A DNA stretch of 64,000 nucleotides from Roseospira goensis (lineage in GTDB: Bacteria > Pseudomonadota > Alphaproteobacteria > Rhodospirillales > Rhodospirillaceae), in assembly GCF_014197795.1 (NCBI RefSeq), contig NZ_JACIGI010000012.1:60151-124150 (forward strand). The letters run 5' to 3'. A model generated the notes under the pieces. It was not told the origin of the DNA and did no database searches. It was given only the letters and a program-made list of their open reading frames with translations. Below are positions 1 through 64,000 of the stretch, piece after piece. Both the position numbers and the translations under genes were made by a program. Each line of letters opens with the position of its first letter. Position 1 is the first letter of the stretch.

Positions 1-1668
1 CGTGTGTTCGGCCTGTCGGGGCGGGTCGACGGCGCGGACGTGACCTATGACGCCTTCGGGGACACGCTGCGCGGGCTGCATCGGGACGGCGTGCCCATCG
101 TGGCCCTGTGCGCCAGCGGCATCGTCATCCGCGCCCTGGCCCCGCTGTTGCAGGACAAGCGGATGGAGCCGCCGGTTCTGGCGGTGGCGGAGGACGGCAG
201 CGCCGTGGTGCCGTTGCTGGGCGGCTTGCACGGGGTCAACGGGTTGGCGCGCCGCATCGCCGACGTCCTGCGCGTCGCGCCGGCGATCACCACGACCGGT
301 GATGTCCGCTTCGCGGTGACCCTGGAGGCACCGCCGACTGGCTATGTCGCGCGCGATCCCGGGGCGTCGAAGGCGTTCATGTCGGACCTGCTGGGCGGCG
401 CGTCGGTGCGACTGGAGGGGCACGCGCCGTGGCTCGCGGAGAGCCGTTTGCCGGTCGCCCCGGAAGGGGAGCGGTGCATCCGCGTCACCCCGGACGACCG
501 CCCGCCGGAGGACGGCGCGCTGGTGTTCCATCCGAAGACCGTGGTGGTCGGGGTGACCGGCGGCGGTGAAGAGCTGCCGGAGCGGGTGACGGCGGCCCTG
601 GCAACGGCGGGACTGGCGCGGGCGGCGGTCGCGGTCGTGCTCGCGCGGGAGGCGGACGGCGCCCGTGGCGAGATCCAGCGCGTGGCGGACACCCTGGACT
701 GCCCGGTGCGCCTGGTCCCGAATGGGGGCGATGCGGCCGCGCTGGCCGCCGCCGCCGTGCCGGAGGCGGATCGGGATCGGCCGGTCTGGACCACGGGGCC
801 GATCGCGCTGGCGGTCGCCCGCGCGCCCGAGGCGGTGCGCCCCGTGGGGCATCCGCGCGGGCATCTGGCGGTGGTCGGCCTGGGGCCGGGCGGCGCCGAT
901 CTGCTCGCCCCGGCGGCGCGCGCCGCGCTGCGCCGCGCCGATCACTGGATCGGCTACGAGACCTACATCCGCATGGCCGAGCGTCTGGCCGGCGTGTCGC
1001 GTCCGGGGCAGGCGCTCCATGCGACCGACAATCGCGAGGAACTGGACCGCGCCCGCCATGCCCTGACGCTGGCGGCGGCGGGCGCCAGGGTGGCGGTGAT
1101 CTCCTCCGGCGATCCGGGCGTCTTCGCCATGGCGGCGGCGGTGATGGAGACCCTGCACGAGGCCGCGGACCCTTCCTGGCAGGGGGTCGACCTGGAGATG
1201 GTGCCCGGGATCACCGCGGCCCAGGCGGCGGCGGCCCGGGTGGGCGCGCCGCTGGGGCATGACTTCTGCGTGCTGTCGCTGTCGGACAACCTGAAGCCGT
1301 TCGCGGTCATCCTGGAGCGGCTGGACCATGCCGCCCGTGCCGATCTGGCGTTGGCGCTTTACAACCCGATCTCGCGGGCGCGGCCCTGGCAACTGGGGCA
1401 GGCGCTGGAGCGCCTGCGCGCGATCCGGGGGCCGGAAACGCCGGTGGTGCTGGCCCGCGACGTGGCCCGCCGCGGTGAGACCGTCCGGGTCACCACCCTG
1501 GGGACCGTGCGGCCGGAGGACGCCGACATGCGCACGGTGATCCTGGTCGGCTCGTCGGCCACACAGACGTTTTCCCGTCCGCTGGACGGCGGCGCGTGGG
1601 TCTACTCCCCAAGGTGGTACGCTAAGGCAGGTCGTGATCAATCTGACTCACGCCGTGTTCCGGATTGA
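1..1668 (+). CDS. cobJ: CbiG-CobJ fusion, precorrin-3B C17-methyltransferase (5' end cut by window)
   Basis: The reading frame is open from base 1, so the start lies upstream. The visible 555 residues form two units. Residues 1-275 resemble CbiG, with an N-terminal CbiG-like stretch and a CobE/CbiG C-terminal-like stretch from about residue 178. Residues 288-550 are a tetrapyrrole methylase: they begin HLAVVGLGPGG and carry the SSGDPG loop near residue 368 that is typical of CobJ/CbiH. CobJ methylates C17 and contracts the corrin ring in cobalamin synthesis, using S-adenosylmethionine in the cytosol. The gene converges on cobK and the CobZ-like pair, which supports the pathway assignment. The fusion places a protein of the cobalt-early (anaerobic) route on a CobJ-type methylase. 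Such fusions occur in other Rhodospirillales as far as I recall. The methylase domain is a confident call; the exact N-terminus is unknown. Confidence 0.9.
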   Translation, partial: RVFGLSGRVDGADVTYDAFGDTLRGLHRDGVPIVALCASGIVIRALAPLLQDKRMEPPVLAVAEDGSAVVPLLGGLHGVNGLARRIADVLRVAPAITTTGDVRFAVTLEAPPTGYVARDPGASKAFMSDLLGGASVRLEGHAPWLAESRLPVAPEGERCIRVTPDDRPPEDGALVFHPKTVVVGVTGGGEELPERVTAALATAGLARAAVAVVLAREADGARGEIQRVADTLDCPVRLVPNGGDAAALAAAAVPEADRDRPVWTTGPIALAVARAPEAVRPVGHPRGHLAVVGLGPGGADLLAPAARAALRRADHWIGYETYIRMAERLAGVSRPGQALHATDNREELDRARHALTLAAAGARVAVISSGDPGVFAMAAAVMETLHEAADPSWQGVDLEMVPGITAAQAAAARVGAPLGHDFCVLSLSDNLKPFAVILERLDHAARADLALALYNPISRARPWQLGQALERLRAIRGPETPVVLARDVARRGETVRVTTLGTVRPEDADMRTVILVGSSATQTFSRPLDGGAWVYSPRWYAKAGRDQSDSRRVPD

Positions 1669-1710
1669 TCCCGTGACTCTGCCCTGAAACAAAGAGTTAG
1701 GGGGGATTCA

Positions 1711-1751
1711 CGCACGGCATTGGAGCCCGGGCGCGGGTCCAATGCCGTGCG
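1711..1751. terminator. Strong hairpin between convergent cobJ and cobK
   Basis: A perfect 14-bp inverted repeat (CGCACGGCATTGGA at 1711-1724 and its complement at 1738-1751) with a 13-base loop lies between the two convergent 3' ends. It has no clear T-run, so it may be a bidirectional transcript-end hairpin rather than a classical intrinsic terminator. Confidence 0.6.
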
Positions 1752-1758
1752 ATCCGCC

Positions 1759-2526
1759 CTAAAGGCTGAGCCCGTCCAGCCACTCCGCCGCCGCGACCAC
1801 GGTCGGCACGGTGGCGGTCTCCGGTCGGCGCGGGCGGTCGCGCATGACCACCCGGACGCCCAGGGCGCGGGCCGCCGTCAGCTTGGCGTCGGTGGCGCCG
1901 CCGCTGTTCTTGCAGACGATGGTGTCGATGGCGCGGTCGCGCAGCAGGGCGGTTTCGTCCGCCAGGCTGAACGGTCCCCGCGCCAGCCGCACCTCGGCCC
2001 GGGCGAAGGGCGGCATGGGCTCGGGGGCCTGGACCGAGCGGATCAGCATCCAGACGTCGGAGAGGACCGCGAACGGCGCTACTTCCTGACGGCCCACCGC
2101 CAGCAGTACCCGGCGCGCCCCCGTCTCGCGCAGGGCCTCGACGGCGCCGTCCCAGTCCCCGACCAGGGTCCAGGCGTCCCCGGGTCCGGGCTGCCATTTC
2201 GGCCGCTCCAGTCGCAGCAGCGGGACCCCCGAGTCGGCACAGGCGGTGGCGGCGTTCCAGCCCATGCGGCTGGCGAAAGGGTGGGTGGCGTCGATCACCG
2301 CCGCGATGCCCTCGTCGATCAACCAGCGGGTCAGTCCCTCCGGACCGCCGAAGCCGCCGACGCGCATGGCCCCGGCGGGCGGACGCGGGTTCGCCGTGCG
2401 GCCGGCCAGGGAAGAGACCGGCGCCCAGCGCCCGCCCGCGGCCAGGGTCTCGGCCAGGGCATACCCTTCCGTGGTGCCGCCCAGAATGAGCACGCGGGGC
2501 CGGTCAGGGGTCTTGGGGGCGGGCAT
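1759..2526 (-). CDS. cobK: Precorrin-6A reductase
   Basis: A 255-residue protein of normal CobK/CbiJ length. It starts with a Rossmann-type segment (VLILGGTTEGYALAETL, residues about 12-28) and has the family signatures DATHPFAS and CKNSGG. CobK reduces precorrin-6A to precorrin-6B with NADPH in the cytosol. I chose the ATG at 2526, which overlaps the end of the upstream CobZ-like B gene by 23 bp; an upstream in-frame extension is only low-complexity Arg/Pro sequence. The overlap implies translational coupling in one operon with the two genes at 2504-4907. The product fits the neighbouring CobJ. Confidence is high. Confidence 0.93.
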   Translation of the reverse strand: MPAPKTPDRPRVLILGGTTEGYALAETLAAGGRWAPVSSLAGRTANPRPPAGAMRVGGFGGPEGLTRWLIDEGIAAVIDATHPFASRMGWNAATACADSGVPLLRLERPKWQPGPGDAWTLVGDWDGAVEALRETGARRVLLAVGRQEVAPFAVLSDVWMLIRSVQAPEPMPPFARAEVRLARGPFSLADETALLRDRAIDTIVCKNSGGATDAKLTAARALGVRVVMRDRPRRPETATVPTVVAAAEWLDGLSL

Positions 2527-3616
2527 GGGGGCGGGCGGTCTCCTGGCGGTCGATGGCGGCGCGCAGCAGGGCCAGCGCGCGGAACGGCGCATGCATCATC
2601 TTGCCGAACGGCAGGGTGACGAAGAAGGCCAGCACGGTGCCGAGGTGCAGGGCGAGCAGCATCCCCATCGCGGCCGTCTCGCGCAAGACCAGCAGGGCCA
2701 GGCCGCTGGCGGCAGCGGCCCCCAGCACGGCCAGCAGGGTCCATTCGGCGGTGCGGGTTTCGGGAGCCTCCGGGGCCGGATCGGCGCGGTGCTTGATCCA
2801 GGCCAGCGCCGCCACCCCGGCCAGCAGGGCGACCCCGCCGGTGGTGCCCAGCAGCACCGGCGCGCTGATCCAGGGATAGGGTGCCCGCATCCCCAGCAGG
2901 TGGTGGGCCCCGGCCGCCGCCAGCGTCGCGGCGACCGTCAGCAGAAAGCCCCAGAGCACCAGATGATGCGCCCGGCGCCGCGCGCCGGAGGCCGCGTCAT
3001 CACGGTCGTTGCAGCCCGCGCCGCCGCCGGACAGGTTGCGCAGGGTGACAATGTCGCGCAGCGCCAGCGGCACGGCGGCGGCCACCTGGGGCCCTGAGGT
3101 GTCGGCGCCGATGGCGCGCCAGAAGCGGACCATCGCCACCGCGACCCATCCCACCGGTCCCAGAATGGCCAGGGCCGCGCCCCAGACCATCGCGTCGCGC
3201 GGGATCACGGCATGGAAGGCACCCGGTCCCCGGTGTGTCGCGAACAGCGTCTCGGCGGGCACCAGCAGCACCGCCAGCAGCGGCACCAGCAGGGTTGCGG
3301 CCAGGGCGAGTCCCGCCAGTCCGCCCGGCGACGGCCGCAGCCCCACGAACCGCCGCCACGACAGCACCCGGACGCGCGCCAGAGCCGCCGGCAGCGCCAC
3401 GGCGAAGGCATGCGGGGGCCGATACTGGCAGGCATACCAGCAGTTCCGGCAGTGGTGGCAGAGGTTGGCGAGAAACAACAGGTCGGCGTCGGACAGAGCC
3501 GGCCGTCTGTCGGCCGCCCGGAAGACGTCGCAATAGCCGTTACAGTACTTGCAGACGACACATACCGTCATCTGCCGTCGCGCCTCATCCAGGATCATCG
3601 TGTCAGGCGTGGGCAT
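2504..3616 (-). CDS. CobZ/TcuB-like Fe-S membrane protein
   Basis: A 370-residue protein with two CxxCxxCxxxC clusters near the N-terminus (Cys19/22/25/29 and Cys53/56/59/63), expected to bind two 4Fe-4S centres, followed by several hydrophobic membrane segments. This is the TcuB layout. In Rhodobacter capsulatus the same module forms the C-terminal half of CobZ, the flavin, heme and Fe-S enzyme that makes precorrin-3B. Its place between cobK and a TcuA-like flavoprotein, with overlaps on both sides, favours a CobZ role here over tricarballylate catabolism. The ATG at 3616 was chosen because it overlaps the end of the upstream gene by 14 bp; Met12 of the longest frame is this codon. The alternative is a genuine TcuB for citrate or tricarballylate use, which the cobalamin context makes less likely. 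Confidence 0.8.
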   Translation of the reverse strand: MPTPDTMILDEARRQMTVCVVCKYCNGYCDVFRAADRRPALSDADLLFLANLCHHCRNCWYACQYRPPHAFAVALPAALARVRVLSWRRFVGLRPSPGGLAGLALAATLLVPLLAVLLVPAETLFATHRGPGAFHAVIPRDAMVWGAALAILGPVGWVAVAMVRFWRAIGADTSGPQVAAAVPLALRDIVTLRNLSGGGAGCNDRDDAASGARRRAHHLVLWGFLLTVAATLAAAGAHHLLGMRAPYPWISAPVLLGTTGGVALLAGVAALAWIKHRADPAPEAPETRTAEWTLLAVLGAAAASGLALLVLRETAAMGMLLALHLGTVLAFFVTLPFGKMMHAPFRALALLRAAIDRQETARPHARPQDP

Positions 3617-4907
3617 GGCGTGCCGCCGCCTCCCCGGCCCGCCGGCCAAACACCGCGCAGACCGTCAGGGCGGTTCCCGACAGATATCGGCCGCCGAGCA
3701 CGGCCGGGGCCATGATCATGCCGGCGGCAAACAGACCCGGCACAGGGGCGCCGCACCGGTCAAGCACCCGCCCGTCGGGGTCCACCCGCACGCCGAGCCC
3801 GGTGAAGGTGATCCCGGGGCGGATGGACAGCACATGCCAGGGCGGCCCGCCCGCCGGTCCCTCCCGAGCGAGCGTGGCGGCCAGGCGTGCCGGATCGACG
3901 CCGAGGGTCTGGGCGAGGGTGTCGGTGTCGGCCATGGTCCGGGGGGCATACACCCGACGGCCGAGCCGCGCCACCCCGGCATTGTCGAGGATCACATGGG
4001 CGAGTCCGCCCGGACACGCGGCGACCCGTCGCCCCCAGCCGGAGTAGCGCGCCGAGCCGGTCTCGTGCGTCGCGTCGCGCACCGGCCGGCCGTCGCGATC
4101 CAGCACCAGGCCCCACGCCATGCCGTCGGCACGGGTGACGATGCCGCCGTCGTCGGCGGGCGCGCGCGCATCGACGGCAACGAGATGGGCGTGTGTCGCA
4201 TGGCCCACCGGTGCCGCGCCCCGGTCCAGCAGCGCCCGCAAAACGCGGCCGGTGGCGTACGGTGTGCCGCGGTTGACGAAGCCGTCGGCAGCGCACCCGA
4301 AGGCGTCGCGCAACCAGGGTCGATTGGCCTGGAAGCCGCCCGTGCAGGCCACGATTGCGCGGGCGCAGACCTCGGCCCGCCCCTCCCGGGCGCGCAGAAC
4401 GGCATGTCCGCCCGGAGCGACCTCTTCAACGGTCGTTTCGTGCAGCACGCGGACCCCCAGCCGGCGAGCCGTCCGGGCCAGGGCGTTGACCATCGCCGTG
4501 CCGCCCCCCAGCAGGAACACCGTTCGGCGTGAATAGGGAAGGGCGCCCGCCGCATGGGGCTGGAACGCGACCCCCTGCGCGGCCAGCCAGCGGGGCACGT
4601 CCCGGGAGTCCATCGCCAGGCGATGCAGGAGCTGTGGATCGGCGCCCGGGTCGGCGCGCCGCAGGTCGGCCTCCAACTCGGTCACCGCATAGCGATCCGG
4701 GACGTGCGCGGTGGGCCCGTCATGGGCGACGCGCAGGTTGCGGCCGTGGCGGGCGTTGCCCCCACGCAACGTGTCCGGCGCCGCGTCGACCAGCCAGACC
4801 GACGCTCCGGTCCGGCGCGCCGCGATGGCGGCGCACAGCGCGGCCAGACCGCCGCCGGCCACCAGGATGTCGGGTCCATGTCCGTCGGAGGGGATGGCTG
4901 CTGGCAT
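3603..4907 (-). CDS. CobZ/TcuA-like FAD-dependent oxidoreductase
   Basis: A 434-residue flavoprotein. The FAD-binding fold is at the start (VAGGGLAALCAAIAARRTGA, about residues 15-34) and the family's C-terminal FAD motif is present (PGLFAAGMIMAPAVLGGRY). It matches TcuA and the N-terminal half of CobZ, which oxidises precorrin-3A to precorrin-3B. The gene is first in an apparent operon tcuA-like, tcuB-like, cobK with overlapping junctions. The ATG at 4907 was preferred over an in-frame TTG at 4946; neither has a strong Shine-Dalgarno sequence. Before the island inserted, this gene would have followed the tRNA-Ala gene and its terminator on the same strand. FAD enzyme of this family is sure; CobZ function is inferred from context. 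Confidence 0.8.
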   Translation of the reverse strand: MPAAIPSDGHGPDILVAGGGLAALCAAIAARRTGASVWLVDAAPDTLRGGNARHGRNLRVAHDGPTAHVPDRYAVTELEADLRRADPGADPQLLHRLAMDSRDVPRWLAAQGVAFQPHAAGALPYSRRTVFLLGGGTAMVNALARTARRLGVRVLHETTVEEVAPGGHAVLRAREGRAEVCARAIVACTGGFQANRPWLRDAFGCAADGFVNRGTPYATGRVLRALLDRGAAPVGHATHAHLVAVDARAPADDGGIVTRADGMAWGLVLDRDGRPVRDATHETGSARYSGWGRRVAACPGGLAHVILDNAGVARLGRRVYAPRTMADTDTLAQTLGVDPARLAATLAREGPAGGPPWHVLSIRPGITFTGLGVRVDPDGRVLDRCGAPVPGLFAAGMIMAPAVLGGRYLSGTALTVCAVFGRRAGEAAARHAHA

Positions 4908-5210
4908 GATCACGACAGGGTTCGGAGGGACCGGTGGCGCGATCAAGCCGGCGCCGATCCTGGTCGGTCGTGTCGGCCGGGCATGGCGCGATTCCGGTGG
5001 TGCCGGTCCCTGGTGGTCCTGGCGGACAGTCTCGCGCCCGGTCCCGCCGGCGCCAAGGGCCCGGAGCCCGCGCGGCCGAAGCCCGCACCCCAGCTGTACC
5101 AGGCGAAAGGAGCGCCAGCGAGGGCACCTGTGGCGCCTTCTGTGGCACAGCCATAGAAAACAGCCATAGAAAAAGGGGTCGCCGCTGCGCGGTGACCCCT
5201 TTTTCTTTCA
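4908..5210. other. Non-coding stretch upstream of the CobZ-like operon
   Basis: About 300 bp without a convincing gene. It should hold the promoter of the minus-strand cobalamin operon. I looked for a cobalamin riboswitch (B12 box, GCAACTG and GCCACTG elements on the minus strand) and did not find one. A 13-bp unit CAGCCATAGAAAA is repeated directly at 5148-5160 and 5161-5173, just before the hairpin at 5170-5204. Confidence 0.6.
5170..5204 (-). terminator. Displaced intrinsic terminator of the tRNA-Ala gene
   Basis: Perfect 11-bp arms AAAAAGGGGTC (5170-5180) and GACCCCTTTTT (5194-5204) close a GC-rich loop. On the minus strand the hairpin ends in a T-run, as in a classical intrinsic terminator. 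It lies immediately left of the island's left attachment repeat. Joining 5210 to 14221 would place it only a few bases after the CCA end of tRNA-Ala, so it is most simply read as that gene's original terminator. The A/T symmetry means it could also act on plus-strand transcripts. Confidence 0.75.
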
Positions 5211-5218
5211 TTGGTGGA
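5211..5218. repeat. Left attachment site (attL) core
   Basis: TTGGTGGA, identical to 14221-14228. The base before and the base after differ between the two copies (A and C here, T and G at the right end), so the shared core is exactly 8 bp. The copy here directly follows the displaced tRNA terminator. Confidence 0.75.
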
Positions 5219-5259
5219 CGTAACGCCATCCGACTCGAACCTTATACTCGAAACACTGG

Positions 5260-5440
5260 AAGAATGGAACACAGTCCTTGAGGACTGTGACGCACCGTAT
5301 CCAGATTTCACCCCAAACTGATACCGACCCAATTTCACCCGAAGTCCGCCCGGGGCGGCGGACTTCCTGATTTACCCTGACAACTGACAAACGCGCGCCG
5401 CTCCGGTCCTTTCGGACCGGGGGCGATGCTCTGTGCTTTT
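5260..5440 (+). other. Candidate origin of transfer upstream of mobC
   Basis: Three inverted repeats precede mobC: 5271-5288 (ACAGTCC / GGACTGT), 5341-5366 (10-bp arms GAAGTCCGCC / GGCGGACTTC) and 5403-5420 (CCGGTCC / GGACCGG). Thirteen bases after the second repeat ends lies TACCCTG (5373-5379), similar to the YATCCTG nick region of RP4-type (MOBP) origins. A repeat plus a nick-like box in front of a mobC-relaxase pair is the usual oriT position. The nick site itself is inferred. Confidence 0.4.
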
Positions 5441-5442
5441 TC

Positions 5443-5835
5443 ATGATCGCCATGCCCGAACACACCACGACAGGATCGGCCCCGTTCTCGATCCGCCTGA
5501 CGCCCGAGGAGCGTCAAGCGCTGGAGAACCGCGCGGGCCGTCAGGCCCTCGGGGCCTACATCCGCGCGCGTCTGTTCGAGGACCAGGGCGAGGAGCAATC
5601 ACCGCGCCGGACCGCGCGGCGTCCCGCCATCAAGGACGACAAGGCCCTGGCCCAGGTTCTCGCCCTCCTCGGGCAATCGCACCTGGCCGGCAACGTCAAC
5701 CAACTGGCCCGCGCCGCCAACAGCGGCTCCCTCCCCATGACGCCCGAGGTCCGGGCCGCGCTGACCGACGCCAGCGCCGACATTGCCGACATGAAGGCGG
5801 CGCTTATGCAGGCGCTCGACATCCGGGAGCGGTGA
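5443..5835 (+). CDS. mobC: MobC-like relaxosome accessory protein
   Basis: A 130-residue protein. Its N-terminal third (FSIRLTPEERQALENRAG) resembles a ribbon-helix-helix DNA-binding domain, followed by the MobC-type helical region (LAGNVNQLARAANSG). MobC proteins bind near oriT and help the relaxase open the DNA. The relaxase gene follows after 3 bp in the same frame, which is the standard mobCA arrangement. ATG codons at 5443 and 5452 are both possible; neither has a strong ribosome site. GC content here matches the chromosome, unlike the cargo region downstream. It is confidently a mobilization protein by motif and context. Confidence 0.82.
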   Translation: MIAMPEHTTTGSAPFSIRLTPEERQALENRAGRQALGAYIRARLFEDQGEEQSPRRTARRPAIKDDKALAQVLALLGQSHLAGNVNQLARAANSGSLPMTPEVRAALTDASADIADMKAALMQALDIRER

Positions 5836-5838
5836 TCC

Positions 5839-7125
5839 ATTATCCTGAAGGCATCCCAACGCGGCGGGGCGAAGGCCCTGGCGCTCCATCTTCTGCGCGC
5901 CGACGAGAACGAGCACGTCGAGGTGCACGAGATTCGCGGCTTCGTCTCCGCCGACCTCACCGGCGCGTTGAAGGAGGCCCAGGCCGTCGCGCGCGGCACC
6001 AAATGCCGCCAGTTCCTCTTTTCCCTGAGCCTGAGTCCGCCACCGGGCGAGGCCGTTCCCGTCGTCGCGTTCGAGAACGCGCTGGCGCGCATCGAGACAA
6101 AGCTGAACCTCGGCGGCCAGCCCCGCGCCATCGTCTTCCACGAAAAGGAAGGACGGCGGCACGCCCACGCGGTTTGGAGCCGCATCGACGCGGACACCAT
6201 GACCGCCCGCAACCTTCCCCACTTCAAACGGAAGCTCCGCGACATCTCCCGCGCGCTGTACCTGGAGCACGGATGGACCCTGCCGCGCGGCTTGATGAAC
6301 AGCGAGGCCCGCGATCCGCGCACCTTCACCCTGACCGAGTGGCAGCAGGCCAAACGGATGGGCCGGAACGCCCGCGACCTCAAGGAGATGATTCGGGAGT
6401 GCTGGGCCGCGTCCGACTCGCGCGCCGCCTTCTCCGAGGCGCTGGAGGCGCGCGGCCTGATCCTGGCCAGGGGCGACCGGCGCGGCCACGTCGCCGTCAC
6501 CCACGAGGGGGAAGTGTTGTCGATTGCCCGCTATGCCGCCGTGAAGACCAAGGACGTGAACGCCAAGCTGGGACCCGCCGAGACCCTGCCCGGCGTCGAG
6601 GAGGCCCGCGTCCGCATGGCGCGAGACATGGACTCGACCCGGCAGCGGCTTATCCAGGAAGCGCATGACCGCATGGCCGCCGCGTTCAGGACACTGGATC
6701 GTGAGCGCCAGGAAGTGACGCAGCGGCACCGCGCCGACCGTGCCGCCTTGAAGGAAAGCCAGCGCGAGCGCTGGGACACCGAAACCCGCGCCCGATCCGA
6801 CCGTATGAGCCGAGGGCTCCAGGGGTTCTGGGACCGCCTCACCGGACGCTATGCCCGATTGCGACACCAGAACGAGGCCGAAACCTATGCCGCGCTTTGC
6901 CGGGACGGGGACGAGCGCGACACCCTCATTCTCACGCAGATGACCGAACGCCAGGACTTGCAGGCCCGGATACAGAACGCCCGGCACCACCACGCCGAGA
7001 TGCTGCGGGAAATCGAGAGCGACCGAACCCAGGGCGAAACCCAACGGCAGGACAATCCTGGACCGTGGCGATATACTGAAAACGCGCGAGGCCGGGCGGA
7101 CAGCGGCCTTTCCCTGGGGCTGTAG
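5839..7125 (+). CDS. Relaxase/mobilization nuclease (MobA/VirD2-like)
   Basis: About 428 residues. The N-terminal domain has relaxase signatures: ILKASQRGGAK at the start, a central region ending FHEKEGRRHAHAVWSRID (the metal-binding His cluster), then a long charged coiled-coil C-terminal half rich in Arg/Gln/Glu. It would nick oriT and lead single-stranded DNA during transfer. The first ATG/GTG in frame is the GTG at 5923, but the 28 residues before it match the expected start of the family. The codon where homologues have their initiator Met is ATT at 5839, four bases after the mobC stop, so I place the start there as a rare, coupled start. A GTG at 5832 is out of frame. The function is sure; the start codon is not. 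Confidence 0.82.
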   Translation: MILKASQRGGAKALALHLLRADENEHVEVHEIRGFVSADLTGALKEAQAVARGTKCRQFLFSLSLSPPPGEAVPVVAFENALARIETKLNLGGQPRAIVFHEKEGRRHAHAVWSRIDADTMTARNLPHFKRKLRDISRALYLEHGWTLPRGLMNSEARDPRTFTLTEWQQAKRMGRNARDLKEMIRECWAASDSRAAFSEALEARGLILARGDRRGHVAVTHEGEVLSIARYAAVKTKDVNAKLGPAETLPGVEEARVRMARDMDSTRQRLIQEAHDRMAAAFRTLDRERQEVTQRHRADRAALKESQRERWDTETRARSDRMSRGLQGFWDRLTGRYARLRHQNEAETYAALCRDGDERDTLILTQMTERQDLQARIQNARHHHAEMLREIESDRTQGETQRQDNPGPWRYTENARGRADSGLSLGL

Positions 7126-7391
7126 ACCCGGTGCATAAACGTTTCACACAGGGTCACGGCACCCCCGTTATCGCGTTCCGCAAGATGTGTGCTGTAATAC
7201 AGCACCATCTTGGCAAGGGGGGCGTGCCGCCCCCCGTTGCATCCCCCCTGCCGTGGCGCGCCCCCGGCATCGAGCCGGGTTCAGTGCCATCGGACCGTAT
7301 CGCCGGTCCATCACTCGCAGCCCTCAGACCGGATCGTGATCCGGTCTGCTGGTCTGAATCTGTCGCTGCACCGCCTTCTTTTTCATCACGC
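7126..7391. other. Non-coding stretch with three hairpins after the relaxase
   Basis: No gene is supported here. Three inverted repeats are visible: 7182-7211 (AAGATG and GTGCTG arms with one bulged T), 7217-7235 (GGGGGGC / GCCCCCC) and 7326-7347 (10-bp arms AGACCGGATC / GATCCGGTCT). They may end the mob transcript and insulate the toxin-antitoxin promoter. None has a strong T-run on the plus strand. Confidence 0.5.
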
Positions 7392-7420
7392 TTGACAGGC
7401 ATACGGCAATACCGTATGAT
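7392..7420 (+). promoter_or_regulatory. Sigma70-type promoter of the higBA module
   Basis: A consensus -35 TTGACA (7392-7397), a 17-bp spacer and a near-consensus -10 TATGAT (7415-7420) stand directly in front of the toxin gene. The predicted transcript start falls at or next to the toxin ATG at 7428, so the mRNA would be almost leaderless. Confidence 0.8.
7401..7417. promoter_or_regulatory. Palindromic operator overlapping the higBA -10 box
   Basis: ATACGG (7401-7406) and CCGTAT (7412-7417) form a 6-bp inverted repeat around CAATA, inside the spacer and -10 region. HigA-type antitoxins repress their own promoter by binding such palindromes, so this is a likely autoregulatory site. Confidence 0.65.
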
Positions 7421-7427
7421 ACAAGGA

Positions 7428-7712
7428 ATGGATATTGTTTCATTCAGTCATAAGGGATTACGGGAACTCTACCTGACCGGCAATGCAAAGGGCGTGAAGC
7501 CGTCCCTGGTTGCCCGCGTTCGACGGGTCCTGTTCGCGCTGGCCGCCGCGCCGGACATGGACACCCTGAACGGCCCGCCCGGCTGGCGCATCCACCAACT
7601 CACGGGGGACCGCGCCGGTGACTGGTCGATCTCGGTATCCGGGAATTGGCGACTGACCTTCAAAATCGAAGACGGCGCGATTGTTGACCTGAATTTGGAG
7701 GATTATCACTGA
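7428..7712 (+). CDS. higB: HigB/RelE-family toxin
   Basis: A 94-residue protein of the RelE/HigB mRNA-interferase type: an N-terminal helical half, then the beta-sheet half with GWRIHQLTGDRAGDWSISVS and GNWRLTF. Such toxins cut mRNA at the ribosome. The ATG at 7428 was chosen because it lies just after the promoter; an in-frame ATG at 7416 lies inside the -10 box, and any longer start would lie upstream of the transcript start. AAGGA directly abuts the ATG, too close for a normal ribosome site, in line with leaderless translation. The antitoxin gene follows with a TGATG overlap. The toxin-first order is typical of higBA. Confidence 0.87.
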   Translation: MDIVSFSHKGLRELYLTGNAKGVKPSLVARVRRVLFALAAAPDMDTLNGPPGWRIHQLTGDRAGDWSISVSGNWRLTFKIEDGAIVDLNLEDYH

Positions 7713-8029
7713 TGGAAAGAGAACCACTGAAAATGGGAATGGCCCCGGTTCATCCGGGCGAATTTATCCGGGAGGAGATTCTGGACGAACTCGGGCTTAC
7801 GATTACCAAGGCCGCGAAGGTGCTGGGCGTGCGCGCCGCCACCCTGTCCGACCTCACGAACGAGAAATCCTCGCTCTCGCCGGAAATGGCCATGCGGATC
7901 GAACTGGCCTTTGACGTGAAAGCGGACCTGCTTCTGCGCATGCAGGCGCTCTACGACAGCATGACGATCCGCAGCCGGGCAGCGGAACTGAATGTGCAGC
8001 GGTATGTGGAGGGGCGGCAGACGGTTTGA
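7712..8029 (+). CDS. higA: HigA-family antitoxin (XRE helix-turn-helix)
   Basis: A 105-residue protein with the HigA opening (HPGEFIREEILDELGLT, about residues 14-30), a helix-turn-helix (KAAKVLGVRAATLSDLTN) and the family's following segment SPEMAMRIELAF. It binds and neutralises the toxin and represses the shared promoter. The start ATG overlaps the toxin stop by one base. The pair probably stabilises the island against loss. After this gene the GC content falls sharply, marking the cargo block. Confidence 0.9.
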   Translation: MEREPLKMGMAPVHPGEFIREEILDELGLTITKAAKVLGVRAATLSDLTNEKSSLSPEMAMRIELAFDVKADLLLRMQALYDSMTIRSRAAELNVQRYVEGRQTV

Positions 8030-8262
8030 ACTCGTTCGGAACTGAACGCACCAGATCGCCGCACTCAGCTCACCGAGAGATACTGCGGTTTTGGACGCTG
8101 AGCCGCAGAAATGGCCGGCCTTAGATCCTTTAAGTGTACATAGCGGCGTCACCCCTACTCCTTCTGCCCACAAGCCCAGGATGCTATTCCCTAAACGCTT
8201 TTTACGTGCTAAGAATGCGGAATACCCTTTCAATCCAATCGACTAACCGCTACCATCGAGCT

Positions 8263-9288
8263 ATGGATATCGAGGGCCGTTTTTTGGATGAGATATTGCG
8301 AAAGCTTTACGATAAGCTTTCGAAGAGTGCCGACACGTTTGTAGCCAGTAAGGGAAGTGGACAAGATCTTCTTGGAGCAAAGATCAAACTTACAAATCCA
8401 CGCGCTAGAATTAGCGCAACATCTACACGAGGGCGATTAATCTCAGCGCTAGCCGAATTTTGTTGGTACATGAGCGGCAGCGCCGACCTTGATTTTATTC
8501 GTTTTTACATAAAGGATTACCCTCCCAAGGAAGCCTCCGGATCTATTGAAGAAGCCTATGGCCCTCGCCTGATAGGAACTGGTGAGTTTGGCAGGTCTGT
8601 TAACCAGATTGAAAGGGTGATTGATCTACTTCAAAAGAAGCCCGATACACGCCGAGCATTAATTTCGATAATTGAAGCCAATGATCTAGAGCCTAATAGA
8701 TCCGAGAATCCATGCACTGTTGCTTTGCAGTTTATTTGTCGACGCAGCCGCTTACACATGATTACCATGATGCGATCCAACGACGCCTATATGGGTTTTG
8801 TCCATGATGTATTTTGTTTCACTATGATCCAAGAGCTTATTGCCCGCTCTCTTGATGTAGAGGTTGGCGACTATCATCACTTCGCGACCAGCCTCCACCT
8901 TTACGAACACAACTCAAATGATATTTCAAGGTACCTCAATGAAGGATACCAAAACCCAACCTTTGCAATGCCGGAAATGCCGTCAGGCTGTCAACGCGAC
9001 AACTTGGCTGCATTCCTAATAACCGAGAAATCGATTAGACAAGGAAAGATCACGACAGCTTCGCAAATTGATCTACCAACCTATTGGCGCGATCTTTCAC
9101 TAGTACTTCTACGGCATGCTGACGGAAAACTGAAAAGGGGAAACAAGATACTGGAGGAAAATTTTTCGCAGATTTCAGACTCGTTCTACATGAACTTCTT
9201 TTTGCGAAAACCAAAAACTACCCGGAAATCAGCCAATAGTGGGCCGACTCAGATTAAACTTGATCTAGGTGACCGATATGACAGTTAG
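8263..9288 (+). CDS. Thymidylate synthase-family protein with dCMP-type active site
   Basis: A 341-residue member of the thymidylate synthase fold. Key residues align with E. coli ThyA at a constant offset of five: Arg130/Arg131 (125/126-type phosphate arginines), nucleophile Cys151 (146), Arg171-Ser172 (166-167), Asp174 (169), His212 (207) and Tyr214 (209). The residue matching Asn177, which selects uracil, is Asp182. Asp at this place is found in dCMP hydroxymethylases, and the N-to-D change makes thymidylate synthase accept dCMP. The predicted reaction is therefore 5-methylation or 5-hydroxymethylation of a cytosine nucleotide, not dTMP synthesis. The ATG at 8263 starts the conserved region. 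The next gene overlaps by 11 bp. Base composition is AT-rich relative to the chromosome, indicating transfer. Confidence 0.82.
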   Translation: MDIEGRFLDEILRKLYDKLSKSADTFVASKGSGQDLLGAKIKLTNPRARISATSTRGRLISALAEFCWYMSGSADLDFIRFYIKDYPPKEASGSIEEAYGPRLIGTGEFGRSVNQIERVIDLLQKKPDTRRALISIIEANDLEPNRSENPCTVALQFICRRSRLHMITMMRSNDAYMGFVHDVFCFTMIQELIARSLDVEVGDYHHFATSLHLYEHNSNDISRYLNEGYQNPTFAMPEMPSGCQRDNLAAFLITEKSIRQGKITTASQIDLPTYWRDLSLVLLRHADGKLKRGNKILEENFSQISDSFYMNFFLRKPKTTRKSANSGPTQIKLDLGDRYDS

Positions 9289-10210
9289 AATAAAAAATGA
9301 GGGTATATCTAATGATATCACTGCCACCCTTAAAAATTTTTCCGAAACGGAGATCAATCTTCCAGGAATCTCGAATCCAGAGCGCAGGTTTGTGCTCGCA
9401 CAGCAGATAATCGACAGTATTCGTCGAATCGAATACCTTCATGTCGTATCAATAAGAGCAAAATCGGCAAGCCTACATACACCTTATTCGGGCAGCTTTG
9501 CCCCTTTTGGTGGCGCGGTAGTTCTGCACAAGGCGGGACGATTGGATGACGCTTTTTGGCTGGTCTATCTTGCTACTCATTTTGGCAAACACAAGATCGA
9601 TGGATGGAACCTCACTGAAGACTTCTATGGCCGCTTTGGGCAAGGAGGAGCTTGGGATTGGCCTACCGCAAGCCGGGACCCACTAGCAATATCTCTTTGG
9701 TTGGACTCCATCTATCCTACAGTCACCGCCTCAGGGCGCTCACGGCGTTTTGGCAATCATAGGAAATTTGAAACCTTGAAGCCTGGACCAAAGGGCACCG
9801 GGCAAGCCGTTGCATCTTATATCCGTTGGATAGCCGAATACGGCTCTCACGATGATCTAATACGACAGGTACATAAAACGGTAGGGCAGAACCCAAAAGA
9901 AGTTTTTTCCTACCTATACAAAGACCTTAACAAGGTATCCAAGCTTGGACGCTTGGGTAAGTTTGATCTACTGTGCTACCTGGGTAGTCTTTCGATTGCA
10001 CCTATTGTTCCAGACAAAGCTTACATTTCTGAGTCGACCGGCCCAAAAGCTGGTGCCAAGTCGCTTTTTGGATCCCAGACAAATACGAATACACTCGAAA
10101 GTGCCTGCACTAGGTTAGCTGATTACCTCGATGTCAACCCACAGGTAATTGAAGACGCTTTGTGCAACTGGCAAAAAAGCCCCGACAAATACGTATACTT
10201 CCGTGGTTAG
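9278..10210 (+). CDS. Putative alpha-glutamyl/putrescinyl-thymine pyrophosphorylase-like protein (clade 3)
   Basis: A 310-residue protein. Recognisable blocks are FGKHKIDGWNL with FYGRFGQGGAWDW (residues about 105-135), RFGNHRKFE (about 160), GRLGKFDLLCYLG (about 230) and, near the end, EDALCNWQKSPD. I recall these from the clade-3 aGPT-Pplase family, a glycosylase-fold group predicted to act on hypermodified pyrimidines in phage DNA. The match is from memory and unverified. The ATG at 9278 has AGGTGA five bases upstream and overlaps the preceding gene by 11 bp, so the two are translationally coupled and probably form one pathway. An in-frame GTG at 9269 is the alternative start. The stop overlaps the convergent gene's stop by 3 bp. 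No kinase of the hydroxymethylpyrimidine-DNA type is next to it. Confidence 0.6.
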   Translation: MTVRIKNEGISNDITATLKNFSETEINLPGISNPERRFVLAQQIIDSIRRIEYLHVVSIRAKSASLHTPYSGSFAPFGGAVVLHKAGRLDDAFWLVYLATHFGKHKIDGWNLTEDFYGRFGQGGAWDWPTASRDPLAISLWLDSIYPTVTASGRSRRFGNHRKFETLKPGPKGTGQAVASYIRWIAEYGSHDDLIRQVHKTVGQNPKEVFSYLYKDLNKVSKLGRLGKFDLLCYLGSLSIAPIVPDKAYISESTGPKAGAKSLFGSQTNTNTLESACTRLADYLDVNPQVIEDALCNWQKSPDKYVYFRG

Positions 10211-11298
10211 TTGACCCAACGATAGCGGCGTTTTAGGTGCTGCATTTGCTTAAAATCAATGAGTCCTTCGTGCTGGAGTTGACCAACAACCAGTCCAGGC
10301 GCTACGCCAATTTTCTTGGCGAAATTGATAATCGGCAAACGGGCCGCGCCAAGGGAGGCCATTTCTTCACGATACTGTACTGGGACAATAACATTTGCCG
10401 CAAATTCATTTGCTTCCCGTTCGCAAATTTCTTCCACTGTTCCCCCGTTCTCAAAAATCGGCATTCTGTCATAATGAAGCAACAAGTGGCCAATCTCGTG
10501 AAAGAACGAGAACCAAAACTGATCGTCGGACAGAAACCGAAAACTAAGCTGAATGTGGGGCGTGCCATGTGAAATTAGCCTCACGGCACCACTCGCTGAG
10601 CATCCTTTTGGTGCCCTGACAACTGCAAATTTAACGCCGCACTCGGCAAGAAATTCCTTCAGTTTGGGCAAAAACAGTGCTGGACTTTTGTACCATGTCA
10701 ACCGCCGGAAATGCGAAATCTTACTTCTAAGATTCTTTGGCGACCAGTCGCCGACCTTATCGTACTCTGTTTCAATCTCTCCTTGACGAAGCCAAGCCGT
10801 TGTCGCGATCTCGCACGAGGCATATGCTGTCGAGCGTCGGTAGGATGCTTGTTGAAATGCGCATTCATATCGGCCTTGCCACTGCGCAAGCGATGACACA
10901 CCAAAAAATGTCAAACATGCCGCAATCTTCTCATCTTTTGATTGAGCCCTGTCGATCCAGCCAAATTTCTGCATGTCGCTCAAGGGAAGCCGACCCAAAA
11001 GCTCAGCTAAGCTTGCGACCTTGGTGTTCTTCGGCGAACCTAGGCTCGCACGGTAGTCGTATTCTCGTGCCAGCCAAAACGTATCAGAAGCGCCAAGTGT
11101 ACGAGACAGTCGTTGCGCTAGCTCCGAATCTACGACTTGAACGCCGTCAAGAATTTTTTGCGCTACGGCCGTAGATCTGCCAATTGCGCAAGCAAATTGT
11201 TCAACCGTCAGCTCTTTCTCTTCGAGAATGCTCAATATGGTATGTCCGGGCGGAGACACCCAATCAGGCTTTTCTCTGATTGCTTCATTTGACATCAT
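10207..11298 (-). CDS. XRE helix-turn-helix plus ImmA/IrrE metallopeptidase
   Basis: A 363-residue two-domain protein. Residues about 15-75 are an XRE/HigA-like helix-turn-helix (ILEEKELTVEQFACAIGRS with LAQRLSRTLGAS). The C-terminal part has the zinc-peptidase motif HEIGH (in FSFFHEIGHLLLHYD) and a downstream EREANEFAANVIVP helix that supplies the third ligand. ImmA/IrrE proteins cleave repressors and switch on mobile-element or stress genes. The N-terminus overlaps the end of the small upstream gene by 14 bp, so the two are coupled. It converges on the nucleotide-modification genes with a 3-bp overlap of stop codons. It could be a regulator of the cargo, part of a toxin-antitoxin-like module, or a defence sensor. 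Confidence 0.85.
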   Translation of the reverse strand: MMSNEAIREKPDWVSPPGHTILSILEEKELTVEQFACAIGRSTAVAQKILDGVQVVDSELAQRLSRTLGASDTFWLAREYDYRASLGSPKNTKVASLAELLGRLPLSDMQKFGWIDRAQSKDEKIAACLTFFGVSSLAQWQGRYECAFQQASYRRSTAYASCEIATTAWLRQGEIETEYDKVGDWSPKNLRSKISHFRRLTWYKSPALFLPKLKEFLAECGVKFAVVRAPKGCSASGAVRLISHGTPHIQLSFRFLSDDQFWFSFFHEIGHLLLHYDRMPIFENGGTVEEICEREANEFAANVIVPVQYREEMASLGAARLPIINFAKKIGVAPGLVVGQLQHEGLIDFKQMQHLKRRYRWVN

Positions 11299-11782
11299 TT
11301 ATTCCCACGATCTTTACCCGCCCCACCGTAGACCAGTCATAAATACCATCATCTTCAACTGCACCGTAATTTGGGACCATAAATATTGACAAAATACTTC
11401 TGAAGGTAAACGCACAAAAGTTACCGTCTATGGAAACCCGCCCTAGGGGAAGTTCATAGACGTTCTTTGCTGCCTGAATATCGGAATGCCGCGCTTGCAA
11501 GCAAGTTGCCGCCTCTTCCCCTAAGTGTTCTCTGGCAGCACAAGAGCGGAAGCATATTTGTTGAAGTAACTGAGTGTCGTAAGAAATTAACAAAACACCC
11601 CCGCATTTTTGACCGGCTACTTTCAGTCCGGCGGCCAGGACACTCCCAAGTCCTGCCAGTTTTTGCGCAGAAACCGCCCCTGCGACTAATCGGAGTGCGC
11701 AATAACTGTCTGGCTCGCCCCAAGTGAAAGCGGGCAGCAGAGGGGATCGTCGAAAAAAGTCAAATTTCTTGTACCTCAACAT
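11285..11782 (-). CDS. Small unknown protein coupled to the ImmA/IrrE gene
   Basis: A 165-residue protein I do not recognise. It begins MLRYKKFDFFRRSP, has five or six cysteines in the middle (around KVAGQKCGG and ICFRSCAAREH) and a C-terminal stretch of short beta-like segments ending GRVKIVGINDVK. There is no signal peptide or clear membrane helix. The ATG at 11782 starts the frame, and its 3' end overlaps the XRE-ImmA/IrrE gene by 14 bp. The coupling suggests a partner or substrate of the peptidase, for example a toxin or a sensor. AT-rich codon use matches the other cargo genes. The function cannot be given. Confidence 0.6.
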   Translation of the reverse strand: MLRYKKFDFFRRSPLLPAFTWGEPDSYCALRLVAGAVSAQKLAGLGSVLAAGLKVAGQKCGGVLLISYDTQLLQQICFRSCAAREHLGEEAATCLQARHSDIQAAKNVYELPLGRVSIDGNFCAFTFRSILSIFMVPNYGAVEDDGIYDWSTVGRVKIVGINDVK

Positions 11783-12146
11783 ACCCTTGATTGTCCACTG
11801 GGTTGTGCGCGGAATGGACGTGCCTTGTTACCTTTTTTCAACTTCTTCCCTGCGGCACTCCACCTACGACGCAGCAGCACTTAAGTGAAGGGTACCATAT
11901 TGTTGCCTTTAGGCCCACAGGCAGACCACACCGCACCGGAAAAATCCCCAACCGAACTGGTGCAAGATCGAGCCTTGCCCGTACTCTCGTCCACCTCGCG
12001 TGCTGCGCATCCAAATCGGGTGTTTGGTTGTTTTTCTAAGGGGCTTCGCCCCTGGCGCGCGCAAGGCATTCAAACGTATCCCAGCATCGCGGGGCCCCTC
12101 GTTCGGAGCCTCCTTGCGCTTGCTACCCCCACTCTCGGCGAGGGCC

Positions 12147-12170
12147 AGGGGTGCATGCGCACCCCTTTTT
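12147..12170 (+). terminator. Intrinsic terminator upstream of the recombinase operon
   Basis: AGGGGTGC (12147-12154) pairs with GCACCCCT (12159-12166) around an ATGC loop, followed by a T-run. It would stop plus-strand transcription about 70 bp before the recombinase promoter and may insulate it, or end a short upstream transcript. Confidence 0.7.
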
Positions 12171-12237
12171 CAAGTATGAAGGAAAACAAAGGAGAAAAAC
12201 GTTATCCGATATTTCCGATAGTGCCTTCATTCTTTCG

Positions 12238-12268
12238 TTTACAAATTAATGTCGTTCCTGTATATAAT
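12238..12268 (+). promoter_or_regulatory. Promoter-like sequence for the recombinase operon
   Basis: TTTACA (12238-12243) and TATAAT (12263-12268) are separated by 19 bp; counting the overlapping TATATA at 12261 gives 17 bp. The run lies in a locally AT-rich patch 155 bp before the first gene of the operon. Confidence 0.45.
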
Positions 12269-12422
12269 TGGAAGTCTTTCCTATTTCTGTGTCCGGAGCG
12301 TGGCGCTGCCAAGGGCAAAAACTGCCCAATATCTGCCCGCCCCGCCGGACCGGACCGTTTATCCTCGACAGTGTCGAACCAATTTTGCAGCCGCGCCCCT
12401 TGGTGCGGCGGAAAGGAGCTTT

Positions 12423-12702
12423 GTGTCCGCCATGCGCCCGGAGCTCGAAAAATACCGTCCCTACGTGGACGGCTTCGATCTGACCGAAGCACAGAAGGCG
12501 GAACTTATCCACACCCTATGGACCATCATGGAAGCCTTTGCCGATCAAGCCTTTGGCCTGCATCCGGCCCAGCTCATCCCGGCCGCCTTGATGCAGCGGG
12601 ATCCACCGGACACGGCAAATGACGTAGACTCGGATCCGGTTTCCACGTCGAACCCAATCAGGCAGGTCGCCGGAGCGTCGCGGCGGCGGAAAGGCACGGA
12701 TC

Positions 12703-12716
<14 letters not shown>
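12423..12716 (+). CDS. Small protein coupled to the serine recombinase
   Basis: A 97-residue, mainly helical protein of unknown function. Its most structured part, from YRPYVDGFDLTEAQKAELI to a segment with EAFADQAFGLHP, lies in the first half; the second half is polar and probably flexible. I chose the GTG at 12423 because AGGAG lies five bases before it; the ATG at 12432 is 13 bases from that site. The 3' end overlaps the recombinase start by 14 bp, so translation is coupled. Similar small genes sit before serine recombinases in other alphaproteobacterial islands as far as I recall, and could be directionality factors, but that is inference. Confidence 0.7.
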
Positions 12717-14297
<1,581 letters not shown>

Positions 14298-14522
14298 AAA
14301 AGACTCTGCGACATAAGGATCAACGATCCGCGCGTCCCGGCATGTCGTCCGGCGGGTCGGTGCGGCGCCCGTTGGGGGGCGCCCTGTCGAGGCCCGGGAA
14401 CTTAGGGGCTTCGGCCGGGCGGGGCAAGCGGAAAATCGACCCTCCCCGCGCTTTTTTTCCGGGGCGTCCGCGGCGCTCTTCGGTGTGCCCGCGGTGTCCC
14501 GGCCCGGCCGGCCCGGGTGCGC

Positions 14523-14894
14523 CTATTCGTCCTCGTTATCGCTGTCGAGGTGCTCGATCACCTCGGCCATGTCCTCGTCGTCCTCGCCGAGATCCGAGGC
14601 GTCCTCGATCATGTCGCCGCCTTCGTCCTCCGCGCTGTCGTCGATCTCCGTCTCCTCCAACTCGGCCCCCTCGATCGCGGGTTCCTCGTTGAAGTCCGCG
14701 GTCTCGTCCACCACCGGCACCGCCTTGGGCTTCTTCTCCGGGGCGGCCGCCTTGGCGCGGCGGGGCCGGGCCGGCGCGTCCTCTTCGTGGGCCGCGCCGC
14801 ACTTGGGGCAGACCACGGGCTGGCGCCGCATGTCGTAGAAGCGGGCTCCGCAGGAGCCGCAGGTGCGCTTGGTTCCCCATTCCGGCTTGGCCAC
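14523..14894 (-). CDS. TIGR02300-family zinc-ribbon protein
   Basis: A 123-residue protein. The N-terminus has a four-cysteine zinc ribbon (GTKRTCGSCGARFYDMRRQP then VVCPKCG) and the rest is very acidic (runs of Glu/Asp up to the C-terminus). This is the TIGR02300 family, widespread in alphaproteobacteria and of unknown function, commonly next to aroA/cmk/rpsA as here. The GTG at 14894 is preceded by AGGAGG and starts at the conserved AKPEWGTKR; an upstream ATG would lack the ribosome site. The gene diverges from the cmk fusion at 15127. Confidence 0.9.
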   Translation of the reverse strand: MAKPEWGTKRTCGSCGARFYDMRRQPVVCPKCGAAHEEDAPARPRRAKAAAPEKKPKAVPVVDETADFNEEPAIEGAELEETEIDDSAEDEGGDMIEDASDLGEDDEDMAEVIEHLDSDNEDE

Positions 14895-15126
14895 CGTGGT
14901 CCTCCTTGGTTTGCACCGCACCGTATGTCCCCGGCGGGCGGCCCAGGCCGCCCCGCGAGACAGGCGCGTTTGCCATCATCGCCCGGGCAAGTCAACGCCC
15001 TTGCCGGCGCCTCACGCAAGGCAGAGCGGCACCCCCCTGTCGCCCGGCGCCGACGCGTGCTACATCGCCGCCGTTTCGTCGGGCCTGCGCGCCCGCGTTG
15101 TCCGCCTTCTGCCGCGAGCCTCTGCC

Positions 15127-16560
15127 ATGACCCTGCCGCCCTCCCTGATCGACGATCCCGCCACGGCGGGCGCCCTGGCGGCCGTGCTGAGCGCGGCGAC
15201 GGTGGGCGAGAGCCGGCTGTCCGCCGCGCTGGTGCCGTGCGTCCTGCGCCCGCTGCTGGCCGAACTCGGCGCACAGGTGGCCGAGGGCGGCGGGACCGTC
15301 GCCGTCACAGGGCGCGGGCTCGGCGGTCTGCGGTCGCCGGAGACGCCGCTGGACGCGCGCGCGGTGCCGGGCGCGCTGGGGCCGCTGTGCGGGCTGCTGG
15401 CCGGGCATGCCGTGTCGGCCGTGGTGCGGGCGGACCGACTGCCGGACGGCCTGGTCGCGACCCTGGAGCGGGCCGGCGCGCAGGTCGTGGTGGGTGGGTC
15501 GACGACGGCGCCGCTGCTGACGGTGCGCGGCACGGCGAGCCCGCTGGCCCCGGACTGTGGGGGCCCGGCGGCGCTGCCGCCGGCGGCCGCCATGGCGGCG
15601 CTGGCGGTCGGTCTGACCGCGCCCGGCGAGAGCCGCGTGGCCCTGCCGCCGGCGCTGGCGGGCGTCGCGTTCGACCTGCTGGCGGCCTTCGGCGTCCCGG
15701 TCCGGCTGGAGCCGGCCGGGGCGGTCCTCGATCTGGTGGTCACCGGCGAGGCCGAGACCGCGCCGGCCGCGTTGCCCGCGGACTGGCCGGTCACACCGGT
15801 CTGGCTGGCGGCGCTGGACCACGGCGCGGGGCCGCTGACCGTGGCGATCGACGGCCCGGCCGCCGCCGGCAAGGGCACCCTGGCGCGGGCGGTGGCGGCG
15901 CGCCTGGGCCTGGCCTATCTCGATACCGGCCTGTTGTACCGGGCCACGGGCCTGGCGGTGCGGCGGGCGGGCGGCAGCCCCGACGACCCGGCGGCCACAG
16001 AGCAGGCGGCGCGGGCGCTGAGCCCGGACGACCTGAACGATCCCGCGCTGCGCGGCGAGGCGGCGGGCGATGCCGCCTCGCGCGTCGCGGCCATCCCGGC
16101 GGTGCGGGCGGCGCTGCTGGAGTTCCAGCGAGCGTTCGCCGCCCAGCCACCGGACGGGGCGCGCGGGGCCGTGCTGGATGGACGCGACATCGGCTCGGTG
16201 GTCTGCCCCGAGGCGCCGGTCAAGCTGTTCGTGACCGCCCGTGTCGAGACGCGGGCGCGGCGGCGCTTTCTGGAGTTGCGGGAGCGCGGCACAGAGGTTA
16301 TAGAGTCGCGCATCCTCCGCGACATGGAGGAGCGCGACGCGCGGGATCGCTCCCGCAGCGTCGCGCCGCTCGTGCCTGTGGCCGATGCCGTGGTTCTGGA
16401 TACATCCGATCTCGACCGGGATGGCGCCCTGAGCGCCGCATTGGCTCTGACGGGCGCGCGCGTGTGGGCGTGGCACCACGCCTGCGCGCGGGCCGACGGG
16501 CGCGCCGGCCCCCCGGGGGCACCCGGCGCGACCGACACGGGCAGCACCGGCGATTCCTGA
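15127..16560 (+). CDS. cmk: Degenerate EPSP-synthase domain fused to cytidylate kinase
   Basis: A 477-residue protein. Residues 236-477 are a complete cytidylate kinase: P-loop GPAAAGKGT at about 243, YLDTGLLYRA, GRDIGSVV and the ARVETRARRR lid region. It phosphorylates CMP and dCMP. Residues about 10-230 align with the first lobe of AroA (GRGLGGLRSPETPLD, LLTVRGTASPLAP, LTAPGESRV), yet the PGDKS/SHR start, the NAGT arginine loop, the second conserved arginine and the SSQ motif are missing or changed, and the second half of AroA is absent. So this half cannot be an active EPSP synthase. In relatives the order is aroA-cmk-rpsA, so a decayed aroA has probably merged with cmk. ATG 15127 is the first ATG before the homologous region. 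An intact aroA must lie elsewhere. Confidence 0.87.
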   Translation: MTLPPSLIDDPATAGALAAVLSAATVGESRLSAALVPCVLRPLLAELGAQVAEGGGTVAVTGRGLGGLRSPETPLDARAVPGALGPLCGLLAGHAVSAVVRADRLPDGLVATLERAGAQVVVGGSTTAPLLTVRGTASPLAPDCGGPAALPPAAAMAALAVGLTAPGESRVALPPALAGVAFDLLAAFGVPVRLEPAGAVLDLVVTGEAETAPAALPADWPVTPVWLAALDHGAGPLTVAIDGPAAAGKGTLARAVAARLGLAYLDTGLLYRATGLAVRRAGGSPDDPAATEQAARALSPDDLNDPALRGEAAGDAASRVAAIPAVRAALLEFQRAFAAQPPDGARGAVLDGRDIGSVVCPEAPVKLFVTARVETRARRRFLELRERGTEVIESRILRDMEERDARDRSRSVAPLVPVADAVVLDTSDLDRDGALSAALALTGARVWAWHHACARADGRAGPPGAPGATDTGSTGDS

Positions 16561-16644
16561 AACAGAGACGCCTTGGCAAAGACCGCCGGATCCAACCGGC
16601 CGGCCGGAAAATGATCGTCAACGACCCGAAAGGACAGCACCCCC

Positions 16645-18372
16645 ATGGCCGACGCCGCCACCCAAACGCCTCCTGCGGAAGACTTCGCGGAGAACTTCGA
16701 AGCCCTGCTGAACGAGTCCCTCGGCGAAAACGCCTCCCTCGAAGGCACCGTCATCAGGGGGTCCGTCATCGCCGTGCGCAATGACCACGTGGTCGTCGAC
16801 GTCGGCCTGAAATCGGAAGGGCGGGTTCCCCTCAAGGAGTTCACCAAGGCGGGCGAGGACCCCGAACTGCACCCGGGCGATACCATCGACGTCTACGTCG
16901 AGCGCTACGAGGACCGCGACGGCAACATCATCCTGTCGCGCGACAAAGCCCGGCGCGAGGAAGCCTGGAACGAGCTGGAGAAGGCCTACAACAACGGCGA
17001 GCGCGTCAAGGGCCAGATCTTCGGCCGCGTCAAGGGCGGCTTCACGGTCGACCTGTCGGGGGCCATGGCCTTCCTGCCGGGCAGTCAGGTGGACATCCGT
17101 CCGGTGCGGGACGTCACCCCGCTGATGGGCCAGCCGTTCGAATTCCAGATCCTGAAGATGGACCGCACCCGCGGCAACATCGTCGTCTCGCGCCGCTCGG
17201 TGCTGGAGGAGACGCGCGCCGAGGAGCGGGCCAAGCTGCTGGAGCGCCTGAAGGAAGGCGAGATCCTGGACGGTGTGGTCAAGAACATCACCGACTACGG
17301 CGCCTTCGTCGACCTGGGCGGCGTCGACGGCCTGCTGCACGTCACCGATATTTCCTGGAAGCGCATCAACCACCCGACCGAGGCGCTGTCCATCGGCCAG
17401 ACCGTGCGCGTGCAGGTGATCCGCTTCAATCCGGACACCCAGCGCATCAGCCTGGGCATGAAGCAGCTTGAGGCCGACCCGTGGGAGGGCGTGGCCGCCA
17501 AGTACCCGGTCGGCACGGTGTTCACCGGCCGTGTGACCAACATCACCGATTACGGCGCCTTCGTGGAGCTGGAGCCGGGCGTCGAGGGCCTGGTGCACGT
17601 CTCCGAGATGAGCTGGACCAAGAAGAACATCCATCCGGGCAAGATCGTCTCCACCAGCCAGGAAGTGAACGTCATGATCCTGGACGTGGATCCGGACAAG
17701 CGTCGGATCTCGCTGGGCCTGAAGCAGACCATGGGCAACCCGTGGTCCGACTTCCTGGAGAAGTTCCCGGTCGGCTCCGTCGTCGAGGGCGAGATCAAGA
17801 ACATTACCGAGTTCGGCCTGTTCATCGGGCTGCCCGGCGAGATCGACGGCATGGTGCACCTGTCCGATCTGGACTGGAGCCGCTCCGGCGACGAGGCGGT
17901 CAAGGACTACGCCAAGGGTGACACAGTCCAGGCCAAGGTGCTCGACGTCGACGTCGACAAGGAGCGCATCAGCCTGGGCATCAAGCAGCTCGCCGAGGAC
18001 CCCTATGCCACCGCCACGGCCGACCTGCGCAAGGGCCAGACCGTCACCGGTGTGGTGACCCAGGTGCAGGACAACGGCATCGAGGTCGAGGTGGAAGGCG
18101 CCATCGGCTTCATCCGCAAGGGCGATCTGGCGCGCGACCGGTCGGACCAGCGGCCGGAGCGGTTCGCGGTCGGCGAGAAGGTGGACGCCAAGATCACCAA
18201 CATCGACAAGGCCAACCGTCGTCTCGGCCTGTCCATCAAGGCGCGCGAGATGGACGAGGAGAAGCAGGCGATGGCCGACTACGGCTCGACCGACTCCGGC
18301 GCCTCGCTCGGCGACATCCTGGGGGCGGCCCTGAAGCAGGCCCAGCAGGAGAAGAAGGGCGACGACGAGTAG
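16645..18372 (+). CDS. rpsA: 30S ribosomal protein S1
   Basis: A 575-residue protein of the standard proteobacterial S1 size with six S1/OB-fold repeats starting near residues 34, 117, 204, 290, 377 and 464. The repeats at 204 and 290 both carry the ITDYGAFVDL/VEL pattern. S1 brings mRNA to the 30S subunit. The ATG at 16645 follows AAAGGACAG. It lies 84 bp after the cmk fusion, the conserved cmk-rpsA order, and is followed by a strong hairpin at 18435-18459. No anomalies seen. Confidence 0.98.
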   Translation: MADAATQTPPAEDFAENFEALLNESLGENASLEGTVIRGSVIAVRNDHVVVDVGLKSEGRVPLKEFTKAGEDPELHPGDTIDVYVERYEDRDGNIILSRDKARREEAWNELEKAYNNGERVKGQIFGRVKGGFTVDLSGAMAFLPGSQVDIRPVRDVTPLMGQPFEFQILKMDRTRGNIVVSRRSVLEETRAEERAKLLERLKEGEILDGVVKNITDYGAFVDLGGVDGLLHVTDISWKRINHPTEALSIGQTVRVQVIRFNPDTQRISLGMKQLEADPWEGVAAKYPVGTVFTGRVTNITDYGAFVELEPGVEGLVHVSEMSWTKKNIHPGKIVSTSQEVNVMILDVDPDKRRISLGLKQTMGNPWSDFLEKFPVGSVVEGEIKNITEFGLFIGLPGEIDGMVHLSDLDWSRSGDEAVKDYAKGDTVQAKVLDVDVDKERISLGIKQLAEDPYATATADLRKGQTVTGVVTQVQDNGIEVEVEGAIGFIRKGDLARDRSDQRPERFAVGEKVDAKITNIDKANRRLGLSIKAREMDEEKQAMADYGSTDSGASLGDILGAALKQAQQEKKGDDE

Positions 18373-18434
18373 GGATCCCGACGCCTCCCGCCCAGTGGGG
18401 CGGGCGAGGCGGCGGGCCAGACCCCGACTCGAGG

Positions 18435-18459
18435 CGGCGGCCCCTTCGTGGGGCCGCCG
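18435..18459 (+). terminator. Terminator hairpin after rpsA
   Basis: Ten-bp perfect arms CGGCGGCCCC (18435-18444) and GGGGCCGCCG (18450-18459) around TTCGT, 62 bp after the rpsA stop. A weak T-containing tail follows (TTGCGCGTTTTC). Confidence 0.75.
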
Positions 18460-18646
18460 TTGCGCGTTTTCGAGGCCGCAGCCGGGGTCCGGGCCGTGCG
18501 AAAAATCCTTGTCATGGAAGACGTTATCTTGACCTGACGGCAACCCTTTGGCAGCTTAGGGTCTCTGTTGACCGTTGGTTTCCGGCTCTGGTCCGACCCG
18601 AGTCGGACGGGCCGGGGGATGGTCGAAGGCGCATGGGGTTCGCAGG

Positions 18647-18940
18647 ATGACCAAGTCCGAACTGATCGCGCGCATCGCGGAACTCAATCCGCATCTGTAT
18701 CAGCGCGACGTCGAACGGATCGTGTCGACGATCTTTGAGGAGATCGCGGATGCCCTGGCGCGGGGGGACCGGGTGGAACTGCGCGGTTTTGGGGCCTTCT
18801 CGGTGAAATACCGCGAGTCGCGCATGGGTCGCAATCCGCGCACGGGGGAGACCGTGGAGGTGGATGCCAAGGCGGCGCCCTACTTCAAGACCGGAAAACA
18901 ATTGCGGGAATTGTTGAACCAGGGTCAGCCTGTCTCGTAA
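18647..18940 (+). CDS. ihfB: Integration host factor subunit beta
   Basis: A 97-residue protein of the HU/IHF family. It starts [17 protein letters not shown], the IHF-beta signature, and has the DNA-bending arm [21 protein letters not shown] (about residues 61-81). IHF bends DNA for recombination, replication and transcription. The ATG at 18647 was chosen by homology; there is a GCAGG just before it, but no strong ribosome site. It stands downstream of rpsA, the usual order, but behind that gene's terminator, so it probably has its own promoter in 18460-18646. Confidence 0.96.
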
Positions 18941-19152
18941 ACTGGACAGTGGCCTGAGGGATGCGGCCCGCATGGCGTGCGCGACCAGGGTCCCAGGGAT
19001 CCGGGTCGGGGCGGGTGCGGTCGCGTGTCCGGGCGGGCGGCCGTGTCCGGAGGGCACGGTCACCGTACGAGGGGCGCCGAGGCGCGAGGGCCGGGGCAAC
19101 CCAGCCGATCGCGCGCGGGGGCTGGCAACACTCAAGAAACAGGACGCGACCC

Positions 19153-19476
19153 GTGTTCAAATTCTTCGCCTGGGTGATCGGGGTCCCGGTCATCGTCATC
19201 GCTGTGTTTTTCGCCATCGACAATCAGGATCCGGTGGTTCTGGGTCTGTGGCCGACCCAGTACGAGCTTCAGGTGCCGTTGTACTGGGCGGTCGAAGGGG
19301 CCCTGCTGGCCGGATTCATCATCGGTGTGTTCCTGACCTGGCTGGCGGGCGGTCGCGCGCGCGGTCAGGTGCGGCACTACCGCCGCGAAACCAACTCGGC
19401 GCGCCGCGAGGCCGCCAATGCCACGGTGCGGGCTGAGCGCGCCGAGGCCAAACTGAAGGAGGCGGGCAAGGCCTGA
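19153..19476 (+). CDS. LapA-domain (DUF1049) inner-membrane protein
   Basis: A 107-residue protein with two hydrophobic helices (FKFFAWVIGVPVIVIAVFFA at the start and a second at about 40-65), the DNQDPV motif between them and a charged C-terminal coiled coil (ERAEAKLKEAGKA). This is the lipopolysaccharide-assembly protein A domain. LapA acts in the inner membrane in the control of LPS synthesis. The GTG at 19153 starts the conserved sequence; an upstream frame is low-complexity Arg/Gly. Position after ihfB is the usual one. Confidence 0.87.
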   Translation: MFKFFAWVIGVPVIVIAVFFAIDNQDPVVLGLWPTQYELQVPLYWAVEGALLAGFIIGVFLTWLAGGRARGQVRHYRRETNSARREAANATVRAERAEAKLKEAGKA

Positions 19477-19702
19477 CACGCGCACCGGACACGGTCGGGA
19501 CCGCATCGCCCGCCGCCGGCACTCCACAAGGGTGCCCCGGCGTGTCCCCGTGGTCTCGATCGGACCGGCGGATCGGGAGTCTGGCCCGACCGGGCCGGGG
19601 TCCCGACCGTCCGGACCCCGTCTGGGGCTGGCGGCATGGGCAGGCGGAGCAGCCGGAACCGCCCCGGGGATCGCCCGGACAGGACAGGCGGAGGGACGGA
19701 GC

Positions 19703-20686
19703 GTGACCGTGATACCGGCGACGCCGGCGGCGATCGCCGACGGCGCGGCTGCCCTGCGGGCGGGCGCGTTGGTGGCGTTTCCCACCGAGACCGTCTACGG
19801 TCTGGGCGCGGACGCGCGGTCCGATGCGGCGGTCGCGGCGATCTACACCGCCAAGGGCCGGCCCGCCACCAATCCCCTGATCGTTCATGTCGCCGATGCG
19901 GCGGCGCTGCCGGAGCTGGCCGTGGTGCCGGAGGCGGCCGCGCGCTTGGCCGCGGTGCTGTGGCCCGGGCCGCTGACGCTGGTGCTGCGGCGGCGCCCGG
20001 GCGCGCCGTTGTGTGCGCGCGTCTCGGCCGACGGACCGACCGTGGCGGTGCGGTCGCCGGCGCATCCGGTGGCCCAGGCCCTGCTGACGGCGGCCGGGCT
20101 GCCGGTGGCGGCGCCGAGCGCGAACCGGTCCGGCGCGGTGAGTCCGACCACGGCCGACCACGTGGCGGCGGAGTTCGCGGCGGACGGAGGGTCCGGGCCG
20201 ACGCTGATCCTGGACGGCGGGCCGTGCCCGGTGGGCGTGGAGTCGACGGTGCTCGACCTGAGCGGCGGGCGGCCGCGGCTGCTGCGGCCCGGCGGGGTGC
20301 CGCGCGAGACCCTGGAGGCGCTGCTCAAGGCGCCGGTTGAGGCGGCAGCCCGCGAGGGCGCGGGGAGCGGCGACGCGGCGGGGCCGGCGCGGTCGCCGGG
20401 CCTGTTGTCCAGCCATTACGCCCCACGGCGCCCGGTGCGTCTGAATGTGACGCAGGTGCGGCCGGGGGAGGCGCTGCTGGGGTTCGGCGGCACGTCGGGC
20501 GCCGTGCTGGACCTGAGCCCAGGGGGGGATCTGGACGAGGCCGCCCGCAACCTGTTCGCCATGCTGCGGGCGCTGGACCGACCACCCTATGACGGGATCG
20601 CGGTGGCGCCCATTCCCGGGCATGGGCTCGGCGCGGCGCTGAACGATCGCCTGACCCGGGCGGCGGCCCCCCGGCCGGCCCGCTGA
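19703..20686 (+). CDS. L-threonylcarbamoyladenylate synthase (Sua5/TsaC type)
   Basis: A 327-residue protein. The N-terminal YrdC domain (residues 1-200) shows FPTETVYGLGADA, KGRPATNPL and the SANRSG motif; the C-terminal Sua5 domain follows, linked by PGLLSSHYAPRRPV. It makes threonylcarbamoyl-AMP from threonine, bicarbonate and ATP for the t6A modification of ANN-decoding tRNAs. The GTG at 19703 has GGAGG eight bases upstream; the longer upstream frame has no conserved residues. Both domains are complete. Confidence 0.94.
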   Translation: MTVIPATPAAIADGAAALRAGALVAFPTETVYGLGADARSDAAVAAIYTAKGRPATNPLIVHVADAAALPELAVVPEAAARLAAVLWPGPLTLVLRRRPGAPLCARVSADGPTVAVRSPAHPVAQALLTAAGLPVAAPSANRSGAVSPTTADHVAAEFAADGGSGPTLILDGGPCPVGVESTVLDLSGGRPRLLRPGGVPRETLEALLKAPVEAAAREGAGSGDAAGPARSPGLLSSHYAPRRPVRLNVTQVRPGEALLGFGGTSGAVLDLSPGGDLDEAARNLFAMLRALDRPPYDGIAVAPIPGHGLGAALNDRLTRAAAPRPAR

Positions 20687-20840
20687 GCGGGGCCGTCCAC
20701 CCCGCCCCGCGTCGGGCCGCAACAAAACATTCTCTCCCCGAGGGTTGGGGACCCCTGCGGGCGCTCGTTACCATGCGCGGCGGCCGCAGCCGAGGGCGCG
20801 TCCGCATGGATGCGCAGGACCGCACACAGGAGGACGGGTC

Positions 20841-20972
20841 GTGACCACCGTGGAGATCATGCCGACCTACGCCGACCGGACCACGCTCGCCGACAGCCCG
20901 GTCCGGGCGCGTGCGCTGGCCTGCCTGATGGAGGCCGGCCGGGGCGGCGATGCCGCCGCGGCGGCGGAGTAG
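20841..20972 (+). CDS. Short hypothetical protein before phnN
   Basis: A 43-residue frame starting at a GTG with AGGAGG nine bases before it and ending seven bases before the phnN start. The sequence (VTTVEIMPTYADRTTLADSP followed by an Ala-rich end) matches nothing I know. The good ribosome site and tight spacing suggest it is translated, perhaps as a leader peptide coupling translation of phnN. Confidence 0.4.
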   Translation: MTTVEIMPTYADRTTLADSPVRARALACLMEAGRGGDAAAAAE

Positions 20973-20979
20973 GGTGGCG

Positions 20980-21597
20980 ATGGAAGGCGGTCTGGGTGAC
21001 CGGAGGCCGTGTGGTGGTCTCGTCTATGTGATCGGGGCGTCGGGGGCCGGCAAGGACACGCTGATCGCCTGGGTGCGCGCCCGGCTGAGCGCCACCCGAC
21101 CGGACTTGCCGGTGGCGTTCGCGCATCGCTACATCACGCGGGGGGCCGACGCGGTGGGCGAGAACCATGTGTCGCTTCGGCCGGCGGAGTTCCAGACCCG
21201 GCTGGACGCCGGTCTGTTCGCGCTGGCCTGGGATAGCCACGGACTGCGCTACGGCGTCGGGGTGGAGATCGACCTGTGGCGGGCGGCCGGCCTCACGGTC
21301 GTGGTGAACGGCTCGCGGGCCCATCTGCCGTGCGCGAGCGGGCGCTACCCCGACATCCGGCCGGTCATGATCTCGGTGGCGCCCGATATCCTGCGGCGCC
21401 GGCTGGAGGCGCGCGGGCGCGAGACGGCGGCCGAGATCGCGGCCCGTCTGGAGCGGACCGCGGCCCTGCGCGTCGACCACCCCGGTCTGGCGCGGGTCGA
21501 CAACAGCGGGTCCATCGAGGCCGGCGGCGCCCGGCTGCTGGCGTTGATCGAGGCGGTGGCCGACTCGTCACGGCGGCTGTCCGTTGGCGAGGCGTGA
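20980..21597 (+). CDS. phnN: Ribose 1,5-bisphosphate phosphokinase PhnN
   Basis: A 205-residue P-loop kinase related to guanylate kinase. The Walker A loop is IGASGAGKDT (about residue 18) and the HRYITR segment near 50 is typical of PhnN. It converts ribose 1,5-bisphosphate to PRPP in phosphonate breakdown. No other phn genes are in the window, so it may serve PRPP recycling or belong to a dispersed phn set. ATG 20980 was chosen; a GTG at 20974 is possible. Confidence 0.87.
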   Translation: MEGGLGDRRPCGGLVYVIGASGAGKDTLIAWVRARLSATRPDLPVAFAHRYITRGADAVGENHVSLRPAEFQTRLDAGLFALAWDSHGLRYGVGVEIDLWRAAGLTVVVNGSRAHLPCASGRYPDIRPVMISVAPDILRRRLEARGRETAAEIAARLERTAALRVDHPGLARVDNSGSIEAGGARLLALIEAVADSSRRLSVGEA

Positions 21598-22116
21598 ATC
21601 CTGGCCGACTCTCGAGAACAACGATCCAGGTACCGCCCGACCCTGGACGGGCGCACTTCATCGTATGACTGGGCATGGTCCGGCGACTTCTGCACGAGGA
21701 CCTTGTGTGGTCTTGGCGCGGCGGCGAGTCCGTGGCCCGGGACCTTTTCTAGTGATTTGATATTCAACGATTCAGCGGGGTCCCGGCGGTTCGGTCGGGG
21801 GGCATCCCGGAGGGTCTCCGGGCTGTGACCCGTCAAATCCGGCGTTTCGTTTTGGCGTGCTTCCGTATATCGTGGGCTCGAACTGGCGAGGCGCGATATC
21901 TGGGGCTGCCTGATCAGTCGTCAGATCTTTCTTGCGATATCAGCGTGGTCGTTCAGTATTCTGAGACAAGCGTTGAGGGCGGACCCGCTGGTGCCGGTTG
22001 TTTCCGTCTATTCAGGGGCTGATCAAGACCATCTGCGCTCCGTCTCGTGGCGGACCGGCGGGCGTACCGTCGGGCGTCCCGTCGGGTGGGGCGACAGGGG
22101 CATCGGGAGAAGAGAG
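21598..22116. other. Long intergenic region upstream of the OmpA-like gene
   Basis: About 520 bp without a supported gene. Locally lower GC than its surroundings. The 8-mer GCGATATC occurs at 21893-21900 and again at 21934-21941, each containing the palindrome GATATC, a possible regulator site. Promoter elements for the OmpA-like gene are expected here, but none is clear. Confidence 0.5.
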
Positions 22117-23181
22117 ATGCGGGCGAACACATGGACGCTGGGCCTGGGCATCGTCGTGGTCGCGGTGCTGGCCATGGTCGCGGCGGGGCCGTCCCGGGCG
22201 GAACAGGTACCGGAAGGCTTCTACGTGGGGGCCGGCGGCGGCCTGAACCTGAACGACAGCGGCGATTTCGACATCCAGGGCGTGGGCCGCGACCTCAACA
22301 CCGATCTGGGGTTCGTCGGTCTGGTCAACTTCGGCTACGCCTTCGGCAACGGCCTGCGGGCCGAGATCGAGGGCGGGTACCGCCAGAACGGTGTCGACGA
22401 GTGGGGCGGCGTCGGGCTGGATGGTGACCTGAGCGCCTGGCATACCATGCTGAACGCCATCTACGACTTCGACACCGGCACCAGCCTGACGCCCTACGTG
22501 GGCGCCGGCCTCGGCGCCGCGATCGTCAGCATCGACGCCGAGAACAACGCCGCCGGCGTGCGGATGGATGACACGGACGTGGGCTTCGCCTATCAGGCCA
22601 TTCTTGGCGCCGCCTATGACATCACCGAGAACGTCGCGGTGACGGCGGACTATCGCTTCTTCCATGCCGTCGACCTGGACCACGAGATCTCCGACGGCCG
22701 CGGCGGCGGCCCCGGCGACGACTATCTGAACCATTCTCTGGTCATCGGTGTGCGCTATGCCTTCGGCAAGCCGTCGCGCCCGCAGACCATGCCGGCGGCC
22801 GCGACGCCGCCCCCGCAGGTTGCCCCCGCGCCGGCCCCGGCGCCGTCGGTGCCGACCAGCTATCTCGTGTTCTTCGACTTCGACAGCGCCAACCTGACCC
22901 CGGAGGCGACCAGCATCGTCGATACCGCGGCCAGCAACGCGCTCCAGGTCGGGCGCACGCGCATCGAGGTGACCGGGCACACCGACCGCGCCGGCTCGCG
23001 GCAGTACAACATGGTGCTGTCGCAGCGACGCGCCAACGCCGTGATGGAGCGCCTGGTGGCCCAGGGCATTCCGCGCTCCGAGATCGCCGTGTTTGCGCGC
23101 GGCGAGGACGAACCGCTGATCCCGACCGGCGACGGGATGCGCGAGGCCCAGAACCGGCGCGTCGAGATCATCCTTCTGTAG
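22117..23181 (+). CDS. OmpA-family outer membrane protein
   Basis: A 354-residue protein. Residues 1-28 are a signal peptide with cleavage likely after PSRA. An eight-stranded beta-barrel of the OmpA/Omp25 type follows (EGFYVGAGGGLNLND to GVRYAFGKPS), then a Pro/Ala-rich linker (about 222-245), then the peptidoglycan-binding OmpA C-terminal domain with VFFDFDSANLTPEA, TGHTDRAGS and the NRRVEI end. It anchors the outer membrane to the cell wall. ATG 22117 is the start because it opens the signal peptide and follows GGGAGAAGAGAG. Followed by a strong bidirectional terminator. Confidence 0.93.
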   Translation: MRANTWTLGLGIVVVAVLAMVAAGPSRAEQVPEGFYVGAGGGLNLNDSGDFDIQGVGRDLNTDLGFVGLVNFGYAFGNGLRAEIEGGYRQNGVDEWGGVGLDGDLSAWHTMLNAIYDFDTGTSLTPYVGAGLGAAIVSIDAENNAAGVRMDDTDVGFAYQAILGAAYDITENVAVTADYRFFHAVDLDHEISDGRGGGPGDDYLNHSLVIGVRYAFGKPSRPQTMPAAATPPPQVAPAPAPAPSVPTSYLVFFDFDSANLTPEATSIVDTAASNALQVGRTRIEVTGHTDRAGSRQYNMVLSQRRANAVMERLVAQGIPRSEIAVFARGEDEPLIPTGDGMREAQNRRVEIILL

Positions 23182-23285
23182 GCCGTCTGTAGTCCGTCCG
23201 GAGGGTATCGCGCCTCGGGCCGCGCGCCACCCGCGCGTCGGCCCGAGACCACCCCGACCCGGCACCGGTCCGGTGCCCGAACGCA

Positions 23286-23320
23286 GAACCGCCACCCCGG
23301 TCGGCCCGGGGTGGCGGTTC
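23286..23320. terminator. Bidirectional terminator between ompA-like and usp genes
   Basis: Perfect 15-bp arms GAACCGCCACCCCGG (23286-23300) and its complement (23306-23320) around TCGGC, between two convergent genes. Confidence 0.8.
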
Positions 23321-23356
23321 GCGTGTCAGGGCGGATGCCGAAACGGCCGCGCCGGA

Positions 23357-24178
23357 TCAGCGCGCCAGCAGCAGCGGAAGGGTCAGGCCAGGCAACATCG
23401 ACTTGGTGACCCCGCCGCGCAGCAGGCGCGGCACGTCATAGGCGCCGTGGGCGCCCATCGACAGCAGGTCGGCGGCCAGGTCGGCGCAGCGCGACAGGAT
23501 CAGCTCCGAAACCGGGATGTCGGTCGGTGCCTCGTGTTCGACCTCGGCGCGGATGCCGTGGCGGCCGAGGGCCGCCTTGTGGGCCTGCCAGCGCCAGTCC
23601 TGGGCCACCGGGTCGCGGCTCACCGCCAGCAGCGTGACCAGTTCGCACTCGGCCAGGAAGGGCAGGGTGTCCGCCAGCGCGCGCGCGCTGGCCCCATCCT
23701 CGTTCAGCGCGATCACAGCCCGCTTGGGCATCGTGAACGACTTGGTGATGTACGGGAACACGATCAGCGGCCGCCCGGCACTGACCGCCACCTGTTCGAT
23801 GACGTCGTTGGTCAGGGTGTGGCCCATGTCCTCGCTGCGCGGCTGGGAGACCACGCCCACGTCGACGGTCTGAAGGTTGGCCGCCGTCTGCACGGCGATC
23901 AGGTTGCCATCGGCGCCGTGGATGCCGTGCCAGCTACAGGACAGGCCGCGTTCCGCGCAGGCGGCCCGGAACGGGGCTTCGGCGGCATCGACCTTGGCCA
24001 GGAAATCGCTGGAGACCTGACGACTGTACGGGTGCCGTTCGGTGTGGTCGACCACGCCATAGACGCCCAGGACGTGCCCCGAGGCCACGTCGTCGCCCAG
24101 CATCGAGCGGGCGATGTCCAGGCGGATCCGCCAACCGTCGGTGTCGTCCACGTGAACCAGGATGGTGCGTGGCGTCAT
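23357..24178 (-). CDS. Tandem universal stress protein (UspA family)
   Basis: A 273-residue protein of two Usp folds. The first begins MTPRTILVHVDDTDG; the second begins near residue 150 (RAVIALNEDGASARALADTL) and ends with MGAHGAYDVPRLLRGGVTKS, an altered form of the G-x2-G-x9-G(S/T) ATP loop. Usp proteins are cytosolic stress factors. The ATG at 24178 is preceded by GGAGG. The gene converges with the OmpA-like gene and diverges from the COG4091 gene. Confidence 0.87.
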   Translation of the reverse strand: MTPRTILVHVDDTDGWRIRLDIARSMLGDDVASGHVLGVYGVVDHTERHPYSRQVSSDFLAKVDAAEAPFRAACAERGLSCSWHGIHGADGNLIAVQTAANLQTVDVGVVSQPRSEDMGHTLTNDVIEQVAVSAGRPLIVFPYITKSFTMPKRAVIALNEDGASARALADTLPFLAECELVTLLAVSRDPVAQDWRWQAHKAALGRHGIRAEVEHEAPTDIPVSELILSRCADLAADLLSMGAHGAYDVPRLLRGGVTKSMLPGLTLPLLLAR

Positions 24179-24472
24179 CAGGTTTCCTCCGTGTCTGCTG
24201 GCCGGGGTCCGGCCGTCCCTGTTCATGGTGTTGTGTTGGCCCGAGGGTCGCCCCCGACCGGCCCCGCTTATAGCACGGCGGTGGGCGGTGCGGTAAGGGC
24301 GAACGGCCCCGGTTGCTTGCCTCGTCTTGTCACGATCGGGGGTTTGACCGAGACTTGCCTGCGCATCGGCCGCGAACACGACGGCCGCCACAGCAACGAC
24401 GTCAACCGGGGCCATTGCGAACCAAGGCTGACGTCAAGCAACACCACCAGGGACGAGGGAGGACGGCGGGGC

Positions 24473-25834
24473 ATGGCGCTGACCGGTTTGATGGAACGAC
24501 GGCTGGCGGACGGCGCCGGCCCGGTTCGCGTGGCGCTCATCGGCGCGGGCAAGTTCGGGGCCATGTTCCTGGCCCAGGTCCCCGGCAGCCTCGGCATCAC
24601 GGTGCCGGTGATCGCCGATCTGGACCCCGACCGGGTTCGCGGCACCCTGGAGGGGGTGGGATGGCGCGCGGAGCGGATCGCGGCCACCCGCATCGGCGAT
24701 GATGCCCTGGCGGCGATCGCGGCCGATGACGTGGACGTGGTGGTGGAGGCGACCGGTGATCCCGCCGCCGGCATCCGCCACGCCCGCGCGGCCTATCGGG
24801 CGGGCAAGCATGTGGTCATGGTCAACGTCGAGGCCGATGCCCTGGCCGGCCCCGCCCTGGCGCGCGAGGCGGCCGCGGCCGGTGTGGTGCATTCCATGGC
24901 CTACGGCGACCAGCCGGCGCTGATCTGCGAGTTGGTGGACTGGGCGCGCGCCTGCGGCTTCGCGGTCACGGCGGCCGGCAAGGGCACCAAGTACCTGCCG
25001 GCCTATCACGCCTCGACGCCGGATACGGTGTGGGACCACTACGGCCTGACCGCCGAGCAGGCGCGGGCGGGCGGCATGAACGCCCGCATGTTCAACTCCT
25101 TCCTCGACGGCACCAAGTCGGCCATCGAGATGGCGGCGGTCGCCAACGCGACCGGCCTGGCGGCGCCCGAAGGCGGCCTGCGCTTCCCGCCGAGCGGGGT
25201 CGATGACCTGCCCCATGCGCTGCGGCCGCGGGCGCTGGGCGGTCAACTCGACGAGCGCGGCATGGTGGAGGTGGTGTCCTCGCTGGAGCGCGACGGCCGC
25301 CCCGTGTTCCGCGATCTGCGTTGGGGCGTCTACGTCACCATCGAGGCGCCGACCAACTACGCCGCCGCCTGTTTCCGCCAGTACGGCCTCGTGACCGACA
25401 CCAGCGGCCGCTTCGCCGCCATGTACAAGCCGTTCCACCTGATCGGATTGGAACTCAACGTGTCGGTGATGTCGGCGGCGCTGCGCGGCGAGCCGACGGG
25501 GTCCCCGCGCGGCTTCAGGGCCGACGTGGTGGCGGTGGCCAAGCGCGACCTGACGGCCGGCGAGACGCTGGACGGGGAGGGCGGCTACACCGTTTGGGGC
25601 CGCCTGACCACCGCCGCGGCGTCCCTGGCCGTCGGCGCGCTGCCGATCGGGCTGGCGCACGGCGTCCGCCTGACGCGGTCGGTGGCGGCCGGCGCCGTGG
25701 TGCGCTGGGCCGATGTGGCCATCGACCCCGCCGACGAGGCGGTCGCGCTGCGCCGGGCGCTGGAGAGCGATCACCGCGCCGGGGGCGACGCGGCCACCGG
25801 GACCGGGCCGGCGGCGCCGGCCCCGGTCGCCTGA
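24473..25834 (+). CDS. COG4091 homoserine-dehydrogenase-like oxidoreductase with SAF domain
   Basis: A 453-residue protein. The N-terminal Rossmann domain has VALIGAGKFGAMFLAQV (about residues 19-35) and DVVVEATGDPAAG; the middle has GKGTKYLPAYHASTPDTVWD, and the C-terminal 90 residues form a SAF-like domain (VVAVAKRDLTAGETLDGEGG). This is the predicted homoserine-dehydrogenase-like group COG4091, whose substrate is not established; NAD(P)-dependent oxidation of a sugar or amino acid derivative is likely. The ATG at 24473 follows GGGAGG by about ten bases. It stands alone, so context gives no substrate. Confidence 0.82.
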   Translation: MALTGLMERRLADGAGPVRVALIGAGKFGAMFLAQVPGSLGITVPVIADLDPDRVRGTLEGVGWRAERIAATRIGDDALAAIAADDVDVVVEATGDPAAGIRHARAAYRAGKHVVMVNVEADALAGPALAREAAAAGVVHSMAYGDQPALICELVDWARACGFAVTAAGKGTKYLPAYHASTPDTVWDHYGLTAEQARAGGMNARMFNSFLDGTKSAIEMAAVANATGLAAPEGGLRFPPSGVDDLPHALRPRALGGQLDERGMVEVVSSLERDGRPVFRDLRWGVYVTIEAPTNYAAACFRQYGLVTDTSGRFAAMYKPFHLIGLELNVSVMSAALRGEPTGSPRGFRADVVAVAKRDLTAGETLDGEGGYTVWGRLTTAAASLAVGALPIGLAHGVRLTRSVAAGAVVRWADVAIDPADEAVALRRALESDHRAGGDAATGTGPAAPAPVA

Positions 25835-25855
25835 CCGGCGGCCCCGCCGGCTTGC

Positions 25856-26872
25856 CTACTGCGGCGCCCGCAGGATGACGTTGCGGTGATGCGGCCGGAA
25901 GCGGTTCATGTAGGTGGGCAGGATGGCCTCCGCCGCGGTGGGCTCGATCCCCAGCGCCTCGAAGCCGGGCAGGGTGCCGGTCACCACGTTGTCGCGCTCC
26001 AGCAGCTTGACCTGGTCCGGGGTGATGAGCGGCTTCGGCAGCAGCCCCATCACCTTGGCCTGGATGCGGGCGACCCAGAACGGCACCGGCACGACCCAGG
26101 TGCGGCGCTCGGTCTGCTCCACCACCAGCTCCATGATCTCGCGCATGGTGTAGGCGCGCGGCCCGCCCAGCTCGAAGGTCTGACCCGCGAAGGCGTCTGA
26201 CGTCAGGCACTTGATGGTCGCCTCGGAGACGTCGCCGACGTAGACCGGCTGGAAGCGCGGCCCGCCGGAGCCGCCCAGGTCGATGGCCGGCCGGCCCGTC
26301 GTCTCGTCACGGACCAGGCGGAAGGCGTCCTTGACGTAGTAGGGCAGGGCGGGCACCAGCCGGGTCATGGCGCCGAACATGTTGAAGAAGGAATCGTGCG
26401 AGCCGAACACCACCGACGGACGCAGGATGCTGGCCTCGGGGATGTGGCGGCGCACGGCGGCCTCGCCTTCGGCCTTGGCGCGGGCATAGGCGGCGTCGGC
26501 CTGCGGGTCGGCCCCCAGCGCCGACATGTGCACGAAACGCTGCACGCCCGCGGCCTTGGACAGGCGCGCGATGCGTTCCGGGGCGTCCACGTGCAGGGCC
26601 TGGAAGGTGCGCCGGCCGCTCTCGTACAGGATACCGATCAGGTTGACGACCGCGTCGGCGCCCTCGACGGCGCGTGCCACCGCCTGTTCGTCGGCCACAT
26701 TGACCTTCATCGGGGCGATCTGCCCGAGGTCGCCCAGGGGCTTGAGGAACGCGGCCTTCTGCGGATCGCGTACGGCGACCCGGACGCGCACGCCCATACT
26801 CGCCAAATCCTGTACGATCTGGCGGCCGATGAACCCGCTGCCGCCGAAGATCGTCACCAAACGCAGTGCCAT
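25856..26872 (-). CDS. Complex I NDUFA9-like NAD(P)-binding protein
   Basis: A 338-residue atypical short-chain dehydrogenase: TIFGGSGFIGRQIVQDL (residues 8-24) binds the nucleotide, followed by VNLIGILYE, HMSALGAD and RPSVVFG, the marks of the NDUFA9-like group. Alphaproteobacterial members are relatives of the mitochondrial complex I accessory subunit and of ubiquinone-binding reductases. The exact role in bacteria is unsettled. ATG 26872 opens the Rossmann fold. It diverges from queG. Confidence 0.9.
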   Translation of the reverse strand: MALRLVTIFGGSGFIGRQIVQDLASMGVRVRVAVRDPQKAAFLKPLGDLGQIAPMKVNVADEQAVARAVEGADAVVNLIGILYESGRRTFQALHVDAPERIARLSKAAGVQRFVHMSALGADPQADAAYARAKAEGEAAVRRHIPEASILRPSVVFGSHDSFFNMFGAMTRLVPALPYYVKDAFRLVRDETTGRPAIDLGGSGGPRFQPVYVGDVSEATIKCLTSDAFAGQTFELGGPRAYTMREIMELVVEQTERRTWVVPVPFWVARIQAKVMGLLPKPLITPDQVKLLERDNVVTGTLPGFEALGIEPTAAEAILPTYMNRFRPHHRNVILRAPQ

Positions 26873-27033
26873 ATGCGGCCTCCCTTGCGTGTTGCGGCGG
26901 CGCCGCCCGGGTGGCGCCGTCCGATGTCGTGCCCCTCGATACGCGGGTGTGCGTCCGCCGGATCGACGCCGCCCGCCGCGCCACTGTTCGCGTCCCGTTT
27001 ACCGCGACGGCGTGTCGTGCCAGGGTGTGGACC

Positions 27034-28230
27034 GTGACCGACCCGCCCGCCCGACCCTTCGGCGGCGGCTCTCCGGGGCCGGACCGGACCGCGCCCGCGC
27101 CGGCCGCCGACCGTGCCGCCATTCTCGCCCGCGCCCAAGCCTGCGGCCTGGACGCGGCGGCGATCACGCGCGCCTGGCTGCCGGAGTCGGTGCGGCGCGA
27201 CCTGGACCTCTACCTCGACCAGGGCCGCCACGGCTCCATGGCCTGGATGGCCGAAACCCGGGAGCGACGGCGCGATCCGCGGGTTCTGTGGCCGGAGGCC
27301 GTGTCGATCCTGACCCTCGGCCTCAACTACGGCCCGGGTGGGGCCGATCCGCTGGCCCTTCTGGATCATCCCGATCGCGGCGCGGTGACCGTGTACGCCC
27401 GCAATCGAGACTATCACGACGTCCTCAAGAAGCGGGCCAAGGCGCTCGCCCGATGGATTCACGACAGCCACGGGGCTGCCGTCAAGGTGTTCGTCGATAC
27501 CGCGCCGGTGATGGAGAAGCCGCTGGCCGCGCGCGCCGGTCTGGGCTGGTCGGGGAAACACACCAATCTGGTGTCGCGCCGCCACGGCTCGTGGCTGTTC
27601 CTGGCCGAGGTGTTCACGACCCTGGATCTGGAGCCGGACCCGCCGCATGCGGATCTGTGCGGCTCGTGCCGGCGCTGCCTGACGGCCTGCCCGACCGGGG
27701 CGATCCGGCCGGAGGAGCCCTACCGCATCGACGCCCGGCTGTGCGTGAGCTACCTCACCATCGAGCACAAGGGGCCGATCCCGCGGGCCCTGCGGCCGCT
27801 GATGGGCAACCGGGTATACGGCTGCGACGACTGCCTGGCGGTCTGCCCGTGGAACCGTTTCGCCACGCCGACCCCGCACGCGGCGCTGAGGCCGCGTCTG
27901 GAACTGACGGCGCCGCGGCTGGCCGACCTGGCCCGCCTGGACGATGCCGGCTTTCGCAGCCTGTTCAGCGGCTCGCCGATCAAGCGGACGGGGCGGGACC
28001 GCTTCGTCCGCAACGTGCTGATCGCGATCGGCAACAGCGGTCGCCCGGACGCGCTGCTGCCTGAGGTGGAGGCGCGCCTGGACGACGTCTCGCCGCTGGT
28101 GCGCGGTGCCGCGGTGTGGGCGCTGCGGCGGCTGGCGCCGGACCCGGCGATGGTGGAGCGGGCGTGGACGCGGCGGGCGGCACTGGAGGACGACCCGACG
28201 GTTCTGGCGGAGTGGCGCGCGCCGCCGTGA
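27034..28230 (+). CDS. queG: Epoxyqueuosine reductase
   Basis: About 398 residues. It has the QueG cobalamin-binding N-terminal part, two ferredoxin-type clusters (CGSCRRCLTACP at about 210 and CDDCLAVCP at about 268), and a HEAT-like C-terminus. QueG uses cobalamin to reduce epoxyqueuosine to queuosine in tRNA, so it is a consumer of the vitamin made by genes at the left of the window. No ATG lies near the start; GTG codons at 27025 and 27034 are both in frame, and I chose the second by length. Start uncertain, function sure. Confidence 0.93.
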   Translation: MTDPPARPFGGGSPGPDRTAPAPAADRAAILARAQACGLDAAAITRAWLPESVRRDLDLYLDQGRHGSMAWMAETRERRRDPRVLWPEAVSILTLGLNYGPGGADPLALLDHPDRGAVTVYARNRDYHDVLKKRAKALARWIHDSHGAAVKVFVDTAPVMEKPLAARAGLGWSGKHTNLVSRRHGSWLFLAEVFTTLDLEPDPPHADLCGSCRRCLTACPTGAIRPEEPYRIDARLCVSYLTIEHKGPIPRALRPLMGNRVYGCDDCLAVCPWNRFATPTPHAALRPRLELTAPRLADLARLDDAGFRSLFSGSPIKRTGRDRFVRNVLIAIGNSGRPDALLPEVEARLDDVSPLVRGAAVWALRRLAPDPAMVERAWTRRAALEDDPTVLAEWRAPP

Positions 28231-28390
28231 CCCGTCGTCCCGCCCGGCGGCCGGGGCCTCCCCCGTTGGAAGGACGGGCGGCGATACGGAGCGGACGCCT
28301 CCTTCTTCCGGTTCGTTTGCCGGCCGGCCGGATTGTCCTATCCTGACAGGTCTCGGCACGGCAGGTGTGCGGGATGGGCGCGCGAAGAGG

Positions 28391-30547
28391 ATGAACGGTG
28401 TGGAAAAGTCGCAGGCCGAGTGTCAGGCAATCATAGAGGATCTTGAGGCGCGTCTCGCGCGTCAGGAGCAAGACCTCTGCCAGTATCGGGACCAGCGGCA
28501 CGCTTTGGAGACGGCGCTGGAGGACCTCGCCACCCATCAGGAGGAGTTGCGGGCCCAGAACGAGGAACTGCGCGCCGCGCGGCAGTTCAACGAGTCGCTG
28601 GTTCGGCGCTACGCGGCGCTGTTCGACGGCGCGCCGGTCGGCTACTGCCTGATCTCCGAGCGTCGCGCCATCGAGAGCGCCAACCGCAAGGCCGGCGAGA
28701 TGTTCGAGTGCTGGTCCCGGGACGTCGAGCACAAGCCGCTGCATCTGTTCATCCATCCGGCGTCGCATGCGGCCCTGTCGCGGCACCTGGACAAGGTGTT
28801 TGCCGGCGAGGCGGCCAGCGATGAGATCCGCGTCCTGGGCCGCGAGGGCCGCGAGCTGGACTGCCTGGTGCAGAGCCGGCCGACCCCCGACGCCGAGGGC
28901 GACGACGCCCTGTCCTGCCTGACCACCTTTATCGACATCTCCCAGCGCAAGCAGGCGGAACGCGCCCTCGCCGATAGCGAGCTGAAGTTCCGCAACATCT
29001 TCACCCTGGCGCCGTTCGGCATGATGACGCTGTCCAAGGACGGCCGCCTGATGGAGACCAACGAGGCCGCCCAGCGCATGCTGGGGCTGTCGGCGCTCGA
29101 ACTGCGGGGCATGACCTATACCGACCTGTTGGCGCCCGACATCACGCCGACCGAGGCGCGCCGGCTGGCGGACGGCCAGCCCCGCCCCGGCTGGGTGGAC
29201 GTGTTCGAACGCGAACTGCGCGGCCGTGGCGACCGCCGCCTGCTGACCCGGGTCACCTTCGCCGTCATGCCCTCCAACGACGGCCAGAGTGTCGAGGGCC
29301 TGGTCATCATCGAGGACATGACCGAACGGCGCGACCTGGAGGCACGCTTCCAGCATGCCGCCAAGCTGACCCTGCTGGGCGAGATGTCGGCCAGCCTGGC
29401 CCACGAGATCAGTCAGCCGCTCAACATCATCCGTCTGAAGGCCGAGGGGGCGCTGGAACGCCTGAAGCGGCAGGGCTACGACGCCGAGCGCGCCGAGCGC
29501 GGCTTCGCCGCCATCGAGGAGCAGGTGGTGCGGCTGTTCGAGGTCATTTCCTACATGCAGGGCCTGAGCCGGCGCGACACCGGGGCCATCCAGCCGTTCC
29601 GGGTCTCGCGGGCCATCCACGCCGCCCGCACCCTGATCGACAAGCAGTTCCGGGACGACAACATCGCGCTGGAGGTGGACGACCAGCTCGGCGACACCGA
29701 GGCGCTGGGGCGCCAGCACCAGCTCGAACAGGTCCTGGTCAATATCCTGCGCAATGCTCGGGACGCGCTGCTGTCCACCGAGGGGGCCCGGATCCGCGTC
29801 GGCGAGGAGCCGCGCGTGCGCATCGCCGCCGGCCTCGACGACGACGGCGACCACTTGCGCATCATGCTCAGCAACAATGGGCCGCGCGTGTCGGAAGAGG
29901 TGCGCCGGCGCATGTTCGACCCCTTCTTCACCACCAAGTCGGGCGATCAGGGAACGGGGCTCGGGCTGTCCATCAGCCTGGGGTTCATCAACGAGATGGG
30001 CGGCACCATCACCGCCGAGAACACGGACGAGGGGCTTGCGTTCAACGTGCTGCTGCCCCGGGTGCGCCAGCACCGGCGGACCAGTCCGGTCGAGCAGACC
30101 GGACGGACCGCCGGCCAGGAGGCGATCGCCGCCCGCACCGCGACCAGCGGGGAGCGGCCCCACGTCCTGGTTGTGGACGACGAGGAGGAGGCGGCGCGCG
30201 AGATCGCGGGCTTCCTGGAGGCGATCGGCTACCGGGTCACGGTGGCCTTGAACGGCCAGGAGGCGCTGGAGGTGCATGTCACCGACCCGGCGCGGGCCGT
30301 CATCACCGACCTGCGCATGCCGGAGCGCGACGGCCACTGGCTGATCGACCGCCTGCGCGCCGGCGAGCAGGCGGTGTTCATCATCATCATCACCGGCCAG
30401 GCGGCGCGCTCGACCAAGGAACTCGACCGGCTGCGTCAGCGTGCCGATGCCTTGCTGCGCAAACCGGCCTCGCTGCGCGACATCGTGCGCCATCTGCGCG
30501 CGGGTGTGCCCGACGTCGCGGACGAGCATCGGCGGGCGGCGGGATAG
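28391..30547 (+). CDS. PAS-PAS hybrid histidine kinase with C-terminal receiver
   Basis: A 718-residue soluble kinase. A coiled coil (residues 5-65) leads to two PAS domains (about 75-185 and 195-310), a HisKA segment with His338 in AHEISQPLNII, an ATPase domain with N-box NILRNARDAL and GTGLGLSIS, and a receiver (595-715) with phospho-acceptor Asp640 in TDLRMPERDG. No membrane segment, so the signal is cytosolic. No separate response regulator is adjacent. The HEIxQPL H-box places it near FixL/DctB-like kinases. ATG 28391 directly follows AAGAGG. Confidence 0.92.
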   Translation: MNGVEKSQAECQAIIEDLEARLARQEQDLCQYRDQRHALETALEDLATHQEELRAQNEELRAARQFNESLVRRYAALFDGAPVGYCLISERRAIESANRKAGEMFECWSRDVEHKPLHLFIHPASHAALSRHLDKVFAGEAASDEIRVLGREGRELDCLVQSRPTPDAEGDDALSCLTTFIDISQRKQAERALADSELKFRNIFTLAPFGMMTLSKDGRLMETNEAAQRMLGLSALELRGMTYTDLLAPDITPTEARRLADGQPRPGWVDVFERELRGRGDRRLLTRVTFAVMPSNDGQSVEGLVIIEDMTERRDLEARFQHAAKLTLLGEMSASLAHEISQPLNIIRLKAEGALERLKRQGYDAERAERGFAAIEEQVVRLFEVISYMQGLSRRDTGAIQPFRVSRAIHAARTLIDKQFRDDNIALEVDDQLGDTEALGRQHQLEQVLVNILRNARDALLSTEGARIRVGEEPRVRIAAGLDDDGDHLRIMLSNNGPRVSEEVRRRMFDPFFTTKSGDQGTGLGLSISLGFINEMGGTITAENTDEGLAFNVLLPRVRQHRRTSPVEQTGRTAGQEAIAARTATSGERPHVLVVDDEEEAAREIAGFLEAIGYRVTVALNGQEALEVHVTDPARAVITDLRMPERDGHWLIDRLRAGEQAVFIIIITGQAARSTKELDRLRQRADALLRKPASLRDIVRHLRAGVPDVADEHRRAAG

Positions 30548-30577
30548 AGCCGGTTCAAAGGGTTGGGGTTGATCCGG

Positions 30578-31315
30578 TCAGGCCGGGGTGGCCGCGCGGG
30601 CGCCGGCGCTCCACGGCAGGTTGGCCGCCAGTGCCTCGAAGCGCGGCAACACCAGGCGGGCACCGGCCGCCGTCAACTCCTCGACCGGGTGGTAGCCCCA
30701 ACCGACGCCGACGGCGTCGGTGCCGGCGGCGCGCGCCATCTCCATGTCGAAGCGGGTGTCGCCGACCATCACGGTGCGGTCCGGGTCGGCGCCGACGGCC
30801 GCCATGGCGCGTAGCAGCATGGCGGGATGCGGCTTGCCGGGGGCGTCGTCGGCGGTCTGCACCGTGACGAACCGGCCCTCGAGACCGTGGCGTTCGACCA
30901 CCGCGTCGACACCGCGCCGCGATTTGCCGGTCGCCAGCCCAAGCACGCAGCCAAGAGTCTCCAGGGCCTCCAGCGCCCTGTGCACGCCCGGGAACAGGGG
31001 TTCGTCGTGGTCGGGGCGGCTGCGCAGGGCGACAAAAGCCTGCTTGTAGAGCGCCGCCACATGACGGCGTTGCCCGTCGTTGGCGGACGGGGTGACGGTC
31101 GCCACGGCCTCCGCCAGCGACAGCCCGATGACGGCCCGCGTCGCGGTGTGTGGCGGGACCGGCACGCCGGCACCCTCGCAGGCCATCGCCATGGCCGCGA
31201 TGATATTGTGCTGGCTGTCCACCAGGGTCCCGTCCACGTCGAACACGACCAGCCGCAGGCGGTCGGGTTCGGGGCCGGGCGGGCCATGGGCGGTGCTGTG
31301 GGGGGCATGGTTCAT
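30578..31315 (-). CDS. HAD-superfamily hydrolase, phosphoglycolate phosphatase-like
   Basis: A 245-residue HAD hydrolase: motif I VVFDVDGTLVDSQ (about residues 23-35), motif II LATGK, motif III region with GKPHP and motif IV MVGDTRFDMEMA. The cap is the small helical type. The nearest group is phosphoglycolate phosphatase, but the real substrate is unknown. Its ATG overlaps the stop of the DUF2059 gene (ATGA), so it belongs to the crcB-rluC-DUF2059-HAD operon. HAD phosphatases next to rluC are common in alphaproteobacteria. Confidence 0.88.
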   Translation of the reverse strand: MNHAPHSTAHGPPGPEPDRLRLVVFDVDGTLVDSQHNIIAAMAMACEGAGVPVPPHTATRAVIGLSLAEAVATVTPSANDGQRRHVAALYKQAFVALRSRPDHDEPLFPGVHRALEALETLGCVLGLATGKSRRGVDAVVERHGLEGRFVTVQTADDAPGKPHPAMLLRAMAAVGADPDRTVMVGDTRFDMEMARAAGTDAVGVGWGYHPVEELTAAGARLVLPRFEALAANLPWSAGARAATPA

Positions 31316-31743
31316 TCGGTGACGTTTTCCCTCGCATAGGTCGTGGCGGCGCGGCGCACCGTCATCATCATCAGCGGCATGACGCGCTCGGTGTAGGTGC
31401 CCATCTTGTCGGCGACCGACTGGCCCACGGGCGACCCGAAGAAGTCCGCCATGGCCCGCAACTCGTCCGCCGTGAAGGTCTCGGTCAGCGCCGACAGCAC
31501 CGCCGCGCGTATCTCCGCGCGGTCGATGTGCAGCATGGCGAAGTCGATGAACGGCTGCCGGTGGGCCTTGGGCAGCATGCGCGCGACACGGATCACGCTG
31601 GTTTCCAGGACCGCCGTTGTCGGAACCGTCCGTTCGTAGCGTTCCGCCTGGGCACGCCGGTTGGCGGCGGTGTCCTCCAAGGCCAGGGCGGGACCGGCGA
31701 GGGCCGTCGACAGAGCGAGGCCGACCAGGGCGGCGCGGATCAT
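31312..31743 (-). CDS. Secreted DUF2059 protein
   Basis: A 143-residue protein with a signal peptide (MIRAALVGLALSTALAGPALA) and a DUF2059 helical domain containing FTADELRAMADFFGSPVGQS. The family is periplasmic and of unknown function. It overlaps rluC by 4 bp at its start and the HAD gene by 4 bp at its end, so all are translated as a coupled unit. Confidence 0.87.
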   Translation of the reverse strand: MIRAALVGLALSTALAGPALALEDTAANRRAQAERYERTVPTTAVLETSVIRVARMLPKAHRQPFIDFAMLHIDRAEIRAAVLSALTETFTADELRAMADFFGSPVGQSVADKMGTYTERVMPLMMMTVRRAATTYARENVTE

Positions 31744-32732
31744 CGGCGGTCCTCCAGCGCGGGTGCATCCTGCTGGCGGAAGCCGAAGTAGCGAAACGCC
31801 TCTGTCATATGGGGGGGCAGGGGGGCCTCCACAACAAGCGTCCCGCCGGCGGGATGCGGCATCGCCAGGTGGCGGGCGTGCAGGTGCATGCGCCGCGCGA
31901 CCTCGGCCCCGCCGATGAAGGCGCCCTGACCACCGTACTTGCCGTCGCCCAGGATCGGGGTGCCCAGAACCATGGCGTGGGCGCGGAGCTGATGGGTGCG
32001 GCCGGTGCGCGGCTCCATCGCCAGCCAGGAGACCGTTCCGGCGGCGTCGTCCACCACCTGGTAGTCGGTGATCGCCGGCTTGCCCGTGGCGTCGTCCCAG
32101 ACCACGCGCTCGCCCTTGGGACCGCCCTCCTTGCGCAGGGCGGCGCGGATGGTGCCGGCGCGCGGCTTCGGCAGGCCGACCACCAGCGCCCAGTAGACCT
32201 TGCGCGTCTCACGGCGGCGGAATGCCTCGGCCAGGGCCTTGGCCGCGCGCGCCGTGCGGGCCAGCAGCAGGACCCCGGAGGTGTCCTTGTCGAGCCGATG
32301 CACCAGGCGCGGCCGCTCGTCGTCGGGGTGGCGCTTGAGACCGTCCAGCATGGCGTCCAGGTGCCGGGTCAGGCCGCTGCCGCCCTGGGTCGCGAGCCCG
32401 GCCGGCTTGTTGAGCGCGATCAGCCACTCGTCCTGGTGCAGGATGGCGGCGCGCAGGTCGTCAAGGTCGCCAGTGCGGATCGCGGCCGCCGGCTTCGGGC
32501 GCGGCGCGGCGTCGTCCGGCGGGGCCGTCGGCAACGGGGGCACCCGCACCGTCTGACCGGCGGTCAGGCGTGTGCTGGCGCGGGCGCGGGCGCCGTCGAC
32601 CCGCACCTGTCCGGTGCGCAGCAGTTTCTCCAGACGGCCGTGGGTCAGCGCCGGAAAGCGGCGCCGGAACCAGCGGTCGAGGCGCTGATCGGCCTCCTCG
32701 GCCGAAACCTGAATGCTCTGTACGCCGCCCAC
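31740..32732 (-). CDS. rluC: 23S rRNA pseudouridine synthase (RluC/RluD family)
   Basis: A 330-residue protein. An S4 RNA-binding domain (RLDRWFRRRFPALTHGRLEK, about residues 15-35) precedes the synthase domain with the catalytic motif HRLDKDTSG (about 145-153) and GRTHQLRAH. It converts uridines in 23S rRNA to pseudouridine. The GTG at 32732 is preceded by AAAGGGGA; no upstream ATG fits. RluC rather than RluD is favoured by the alphaproteobacterial crcB-rluC-HAD neighbourhood. Confidence 0.9.
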   Translation of the reverse strand: MGGVQSIQVSAEEADQRLDRWFRRRFPALTHGRLEKLLRTGQVRVDGARARASTRLTAGQTVRVPPLPTAPPDDAAPRPKPAAAIRTGDLDDLRAAILHQDEWLIALNKPAGLATQGGSGLTRHLDAMLDGLKRHPDDERPRLVHRLDKDTSGVLLLARTARAAKALAEAFRRRETRKVYWALVVGLPKPRAGTIRAALRKEGGPKGERVVWDDATGKPAITDYQVVDDAAGTVSWLAMEPRTGRTHQLRAHAMVLGTPILGDGKYGGQGAFIGGAEVARRMHLHARHLAMPHPAGGTLVVEAPLPPHMTEAFRYFGFRQQDAPALEDRR

Positions 32733-32746
32733 GGCGTCCCCTTTCC

Positions 32747-33130
32747 CTAGAAGAGCGCGCGGCCCAGCCATAGGCCCGCCAGCAGCGCCGTGACGCCGGC
32801 CACCACGGATCCGCCAGCATACAGCGCCGCGCTCCCGAACGCCCCGCGCTCCCACAGCGTCACCACGTCGAGCGAAAAGGTCGAGAACGTGGTGAAGGCG
32901 CCCAGGCCGCCGGTCACCAGAAACACGCGGGCCTCGACCGGGGCCGACCAGCGCCGGGCCAGGACCTCGATCAGCAGGCCCATCAGCAGCGATCCGGCAA
33001 TGTTGACGACCAGGGTGCCCCACGGGAAGCCGTGCCCCAGCCACCGCGGCACCGCCGAGGTGACAAGATAGCGCGCGACGGCGCCGACGGCACCTCCCGC
33101 GGCGACGACGAACAGCAGCGAAGGCGACAC
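32747..33130 (-). CDS. crcB: Fluoride channel CrcB/Fluc
   Basis: A 127-residue membrane protein with four hydrophobic helices and the Fluc signatures GFPWGTLVVNIAGS and GGLGAFTTFSTFS, which supply the Asn and Phe residues of the pore. It exports fluoride. The GTG at 33130 starts VSPSLLFVV. rluC follows 14 bp after it. No fluoride riboswitch could be recognised upstream. Confidence 0.94.
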   Translation of the reverse strand: MSPSLLFVVAAGGAVGAVARYLVTSAVPRWLGHGFPWGTLVVNIAGSLLMGLLIEVLARRWSAPVEARVFLVTGGLGAFTTFSTFSLDVVTLWERGAFGSAALYAGGSVVAGVTALLAGLWLGRALF

Positions 33131-33248
33131 GCGGAATGCTCCGGCGGCGGCAAGACGGCAGATGCCCGGGGCATAGCATCGGCCGGGCCTGACAACAAGG
33201 GACTCGCCTTGCACAGCAGGGGTGCGATCCGCGCGATCTGTTGGTTTC

Positions 33249-33307
33249 AGAGCGGAACGCCCGACTTCGAAATCACCATGCGAGTCCGTATTCGGACGTT
33301 CCGCTCT
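33249..33307. repeat. Long inverted repeat between crcB and the diguanylate cyclase
   Basis: AGAGCGGAACG (33249-33259) pairs with CGTTCCGCTCT (33297-33307). Within the right part is a second dyad GTCCG/CGGAC (33284-33297). It could fold as a nested stem in RNA, a small RNA terminator or a dispersed repeat. No function can be assigned. Confidence 0.45.
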
Positions 33308-33398
33308 ACAGCGGCTTGCGACAAACCGGCCGCGCCGCGCGATGTCGGTGTATCTCAACCATAAGGTGCGGTTCCTATCTCTAGCGCAGACTCACGCG

Positions 33399-34883
33399 CT
33401 AGGTCGCCGCGGCCACGCGGTTGCGGCCGGCGCGCTTGGCGCGGTACAGCGCCTCGTCGGCGCGCGTCAGCACGTCGGTCAGGGTCTCGTCGTCCGGATG
33501 CGGAGCGGCCACGCCGATGCTGATGGTGAAGGCCAGCGGTCCCGTCTCCGGGACCGCCATCGTCATGCCGCCGACGGCGCTGCGCAGGCGCTCGGCCGCG
33601 ACGGCGGCGGCCTCCGGAGGAGTCTCCGGCAGCAGGGCGACGAACTCCTCGCCGCCCAGGCGGCACAGCATGTCGATCTCCCGGAGTTGGCCCAGGCAGC
33701 ATTGGACCATGGCCTTCAGGGCATTGTCGCCGACGGCATGGCCATAGGTGTCGTTGATGCGCTTGAAATTGTCGATATCGAGCATCAGCACCGAAAGCGG
33801 GCTGCCGTAGCGGCTCGCGCGGCGCATCTCCCGGTCGCCCTGGTCCATGAGCTGGCGGCGGTTGCCGATCCCCGTCAGGGGGTCGGTGGTGGCGAGGCGC
33901 TTGAGTTCGTCCTCCATCGCCTTGCGGCCGGAAATGTCGTTGAACGACATCAGGACGCCGGGTTCGCCGTCGAGCGACATGGCGATGGCCGCGACCAGCG
34001 CCCAGAAACGGTGGCCGTCGAAGGCGATCACCTGGGCTTCGAAGTCCTCGACCTTCTCCTCGGCGGCCACGCGCGCCATCAGGTGGCGGCGATCCTCCGG
34101 CCGCGCCCAGATGCTGCGGTCGGCGCGCGACGGCGTCAGGCCCAGCAGCAGCCGCGCCCTCTCGTTGGCGTACATCACCCGGCCGTTGGACACCCGGCTG
34201 ATGACCATGGGCACCACCGACGTATCGAGGATCGAGCGCAGCCGGGTCTCGCTGTCGCGCAGCGCCCGGGTGCGGTCCGCGACGCGCTGTTCCAGGGTCT
34301 GGTTGAGGCGGGCCAGGGCGTCGCGCTGGTGCGCGATGGTGCGGATGCGGTCGAAGGCGCGCAGCCCGGCGATGACCACGCTGATCAGCCGGGTGTCGGT
34401 CAACTCCGCGCGCGAGCGGTAGTCGTTGATGTCGTAGCGCAGGATCACGTCGCGTTCCGGCACGGTGCCGGGCTGCCCGGTGCGCAGGACGATCCGTGTG
34501 TCCTCGATGACCAGCGTCTCGCGGATGGTCCGCACCAGCCGCAGGCCGGCGTCCTCGGTCTCCATCACGACGTCGAGCAGGATGACGGCCACATCGCCGT
34601 GCTGCCGCAGGATGGTCTCGGCCTCGGCGGCCGAGCCGGCGTGCAGCAGGGTGATCCCGCGCTCCGCGAACCGCAGGTCGCGCAACACCATGCGGGTGAT
34701 CGTGTGTACGTCCGGGTCGTCGTCGACGACCAGAATGGTCCACGGCGGCAACGCCTGATCCGGTTTCGTCGTCTCCGGCTCCGGCGCCCCTGCCGTTCCG
34801 GTGGCGCGCATCCCGGACCCCTGCGTGCTGCGGTGGCGGACCGTGGGACGTGCGCCGTAGCCGACGCGCGGCACCGCTCCCAT
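33399..34883 (-). CDS. Response-regulator diguanylate cyclase (REC-PAS-GGDEF)
   Basis: A 494-residue protein. The receiver (about residues 45-170) is followed by a DUF3369-like linker (RTGQPGTVPERDVI, YDINDYRS), a coiled coil, a PAS domain (about 215-325) and a GGDEF domain (about 335-494). The active-site motif is GGEEF and the inhibitory site REID lies just before it, so an active, product-inhibited cyclase that makes c-di-GMP is predicted. The ATG at 34883 is preceded by GAGGGGC. No kinase is adjacent; the hybrid kinase at 28391 is a possible but unproven partner. Confidence 0.92.
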   Translation of the reverse strand: MGAVPRVGYGARPTVRHRSTQGSGMRATGTAGAPEPETTKPDQALPPWTILVVDDDPDVHTITRMVLRDLRFAERGITLLHAGSAAEAETILRQHGDVAVILLDVVMETEDAGLRLVRTIRETLVIEDTRIVLRTGQPGTVPERDVILRYDINDYRSRAELTDTRLISVVIAGLRAFDRIRTIAHQRDALARLNQTLEQRVADRTRALRDSETRLRSILDTSVVPMVISRVSNGRVMYANERARLLLGLTPSRADRSIWARPEDRRHLMARVAAEEKVEDFEAQVIAFDGHRFWALVAAIAMSLDGEPGVLMSFNDISGRKAMEDELKRLATTDPLTGIGNRRQLMDQGDREMRRASRYGSPLSVLMLDIDNFKRINDTYGHAVGDNALKAMVQCCLGQLREIDMLCRLGGEEFVALLPETPPEAAAVAAERLRSAVGGMTMAVPETGPLAFTISIGVAAPHPDDETLTDVLTRADEALYRAKRAGRNRVAAAT

Positions 34884-35153
34884 GATTGCCCCTCGTTTTT
34901 TTGCCCCCGACCAATCGTGCGGTCGCCGAACCCACATGCCGCAACCAGCAGGATTGCCTCGCCGGCCTAGAATGCGCCGGGCGGCGGACGGACGCAAGCA
35001 CCGGGGCAGACCTCGATGGGACCCCGCGCGACCATCGGCCCGCGCGCGCCGAGGGGATTGGACAGGGCCCCGTGCGGTGCCTACACTGCGCGCCGCGCCG
35101 CCTTCGTCCTATCCGGCCGGCGCCCCCTTCACGAACAGCGGCTGGATGGCCCC

Positions 35154-36923
35154 ATGACGACACGCACCTCCCTGCGCAACCGTCTCCGGACCCTGGAGGC
35201 CCACCTGAAGACGGAACACCCGGGCCTGGTGGAGTTGATGCCTCTGTTCCGCCGTGTCGACCGGGTGCTGTACCGCACCGGCCTTCTGGACCGTAGCGAA
35301 TCCCTGGCGGCGCGCATTCCGTGGTGGCCGATGATCAGCGTGCTGGGCACCTTTTCCGCCGGCAAGTCCACCTTCATCAACAGCCATCTCGGCGTCGCCC
35401 TGCAATCCACCGGCAACCAGGCCGTGGACGACAAGTTCACCGTCATCTGTTACGGCGAGTCCTCCGAGTATCGGGTGTTGCCGGGCACCGCGCTGAACGC
35501 CGATCCGCGCTTCCCCTTCTTCCGCATCAGCGACGAGATCGAGAAGGTGGCGCCCGGCGAGGGCAAGCGCATCGACGCCTATCTGCAACTCAAGACCGTT
35601 GCCAGCCCGCGCACCAAGGGGATGATCGTCATCGACAGCCCGGGCTTTGACTCGGACGACCAGCGCCGCTCCACCCTGCGCATCACCGACCATATCATCG
35701 ACCTGTCCGATCTGGTGCTGATCTTCTTCGATGCCCGCCATCCGGAGCCGGGCGCCATGCAGGACACGTTGCAGCATTTGGTCTCCAAGACCGTGCGCCG
35801 CGCCGACCCGACCAAGTTCCTCTATGTGCTCAACCAGATCGACACCACCGCCAAGGAGGACAACGCCACCGAGGTGGTGGGCGCCTGGCAGCGGGCCATC
35901 GCCCAGGCGGGACTGGTGAGCGGGCGGTTCTACGCGATCTACAACTCGTCTGCGGCGGTCGAGATCGACAACCCCGAACAGCGGGCGCGCTACGAGGCCA
36001 AGCGCGACCATGATCTGCGCGAGATCGAAGGGCGCATCGACGAGATCGGGGTCGGCCGGTCCTACCGGGTGGTGGCGATGCTGGAGACGGCCATCAACGA
36101 GCTGGAGACCGAGCTGATCCCCGAATTGCGCAAGCACCTGGCGCGCTGGCGCAAGCGCGTCATGCTGGCGGACATCGGCTGGGGAGTGGTGCTCGCCGCC
36201 GCGCTGGGCGGGCTGGCGACCGTGCTGGATCCCGGCGTGCTGGATGCGGGCACCACCTGGCTGACCGGGACCGAGCCCGGGATCACGGAGGCCGCGGGCG
36301 CGGCCCCGGCCGGGACCGCCGGGACCAACGGCGCCGCCGTTGCCGAGGCGGCGGCGCCGCCGGGTGCGTCGGCCGACGCGGTGGCGACGGTCGCCGATCC
36401 GCTGACCCGGGCCTGGGAGACGGTGCAGACCGGGGCGACCGCCGCCGTGGCATGGCTGGGGGCGGCGCTCGGCGGCATCGGCCAGGGCACCGCGGCGGTG
36501 GCGGTCCGGGGCGTGGCGGTGCTGCTCGGGCTGTGGTTGCTGTTCCAGATCGGCCACCTGGCGGCCCGTGCGATCTTCGCCCGCCGGCTCGCCCCGCAGG
36601 TCCCGGAGGTGATGGGATCGGCCAACCTGCGGGTGCGCGAGGCCTTCCGACGCAACACCGGCTTCTGGACCCGGGTCTATCGCGGCCGCCCGGTGGGGTG
36701 GACCCACCGCGCGCTGCGGCGCTTGCAGGCGATCCGTGAGACCGCGATGGCGGAGGTTCAGCGCCTCAACGACCAGTACACCGATCCGTCGGGCCGCAAG
36801 GTCGCGCCGGCGCCGGCAGGGGTGCCGCAACCGCCGTTGACTGGCACCTCGGCGTTCGCGCCGCCGCCGGCCGATCCGCTGGCGGTGCCGGCGGCGGACA
36901 CCGGCCGCGGCGGCGGCGCATAG
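35154..36923 (+). CDS. Dynamin-like GTPase with membrane segments
   Basis: A 589-residue protein. The GTPase domain has P-loop GTFSAGKST (about residue 65), G3 DSPG and G4 NQID. After a helical stalk (about 290-340) come two hydrophobic segments (about 345-360 and 455-480) around an Ala/Gly/Thr-rich spacer, then a basic C-terminal domain and a Pro-rich tail. Bacterial dynamin-like proteins remodel membranes and some protect against phage or envelope stress. The ATG at 35154 opens the conserved helical start; upstream frame is not conserved. No second dynamin gene is adjacent, so it is not the usual tandem DynA/B arrangement. Confidence 0.82.
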   Translation: MTTRTSLRNRLRTLEAHLKTEHPGLVELMPLFRRVDRVLYRTGLLDRSESLAARIPWWPMISVLGTFSAGKSTFINSHLGVALQSTGNQAVDDKFTVICYGESSEYRVLPGTALNADPRFPFFRISDEIEKVAPGEGKRIDAYLQLKTVASPRTKGMIVIDSPGFDSDDQRRSTLRITDHIIDLSDLVLIFFDARHPEPGAMQDTLQHLVSKTVRRADPTKFLYVLNQIDTTAKEDNATEVVGAWQRAIAQAGLVSGRFYAIYNSSAAVEIDNPEQRARYEAKRDHDLREIEGRIDEIGVGRSYRVVAMLETAINELETELIPELRKHLARWRKRVMLADIGWGVVLAAALGGLATVLDPGVLDAGTTWLTGTEPGITEAAGAAPAGTAGTNGAAVAEAAAPPGASADAVATVADPLTRAWETVQTGATAAVAWLGAALGGIGQGTAAVAVRGVAVLLGLWLLFQIGHLAARAIFARRLAPQVPEVMGSANLRVREAFRRNTGFWTRVYRGRPVGWTHRALRRLQAIRETAMAEVQRLNDQYTDPSGRKVAPAPAGVPQPPLTGTSAFAPPPADPLAVPAADTGRGGGA

Positions 36924-36951
36924 GGCCGGCAAGCGGGGTGGGGCGGCGGCC

Positions 36952-37641
36952 TTACCCCGTCGCCAGCTCGTCCAGGCGCGGCGGCTTCTTGGTGCCCATG
37001 TGATCCACCTGCGCCAGGAACAGCTCGGCCGCGGCAATGGCGTCCATCATGGCGTTGTGGGCCTTGTAGCGCGGCAGCCCGTAGCGTTCCCGCGCCGCGT
37101 TGAGCCGCAGCGTGCCCGGGACCACGGAGCGTTGCGCGCGCTCCATCATCCGGCTTTCAAGGCGCAGCGTGTCCACGTAGGGCACGGTCAGCGGCAGTCC
37201 GTACAGGCTTTGACAGGCCGCCGTCAGGAACCGGCGCTCCACCGGCGCGTAGTGCGCCACCGGCACCCGGCCCGACAGGGCCTCCAGGACCTCGGGCAAC
37301 ACCGCGTCCAGCGGCGGCGCCGATTCCAGATGACCGTCCAGCAGTCCGTGGATGACCGCGGTCTCCTCCGGGATCGGCCGCGTGGGCCGCACCAGCAGGT
37401 GACGGGCCTCGCCGAGGCGGACCGCGCCGTCTCGGATGGGCACGAACCCAAAGCTCAGGATTTCGTGCTTGGTGGGGTCGAGGCCCGTGGTCTCCAGGTC
37501 GATCGCCAGATAGTCCACCTCGCACCAGGCGGTATCCAGCGTGGCATAGTCCATGCGGTAGTAGTCCCGCAGGGGACCCGGTTTCGCCATCAGCCAGAAC
37601 ATGCGGCGGGTCATGTCGAAGCCGAGCAGGTGCCTGAGCAT
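36952..37641 (-). CDS. DnaQ-type 3'-5' exonuclease
   Basis: A 229-residue DEDDh exonuclease. Motif Exo I is YLAIDLETTGLDPTKH (about residues 45-60), Exo II is around VAHYAPVERRFL and Exo III is AHNAMMDAIAAAELF. It follows the DUF294 protein after 36 bp on the same strand; this pairing with a symporter and DUF4212 is recurrent in proteobacteria. It could digest nucleotides or DNA ends, and its link to transport is unexplained. The start at 37641 keeps the whole domain. Confidence 0.87.
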   Translation of the reverse strand: MLRHLLGFDMTRRMFWLMAKPGPLRDYYRMDYATLDTAWCEVDYLAIDLETTGLDPTKHEILSFGFVPIRDGAVRLGEARHLLVRPTRPIPEETAVIHGLLDGHLESAPPLDAVLPEVLEALSGRVPVAHYAPVERRFLTAACQSLYGLPLTVPYVDTLRLESRMMERAQRSVVPGTLRLNAARERYGLPRYKAHNAMMDAIAAAELFLAQVDHMGTKKPPRLDELATG

Positions 37642-37677
37642 GGCCGCGATGCGCTCCGTGTCGGGGCCGGCTGTGTC

Positions 37678-39546
37678 CTACATCCGGCCGGTCTGGTAGG
37701 CGGTCGCCAAGGCACCCTGCATGGTCTTGACCACCGAGAAGGCGTCCTTGAGCTGGTCGCGCTCGAAGTTCGACAGGTTGTCCACGCTCACATAGTTGTC
37801 GGCCTTCTTGTTCTCTCGGATGCGCAAGGCCTGGTGACGCAGGCGCATGGTGCTGATGAAGTCCCAGGCGTCGCGCAGATCGGCGGCTCCGTCCTTGGAG
37901 ACGCTGCCCTTGTCGCGTGCGGTCTCCAGCCGGTCGAGGGTATTCACCGCGTCCGCGCCGGCGTCGAGGGCATAGACCCGCGCCAGATCGACGATGGGCA
38001 CGATGCCGCGGTGCTTGAGGTCGAGGGTGTTGTCGTGCTCGCCGCCCTTGATGAGCACCAGGTTGCGGAAGAAGCCCAGCGGCGGCTGACGGCTGAGGGC
38101 GTTGGACGCCAGATAGGCGAGGAAGATGCCGTTGGACTGTGTCTTCTTGAGCACGTAGGCCCGCAGCTCGTGGAACAGGGCATGATTGCCGAAGATCGGC
38201 CGCATGTCGAAGAACACCGAGGCATGCATGAGCGCCTTCGGCTGCGGCTGGTCGATCCAGCGCGAGAAATAGGTCTTCCAGACCTTCAGCGGCTGGCGCC
38301 ACTGGTCGGTCATCGCCATGACCTCGCCCGGGCAGTAGACGTAGCCGCAGATGTTGAGGCCGTCACAGACCATGCGGGTGAAGGTCTTGAAGTACTCGCC
38401 GTGCTTCTCCGGATCGTAGGCGTCGCTCAGCAGCAGGCAGTTGTCCTGGTCCGAGCGCGCGGTCTGCTCGTGCCGGCCCTGGCTGCCGGCGGCCAGCCAG
38501 ACGTAGGGCACCGGCGGCGGCCCCAGGCGCTGCTCCGCCAGCGCCATCAGGCGCACGGTGGCGGCGTCCGACAGGGTGGAGATGACGTGCCCGATGTTGT
38601 GCGCCGACGCGCCGGTCTCGACCAGTTGCAGGATCAGCTCCGGCACCATCGTCAGGGCATCGCGCATGCCCTCGGCGGTGTCGCGCTTGTAGATGTCGCC
38701 GACCAGATAGACCGCCGATGTGTTCTGGGTCTGCACCAGGTTGGTGTTGGTGATGACCCCGGCCAGGGCACCGTCGCGCAGCACGGGCAGGTGGCGGATG
38801 TTGTGCCGGGACATGATCAGCATCGCGTCGAACAGGTAGTCGTCGGCCTCCAGATGCAGCGGATCGGGGGTCATGACCTGGGACACCGGGGTGTCGTAGG
38901 GCAGCGCCTTGGCCACCACGCGGTTGCGCAGGTCGCGATCGGTGAGGATGCCCACCGCCCGGTCGCCCTCCACCACCAGCAGGCACGACACCCCTTCCCG
39001 CGACATGCAGGCGCCGGCGGCGTGGATGGTGGCGTCCGGCTCGATGGTCACGGGCGGGCGGCGCAGCATGTCGCCAAGGCGGATGCTCATCAGGTTGAGC
39101 TGGCCGTGTCCGTGGCCCTGGTTGCTGACGGCGCGGCCGGTGCGCAGCCGCGCTCCGCCCAGCGGCTGGAAGTAGTAGGCGAACTGCTTGTAGCGCTGGC
39201 GCAGGGTGTGGAAGGTCTCGGCCGGCAGGGCGTAGATCAGGCTGTCTTCGATGGCCGTGACGGTGTTGACAGCCTCGCCCCCGCGCAGCAGGGCGGCGGC
39301 CCCGGCGGCCTCGCCCTCGCCGGCGCGGGCCAGCACCTCACCTGCCGGATCGCGGGTCTCCAGCGCGCCGGTGCGCACGATGTAGAGGTGCTCCACCGTG
39401 TCGCCGACGGTGATGATGGTCTTCCCGGCGCGTGCGTACCGCGATTGCAGGCTCGCGACCGCGGTCTCCAGCGCCTCCGGCGGCAGCATGTCGAAGGGGT
39501 GGTAGGCGGCGAGGAAATCGCCGATCTCGATCAGTTCCACATCCAT
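37678..39546 (-). CDS. cNMP-binding/CBS/DUF294 nucleotidyltransferase-like regulator
   Basis: A 622-residue signalling protein. Residues 1-130 form a cyclic-nucleotide-type domain, about 160-285 a CBS pair (including GILTDRDLRNRVVAKAL and GVITNTNL), and about 310-450 a DUF294 putative nucleotidyltransferase domain with GSQGRHEQTARSDQDN. The remainder is the DUF294 C-terminal domain. It likely senses nucleotides and modifies or controls the adjacent symporter. The ATG at 39546 matches the family start and follows GGCCCCCG with no strong ribosome site. Between it and the symporter lies a terminator, so it may have its own promoter. Confidence 0.9.
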   Translation of the reverse strand: MDVELIEIGDFLAAYHPFDMLPPEALETAVASLQSRYARAGKTIITVGDTVEHLYIVRTGALETRDPAGEVLARAGEGEAAGAAALLRGGEAVNTVTAIEDSLIYALPAETFHTLRQRYKQFAYYFQPLGGARLRTGRAVSNQGHGHGQLNLMSIRLGDMLRRPPVTIEPDATIHAAGACMSREGVSCLLVVEGDRAVGILTDRDLRNRVVAKALPYDTPVSQVMTPDPLHLEADDYLFDAMLIMSRHNIRHLPVLRDGALAGVITNTNLVQTQNTSAVYLVGDIYKRDTAEGMRDALTMVPELILQLVETGASAHNIGHVISTLSDAATVRLMALAEQRLGPPPVPYVWLAAGSQGRHEQTARSDQDNCLLLSDAYDPEKHGEYFKTFTRMVCDGLNICGYVYCPGEVMAMTDQWRQPLKVWKTYFSRWIDQPQPKALMHASVFFDMRPIFGNHALFHELRAYVLKKTQSNGIFLAYLASNALSRQPPLGFFRNLVLIKGGEHDNTLDLKHRGIVPIVDLARVYALDAGADAVNTLDRLETARDKGSVSKDGAADLRDAWDFISTMRLRHQALRIRENKKADNYVSVDNLSNFERDQLKDAFSVVKTMQGALATAYQTGRM

Positions 39547-39627
39547 CGGGGGCCTCGTCTGGCCGGGCGTCCGCGCGCCCGCGCGCGCCCTCGGTGTCAG
39601 AATGCCTGCTCCTCCCGCCAAAGAAAA

Positions 39628-39657
39628 GCGCGAGCCCCGAAACCCCGGGGCTCGCGC
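39628..39657 (-). terminator. Intrinsic terminator after the symporter gene
   Basis: Twelve-bp perfect arms GCGCGAGCCCCG (39628-39639) and its complement (39646-39657); read on the minus strand the stem is followed by TTTTCTTT. It separates the symporter from the DUF294 gene. Confidence 0.88.
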
Positions 39658-39711
39658 CGTGCAGGAGCCGTCCGGTCCGGGCCTCGGGCGCGGACCGGCG
39701 CGGGACGGGAC

Positions 39712-41484
39712 CTATTCCGCGGCCGTGGTGACGCGCGGGGTGCGGATGTCTTCGACCATGTGCTGGATGTGATCCGGCGGGGCCGCCGTGATCTTCGAGA
39801 TCAGAGTGGCGACGATGAAGTTCAGGACCATGCCGACGGCGCCGATGCCCTCGGGGGAGATGCCGAACAGCCAGTTCTCCGGCACGTTGTCGATCACCGG
39901 TTCGATGAACACCCCCTTGTAGAGGATGATGTAGCCCATGGTGAACGCCAGGCCGGTCAGCATGCCGGCGATGGCACCCTCACGGTTGATCTTCTTGGAG
40001 AAGATGCCCATCAGGATGACCGGGAACAGCGACGAGGCCGCGAGCCCGAAGGCGAAGGCCACCACCTGCGCCACGAACCCGGGTGGGTTGTACCCCAGAT
40101 AGCCGGCGATCAGGATGGCGACCGCCACCGCGATGCGTCCGGCCATGAGTTCGCTCTTCTCCGAAATCCCCGGTGTCACCGCGCCCTTGAGCAGGTCGTG
40201 CGAGATGCCGGAGGAGATCACCAGCAGCAGTCCGGCCGCGGTTGACAGCGCGGCCGCGATACCGCCGGCGGCCACCAGGGCGATGACCCAGTTGGGCAGG
40301 CCGGCGATTTCCGGGTTGGCGAGAACCATGATGTCGCGGTCGACGCTCAGTTCGTTGCCCTGCCAGCCCCACTCGCTGGCCTGCTCCTGGAACGCCGGGT
40401 TGTTGTCGTTGTAGTACTGGATGCGGCCGTCGCCGTTCTTGTCTTCGAACGACAGCAGGCCGGTGGCTTCCCAGCGCTCCATCCAGTCCGGCCGCTCCGC
40501 GTACAGCAGGTTGCCGTCCGGGCTGCCGATCTCGCCGGTCTGAACGGTGGTGGTCAGGTTGTAGCGGGCCATGGAGCCGACCGCCGGGGCGACGGTGTAC
40601 AGCAGGGCGATGAACAGCAGCGCCCAGCCGGCGGAGGCGCGGGCGTCGCGCACGCGCGGCACGGTGAAAAAGCGCACGATCACGTGCGGGAGGCCGGCGG
40701 TGCCGACCATGAGCGCGAGCGTGATGCAGAACATGTCGATCATGCTCTTGCCGCCCTCGGGGTAGGCCGCCGTGTACTGGGTGAACCCGAGATCCTGGAC
40801 GATCTGGTCCAGCTTATCGAGCAGGAAGGTATCGCTGCCGCCCACGGTGCTGCCGAACGCGACCTGCGGGATCGGGCTGCCGGTGAGCTGCATGGCGATG
40901 AACACCGCCGGCACGGTGTAGGCCAGAATGAGCACGCAGTACTGCGCCACCTGGGTGTAGGTGATGCCCTTCATGCCACCCAGAACGGCGTAGATGAACA
41001 CGATGCCCATGCCGATGATCAGGCCGGTCAGCAGCTCCACCTCAAGGAAGCGGGAGAAGACGATGCCGACACCGCGCATCTGGCCGGCGACGTAGGTGAA
41101 CGAGATGAAGATCAGGCACACGACCGCCACCAGGCGCGCCGTCCGCGAGTAATAGCGGTCACCAATGAATTCCGGCACCGTGAACTTGCCGTACTTGCGC
41201 AGGTACGGGGCCAGCAGCATGGCCAGCAGCACGTAGCCACCGGTCCAGCCCATGAGGTAGACCGAGCCGCCGTAGCCCAGAAAGGCGATCAGGCCGGCCA
41301 TCGAGATGAACGACGCCGCGGACATCCAATCCGCCGCGGTGGCCATGCCGTTGGCCAGCGGCGGCACCCCCTTGCCGGCGACGTAGAATTCGCCCGTGCT
41401 GCTGGCCTTCGACCAAATGGCGATGCCGATGTACAGCACGAAGCTGAGACCCACGACGATGTAGGTCAGCGTTTGCAGATCCAT
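39712..41484 (-). CDS. Sodium:solute symporter (ActP/VC_2705 type)
   Basis: A 590-residue membrane protein with about 13 helices. It begins MDLQTLTYIVVGLSFVLYIG and shows the solute-symporter family segments TAADWMSAASFISMAG and GGMKGITYTQVAQY. The subfamily that comes with a DUF4212 partner is linked to acetate or other small monocarboxylate uptake driven by sodium. A charged loop near residues 340-375 (EDKNGDGRIQYYNDNN) resembles an EF-hand-like segment, unusual for the family as I remember it. The partner gene ends 21 bp upstream. Confidence 0.9.
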   Translation of the reverse strand: MDLQTLTYIVVGLSFVLYIGIAIWSKASSTGEFYVAGKGVPPLANGMATAADWMSAASFISMAGLIAFLGYGGSVYLMGWTGGYVLLAMLLAPYLRKYGKFTVPEFIGDRYYSRTARLVAVVCLIFISFTYVAGQMRGVGIVFSRFLEVELLTGLIIGMGIVFIYAVLGGMKGITYTQVAQYCVLILAYTVPAVFIAMQLTGSPIPQVAFGSTVGGSDTFLLDKLDQIVQDLGFTQYTAAYPEGGKSMIDMFCITLALMVGTAGLPHVIVRFFTVPRVRDARASAGWALLFIALLYTVAPAVGSMARYNLTTTVQTGEIGSPDGNLLYAERPDWMERWEATGLLSFEDKNGDGRIQYYNDNNPAFQEQASEWGWQGNELSVDRDIMVLANPEIAGLPNWVIALVAAGGIAAALSTAAGLLLVISSGISHDLLKGAVTPGISEKSELMAGRIAVAVAILIAGYLGYNPPGFVAQVVAFAFGLAASSLFPVILMGIFSKKINREGAIAGMLTGLAFTMGYIILYKGVFIEPVIDNVPENWLFGISPEGIGAVGMVLNFIVATLISKITAAPPDHIQHMVEDIRTPRVTTAAE

Positions 41485-41505
41485 GTTCCCTGTCCCCCCT
41501 GAGGC

Positions 41506-41772
41506 CTACTGCTCGTCGACACCGTGCTTTCGATCCAGCGCGTTCATGCGGATGGCATAAACCGCGATCAGGATAAGGAAGACGTAGATGGCGCCCTGCT
41601 GGGCGAACCAGAATCCGAGCTTGAAGCCGCCGAACTCGATGGCGTTGAGGGGCTCGACCAGAAGGATGCCGAAGCCGTAGGAGACAACGAACCAGATCAC
41701 CAGGCTGACCGCGATCAAGGTTACGTTGGCCTTCCAATAGGCCGCCCCGCCATTTTCCGAATTGTCGGACAT
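41506..41772 (-). CDS. DUF4212 small symporter subunit
   Basis: An 88-residue protein with two membrane helices (ANVTLIAVSLVIWFVVSYGF and FAQQGAIYVFLILIAVYAIR) and the FWFAQQGAIYVF motif of DUF4212. These proteins always precede the sodium:solute symporter and are thought to be its small subunit. The ATG at 41772 follows GGTAGGAAC; an upstream start is not conserved. Confidence 0.92.
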   Translation of the reverse strand: MSDNSENGGAAYWKANVTLIAVSLVIWFVVSYGFGILLVEPLNAIEFGGFKLGFWFAQQGAIYVFLILIAVYAIRMNALDRKHGVDEQ

Positions 41773-42157
41773 TGTTCCTACCTCCCACATGAGACCGGGC
41801 CGCACCGGCATGAATACTGATTCGGCCTGTGCGTGCCAGCTTTCTGTACTGTTCTTGCAGGGGCGCGGCTACCGCCTAGCAGATCGCCCGGATACCGGTC
41901 GGCGATCACCGCTGCCGACGCGCTGTGTCGGGGGCGGTGACCCGCTACCGCGTCCCGAGCCCGTCACTGAACCAGCGTCCCCCCGGGGAGGCAAGCGGAA
42001 AACGCGTGATTCCGGGAGTTTAGACGCGAACACCGGGAACGTGATGCGGCCGCGCCGGAGCAGTGTCCGCGCGCGGCCGTCTCAAGGGGGGCACCGGATG
42101 AACCGGCGCGCGGCCGGTGACGGCCGAGTCTCGCCGGGGCAGCAACGGCGGGACCGC
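41773..42157. other. Intergenic region upstream of the symporter operon
   Basis: About 385 bp with no supported gene. It must carry the minus-strand promoter of the DUF4212-symporter operon and the 3' flank of azoR. I see no clear promoter, operator or terminator in it. Confidence 0.45.
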
Positions 42158-42793
42158 TCAGGCGGCGCGGGCGGCGTCCCGGATCGGCGCCACGGTCTCG
42201 GAGACCGCCGCGCGCGCGGCCGCAATGCGGTCGTCCTCCGCGGTCAGGTGACGGTCGGCGGCCACCACCGTGACGTCGGTGATGCCCAGGAAACCGAGGA
42301 TGTGGCGCAGGTAGGGGGTGGCGAAGTCGATCGCCGAGCCGGCCGCGGTGCCGCCGCTGGCCATGGCGAGGATGGCGCGCGTGCCGGTCAGCAGCCCTTC
42401 GGGGCCGTCGGCGGTGTAGCGGAAGGTCTCGCGGGCGCGCGCCACCATGTCGATCCACGCCTTCAGGGCGGCCGGCGGCCCGAAGTTGTAGACCGGCAGA
42501 CCGATGACGATCACGTCGGCGGCGCGCAGCTCGGCAACGAGCGCATCCGAGAGGGCCAGGACGGCGCGGGCCTCGGCGGTGCGCGCCGACGGATCGGTGA
42601 AATTGGCGGCGATCCAGGCGTCATCGACGAACGGCGCGGGGGTCTCGGCCAGATCCCGAACGGTGACCGAGACCGGACCGGTTTCGGCCAGGGCGGCGAT
42701 CACGCGGTCGGTCAGATCGCGGCTGACAGAACCGTCGCGGCGGGCGCTGGCGTCGATGCGCAAGACGGACAGCGGGGCTGTGGGGAGGGTCAT
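42158..42793 (-). CDS. azoR: FMN-dependent NADH:quinone oxidoreductase (azoreductase)
   Basis: A 211-residue flavodoxin-fold protein with VLRIDASARRDGSVSR at the start, the GLPVYNFGPPAALKAWID motif (about residues 96-113) and MASGGTAAGS. AzoR reduces quinones and azo dyes with NADH and protects from electrophile stress. It diverges from a LysR gene 190 bp away, so the regulator probably controls it. The ATG at 42793 opens the family start. Confidence 0.93.
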   Translation of the reverse strand: MTLPTAPLSVLRIDASARRDGSVSRDLTDRVIAALAETGPVSVTVRDLAETPAPFVDDAWIAANFTDPSARTAEARAVLALSDALVAELRAADVIVIGLPVYNFGPPAALKAWIDMVARARETFRYTADGPEGLLTGTRAILAMASGGTAAGSAIDFATPYLRHILGFLGITDVTVVAADRHLTAEDDRIAAARAAVSETVAPIRDAARAA

Positions 42794-42927
42794 GACGGGT
42801 CTCCTCGCGGGTGGGTCGGGCGGCCGGGCGCCACCGATGAGGAGAACCCTATCTGTTGCCTTCCGGCGGAAAAACAGGGTAGAAGAAAACTCTCTGTTCT
42901 CCATAACGCAACATAAAACCGGTAACG

Positions 42928-42995
42928 ATGAGCCGATTCCCATGAGCCGATTCCCATGAGCCGATTCCCATGAGCCGATTCCCATGAGCCGATTC
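42928..42995 (+). repeat. 14-bp tandem repeat carrying serial start codons of the LysR gene
   Basis: Four exact copies of ATGAGCCGATTCCC at 42928, 42942, 42956 and 42970, and a fifth partial copy (12 bases) at 42984 that is the LysR start itself. Because 14 is not a multiple of three, each of the four upstream ATGs reads only MSRFP and stops at a TGA that overlaps the next ATG. The fifth copy opens the real gene (MSRFGDM). Confidence 0.95.
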
Positions 42996-43889
42996 GGGGA
43001 CATGCTCACCTTTGTTCGCATCGTCGAGGCCGGCGGCATCACCGGCGCGGCGGCCCGCCTCAATGTAGCGAAATCGGCGGTGAGCCGGCGCCTGGCCGAT
43101 CTGGAGACCCGGCTCGGGGTGCAGCTCGTCACCCGCACCACGCGCCGCCTGACGCCGACCGAGACCGGGCGGGCCTTCTACGAACGGTGCGTGCGCATTC
43201 TGGCGGACGTGGAGGAAGCCGAGCAGGCCGTGTCCGCGGCCCACGCCGACCTTCGCGGCACCCTGCGGATCGCGGCGCCGCTGTCGTTCGGTGTGCGGCA
43301 TCTCAGCCCGGCCCTGGCGGCGTTCGTGGAGACCCATCCGGCCGTGTCCGTGGACCTGGACCTGAACGATCGGGCCGTAAACCTGGTCGAAGAGGGCTTC
43401 GACCTGGCGATCCGCATCGGTCGGCTCGGTGATTCGAGCCTGATCGCGCGCCGGCTGACGGCCGTGCGCCGGGTGGTGGTGGCCAGCCCGCGCTGGTGGG
43501 CGACGCACGGGCATCCGACTCGGCCGGCGGATTTGGCGCACCACGTCGCCCTGAGTTATGCCAACGTGCCGGAGTCGGAGACCTGGGGGTTCGTGCGCGC
43601 TGACGGCGGGTCGGTGCCGCCGGTGCGCATCCGGGCCAACAACGGTGACATTCTGGCCGACATGGCCGAGGCGGGGCACGGCATCACGCTGCTCCCCACC
43701 TTCCTGTGCTACGAGCGCATCGCTGCCGGCCGGCTGGAGCCGGTGCTCCCGCAGGTCGCGTTTCCGCCGCTCGATGCCGTGGTGTTGTATCCGCCGACGC
43801 GGCACCTGTCGCACCGGGTGCGGGCGTTCATCGACTTCATCGCCCGGCGCTTCGGGGACCCGCCGTACTGGGACGAGGGTCTGCCGTAG
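42984..43889 (+). CDS. LysR-family transcriptional regulator
   Basis: A 301-residue LysR protein: winged helix-turn-helix at residues 8-65 (ITGAAARLNVAKSAVSRRLA) and a substrate-binding domain from about 90 (GTLRIAAPLSFG) to 295. It is divergent from azoR and probably activates or represses it in response to a quinone or electrophile. The start codon at 42984 is the last of five tandem ATG copies, and no good Shine-Dalgarno sequence is in front of any, so translation may depend on re-initiation across the upstream pentapeptide frames. Confidence 0.92.
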   Translation: MSRFGDMLTFVRIVEAGGITGAAARLNVAKSAVSRRLADLETRLGVQLVTRTTRRLTPTETGRAFYERCVRILADVEEAEQAVSAAHADLRGTLRIAAPLSFGVRHLSPALAAFVETHPAVSVDLDLNDRAVNLVEEGFDLAIRIGRLGDSSLIARRLTAVRRVVVASPRWWATHGHPTRPADLAHHVALSYANVPESETWGFVRADGGSVPPVRIRANNGDILADMAEAGHGITLLPTFLCYERIAAGRLEPVLPQVAFPPLDAVVLYPPTRHLSHRVRAFIDFIARRFGDPPYWDEGLP

Positions 43890-43909
43890 CGCGGATCGCG
43901 ATCAATCGG

Positions 43910-43926
43910 ACCCACGACGTGGGTCG
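43910..43926. terminator. Small hairpin after the LysR gene
   Basis: GACCCAC (43910-43916) and GTGGGTC (43920-43926) form a short 7-bp stem 21 bp after the LysR stop. There is no T-run, so it is a weak candidate for a terminator. Confidence 0.4.
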
Positions 43927-44064
43927 GACGGATCGCGTGACCCCACGCTCAAGAGAGGAGTCGCAACCGGCCGTGGGCGCCCGCCGCAAGGGCCGGCGGG
44001 CGGGATCGGCCCGGCGGCCGCGAGGGGACGGGTGGGCCGGGACCGATCCGAGGGCGTTCGGTCG

Positions 44065-44538
44065 TCAGGTGAACGCGATGGAGATCACTTCGTAGAACTT
44101 GCTGCCGCCGGGGGCCTTGACCTCGACGGTATCGCCCACGCCCTTGCCGATCAGCGCGCGGGCGATCGGCGAGCTGATGGACACCCGTCCGGCCTTCAGG
44201 TCGGCCTCGTGCACGCCGACGATCTGATAGGTCATCTCCTCGTCGGTGTCCTCGTCGGCCAGGGTCACGGTGGCGCCGAAGCGCACGGTGTCGCCCGAGA
44301 GCTTGGAGACGTCGATGACGTCGGCGCGGCTGATGATGTCCTCCAGCTCCTTGATGCGCCCCTCGATGAAGCTCTGACGCTCGCGCGCGGCGTGGTACTC
44401 GGCATTCTCCGAGAGATCCCCGTGTTCGCGCGCCTCCGAAATGGCACGGATCACCGCAGGCCGGTCGTTGCTCTTCAGAGTCTTCAACTCCTCCTCCAGG
44501 CTCTTGAGCCCTTCGGCGGTCATCGGGACTTTCTCCAT
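44065..44538 (-). CDS. greA: Transcription elongation factor GreA
   Basis: A 157-residue protein: N-terminal coiled coil ([17 protein letters not shown] to the [16 protein letters not shown] tip that reaches the polymerase active site) and the C-terminal FKBP-like domain. GreA rescues stalled RNA polymerase. The ATG at 44538 is preceded by GAGGG and starts [10 protein letters not shown] as in relatives. It follows carB on the same strand by 130 bp. Confidence 0.97.
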
Positions 44539-44668
44539 GGTCGGGAACCCTCGGCTTGGCGCCCCGCTGCACCCGGAAAAATGTGGTGAACGGGGCCATG
44601 CAACACAAAGCATCCCCCGGCGGTCCGGCCGCAAAGCCGACCGCCCGGAGGATGGCCTACGGGGATGA

Positions 44669-47600
44669 TCAACGCACAAAATAGGATTGCAGAGGCTTCA
44701 CATCAAGCGTTTCCCGTTTCAGCGCGGCAATGGCCTTGACCGCCGCCCGGGCCCCCTGAAGCGTCGTATAGTGCGGAATCGTGCGCATCAGGGCGGTGCG
44801 CCGGATGTCGAAGCTGTCCTTCAGGGACTGCGCGCCGGCGGTGGTGTTGATGACCATCCGGATCTGGCCCGAGATCATGGCGTCGACGCAATGCGGCCGG
44901 CCCTCGCGCACCTTGTTGATGACCTCGACCGGAATGCCCAGGCGCTCCAGGTGGTCCGCCGTGCCGCGCGTCGCCAGGATGCGGAAGCCCAGGTCGGCGA
45001 GGGTGCGCGCCTCTTCCTCGAACGCCACCTTGTCGTCGTCGCGCACCGAGACGAACACCGTGCCGTCCATCGGCAGCGCCGAGCCGGCGCCGATCTGCGC
45101 CTTGGCGAAGGCCCGGTCCAGCGTGGTGTCCAGGCCCATGACCTCGCCGGTGGACTTCATCTCCGGCCCCAGCACGATGTCGACGCCGGGGAAGCGCGCG
45201 AACGGGAATACCGCCTCCTTGACCGCGACATGCGCCAGGGGGCGCTCGCTCAGGCCGAAGGAGGCCAGCGGCTCGCCGGCCATGACGCGGGCGGCGACCT
45301 TGGCGACCGGCACGCCGGTGGCCTTGGCGACGAACGGGACCGTGCGGCTGGCGCGCGGGTTGACCTCCAGCAGATAGACCGTGTCGTCCTTGAGCGCGAA
45401 CTGGATGTTCATGAGGCCGACGACACCGAGCCGCTTGGCCAGCGCCCGGGTCTGGTCCTTCATGGCCTCCATCAGGCCGTCGTCGATGGAGAACGGCGGC
45501 AGCGCGCAGGCGGAATCGCCCGAGTGCACACCCGCCTCCTCGATGTGCTGCATGATGCCGGCGATGTAGACGCTCTCGCCGTCACAGACCGCGTCCACAT
45601 CCACCTCGATGGCGCCTTCAAGGTAGGCGTCGATAAGCACCGGGCTGGTGCCGCTGACCAGCACCGCGCTCTTCATATAGCCTTCCAGACCGTCCTCCGA
45701 GTAGACGATCTGCATGGCGCGTCCGCCCAGCACATAGGACGGCCGGATCACCACCGGGTAGCCGATGCGGGCGGCGATCGCGCGGGCCTCCTCCAGCGAG
45801 GTCGCGGTGCCGTTGTTCGGCTGTTTCAGGCCCAGGTCCGTCAGCATGGTCTGGAACCGCTTGCGGTCCTCGGCCAGGTCGATCGAGTCGGGTGTCGTGC
45901 CCAGGATGGGGATGCCGGCCGCCTCCAGCGCCCGCGCCAGCTTGAGCGGGGTCTGGCCGCCGAACTGGACGATCACGCCCAGGACCGAACCGCGCTGCTG
46001 CTCGCGGCGCACCGCCTCGATCACGTCTTCGGCGGTCAGCGGCTCGAAGTACAGCCGGTCCGAGGTGTCGTAGTCGGTGGAGACGGTCTCCGGGTTGCAG
46101 TTGATCATGATGGTCTCGTAGCCGGCCTCCGACAGCGCGTAGGCGGCGTGGACACAGCAGTAGTCGAACTCGATGCCCTGACCGATGCGGTTCGGTCCGC
46201 CGCCCAGGATGACCACCTTGGTCTTGTCGGTGGGGTCGGCCTCGCACTCGGCTGCCTCGAGCCCGTTGCCCTCGTAGCAGGCGTACATATAAGGCGTGCG
46301 CGACGGGAACTCGGCGGCGCAGGTGTCGATGCGCTTGTAGACCGGATGCACGTTCAGGACCTGGCGACGGAACGCGACCTCGGTCGGCGTCTTGCCGGTC
46401 AGGGTGACGAGGCGCTCGTCGGAAAAGCCCATCTTCTTGACCGCCAGCATGGCGGAGGCACTGGTTGGCAGCCCGTCGCGGCGCAGCCGCTCTTCCGCGT
46501 CCACGATCTCCTTGATGCGCTCCAGGAACCAGGGATCATAGCTGCACGCGGCCTGGATCTCCTCCAGGGTGAGGCCGTGGCGGAAGGCCTGGGCGATGGT
46601 CAGGATGCGTTCCGGCCGTGCCACGGTCAGGGCGGCGCGGATGGCATCCTTGCTCTCTGGTCCCTCGGCGCCGGGAATGGCGATCTCGTCCAGGCCGGTC
46701 AGCCCGGTTTCCAGCGAGCGCAGGCCCTTCTGCAGGCTCTCGGCGAAGGTCCGGCCGATGGCCATGGCCTCGCCCACCGACTTCATCGACGACGACAGGA
46801 TCGGGTCGGTGTCGGGGAACTTCTCGAAGGTGAAGCGCGGCAGCTTGGTGACGACATAGTCGATGGTGGGTTCGAACGACGCCGGCGTCACCCCGGTGAT
46901 GTCGTTGGACAGTTCATCCAGCGTGTAGCCCACGGCCAGCTTGGCCGCCACCTTGGCGATCGGGAAGCCCGTCGCCTTGGAGGCCAGCGCCGACGAGCGC
47001 GAGACGCGCGGGTTCATCTCGATCACCACGAGGCGGCCGGTGCTCGGGTTGACGGCGAACTGGACGTTGGAGCCCCCGGTCTCCACCCCGATCTCACGCA
47101 GGCACGCGATCGAGGCGTCGCGCATGATCTGGTATTCCTTGTCCGTCAGCGTCAGGGCAGGGGCGACGGTGATGGAATCCCCGGTGTGGACGCCCATCGG
47201 GTCCACGTTCTCGATCGAGCAGACGATGATGCAGTTGTCGGCGCGGTCGCGCACGACCTCCATCTCGAATTCCTTCCAGCCGAGAACCGACTCCTCGACC
47301 AGAACGGAATGCACCGGCGACGCCGCCAGGCCGGCGGCGACGATGCGGTCGTATTCCTCGCGGTTGTAGGCGATGCCGCCGCCGTGGCCGCCCAGGGTGA
47401 ACGACGGCCGGACGATGACCGGCAGGCCGATCTCTTCGGCGGCGCGCGCGGCCTCGTGCATGTCGTGGACGAGCTGGCTGCGCGGGCTCTCCAGGCCGAT
47501 GGCGTCCATGGCCTCGCGGAACTGGAGGCGGTCCTCGGCCTTGGCGATCACGTCGCGCCGCGCGCCGATCATCTCCACGCCGTAGCGCTCCAGAACCCCC

Positions 47601-47914
47601 TGGTCCGCCAGTTCGATGGCGGTGTTGAGGCCGGTCTGGCCGCCCATCGTGGGCAGCAGCGCGTCGGGGCGTTCCTTGGCGATGATGCGCGCGACGATAT
47701 CGGCGGTGATGGGCTCGATGTAGGTGGCATCGGCCGCGTCCGGGTCGGTCATGATGGTGGCCGGGTTGGAGTTCACCAGAATGACCCGGTAGCCTTCGGA
47801 GCGCAGGGCCTTGCAGGCCTGGGCGCCGGAGTAGTCGAACTCGACGGCCTGTCCGATCACGATAGGACCGGCGCCGATCACCAGGATGGAGCGGATGTCG
47901 GTGCGTTTGGGCAT
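44669..47914 (-). CDS. carB: Carbamoyl-phosphate synthase large subunit
   Basis: A 1081-residue protein of standard size. Two ATP-grasp halves (each with GQxxEFDY/GIEFDY-type starts at about residue 20 and 570), the oligomerisation region and a C-terminal MGS allosteric domain (from about 945). It makes carbamoyl phosphate for pyrimidines and arginine from bicarbonate, ATP and glutamine nitrogen. The ATG at 47914 starts [14 protein letters not shown]. carA is not upstream; a divergent glmM is, so the small subunit gene must lie elsewhere. Confidence 0.98.
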
Positions 47915-48113
47915 GGTGCTCTTCTGATCGCGGGGGACGGCCACGACCCGTGTCGGCGCGGGGTCGGGAACCGAGGCGAGCGCGTCTTACCACACGTGTC
48001 CGGGTTTGGACATTCCCCTTGATGGCCCGGCGCGGCCCGGATAAGACCGGACCAAGGGGGCCTGGGCCTCGCCTTGTCATCCTCTCCCCACTCCCCCAAG
48101 CGGACCGAGCGAC

Positions 48114-49478
48114 ATGACACGCACGTTGTTTGGCACCGACGGTGTGCGCGGCACCGCCAACACGCCGCCCATGACCGCCGATCTGGCCTTGCGCCTTGGT
48201 ATGGCGGCGGGTGCCTATTTCACCCACGGCGACCATCGCCACACCGTCGTGATCGGCAAGGACACGCGGCTGTCCGGCTATATGCTGGAACCCGCGCTGA
48301 CCGCCGGCTTCACCGCGGTGGGCATGGATGTGGTGCTGCTCGGGCCGCTGCCGACGCCGGCGGTGGCGATGCTGACGCGCTCGCTGCGGGCCGATTTGGG
48401 GGTCATGATCTCGGCCTCGCACAATCCGTTCGAGGACAACGGCATCAAGCTGTTCGGGCCGGACGGCTTCAAGCTGTCCGATGCGACCGAAGCGGAGGTC
48501 GAGCACCTGCTCGGCAACGGGCTGGATACGCGCCGGGTGGGGCCGCGCGACCTGGGCCGGGCGCGTCGCCTGGACGACGCCGGCGGGCGCTACATCGAGG
48601 CCGTCAAGGGCACGTTCCCGCGCGGCCTGCGCCTGGACGGCCTGCGCATCGTGCTCGATTGCGCCCATGGGGCCGCCTACAAAGTGGCTCCCCGGGTGCT
48701 GTGGGAACTGGGGGCCGAGGTCATCCCGCTGGGCATCGAGCCGGACGGCTTCAACATCAACGCGGGCTGTGGTTCGCTGGCCACCGAGGCCATGCGGGCG
48801 GCGGTCATCAGCCACCGGGCTGACCTGGGTATTGCACTGGACGGCGATGCCGACCGCGTGGTGCTGGCCAACGACCAGGGCGCCCTGGTCGACGGCGATC
48901 AGGTGCTCGGCGTGGTCGCCCGGGCGTGGCGCGACCAGGATCGGCTTGCCGGCGGCGGCATCGTCGCAACGGTGATGTCCAACCTCGGCCTGGAACACTA
49001 CATCCAGGGGCTTGGGCTGACGCTGACGCGCACGCCGGTGGGCGATCGCTATGTGGTCGAGCGCATGCGCGCGGACGGCTGCAACCTGGGCGGCGAGCAG
49101 TCCGGCCATATCGTCATGTCGGATCTGGGCACCACGGGAGACGGCCTGGCGGCGGCCCTCCAGGTGCTGGCGGCGCTGGTGCACGCCGGCCGGCCGGCCA
49201 GCGAGGTGCTGCGCGTGTTCGACCCGCTGCCGCAGGTGCTGCGCAACGTGCGCATGGCGGCGGGAACGGATCCGGCCGCCGTGCTGGAGCAGGCCGCGGT
49301 CAAGGCCGCCATCGACGCCGGCGAGGCGCGCTTCAACGGACACGGCCGCGTTCTGATCCGCAAGTCCGGCACCGAACCGGTGATCCGGGTCATGGCCGAG
49401 GGTGAGGACGACGGTCTGGTTGGCGACGTGGTCGCCGCGATTGTGCAGGCGATCGAGGGTGCCGCCGCGCCTGCCTGA
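48114..49478 (+). CDS. glmM: Phosphoglucosamine mutase
   Basis: A 454-residue alpha-phosphohexomutase. FGTDGVRG (residues 6-13), the catalytic serine loop [13 protein letters not shown] (about 102) and the metal site DGDADR (about 243) are intact, as is the [11 protein letters not shown] phosphate loop near the end. It interconverts glucosamine 6- and 1-phosphate for cell-wall and LPS precursors. Start ATG 48114. It diverges from carB. Confidence 0.97.
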
Positions 49479-49685
49479 GATCCGCCGGACCGGGACCACC
49501 GGCGGGCGGGGCCGCCCGCTTGGTTCCCTTTTTTCCGGGCCGGGGGTTGCATCGCGGCGGCCAAGCCTTCACGTTGACGGCAACAGTTTCGGGGCGGGCC
49601 GCCGGGTCCAGGCGCGGTCCGCCCCGCCCTGTTTTCGCCGCCTGCCGATGCAAGCTGGTACATGCAACCTGGAAAGGAGGGTCCC

Positions 49686-50072
49686 GTGGCGACCGTCACC
49701 CTGACCAAGGACAACCTGGAAGACGTCATCAAGCCCGACAACATGGTCGTGGTCGACTTCTGGGCGGACTGGTGCGAGCCCTGCAAGACCTTCGGACCCA
49801 CTTTCGAGAAGGTCAGCGAGCAGCACCCGGATGTCACCTTCGCTAAGGTGGACGTCGAGGCCGAAATGGAGTTGGCGCAGAGCTTCGGTGTGCGCTCCAT
49901 TCCGACGGTTGCGATCCTGCGCGACCGCGTGGTGCTGTTCAACCAGGCCGGCGCCCTGCCGGAGAGCGACCTGGAAAGCGTCGTCACCCAGGGCAAGGGC
50001 GTGGACATGGCCGAGGTCCACGCGGAGATCGCGCGCCAGCAGCAGGCCGGCGGTGACGGCAGCGCGGCCTGA
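49686..50072 (+). CDS. Thioredoxin-family protein with WCEPCK active site
   Basis: A 128-residue thioredoxin-fold protein. The redox motif is Trp29-Cys30-Glu31-Pro32-Cys33 (WCEPC), where thioredoxins normally have WCGPC; the cis-Pro loop (RSIPTVAIL) is present. It also has a C-terminal extension of about 20 residues (EIARQQQAGGDGSAA). The GTG at 49686 has GGAGG five bases before. Likely a cytosolic disulfide reductase with a shifted redox potential. It is followed by a 10-bp hairpin at 50104-50137. Confidence 0.88.
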   Translation: MATVTLTKDNLEDVIKPDNMVVVDFWADWCEPCKTFGPTFEKVSEQHPDVTFAKVDVEAEMELAQSFGVRSIPTVAILRDRVVLFNQAGALPESDLESVVTQGKGVDMAEVHAEIARQQQAGGDGSAA

Positions 50073-50103
50073 CCGCGCCCGCACGGGGTGACGTAAGGAA
50101 GAC

Positions 50104-50137
50104 CGCCGGCCGGATCGCGGCGCCGAACCGGCCGGCG
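50104..50137 (+). terminator. Hairpin after the thioredoxin-like gene
   Basis: CGCCGGCCGG (50104-50113) and CCGGCCGGCG (50128-50137) form a 10-bp stem 31 bp after the stop. No T-run follows. Confidence 0.5.
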
Positions 50138-50143
50138 CGTCGT

Positions 50144-50170
50144 ATCTGTGACATAGATCCGTCTGTGACA
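50144..50170. promoter_or_regulatory. Repeated TGTGACA motif upstream of thiD
   Basis: TGTGACA occurs at 50147-50153 and 50164-50170, 17 bp apart on the same face of the helix only approximately. The first is flanked by ATCT/AGAT. A Crp/Fnr-like or other regulator site is possible. I found no TPP riboswitch before thiD. Confidence 0.3.
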
Positions 50171-50295
50171 GAGTCCCTGTCGGCGACCGTGATCCCAGGG
50201 GCGGTCTGTCGGAGCCATGCGGACACGCCGCAGGGATGCCGACGCAGGAAAGTCGACGAGACAGCGCTGTCCAGTAGCTAAGGTGGGGGAGGTGA

Positions 50296-52416
<2,121 letters not shown>

Positions 52417-52433
52417 GGCGACGTCACGACTTT

Positions 52434-52547
52434 GGCCCCACGCCGGAGAGTGGGGCCTTGTGTCCAGACTTGTGTCCAGATCTGGGCCCCACGCACCGGC
52501 GTGGGGCCTTGGATTCAGATCTTGGCCCCACGCTCCGGCGTGGGGCC
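52434..52547. terminator. Array of three near-identical terminator hairpins
   Basis: Three 24-base hairpins with the same stem GGCCCCAC/GTGGGGCC lie at 52434-52457, 52485-52508 and 52524-52547, between the convergent aminotransferase and HNH genes. The spacers also repeat short pieces (TCCAGATCT, TTCAGATCT). The arrangement looks like copying of one terminator. Confidence 0.85.
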
Positions 52548-52561
52548 GCGCCTGTTTCGGG

Positions 52562-53212
52562 TCATCGCGCCGGCGGCAGCCAGCGGCAGAGCGTCAGCAG
52601 GCCGTCGGTCCACCACGCCTCCAGAAGGTCCCGGTCCAGGTCCCAGCGGTCCTTGACCACGACCCAGGCGCCCACGTAGGCACACCAGCGCGTGGGATCG
52701 CCCGGCAACCAGGCCAGCGGGTCGCCGTCGGCCTTGGACCGGTTCTGCCCGGCGGCCGTCGCCACCAGGGTCAGGGGCGAGGACAGGTCGTTGGCGTAGG
52801 CGGCGCGTCGGCCCGCGCCCCAGGTATCGGCGCCAGAGCGGTGCGCCTCGGCCAGCGGCACCAGGTGGTCGATATCCAGATCCGACGGGTCGGTGAACAC
52901 CTGGCCGGAATAGGGGTCGATCCAGCGGCCGGCGACCACCCGGCAGCCGTCGGGCGACAGCCGCACCCGCGCCACGCTGTCGCGGATCAGGACCTCCTGG
53001 CGGGTGTCCTGGCAGTCGCCGTCGGCGTCGGTCCAGTGGGTGTACAGGGCCCGCTGATAGGGCTGGGCCACCGGGTAGAAGATCTCGGCCTGGCGCAGCC
53101 CCCAGACCCCGGACAGGCTGGCGGCCACGACCAGCAGCGTTCGCAGGCGACGGTTCCATTTCAGGACCCGCAGGCGCGGCAACCGGACGCCGGGGAGGAA
53201 GGCTCGGGCCAT
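52562..53212 (-). CDS. HNH-type (DUF1524-like) nuclease with N-terminal membrane segment
   Basis: A 216-residue protein. A basic start and one hydrophobic helix (LRTLLVVAASLSGVWGL, about residues 23-39) precede a DUF1524/HNH domain with DIDHLVPLAEAHRSGADTW, ANDL and NRSKADGDP, where the DHxxP-type His and the Asn are the expected catalytic residues. It is probably an exported or membrane-tethered nuclease. The family includes competence-associated and secreted nucleases. It shares the intergenic hairpin cluster with the aminotransferase. Confidence 0.82.
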   Translation of the reverse strand: MARAFLPGVRLPRLRVLKWNRRLRTLLVVAASLSGVWGLRQAEIFYPVAQPYQRALYTHWTDADGDCQDTRQEVLIRDSVARVRLSPDGCRVVAGRWIDPYSGQVFTDPSDLDIDHLVPLAEAHRSGADTWGAGRRAAYANDLSSPLTLVATAAGQNRSKADGDPLAWLPGDPTRWCAYVGAWVVVKDRWDLDRDLLEAWWTDGLLTLCRWLPPAR

Positions 53213-53230
53213 CGGAACTCAAGCGTGGAT

Positions 53231-53252
53231 GGGGCCGCCGCACGGCGGCCCC
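53231..53252 (-). terminator. Hairpin after the BMP-family gene
   Basis: GGGGCCGCC (53231-53239) pairs with GGCGGCCCC (53244-53252) around GCAC, 20 bp after the BMP gene's stop. No T-run follows on the minus strand. Confidence 0.55.
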
Positions 53253-53271
53253 GCGACGGTACGGTCGGCGA

Positions 53272-54387
53272 TCACTTCGGCACCTGGCCCTGCACACCCT
53301 CGACGAACCAGTCCATGGACAGAAGCTGCTCGTCGCTGGGCGCCTCGCCCTCCGGGATCATGACCTCGCCGGCCTGGTTCTTCAGCGGGCCGGCCAGGGG
53401 GTGCAGCTCGCCCGCCTCGATCGCCGTGCGGGCGGCCTCGGCGGCCTCGATCACGTCGGCCGGGAGCGCGTCGTTGTAGTCGGAGATCGCGACCATGCCG
53501 CTGGCCAGGCCGCCCCAGGTATCGGTGCTCTCCCAGGTGCCCTCCATCACGGCGCGGGTGCGCGCGACGTAGTAGCCGCTCCAGTCGTCGACGATGGCGG
53601 TCAGGTGGGCGTCGGGGCCGAACTGGCGCATGTCGGTGGCCTGGCCGAAGGCGTAGATGCCTTTCTCGGCCGCCACCTGCACCGGCGCCGGACTGTCGGT
53701 GTGCTGGGTCAGGATGTCGGCGCCCTGGGCCACCAGGGTCTCGGCGGCCTCGCGTTCCTTGCCCGGGTCGTACCAGGAGTTGACCCAGATGACCTTGACG
53801 GTGGCGTCCGGGTTCACGGAGCGCAGGCCCTGCGTGAAGGCGTTGATGCCGCGCACCACCTCGGGGATCGGCACCGCGCCGACGTAGCCGATGGTGTCGG
53901 TCTCGGTCATCAGGCCGGCGATCACGCCGATGACGTAGCGGCCCTCGTAGAACCGGGCCGCGTAGGTCGAGACGTTGTCGGCGCGCTTGTACCCGGTGGC
54001 ATGCTCGAACACGACGTCGGGGTAGCGCCGCGCCACCTTCAGGGTCGCGTTCATGAAGCCGAACGAGGTGGCGAAGATCAGGTCGTGGCCGCCGGCGGCG
54101 AGCTGGGTCAACACGCGCTCGGCGTCGGCGCCCTCGGGCACGCTCTCGACGTAGGTGGTCTCGACCCGGTCGCCGAACTCGGCCTCGATCGCCTGGCGGC
54201 CCTGGTCGTGCTGGTAGGACCAGCCGAAGTCGCCGACCGGGCCGACGTAGATGAATCCGACCTTGAGCGGATCGTCGGCGGCCAGCGCCGGGGCGCCCAG
54301 GGCGGCGAGGCCGACGCCGGCGGCGACGGCGGCACCGAGGGCACGCCGGCTCAGCCCGGCGGCGGTGGAGCGATGGGTCTGCGGCAT
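53272..54387 (-). CDS. BMP-family ABC transporter substrate-binding protein
   Basis: A 371-residue periplasmic binding protein of the BMP/PnrA type. The leader SRRALGAAVAAGVGLAALGA has a twin-arginine pattern (Tat export likely). KVGFIYVGPVGDFGWSYQHD starts the mature fold, and TSFGFMNATLKVA, ENxx-type VSTYAARFYEG and AQGADILTQHTDSPA are family blocks. BMP proteins bind nucleosides or purines. No permease or ATPase gene is adjacent, so it is either an orphan or works with a distant transporter. ATG 54387 with GGGAG upstream. Confidence 0.92.
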   Translation of the reverse strand: MPQTHRSTAAGLSRRALGAAVAAGVGLAALGAPALAADDPLKVGFIYVGPVGDFGWSYQHDQGRQAIEAEFGDRVETTYVESVPEGADAERVLTQLAAGGHDLIFATSFGFMNATLKVARRYPDVVFEHATGYKRADNVSTYAARFYEGRYVIGVIAGLMTETDTIGYVGAVPIPEVVRGINAFTQGLRSVNPDATVKVIWVNSWYDPGKEREAAETLVAQGADILTQHTDSPAPVQVAAEKGIYAFGQATDMRQFGPDAHLTAIVDDWSGYYVARTRAVMEGTWESTDTWGGLASGMVAISDYNDALPADVIEAAEAARTAIEAGELHPLAGPLKNQAGEVMIPEGEAPSDEQLLSMDWFVEGVQGQVPK

Positions 54388-54547
54388 GGGGCTCTCCCTG
54401 TCGTGGTGGCGGGGTCTCGGGGGTGCGGGCTTGATCGCGGCGGCTGTGCGGCCCGGTTATAGCGTCCCCGGGCGCGGGGGGCCAGATACCGAAACCCGGA
54501 TCGGCGCAGCCCCTTGACGCCGCGCGCAGGTCGGGTAGGACGACACC

Positions 54548-55834
54548 ATGCCCTTCCGCTTCGTGCATACGGCCGATATTCACCTGGACTCGCCGCTGCG
54601 CTCGCTGGCGCTGCGCGATCCGGATCTGGCCGAGATGATTGGCACCGCCACCCGCACCGCCTTCGCCCGGACCGTGGACCTGTGCCTCGAGGAGCGGGTG
54701 GACGCGCTCTTCATCGTCGGGGATCTCTACGACGGCGCCCAGACCTCGATGAAGACGGCGGCCTTCCTGGCCGGCCAGCTCGCCCGCCTGGACGAGGCCG
54801 GCATCCGCAGCTTCATCGTGCGCGGCAACCATGACGCCGAGTCGCGGATCACGCGGGAGTTGGTGCTGCCCGACGGCGTGACCGTGTTCCGCGGCAGCGC
54901 CGAGGCCCACAGGCTCCCCGGGGCCGCCGACGGTCGCGACGTCGCGGTGCACGGCATCAGCTTCGCCCGCCCCCAGGCGCCGGACAGCCTGCTGCCGAAG
55001 TTCCGGCCGGCGGTGGCGGACGCGCTCAACATCGGCCTGCTGCACACCAGCCTGGGCGGCGCCGCCGGGCACGACACCTATGCGCCCTGTGCGGTGGCCG
55101 ACCTGGTGGCGACGGGGTTCGACTACTGGGGCCTGGGCCACGTGCACACACGCACAGTGCACCACCCGGCCCGTCCCGCCGTGGTCATGCCGGGCCAGCC
55201 CCAGGGCCGCGACATCAACGAGGCCGGTCTCAAGACCGTGACCCTGGCCACGCTGGCCGGCGACGGCACGGTGACCCTGGAGGCGCGCCGGGTCAGCGTG
55301 GCCGAGTTCGCCCGCGTGCCGGTGGCGGCGGACGGCCGCGACGACTGGGCCGACGTGGTGGCGACGCTGGCCGACGCGCTGGCGGCGGCGCGGGCGGCGG
55401 CCGCGTCCGACCATCTGGTGGTCCGGCTGGCGATCGCGGGTGCGACCCCGCTGGCCTGGCGCCTGCGGGTGGACACGGACCTGCTGCTGGCCGAGGCCCG
55501 GGCCTGCGCCGAGCGGGTGGGCCAGACCTGGGTGGAGACGGTGGAGTGTGCTGCCCACGCCCCGCGCGCCGCCGCGACCGGCGACGACACCGATCCGGTG
55601 GCCGAGCTGCGCGGGCTGATCGCCGATGAGGTCACGCCCTCCGACGGCTACCGGGCCGAGGCCGAGCGGCTCGCCGCAGAACTGCGGGGCCAGCTTCCGC
55701 GCGACATCCGGGCCGCGCTGGGGGCCGACGAGGCGGCCTTCGCGGCCCTGGTCGACCGGCTGATCGCGGAGGGGACGGAGGACGTGCTGGCCCGCCTGCA
55801 CGCCGGCACCCGCGACGGCGGGGAGGGCGCCTGA
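54548..55834 (+). CDS. SbcD/YhaO-like DNA repair exonuclease
   Basis: A 428-residue metallophosphoesterase of the Mre11/SbcD type. The metal-binding motifs are HTADIHLDSP (residue about 7), VGDLYDGA, RGNHDAES and GHVHTR. It cuts DNA ends with its SMC-like partner. The stop overlaps the start of the ATPase gene by one base (TGATG), so both are translated together. This matches the YhaO-YhaN pair more than the classical SbcDC by size. Confidence 0.92.
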   Translation: MPFRFVHTADIHLDSPLRSLALRDPDLAEMIGTATRTAFARTVDLCLEERVDALFIVGDLYDGAQTSMKTAAFLAGQLARLDEAGIRSFIVRGNHDAESRITRELVLPDGVTVFRGSAEAHRLPGAADGRDVAVHGISFARPQAPDSLLPKFRPAVADALNIGLLHTSLGGAAGHDTYAPCAVADLVATGFDYWGLGHVHTRTVHHPARPAVVMPGQPQGRDINEAGLKTVTLATLAGDGTVTLEARRVSVAEFARVPVAADGRDDWADVVATLADALAAARAAAASDHLVVRLAIAGATPLAWRLRVDTDLLLAEARACAERVGQTWVETVECAAHAPRAAATGDDTDPVAELRGLIADEVTPSDGYRAEAERLAAELRGQLPRDIRAALGADEAAFAALVDRLIAEGTEDVLARLHAGTRDGGEGA

Positions 55835-58800
55835 TGCGGCTGCGCCGGCTCGACCTGACCCGCTACGGGACGTTCACCGATCATGCGCTCGACTTCGGCC
55901 CGGCCGGCGACGGCCCCGACCTGCATGTCGTCTACGGCCCCAACGAGGCCGGCAAGTCCACCGCCCTGGCCGGATTCCTCGACCTGCTGTATGGCATCCA
56001 CCACCAGAGCCCCTACGGCTTCCGGCACGACTACAAGGCCATGGAGGTCGGCGCGCTGCTGGAGTGGAACGGCCAGGAACGGGCGTTCACGCGGATCAAG
56101 GCGCGCCAGGGCAGCCTGCGCGACGGCCACGGCCAGCCGGTGGGCGAGACCGCGCTCGGGGTGGCCCTGGGGGGCATCGACCGCGACGCCTACCGGACCA
56201 TGTTTTCGCTCGACGACGACACCCTGGAGCAGGGCGGCGAGGACATCCTGAACAGCCGGGGCGACCTGGGCCAGTTGCTGTTCGCGGCCAGCGCCGGCCT
56301 GTCCGGCCTCAGCCGCGTCCTCGACGATCTGGGGCAGGAGGCCGACCGGTTCCACCGCAAGCGCGCCCACAAGACCGATCTGGCCGAGGCCAGGCGCGCG
56401 CTGGAGGCCCTGGAGGCCGAGCGCAAGGCCCTCGACGTGCAGGCGTCGGAGTATGCCCGCCGGGTGCGGGAGCGCGACGAGGCCCGGGCCGGCTACGAGG
56501 CGGCGCTGGCCGACCTGACCGACGCCAAGACGCGCCAGAAGGCGGTGGAGCGCCTGGCCGCCGGCCTGGAGCGTCGGGCGGACCTGCGCCGGGTGCAGGC
56601 CGATCTTGCGGCGCTCGACGACCTGCCCGAGCCGCCGCCGGACTGGCACGACGTCATCGGTCCGCTGATGGAGGAGGGGGCCCGTCTGGCCACCCGTCGC
56701 GACGGGCTCGCCCATCGGATCGCGGCGCTGGAGGCGGAACTGGACGGCCTGGACGTCGACGCGGCGGCGCTGGCGATCGGCGACCGGCTGGATCGGCTGG
56801 GCGAGGACGCCGAGGCCGCGTACCGCACCGCCGTCCGCGATCTGCCCCGCCGCCGCGCCGAACGGCGCGACCAGGAGGCCCGCATTGCCGCCCTGCTGGA
56901 CCGCCTGGAGCGCCCCCGGGAGTCCGACGCGCGGGACCTGCTGCTGCCGGCCTCGACCGTGGGCACCCTGCGGGACCTGATCGCCCGCCGCTCCGGGATC
57001 GTGGCGCAGGGCGAGTCGGCGCGGCGGGAGGCGGCGCGCGCGGCCGATCATCTGCGCGCGGCCGAGGCGGCGATGCAACGCGTCGTCGGCGGCTCGGTCG
57101 CGGCGGACGACGCGGCCGATCCGGACGTCGGCGGCGCGGCCGCCACCGCCTGGCAGGCCCTGGGGGCGACGGTGCGCACCCTGCGCGGGGACGACGCGGC
57201 GACCCGCGCGCGGCTGGCATCGGCGGAGCGGGACCGGCTGGCCGGCGATCTGGACGACGCCCTGGCCGCCCTGGCCCCATGGAGCGGCGACGCCGACGCT
57301 CTGGCGGCGCTGGCGGTGCCCGCCGCGGCCCGTGTCGCCGCCTGGCGCACCGCGTTGGCCGACGCCGACGCCGCCGTGGCGGCGCAGGCGCGGGAGGTGG
57401 CGCGCCTCACCACCGAGCGGGCGCGTCGGACGGCGGAGATCGAGGCCATCCGCACCGCGACCGGGGTTCCGGACGACGCGGCGGCGGCGGCCCGGCGGGC
57501 GGCGCGTGATGCGGCGTGGCGGACCCATCGGGCCGCGCTCGATGCCGCCACGGCCGATGCCTTCGCCGTCGCCCTCGACGCCGACGACAGCGTGACCGCC
57601 GCGCGCCTGACGCAGGCCACCACGGTGGCCCGGCTGCGCGAGGCTGCCCAGGCGCGCGCCGTCATCGAAGCGGACCTGGAGCAGGCGCGGGCGGCTCACG
57701 CGGCGGCCCAGGCCCAGGCCCGGGCGGTGCGGGACGAGATCGCGGCGGCGCTGCGGGCGCTCGGCCTGCCGGAGGACGGGGATCCGGACACGCTGGCGGA
57801 CTGGCTGGCCCGGCGCACGGCGGCGCTCCAGGGACGCGCGGCGCTGCGGGCGAAGGCGCAGGACCTGACGGGGGCGCTGGACGATGACCGCCGGGCGCGC
57901 GCGCGGCTGGGGGCGGCGATGGCGGCGGCGGGCCTGCCGGTGCCGGCCGATGCGCCCCTGGCCGCGCTGCTCGAGACCGCCGAGGGGGCGTTGACCCGGC
58001 ACCGTGAGACCGAGACCCGTCGCGAAGCGGCGCGCACGGCGCTGACGGCGGCGCGTCGGGAGGCCGCCGAGCGCAGCCGGGCGCGCGCTGAGGCCGAACA
58101 GGCCGAAGCGGCGTGGCGCGACGCCTGGGCGGCGGCCCTGGGCGGCTGCTGGCTGGGGGCGGACGGCGCCCCACCAGATCCGGCGGCGGTGGCCCAGGTG
58201 CTGACGGACCTGGAAGACCTGCGGGCGGCCCTGCGGGAGCGCGACGACCTCGATCACCGCATCCGCGCCATGGAGCGCGACCAGCACGCCTATGCGGCGG
58301 CGCTCGGCGCGCTCCTGGCCGAGATCGGCGCGACCGTGGATCCCGACCGGCCGCTGGAGGCCGCCGACGCGGCGCGGGCGCGGGTGCAGGCGGCCCGGAC
58401 GGCCGCGGCGCACCGCGAGCGTCGCCGCACCGACCTGACCCAGGCGCGGGAGGAGCGGACCGCCGTGGCCGAGGCGCTGACGGCCCATGCGACGCGGGCC
58501 GGGGCGATGACGGCGCTGTTCGGGGTCGACACCCTGACCGAGGTGGCCCGGGGACTGCGCCGGGTATCGGCGCGCGATGCCCTGCGGGCGCGGGGTGCCG
58601 AGGCCGAAGCCGCCCTGATGAAGACGCTGCGGGCACCCGACCCAGCGGCGGCGGAGGCCGCGCTGGCGGACGCCGATGCGGCGGCGCTGGAGCGCGAGGC
58701 GGCGGACCTGACGGCCCGTCTGGCGGACCTGGAGCCCCGGGTGCGCGAGCTGTACGCGGCGGTCAAGGCCGCCGAGGACGCGGTGGCGGCGGTGCACGGC

Positions 58801-59370
58801 GACGATGCCGTGGCGCGTCTGGAGGCGCGGCGCCGCACCCTCCTGCTGGAGATCGAGGACCAGGCGCTGCGGCATCTGCGCCTGCGTCTGGGGATCGCGG
58901 CGGCGACCCAGGCGTTGACCCTGTACCGGGAGCGCCACCGCTCGGCCATGCTGGCACGCGCCGGTGCGGCCTTCCGCACCATCAGCCGCGATGCCTACGC
59001 CGGCCTGTCGACCCGGCCCGAGCGCGACGGCGCGGGTGAAGTGCTGATCGCCCTGGAGGCCGGCGGGGGCTCCAAGCTGGTCTCGGCGCTGTCCAAGGGC
59101 ACACGGTTCCAGCTCTACCTGGCGCTCAGGGTGGCCGGCTACCACGAGATCGCGGCGCGGCGGCCGCCGGTGCCGTTCATCGCCGACGATATCATGGAGA
59201 CCTTCGACGATTTCCGGGCCGAGGAGGCGTTCCGCCTGTTCGCCGGCATGGCCGCGGTGGGACAGGTGATCTACCTGACGCATCACCGCCACCTGTGCGA
59301 CATCGCCCGCGCGGTCTGCCCCGGTGTGACGGTCCACACCCTGGACGGGCCGGGGGGCGTGGGGGCGTAG
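55834..59370 (+). CDS. SbcC/YhaN-like ATPase with long coiled coil
   Basis: A 1178-residue SMC-like protein. The N-terminal AAA part has the P-loop VYGPNEAGKST (about residues 33-43) and the YGF/DYK segment; the middle (about 170-1000) is Ala/Arg-rich coiled coil; the C-terminal Walker B is VPFIADDIMETF. It partners the upstream nuclease in DNA end processing. No zinc-hook CxxC is visible in the middle, which agrees with YhaN rather than SbcC. The high Ala content is consistent with the GC-rich genome. Confidence 0.9.
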   Translation: MRLRRLDLTRYGTFTDHALDFGPAGDGPDLHVVYGPNEAGKSTALAGFLDLLYGIHHQSPYGFRHDYKAMEVGALLEWNGQERAFTRIKARQGSLRDGHGQPVGETALGVALGGIDRDAYRTMFSLDDDTLEQGGEDILNSRGDLGQLLFAASAGLSGLSRVLDDLGQEADRFHRKRAHKTDLAEARRALEALEAERKALDVQASEYARRVRERDEARAGYEAALADLTDAKTRQKAVERLAAGLERRADLRRVQADLAALDDLPEPPPDWHDVIGPLMEEGARLATRRDGLAHRIAALEAELDGLDVDAAALAIGDRLDRLGEDAEAAYRTAVRDLPRRRAERRDQEARIAALLDRLERPRESDARDLLLPASTVGTLRDLIARRSGIVAQGESARREAARAADHLRAAEAAMQRVVGGSVAADDAADPDVGGAAATAWQALGATVRTLRGDDAATRARLASAERDRLAGDLDDALAALAPWSGDADALAALAVPAAARVAAWRTALADADAAVAAQAREVARLTTERARRTAEIEAIRTATGVPDDAAAAARRAARDAAWRTHRAALDAATADAFAVALDADDSVTAARLTQATTVARLREAAQARAVIEADLEQARAAHAAAQAQARAVRDEIAAALRALGLPEDGDPDTLADWLARRTAALQGRAALRAKAQDLTGALDDDRRARARLGAAMAAAGLPVPADAPLAALLETAEGALTRHRETETRREAARTALTAARREAAERSRARAEAEQAEAAWRDAWAAALGGCWLGADGAPPDPAAVAQVLTDLEDLRAALRERDDLDHRIRAMERDQHAYAAALGALLAEIGATVDPDRPLEAADAARARVQAARTAAAHRERRRTDLTQAREERTAVAEALTAHATRAGAMTALFGVDTLTEVARGLRRVSARDALRARGAEAEAALMKTLRAPDPAAAEAALADADAAALEREAADLTARLADLEPRVRELYAAVKAAEDAVAAVHGDDAVARLEARRRTLLLEIEDQALRHLRLRLGIAAATQALTLYRERHRSAMLARAGAAFRTISRDAYAGLSTRPERDGAGEVLIALEAGGGSKLVSALSKGTRFQLYLALRVAGYHEIAARRPPVPFIADDIMETFDDFRAEEAFRLFAGMAAVGQVIYLTHHRHLCDIARAVCPGVTVHTLDGPGGVGA

Positions 59371-59465
59371 CCCTTGCCTGTGTTGGCCGCGTCCCCACAT
59401 GGGCCGTAGCGGATCGACCGGTCCAGAACTCCCTATCCCCGCATCACCGCCCCTGGAGGCCCCCG

Positions 59466-60158
59466 ATGATCGACTTGTACTTCTGGCCCACGCCGAACGG
59501 CCACAAGGTCACCATCCTGCTGGAAGAGCTGGGCGTGCCCTACACCGTGCATCCCGTCAACATCACCCAGGGCGATCAGTTCAAGCCGGACTTCCTGGCC
59601 ATCGCGCCCAACAACCGCATGCCGGCCATCATCGACACCGAACCGGCGGACGGCGGCGCGCCGCTGAGCGTCTTCGAGTCCGGGGCCATCCTGACCTACC
59701 TGGCCGAGAAGCATGGCCGTTTCCTGCCCACCGACCTGCGCGGCCGGGTGCGCGTGAACGAGTGGCTGTTCTGGCAGATGGGCGGCCTCGGGCCGATGGC
59801 CGGGCAGGCGCACCACTTCCGCCAGTACGCGCCCGAACAGGTGCCCTATGCCATCGAGCGCTACACCAACGAGGTCAACCGCCTCTACGGGGTCATGAAC
59901 ACGCGCCTGGACCAGGTGCCGTACCTGGCCGGCGCGGACTACACCATCGCCGATATCGCCGCCTGGCCGTGGGTGGTGCCCTACGAACGCCAGGGCCAGG
60001 ACCTGGAGGACTTCCCGCACCTGAAGCGCTGGTTCCATGACATCGCGGCGCGGCCGACGGTCGAGAAGGGCCGCCGGGTCGGCGAGGAGTGGAAAAAGGA
60101 TCACAGCCCGACCAGCGACGCGGCCCGCAAGGTGCTGTTCGGCCAGCGCGCCTCGTGA
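59466..60158 (+). CDS. Glutathione S-transferase (YfcG/YghU-like)
   Basis: A 230-residue GST. The N-terminal thioredoxin-like domain is LYFWPTPNGHKVTILLEEL (residues 4-22) with NNRMPAIID and ESGAILTYLAEK; the C-terminal helical domain follows with QMGGLGPMAGQAHHF, the YfcG/Nu-class signature. These act as disulfide-bond reductases with glutathione. ATG 59466 has GGAGG upstream. A perfect intrinsic terminator follows. Confidence 0.93.
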   Translation: MIDLYFWPTPNGHKVTILLEELGVPYTVHPVNITQGDQFKPDFLAIAPNNRMPAIIDTEPADGGAPLSVFESGAILTYLAEKHGRFLPTDLRGRVRVNEWLFWQMGGLGPMAGQAHHFRQYAPEQVPYAIERYTNEVNRLYGVMNTRLDQVPYLAGADYTIADIAAWPWVVPYERQGQDLEDFPHLKRWFHDIAARPTVEKGRRVGEEWKKDHSPTSDAARKVLFGQRAS

Positions 60159-60207
60159 GCCGTAGCAGCGCGTCACGGCCGAGGGTGCACGCCACCGCAC
60201 GCGAAAA

Positions 60208-60245
60208 GGCCGGCGACACTGGCTGAGGGTGTCGCCGGCCTTTTT
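60208..60245 (+). terminator. Intrinsic terminator after the GST gene
   Basis: GGCCGGCGACAC (60208-60219) pairs with GTGTCGCCGGCC (60229-60240), followed by TTTTT. Classical Rho-independent structure. Confidence 0.95.
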
Positions 60246-60246
60246 C

Positions 60247-60895
60247 GAGAGGAGCGGGGGCCATGGGGCTGAAGCATGACTCCCGGGATCGGAGAGGAGG
60301 AGGCTGGAGTCCGAGAGGATATGGTGTCTGGCTTCCGAGGCGGATCGGGTTCGGCCGTGGAGCTCCGTTCCCGATGAGTCCTGTATGCCACGCCGCCCCT
60401 GTCGGCGGCTTTGCCGGGGCATGACGTCTTTGTCATGCACCGGATGCGCATGGCGAGGGTGTCCATGGCGGGGGTGTCCATGGCGGGCGCGCCTGCCGGG
60501 GCGGGGCGTGGCCCAGAACGGCAACACCCGCCGGGCGGGGGGCACGGCGGGTGTCGCTGTCATCTCTGGAGCGGTCCGAGCGTGGCTGAGGCGCGCGGCT
60601 CGCGGGGGATGCTGGCGGGCCGTTCCGTGGCTGAGGCGGAGGACCCTGGAGGAGGGGGTGGCTGGATTTCGAACGCGAACGGTGCTCGAGATAGGATGCT
60701 CGGGGTGATGTGCTCTGCGTCTTGGCTCTGCCTCTTGGAGGATCGGAGGCGACCGTGGAGTGCCGCCTTCGATGATTCCAAGATGCCACAGACGAGCTAA
60801 CGGGCGCTTAACGGCCCGATGAAGATTTCGTAAGTCATGTCAAGTGAAACTGACACCCGGCCGTCCGGTCCCGCGTGCCGGAGGGCGCCGCGCTC
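60247..60895. other. Gene-free stretch with short repeats
   Basis: About 650 bp with no recognisable gene on either strand. A 15-base unit CATGGCGNGGGTGTC is repeated at 60449-60463 and 60464-60478 and starts again at 60479. GTGGCTGAGGCG occurs twice (around 60583 and 60629). Several short open frames are present but none has family features or a good ribosome site. Confidence 0.5.
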
Positions 60896-61528
60896 TCAAC
60901 CCGCGTCGGCCTTCTTCTGGCCGATCTTGGTTTCCGTGCCGGCGCGCAGGCGGCGCACGTTGTCCCGGTGGCGCCACCACGCCAGCAGGCCCAGCAGGGC
61001 GAAGCCGGCGACGTGGACCGGCGCGGCCAGCGGCACGGCGTAGACCGGCGCCAGGGTGAGCGCGGTCAGCGCCGCCAGCGACGAGTAGCGGAACGCGGCC
61101 GCCATCGCCAGCCACGTCAGGCAGGCCAGGGCGCCCACGGGCCAGGCCGTCGCCAGGATTACGCCCAGCGTCGTGGCCACTCCCTTGCCGCCCTTGAACC
61201 GCAACCAGACGGGGTAGTTGTGGCCGATCACCGCGGCCACGCCGGCGACCACCGGCAGCGCGGGGTCCACGCCGTCCCAGCCCGCCAGCGCCCGCGCCCC
61301 CAGGGCGGCGATGGCGCCCTTGCCGGAGTCCAGCAGCAGGGTGGCGAGGGCCAGATCCTTGCGGCCGGTGCGCAGCACGTTGGTGGCGCCGATGTTACCC
61401 GAGCCGATGGTGCGGATATCACCCAGCCCCGCCAGCCGCGTCAGCACCAGCCCGAACGGGACCGCGCCGAGCAGGTAGCCTGCGACGGCGGTCAGTCCCA
61501 GGGCCGACAGGAACGCCATATCCACCAT
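60896..61528 (-). CDS. plsY: Glycerol-3-phosphate acyltransferase PlsY
   Basis: A 210-residue membrane protein with five or more helices and the PlsY motifs GSGNIGATNVLRTG (about residues 42-55), DSGKGA, GHNYPVWLRFKGGKGVATTLG. It transfers an acyl group from acyl-phosphate to glycerol 3-phosphate, the first step of phospholipid synthesis. ATG 61528 lies 3 bp after the pyrX stop; an ATG at 61519 is also possible. The pyrB-pyrX-plsY operon is usual in alphaproteobacteria. Confidence 0.96.
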   Translation of the reverse strand: MVDMAFLSALGLTAVAGYLLGAVPFGLVLTRLAGLGDIRTIGSGNIGATNVLRTGRKDLALATLLLDSGKGAIAALGARALAGWDGVDPALPVVAGVAAVIGHNYPVWLRFKGGKGVATTLGVILATAWPVGALACLTWLAMAAAFRYSSLAALTALTLAPVYAVPLAAPVHVAGFALLGLLAWWRHRDNVRRLRAGTETKIGQKKADAG

Positions 61529-61531
61529 GGC

Positions 61532-62839
61532 TCAGAGCGTGCCTTCGGGGAACACGGTGCGGCCGTCGACGACGGTGCGGATGACCTTGCCCTGCACCAG
61601 GTGGCCGTCGAACGGCGAGTTCTTCGACTTCGACCGCATGGTGTCGGCGACCACCTTCCATGGCTTGTCCGGATCGAAGATCACCAGATCGGCCGGGGCA
61701 CCGGTGCGCAGCCGGCCGGCGTCCAGTCCCAGCAGGTCCGCCGGGGCGCGGGTCAGGAGATCGAGCGCGTCCAGCAGCGTCATGTGGCCGGCGTGCGCCA
61801 GCTTGAGGGTGACCGCCAGCAGCGTCTCCAGGCCGATGCCGCCGAACTCCGCCAGGTTGAACGGCTGCCGCTTGGTGTCCTGGTCCTGCGGACAGTGGTC
61901 GGAGGCGACGGCGTCGATGGTGCCGTCGGCCAGACCGGCGACGATGGCCTGGCGGTCCGCCTCCGAGCGCAGCGGCGGCGACAGCTTGGCGAAGGTGCGG
62001 TAGTCGCCCACTTCCAACTCGTTGAGCGCGAAGTAGAACGGCGCCGTGTCGCAGGTGACGCGCAGGCCCTGGGCCTTGGCCTTGCGGATGATCTCGACAC
62101 TCTCGGCCGTGCTGACGTGGGCGGCGTGATAGCGCGCGCCGGTCATGGCGACCAGACGCATGTCGCGCTCCAGCAGGATGATCTCGGCCTCGCGGGGCGT
62201 TCCGGAGAGGCCGAGGCGAGTCGCCATCTCGCCGGCGTTCATGACGCCGGTGGCGAGCGACGGCTCTTCCGGGTGCTGGATCACCAGCAGGTCGTGGCTG
62301 GCGGCGTAGGCCAGCAGGCGCCGCATCACCTGGGCATCGGCGATGGCCTGCACGCCGTCGGTGAACGCCAGCGCGCCGGCCTGACGCAACAGGCCGATCT
62401 CGGCCAGTTCGCGACCGTCCAGCCCCTTGGTCGCGGCGGCGTAGGTGAACACCTTGGCGAGCCCGATCAGGCGCGCGCGCCGGGCCACGAACTCCACCGC
62501 GGCCTCGTCGTCGATCACCGGGTGGGTGTTGGGCAGCCCCACCATCGACGTGACCCCGCCGGCCACCGCGGCGCGCCCGGCGCTCTTGAAGCTCTCCTTG
62601 TGCTCCTGACCCGGTTCGCGCAACTGGGTGCGCATGTCCACCAGGCCCGGGGCGAGGCAGGCCCCGCCGCAGTCGATCACCGTCGCGCCCACCGGCGGGC
62701 GGTCCAGGAACAGGCCGGGGGCGAAGTGCACGATGTGCTCGCCTTCGGTCAGCAGGCCGCCCGGGGCATCCAGGCCGCTGGCGGGATCCAGCAGGCGGGC
62801 GTTGACGTAGGCGACGCGGCCGGGGGTGTCGATCGCCAT
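61532..62839 (-). CDS. pyrX: Dihydroorotase homologue lacking metal ligands (PyrX-type)
   Basis: A 435-residue amidohydrolase of the dihydroorotase family. The first metal motif, DxHxHLREPG in active enzymes, reads DMRTQLREPG here (about residue 68), so both His are lost. The rest is present in part (LPNT, SDHCPQD). In Pseudomonas the same type of inactive PyrX is needed for aspartate transcarbamylase assembly, and the gene starts at the pyrB stop with a one-base overlap (TGATG). A structural role with PyrB is therefore likely, and the catalytic dihydroorotase should be encoded elsewhere. The ATG at 62839 is the start. Confidence 0.9.
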   Translation of the reverse strand: MAIDTPGRVAYVNARLLDPASGLDAPGGLLTEGEHIVHFAPGLFLDRPPVGATVIDCGGACLAPGLVDMRTQLREPGQEHKESFKSAGRAAVAGGVTSMVGLPNTHPVIDDEAAVEFVARRARLIGLAKVFTYAAATKGLDGRELAEIGLLRQAGALAFTDGVQAIADAQVMRRLLAYAASHDLLVIQHPEEPSLATGVMNAGEMATRLGLSGTPREAEIILLERDMRLVAMTGARYHAAHVSTAESVEIIRKAKAQGLRVTCDTAPFYFALNELEVGDYRTFAKLSPPLRSEADRQAIVAGLADGTIDAVASDHCPQDQDTKRQPFNLAEFGGIGLETLLAVTLKLAHAGHMTLLDALDLLTRAPADLLGLDAGRLRTGAPADLVIFDPDKPWKVVADTMRSKSKNSPFDGHLVQGKVIRTVVDGRTVFPEGTL

Positions 62840-63816
62840 CACGCCCCTCCCGTGCCGGCGAACGGCTGGTTGCGGCGCGCGTTGTCGAGGTTGTTTGCCA
62901 GCAATCGCAGCACCGCCATGCGCACGGCCACGCCCATTTCGACCTGTTCGCGGATCACGCTGCGCTCGAAATCGTCGGCGACGTCGGAGTCGATCTCGAC
63001 ACCGCGGTTCATCGGCCCGGGGTGCATGATGAGGGCGTCCGGCCGGGCGCGCGCCAGCTTGTCGCGATCGAGGCCGTAGAACCGGAAGTACTCCCGCACC
63101 GAGGGGATGAAGTTGCCGCGCATGCGTTCGGTCTGGAGCCGCAGCATCATGACGATGTCGCAATCGCTCAGGCCCTCGCGCATGTTGGTGAACACCTCCA
63201 CGCCCATGGCGGCGAAGGAGGCGGGCACCAGCGTGTTGGGGCCGATCAGGCGGACCTGGGCGCCCATGGTGGTCAGCAGGATGATGTTGGAGCGCGCCAC
63301 GCGGCTGTGCAGCACGTCGCCGCAGATGGCGACGCGCAGGCCGTCCAGCCGGCCGCGGCGGCGGCGGATGGTGAGTGCGTCCAGCAGGGCCTGGGTGGGG
63401 TGCTCGTGGCTGCCGTCGCCGCCGTTGACGACGGCGCAGTTCACCTTCTCGGCCAGCAGCTTGACCGCCCCCGACTCGGGGTGACGCACCACCAGCACGT
63501 CGGGGTGCATGGCGTTCAGGGTCACCGCAGTGTCGATCAGCGTTTCGCCCTTGGCGACCGAGCTGGTCGAGACCTGCATGTTGATGACCTCGGCGCCCTG
63601 GCGCTTGGCGGCCAGCTCGAACGAGGTGCGGGTGCGGGTCGAGTTCTCGAAGAACAGGTTGATGACGGTGCGGCCGGCCATGCCGTCGCTGGCCTTGTCG
63701 AGGCCGCGGCAGCGGTCGACCTGACCGTCCGCCAGGTCCAAAAGATGCTGGATTTCCGGGGGATGCAACCCCTGGATCCCAAGGAGATGGCGGTGCGGAA
63801 AGGCGGCGTCCGTCAT
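62839..63816 (-). CDS. pyrB: Aspartate carbamoyltransferase catalytic subunit
   Basis: A 325-residue protein with the carbamoyl-phosphate site [12 protein letters not shown] (about residues 56-67), HPTQALLD (about 144) and HPGPMNRG (about 279). It condenses carbamoyl phosphate and aspartate in pyrimidine synthesis. ATG 63816 was chosen because upstream residues are not conserved. It is first in the pyrB-pyrX-plsY operon. CarB in this window provides its substrate. Confidence 0.97.
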
Positions 63817-63993
63817 GGTGGGCGGACCATAGCCAAGGGGGGGCGGCCCGGCAAGAGGCGGTGACGGCACGCCGACAGCGCCGGGCGCCGGCGGCCGCGA
63901 GCGCGCAAGGGAATCGCATTTGAGAAATCGGGGTAGCGGTCGAGCTTGAAATGGATTCTGTAGGGGACTCCCTTGCATCAAGTGGGAGGCCCC

Positions 63994-64000
63994 ATGTCCT
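63994..64000 (+). CDS. Possible start of a plus-strand gene at the window end
   Basis: ATG at 63994 has GGGAGG six bases upstream, and the window stops two codons later. It would diverge from pyrB. Nothing can be said about the product. Confidence 0.3.

Follow-up and report, generated by a model that had tools for sequence, protein, structure and literature searches.

The locus considered here raises the question of what a bacterium might do with a thymidylate synthase (TS) homologue that appears to be built for cytosine nucleotides, and with the gene that overlaps it. The stretch of DNA analysed, referred to as the window, comprises 64,000 nucleotides of Roseospira goensis (contig NZ_JACIGI010000012.1, positions 60,151 to 124,150). 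A sequence-only reading had described two genes with an 11-bp overlap as a two-gene cassette. Both open reading frames and the overlap were confirmed. ORF1, the TS homologue, occupies 8263..9288 on the forward strand (341 amino acids, ATG start) and ORF2, designated AG, occupies 9278..10210 on the same strand (310 amino acids, ATG start); the mechanically defined ORFs begin slightly earlier, at GTG codons 8134 and 9269. The description as a two-gene cassette did not hold, since an HTH-ImmA/IrrE gene and a HigB-like gene are nearly always part of the unit and roughly one locus in three also has a UDG-fold gene. We see an even chance that the four genes form a mobile module for immunity (or genome conflict) that links the modification of cytosine nucleotides with a toxin-antitoxin-like switch. 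The basis of this reading is the gene content and order, the correlated divergence of the proteins, the conserved catalytic residues, the predicted folds and the defence-rich neighbourhood.

ORF1 matches PF00303 (Thymidylat_synt) with an E value of 4.7e-24 and 85.4 bits (cut-off 24.3), in agreement with its earlier assignment as a dCMP-type TS homologue. A profile of 54 relatives searched against the PDB sequences retrieved the CMP hydroxymethylase MilA (5b6d) with an E value of 2.3e-69, a match that reaches into the C-terminal part of the protein, versus 6.1e-29 for the best TS (6auj); by profile comparison, no TS in the PDB is as close to the family as MilA. The residues reported previously (R130, R131, C151, R171, D174, D182, H212 and Y214) were read correctly, and E148 and S172 can be added to them. 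An alignment of 101 rows, which includes near-identical copies and omits one short sequence (L021, 220 amino acids), shows C151, R171, S172, D174, D182, H212 and Y214 in every row. Position 130 is Arg in 84 rows and Lys in 17, position 131 is Arg in 72, Gln in 16, Lys in 12 and Asn in one, and position 148, three residues before Cys151, is acidic in 93 rows (56 Glu, 37 Asp, 8 other). In the alignment with T4 gp42, Asp145 of the phage enzyme falls opposite Glu148 and its Asp179 opposite Asp182; the TS of phage M6 has Asn at the Asp182 position. The sequence-only reading also placed all its residues at an offset of exactly five from E. coli ThyA. With the ThyA numbers given in PMC5175136, this holds for Ser167, His207 and Tyr209, whereas Arg126, which corresponds to R130, is offset by four; an offset of five would also apply to Cys146, Arg166, Asp169 and Asn177.

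The published determinants of substrate choice can be compared with this pattern. The portion of PMC5175136 available describes MilA Asp186 as the mark of cytosine users, and Ser and Arg replacing MilA Ala176 and Lys133 as the changes that shift MilA to dCMP; in PMC6400193, hydroxymethylases are marked by an acidic residue, Asp or Glu, at the third position ahead of the Cys. All of these features (Asp for cytosine, Ser and Arg for deoxyribose, the acid for hydroxylation) are present in the window TS. Conversion of dCMP to 5-hydroxymethyl-dCMP is thus predicted, because Cys151, Ser172 and Asp182 are invariant in the 101 rows and an acid occupies position 148 in 93 of them. That MilA is the closest solved relative might suggest instead that the genes serve small-molecule synthesis, as in a mildiomycin-like nucleoside natural-product cluster. 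However, Ser172 is present in all 101 rows where MilA has Ala and therefore indicates a deoxy-type pocket, no evident biosynthetic gene occurs among the 25 largest recurrent flanking clusters, and toxin-antitoxin-like neighbours are constant, so that this alternative is very improbable. Returning to the immune module, the R. goensis genome (98.6% complete, 81 contigs) contains a ThyX match, and its only PF00303 match is ORF1; the cell thus has no evident need of ORF1 to make dTMP.

Viral contigs carry related enzymes. The TS profile retrieved 79 viral loci, of which 54 have Asp at position 182 and lack AG in the stretch examined; this Asp was itself demanded by one of the search patterns. These 54 loci (L204-L236 and L238-L258) encode the Asp182-type TS with neither an aGPT-Pplase3 nor an ImmA partner in the stretch examined, position 131 is Gln rather than Arg in 42 of them, and they possibly belong to cytosine-modifying phages.

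The second protein had been likened to clade 3 of the aGPT-Pplase family, and a lack of similarity to that family had been named as grounds for rejecting the proposal. The Pfam search of 9278..10210 places it in the family, with a match to PF18746 (aGPT-Pplase3) far above chance (E 6.8e-83, 278.7 bits, cut-off 25). It also matches PF18724 (ADDT; E 9.1e-65, 219.1 bits, cut-off 26.2), as does gp51 of phage M6 (E 1.4e-46, 159.6 bits). The aGPT-Pplase family was reportedly predicted by Iyer and colleagues in 2013. The structural model of AG, which combines PUGT-like and HhH-glycosylase-like predicted folds, appears to share its fold with PUGT, the phage 5-PmdU glycinyltransferase; this relationship emerged only from the VIA second look, and Foldseek alone returned no match to the model at E≤0.001. 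The search of the AG profile against the PDB sequences returned nothing useful, and no paper on a PUGT structure was found in the literature search. Glu, Cys and Trp residues that are invariant in phage PUGT-type proteins are common to AG, and the invariant K150 aligns with Asp, in a comparison limited to 156 aligned columns and 8 phage sequences. PUGT acts in DNA, after a DNA kinase in the phage pathway. The PADLOC models gave no match to ORF1 or ORF2 at E≤1.

The two remaining genes lie on the reverse strand and converge on the TS-AG pair. The first (10207..11298, 363 amino acids) encodes an HTH (HigA-like) and ImmA/IrrE zinc-peptidase protein that matches PF06114 (E 1e-10), PADLOC PD-Lambda-2_B (E 3.3e-24 over residues 20-355) and, below that model's cut-off, TIGR02607 antidote_HigA (E 1.4e-6). 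An HExxH motif spans residues 266-270, and its His, Glu and His are kept in 98 of 98 rows. The second gene (11285..11593) encodes a HigB-like protein of about 102 residues. It probably starts at TTG 11593, as judged by comparison with relatives, and the ORF is open upstream to 11782. Its kinship with HigB is suggested by profile comparison using hhalign (probability 93.9, E 1.6e-7; probability 0.1 for the control, HigB versus TS) and is less clear by Pfam, where PF05015 matches weakly, in one of 27 family members (E 5.5e-4). The HigB-like family profile found nothing useful among the PDB sequences, and no operator common to the regions upstream of the TS and HigB-like genes was found. Enzymes of the writer type, joined to an effector-like pair that has an ImmA/IrrE domain, would also suit a restriction-like system, as would a match of the PADLOC CapP model (E 2.8e-6). 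In such a system modified cytosine in the host genome would denote self, and DNA lacking it would set off the toxin pair. Nonetheless, the recurrent genes include no nuclease and no kinase to load the mark, and sensing of incoming DNA by the HTH-ImmA/IrrE protein would be speculation; we consider such self-marking quite unlikely.

The composition of the unit was examined in 109 loci, gathered by AG alone: the best 80 of 93 loci on genome contigs, 19 on viral contigs, 6 further viral loci found with the profile, the window, and L002, L003 and L005. The viral contigs yielded 19 loci with the ORF2 query and 25 with the profile. The TS gene is present in 108 of the 109 loci, the HTH-ImmA/IrrE gene in 106 and the HigB-like gene in 102. 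In 105 of the 106 loci with the HTH-ImmA gene, the TS and AG genes share a strand and face the HTH-ImmA and HigB-like genes convergently, the sole exception being L023, in which the second pair is turned round. The HigB-like gene is absent from seven loci, six of which are near a contig edge; the seventh, L005, is an AG orphan. Some loci occur twice, on a viral and on a genome contig, and the distance matrices of the four proteins were therefore compared over 80 non-redundant loci. The six pairwise correlations range from 0.73 to 0.87, and for each pair none of 500 permutations was as high, in a comparison that ignores host kinship. The cassette is a conserved four-gene mobile unit rather than a two-gene one. 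All four genes were also found in each of four plasmid records and in the three E. coli records searched with profiles (L159 was left out). Separately, around the orphan aGPT-Pplase3 gene (L005/L151, 1651-2556), the TS, HTH-ImmA, HigB-like and UDG-fold profiles are all silent over the surrounding 14 kb.

Two accessory genes recur. The UDG-fold gene occurs in 34 of the 109 loci and another small gene, distinct from the HigB-like one, in 29; no locus has both, again with the best 80 of 93 genome-contig loci included, and the window copy does not contain the UDG-fold gene. The small accessory gene lies beyond the HigB-like gene. It looked MazG-like by eye, but this label was not kept, as Pfam gave no MazG match and PHROGs reached a MazG-like family at just E 0.032; its strong PHROGs matches are to two families of unknown function. 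In four of four E. coli records (L158-L161), a gene named MazG-like by RefSeq lies just beyond the module on the other strand, and two of them (L159, and L161, where it is frameshifted) have a dGTPase-family gene just upstream of it. The sequence-only reading had noted that the usual kinase step is missing, and this was supported: gp54 of phage M6, the 5-hmdU DNA kinase (HMUDK), matched none of the 7815 ORFs of the 109 loci by phmmer at E≤1, in a single-sequence search that a distant kinase may escape. PF18748 gave no match in the R. goensis genome, and its controls were silent as well.

These observations bear on an alternative in which the product of TS and AG is a modified dCMP that stays out of DNA because the host is unable to load it, and which a nucleotide kinase of the phage, or one induced by infection, activates so that phage replication is poisoned. 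The UDG-fold or small accessory protein would then shield the host and the toxin pair would serve as a back-up. The kinase search is in line with such a prodrug, and the mutual exclusion of the two accessory genes is as expected of alternative clean-up steps; the MazG-like and dGTPase-family neighbours in E. coli may be added. However, PUGT, the nearest characterised relative of AG, is named for a phosphomethyl base and acts on DNA, the module has no constant enzyme at the triphosphate level, and the model is purely inferential. We regard it as unlikely.

The family is rare and scattered. It was found in four of 398 genomes of the phylum and in one of 385 genomes of the class, namely that of R. 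goensis. Record titles, many of them of metagenome-assembled genomes, place the best 80 of 93 loci in Pseudomonadota, Chloroflexota, Acidobacteriota, Myxococcota, Actinomycetota, Planctomycetota, Bacteroidota and Verrucomicrobiota, and the title of a plasmid record adds Spirochaetota, which suggests a spread over nine phyla. A 3.3-kb Enterobacter copy (L073), used as query, matched 231 of 5426 complete E. coli genomes (about 4%), many of them possibly related strains, and 226 of these over at least 80% of its length. The E. coli copies occupy 239 places on chromosomes and none on plasmids. Elsewhere, relatives of ORF2 were found on 8 plasmids, and AG had no match in 50,697 phage records. One viral contig of 118,644 bases (L092, L093) has the module near both ends, perhaps through assembly or a terminal repeat.

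The window copy appears to lie on a mobilisable element, since genes for a NikA-like protein, a MobA/VirD2 relaxase and a serine recombinase (window 5443-7125 and 12703-14297) and a HigB/HigA pair separate from the cassette (7419-8029, forward strand, just upstream of the TS gene) surround it. The 3' end of the recombinase gene overlaps a tRNA-Ala gene, at which the element is probably inserted; no 14-20-base repeats of the tRNA-Ala gene were found elsewhere in the window. A copy on a Roseomonas plasmid (L155) likewise has a RelE/ParE-HigA pair upstream. Mobility of this kind, together with the relatives on plasmids and in viral contigs, would fit an element that modifies its own and the cell's cytosines to evade restriction, as phages do, and that is stabilised by the toxin pair; modified bases are a phage counter-defence according to PMC13160076. 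The chromosomal location of the E. coli copies, the lack of AG matches among the phage records and surroundings rich in other defence genes argue against this explanation, which seems to us improbable.

The surroundings were compared for 18 chosen proteobacterial loci. Their 108 flanking ORFs match 112 PADLOC families at E≤1e-20, versus 11 families, including JetA, mad3 and mad8, for 108 ORFs of 18 control stretches that were not matched by genome; the comparison counts families, not proteins. Gabija GajA and GajB, a CBASS cyclase, AbiEi and AbiEii, type I and IIG restriction-modification proteins and ZacB are among the best flank matches shown, and type I restriction-modification genes lie within 15 kb of the module in four of four E. 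coli records examined. The suspected link to phage defence is thus upheld as far as the setting is concerned, and, judged from sequence comparisons, the four-gene cassette is probably an uncharacterised anti-phage defence system.

A working scheme for the immune module has three steps. In the first, strongly favoured by the conserved residues, the TS homologue would convert dCMP, methylene-tetrahydrofolate and water to 5-hydroxymethyl-dCMP. In the second, for which our confidence is moderate and which draws on the predicted fold, AG, as a PUGT relative with a base-flipping glycosylase-like fold, would act on a 5-substituted cytosine in DNA or in a nucleotide, most likely by attaching or exchanging a group. 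The third step is a weakly held hypothesis: the HigB-like toxin and the HigA-like HTH-ImmA/IrrE protein might respond to the modification state, or to its disturbance in infection, and by analogy with PD-lambda-2 the toxin would be set free and would stop the infected cell. In the variants, control of the modified base may fall to the UDG-fold protein or the other small protein. More specifically, the widespread module could make a hypermodified cytosine, that is, 5-hydroxymethyl-dC carrying a group added by the amino acid:DNA transferase relative, coupled to the HigB/HigA-ImmA toxin switch as a modification-guarded abortive infection, for which no counterpart was found; this fuller version is possible but doubtful. 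If true, bacteria would be using phage DNA-hypermodification enzymes for cytosine rather than thymine and in constant association with a toxin-antitoxin-like pair, a role would be explained for aGPT-Pplase clade 3, a Pfam family named by prediction only, and a nucleotide-chemistry branch would be added to bacterial immunity. The module is testable in E. coli, a common laboratory species, given the proportion of complete genomes that match.

No experimental study of the module was recognised in the literature searched, which consisted mostly of papers available without subscription. Among the papers in that literature that use aGPT terms, the only one that, by title and opening of the abstract, treats bacterial defence is PMC13092281 (DefensePredictor), which lists a TS domain among those of validated defence systems and aGPT-Pplase as a predicted, unvalidated defence domain. 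By that domain, the predicted system may be the present module. MilA and T4 gp42 share with the window TS the fold family, the catalytic Cys, the Asp in place of Asn177 of TS and the acid three residues before the Cys. However, MilA has Ala and Lys where the present family has Ser172 and Arg130 (84 of 101 rows), as do deoxy-specific enzymes (PMC5175136), and MilA and gp42 belong to an antibiotic cluster and a T-even phage, respectively, whereas the present TS resides in a bacterial mobile module. AG resembles PUGT/AADT, known from phage PaMx11, and the related M6 gp51 in the PF18724 profile and the predicted common fold, but PUGT, by its name, works on a thymine-type base, whereas the present TS is of the cytosine type, no kinase was found with it, and the Lys invariant in the phage set aligns with Asp. 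PD-lambda-2, as described in PMC9519451, is an abortive defence with three genes: one HigB-like, one that fuses a HigA-like HTH to a peptidase, and a third. The present HigB-like and HTH-ImmA pair is similar, as the PD-Lambda-2_B match indicates, but converges on two nucleotide-modification genes; the likeness rests on the HigB/HigA-ImmA pair, and the third component of PD-lambda-2 is required for defence against lambda. Finally, Brig1 and Brig3 are, according to PMC13160076, UDG-superfamily glycosylases that act on 5hmC in defence. They recall the UDG-fold gene that accompanies about a third of the modules, although not the window copy, and differ in that the module's own cell encodes the predicted maker of the hydroxymethylcytosine nucleotide.
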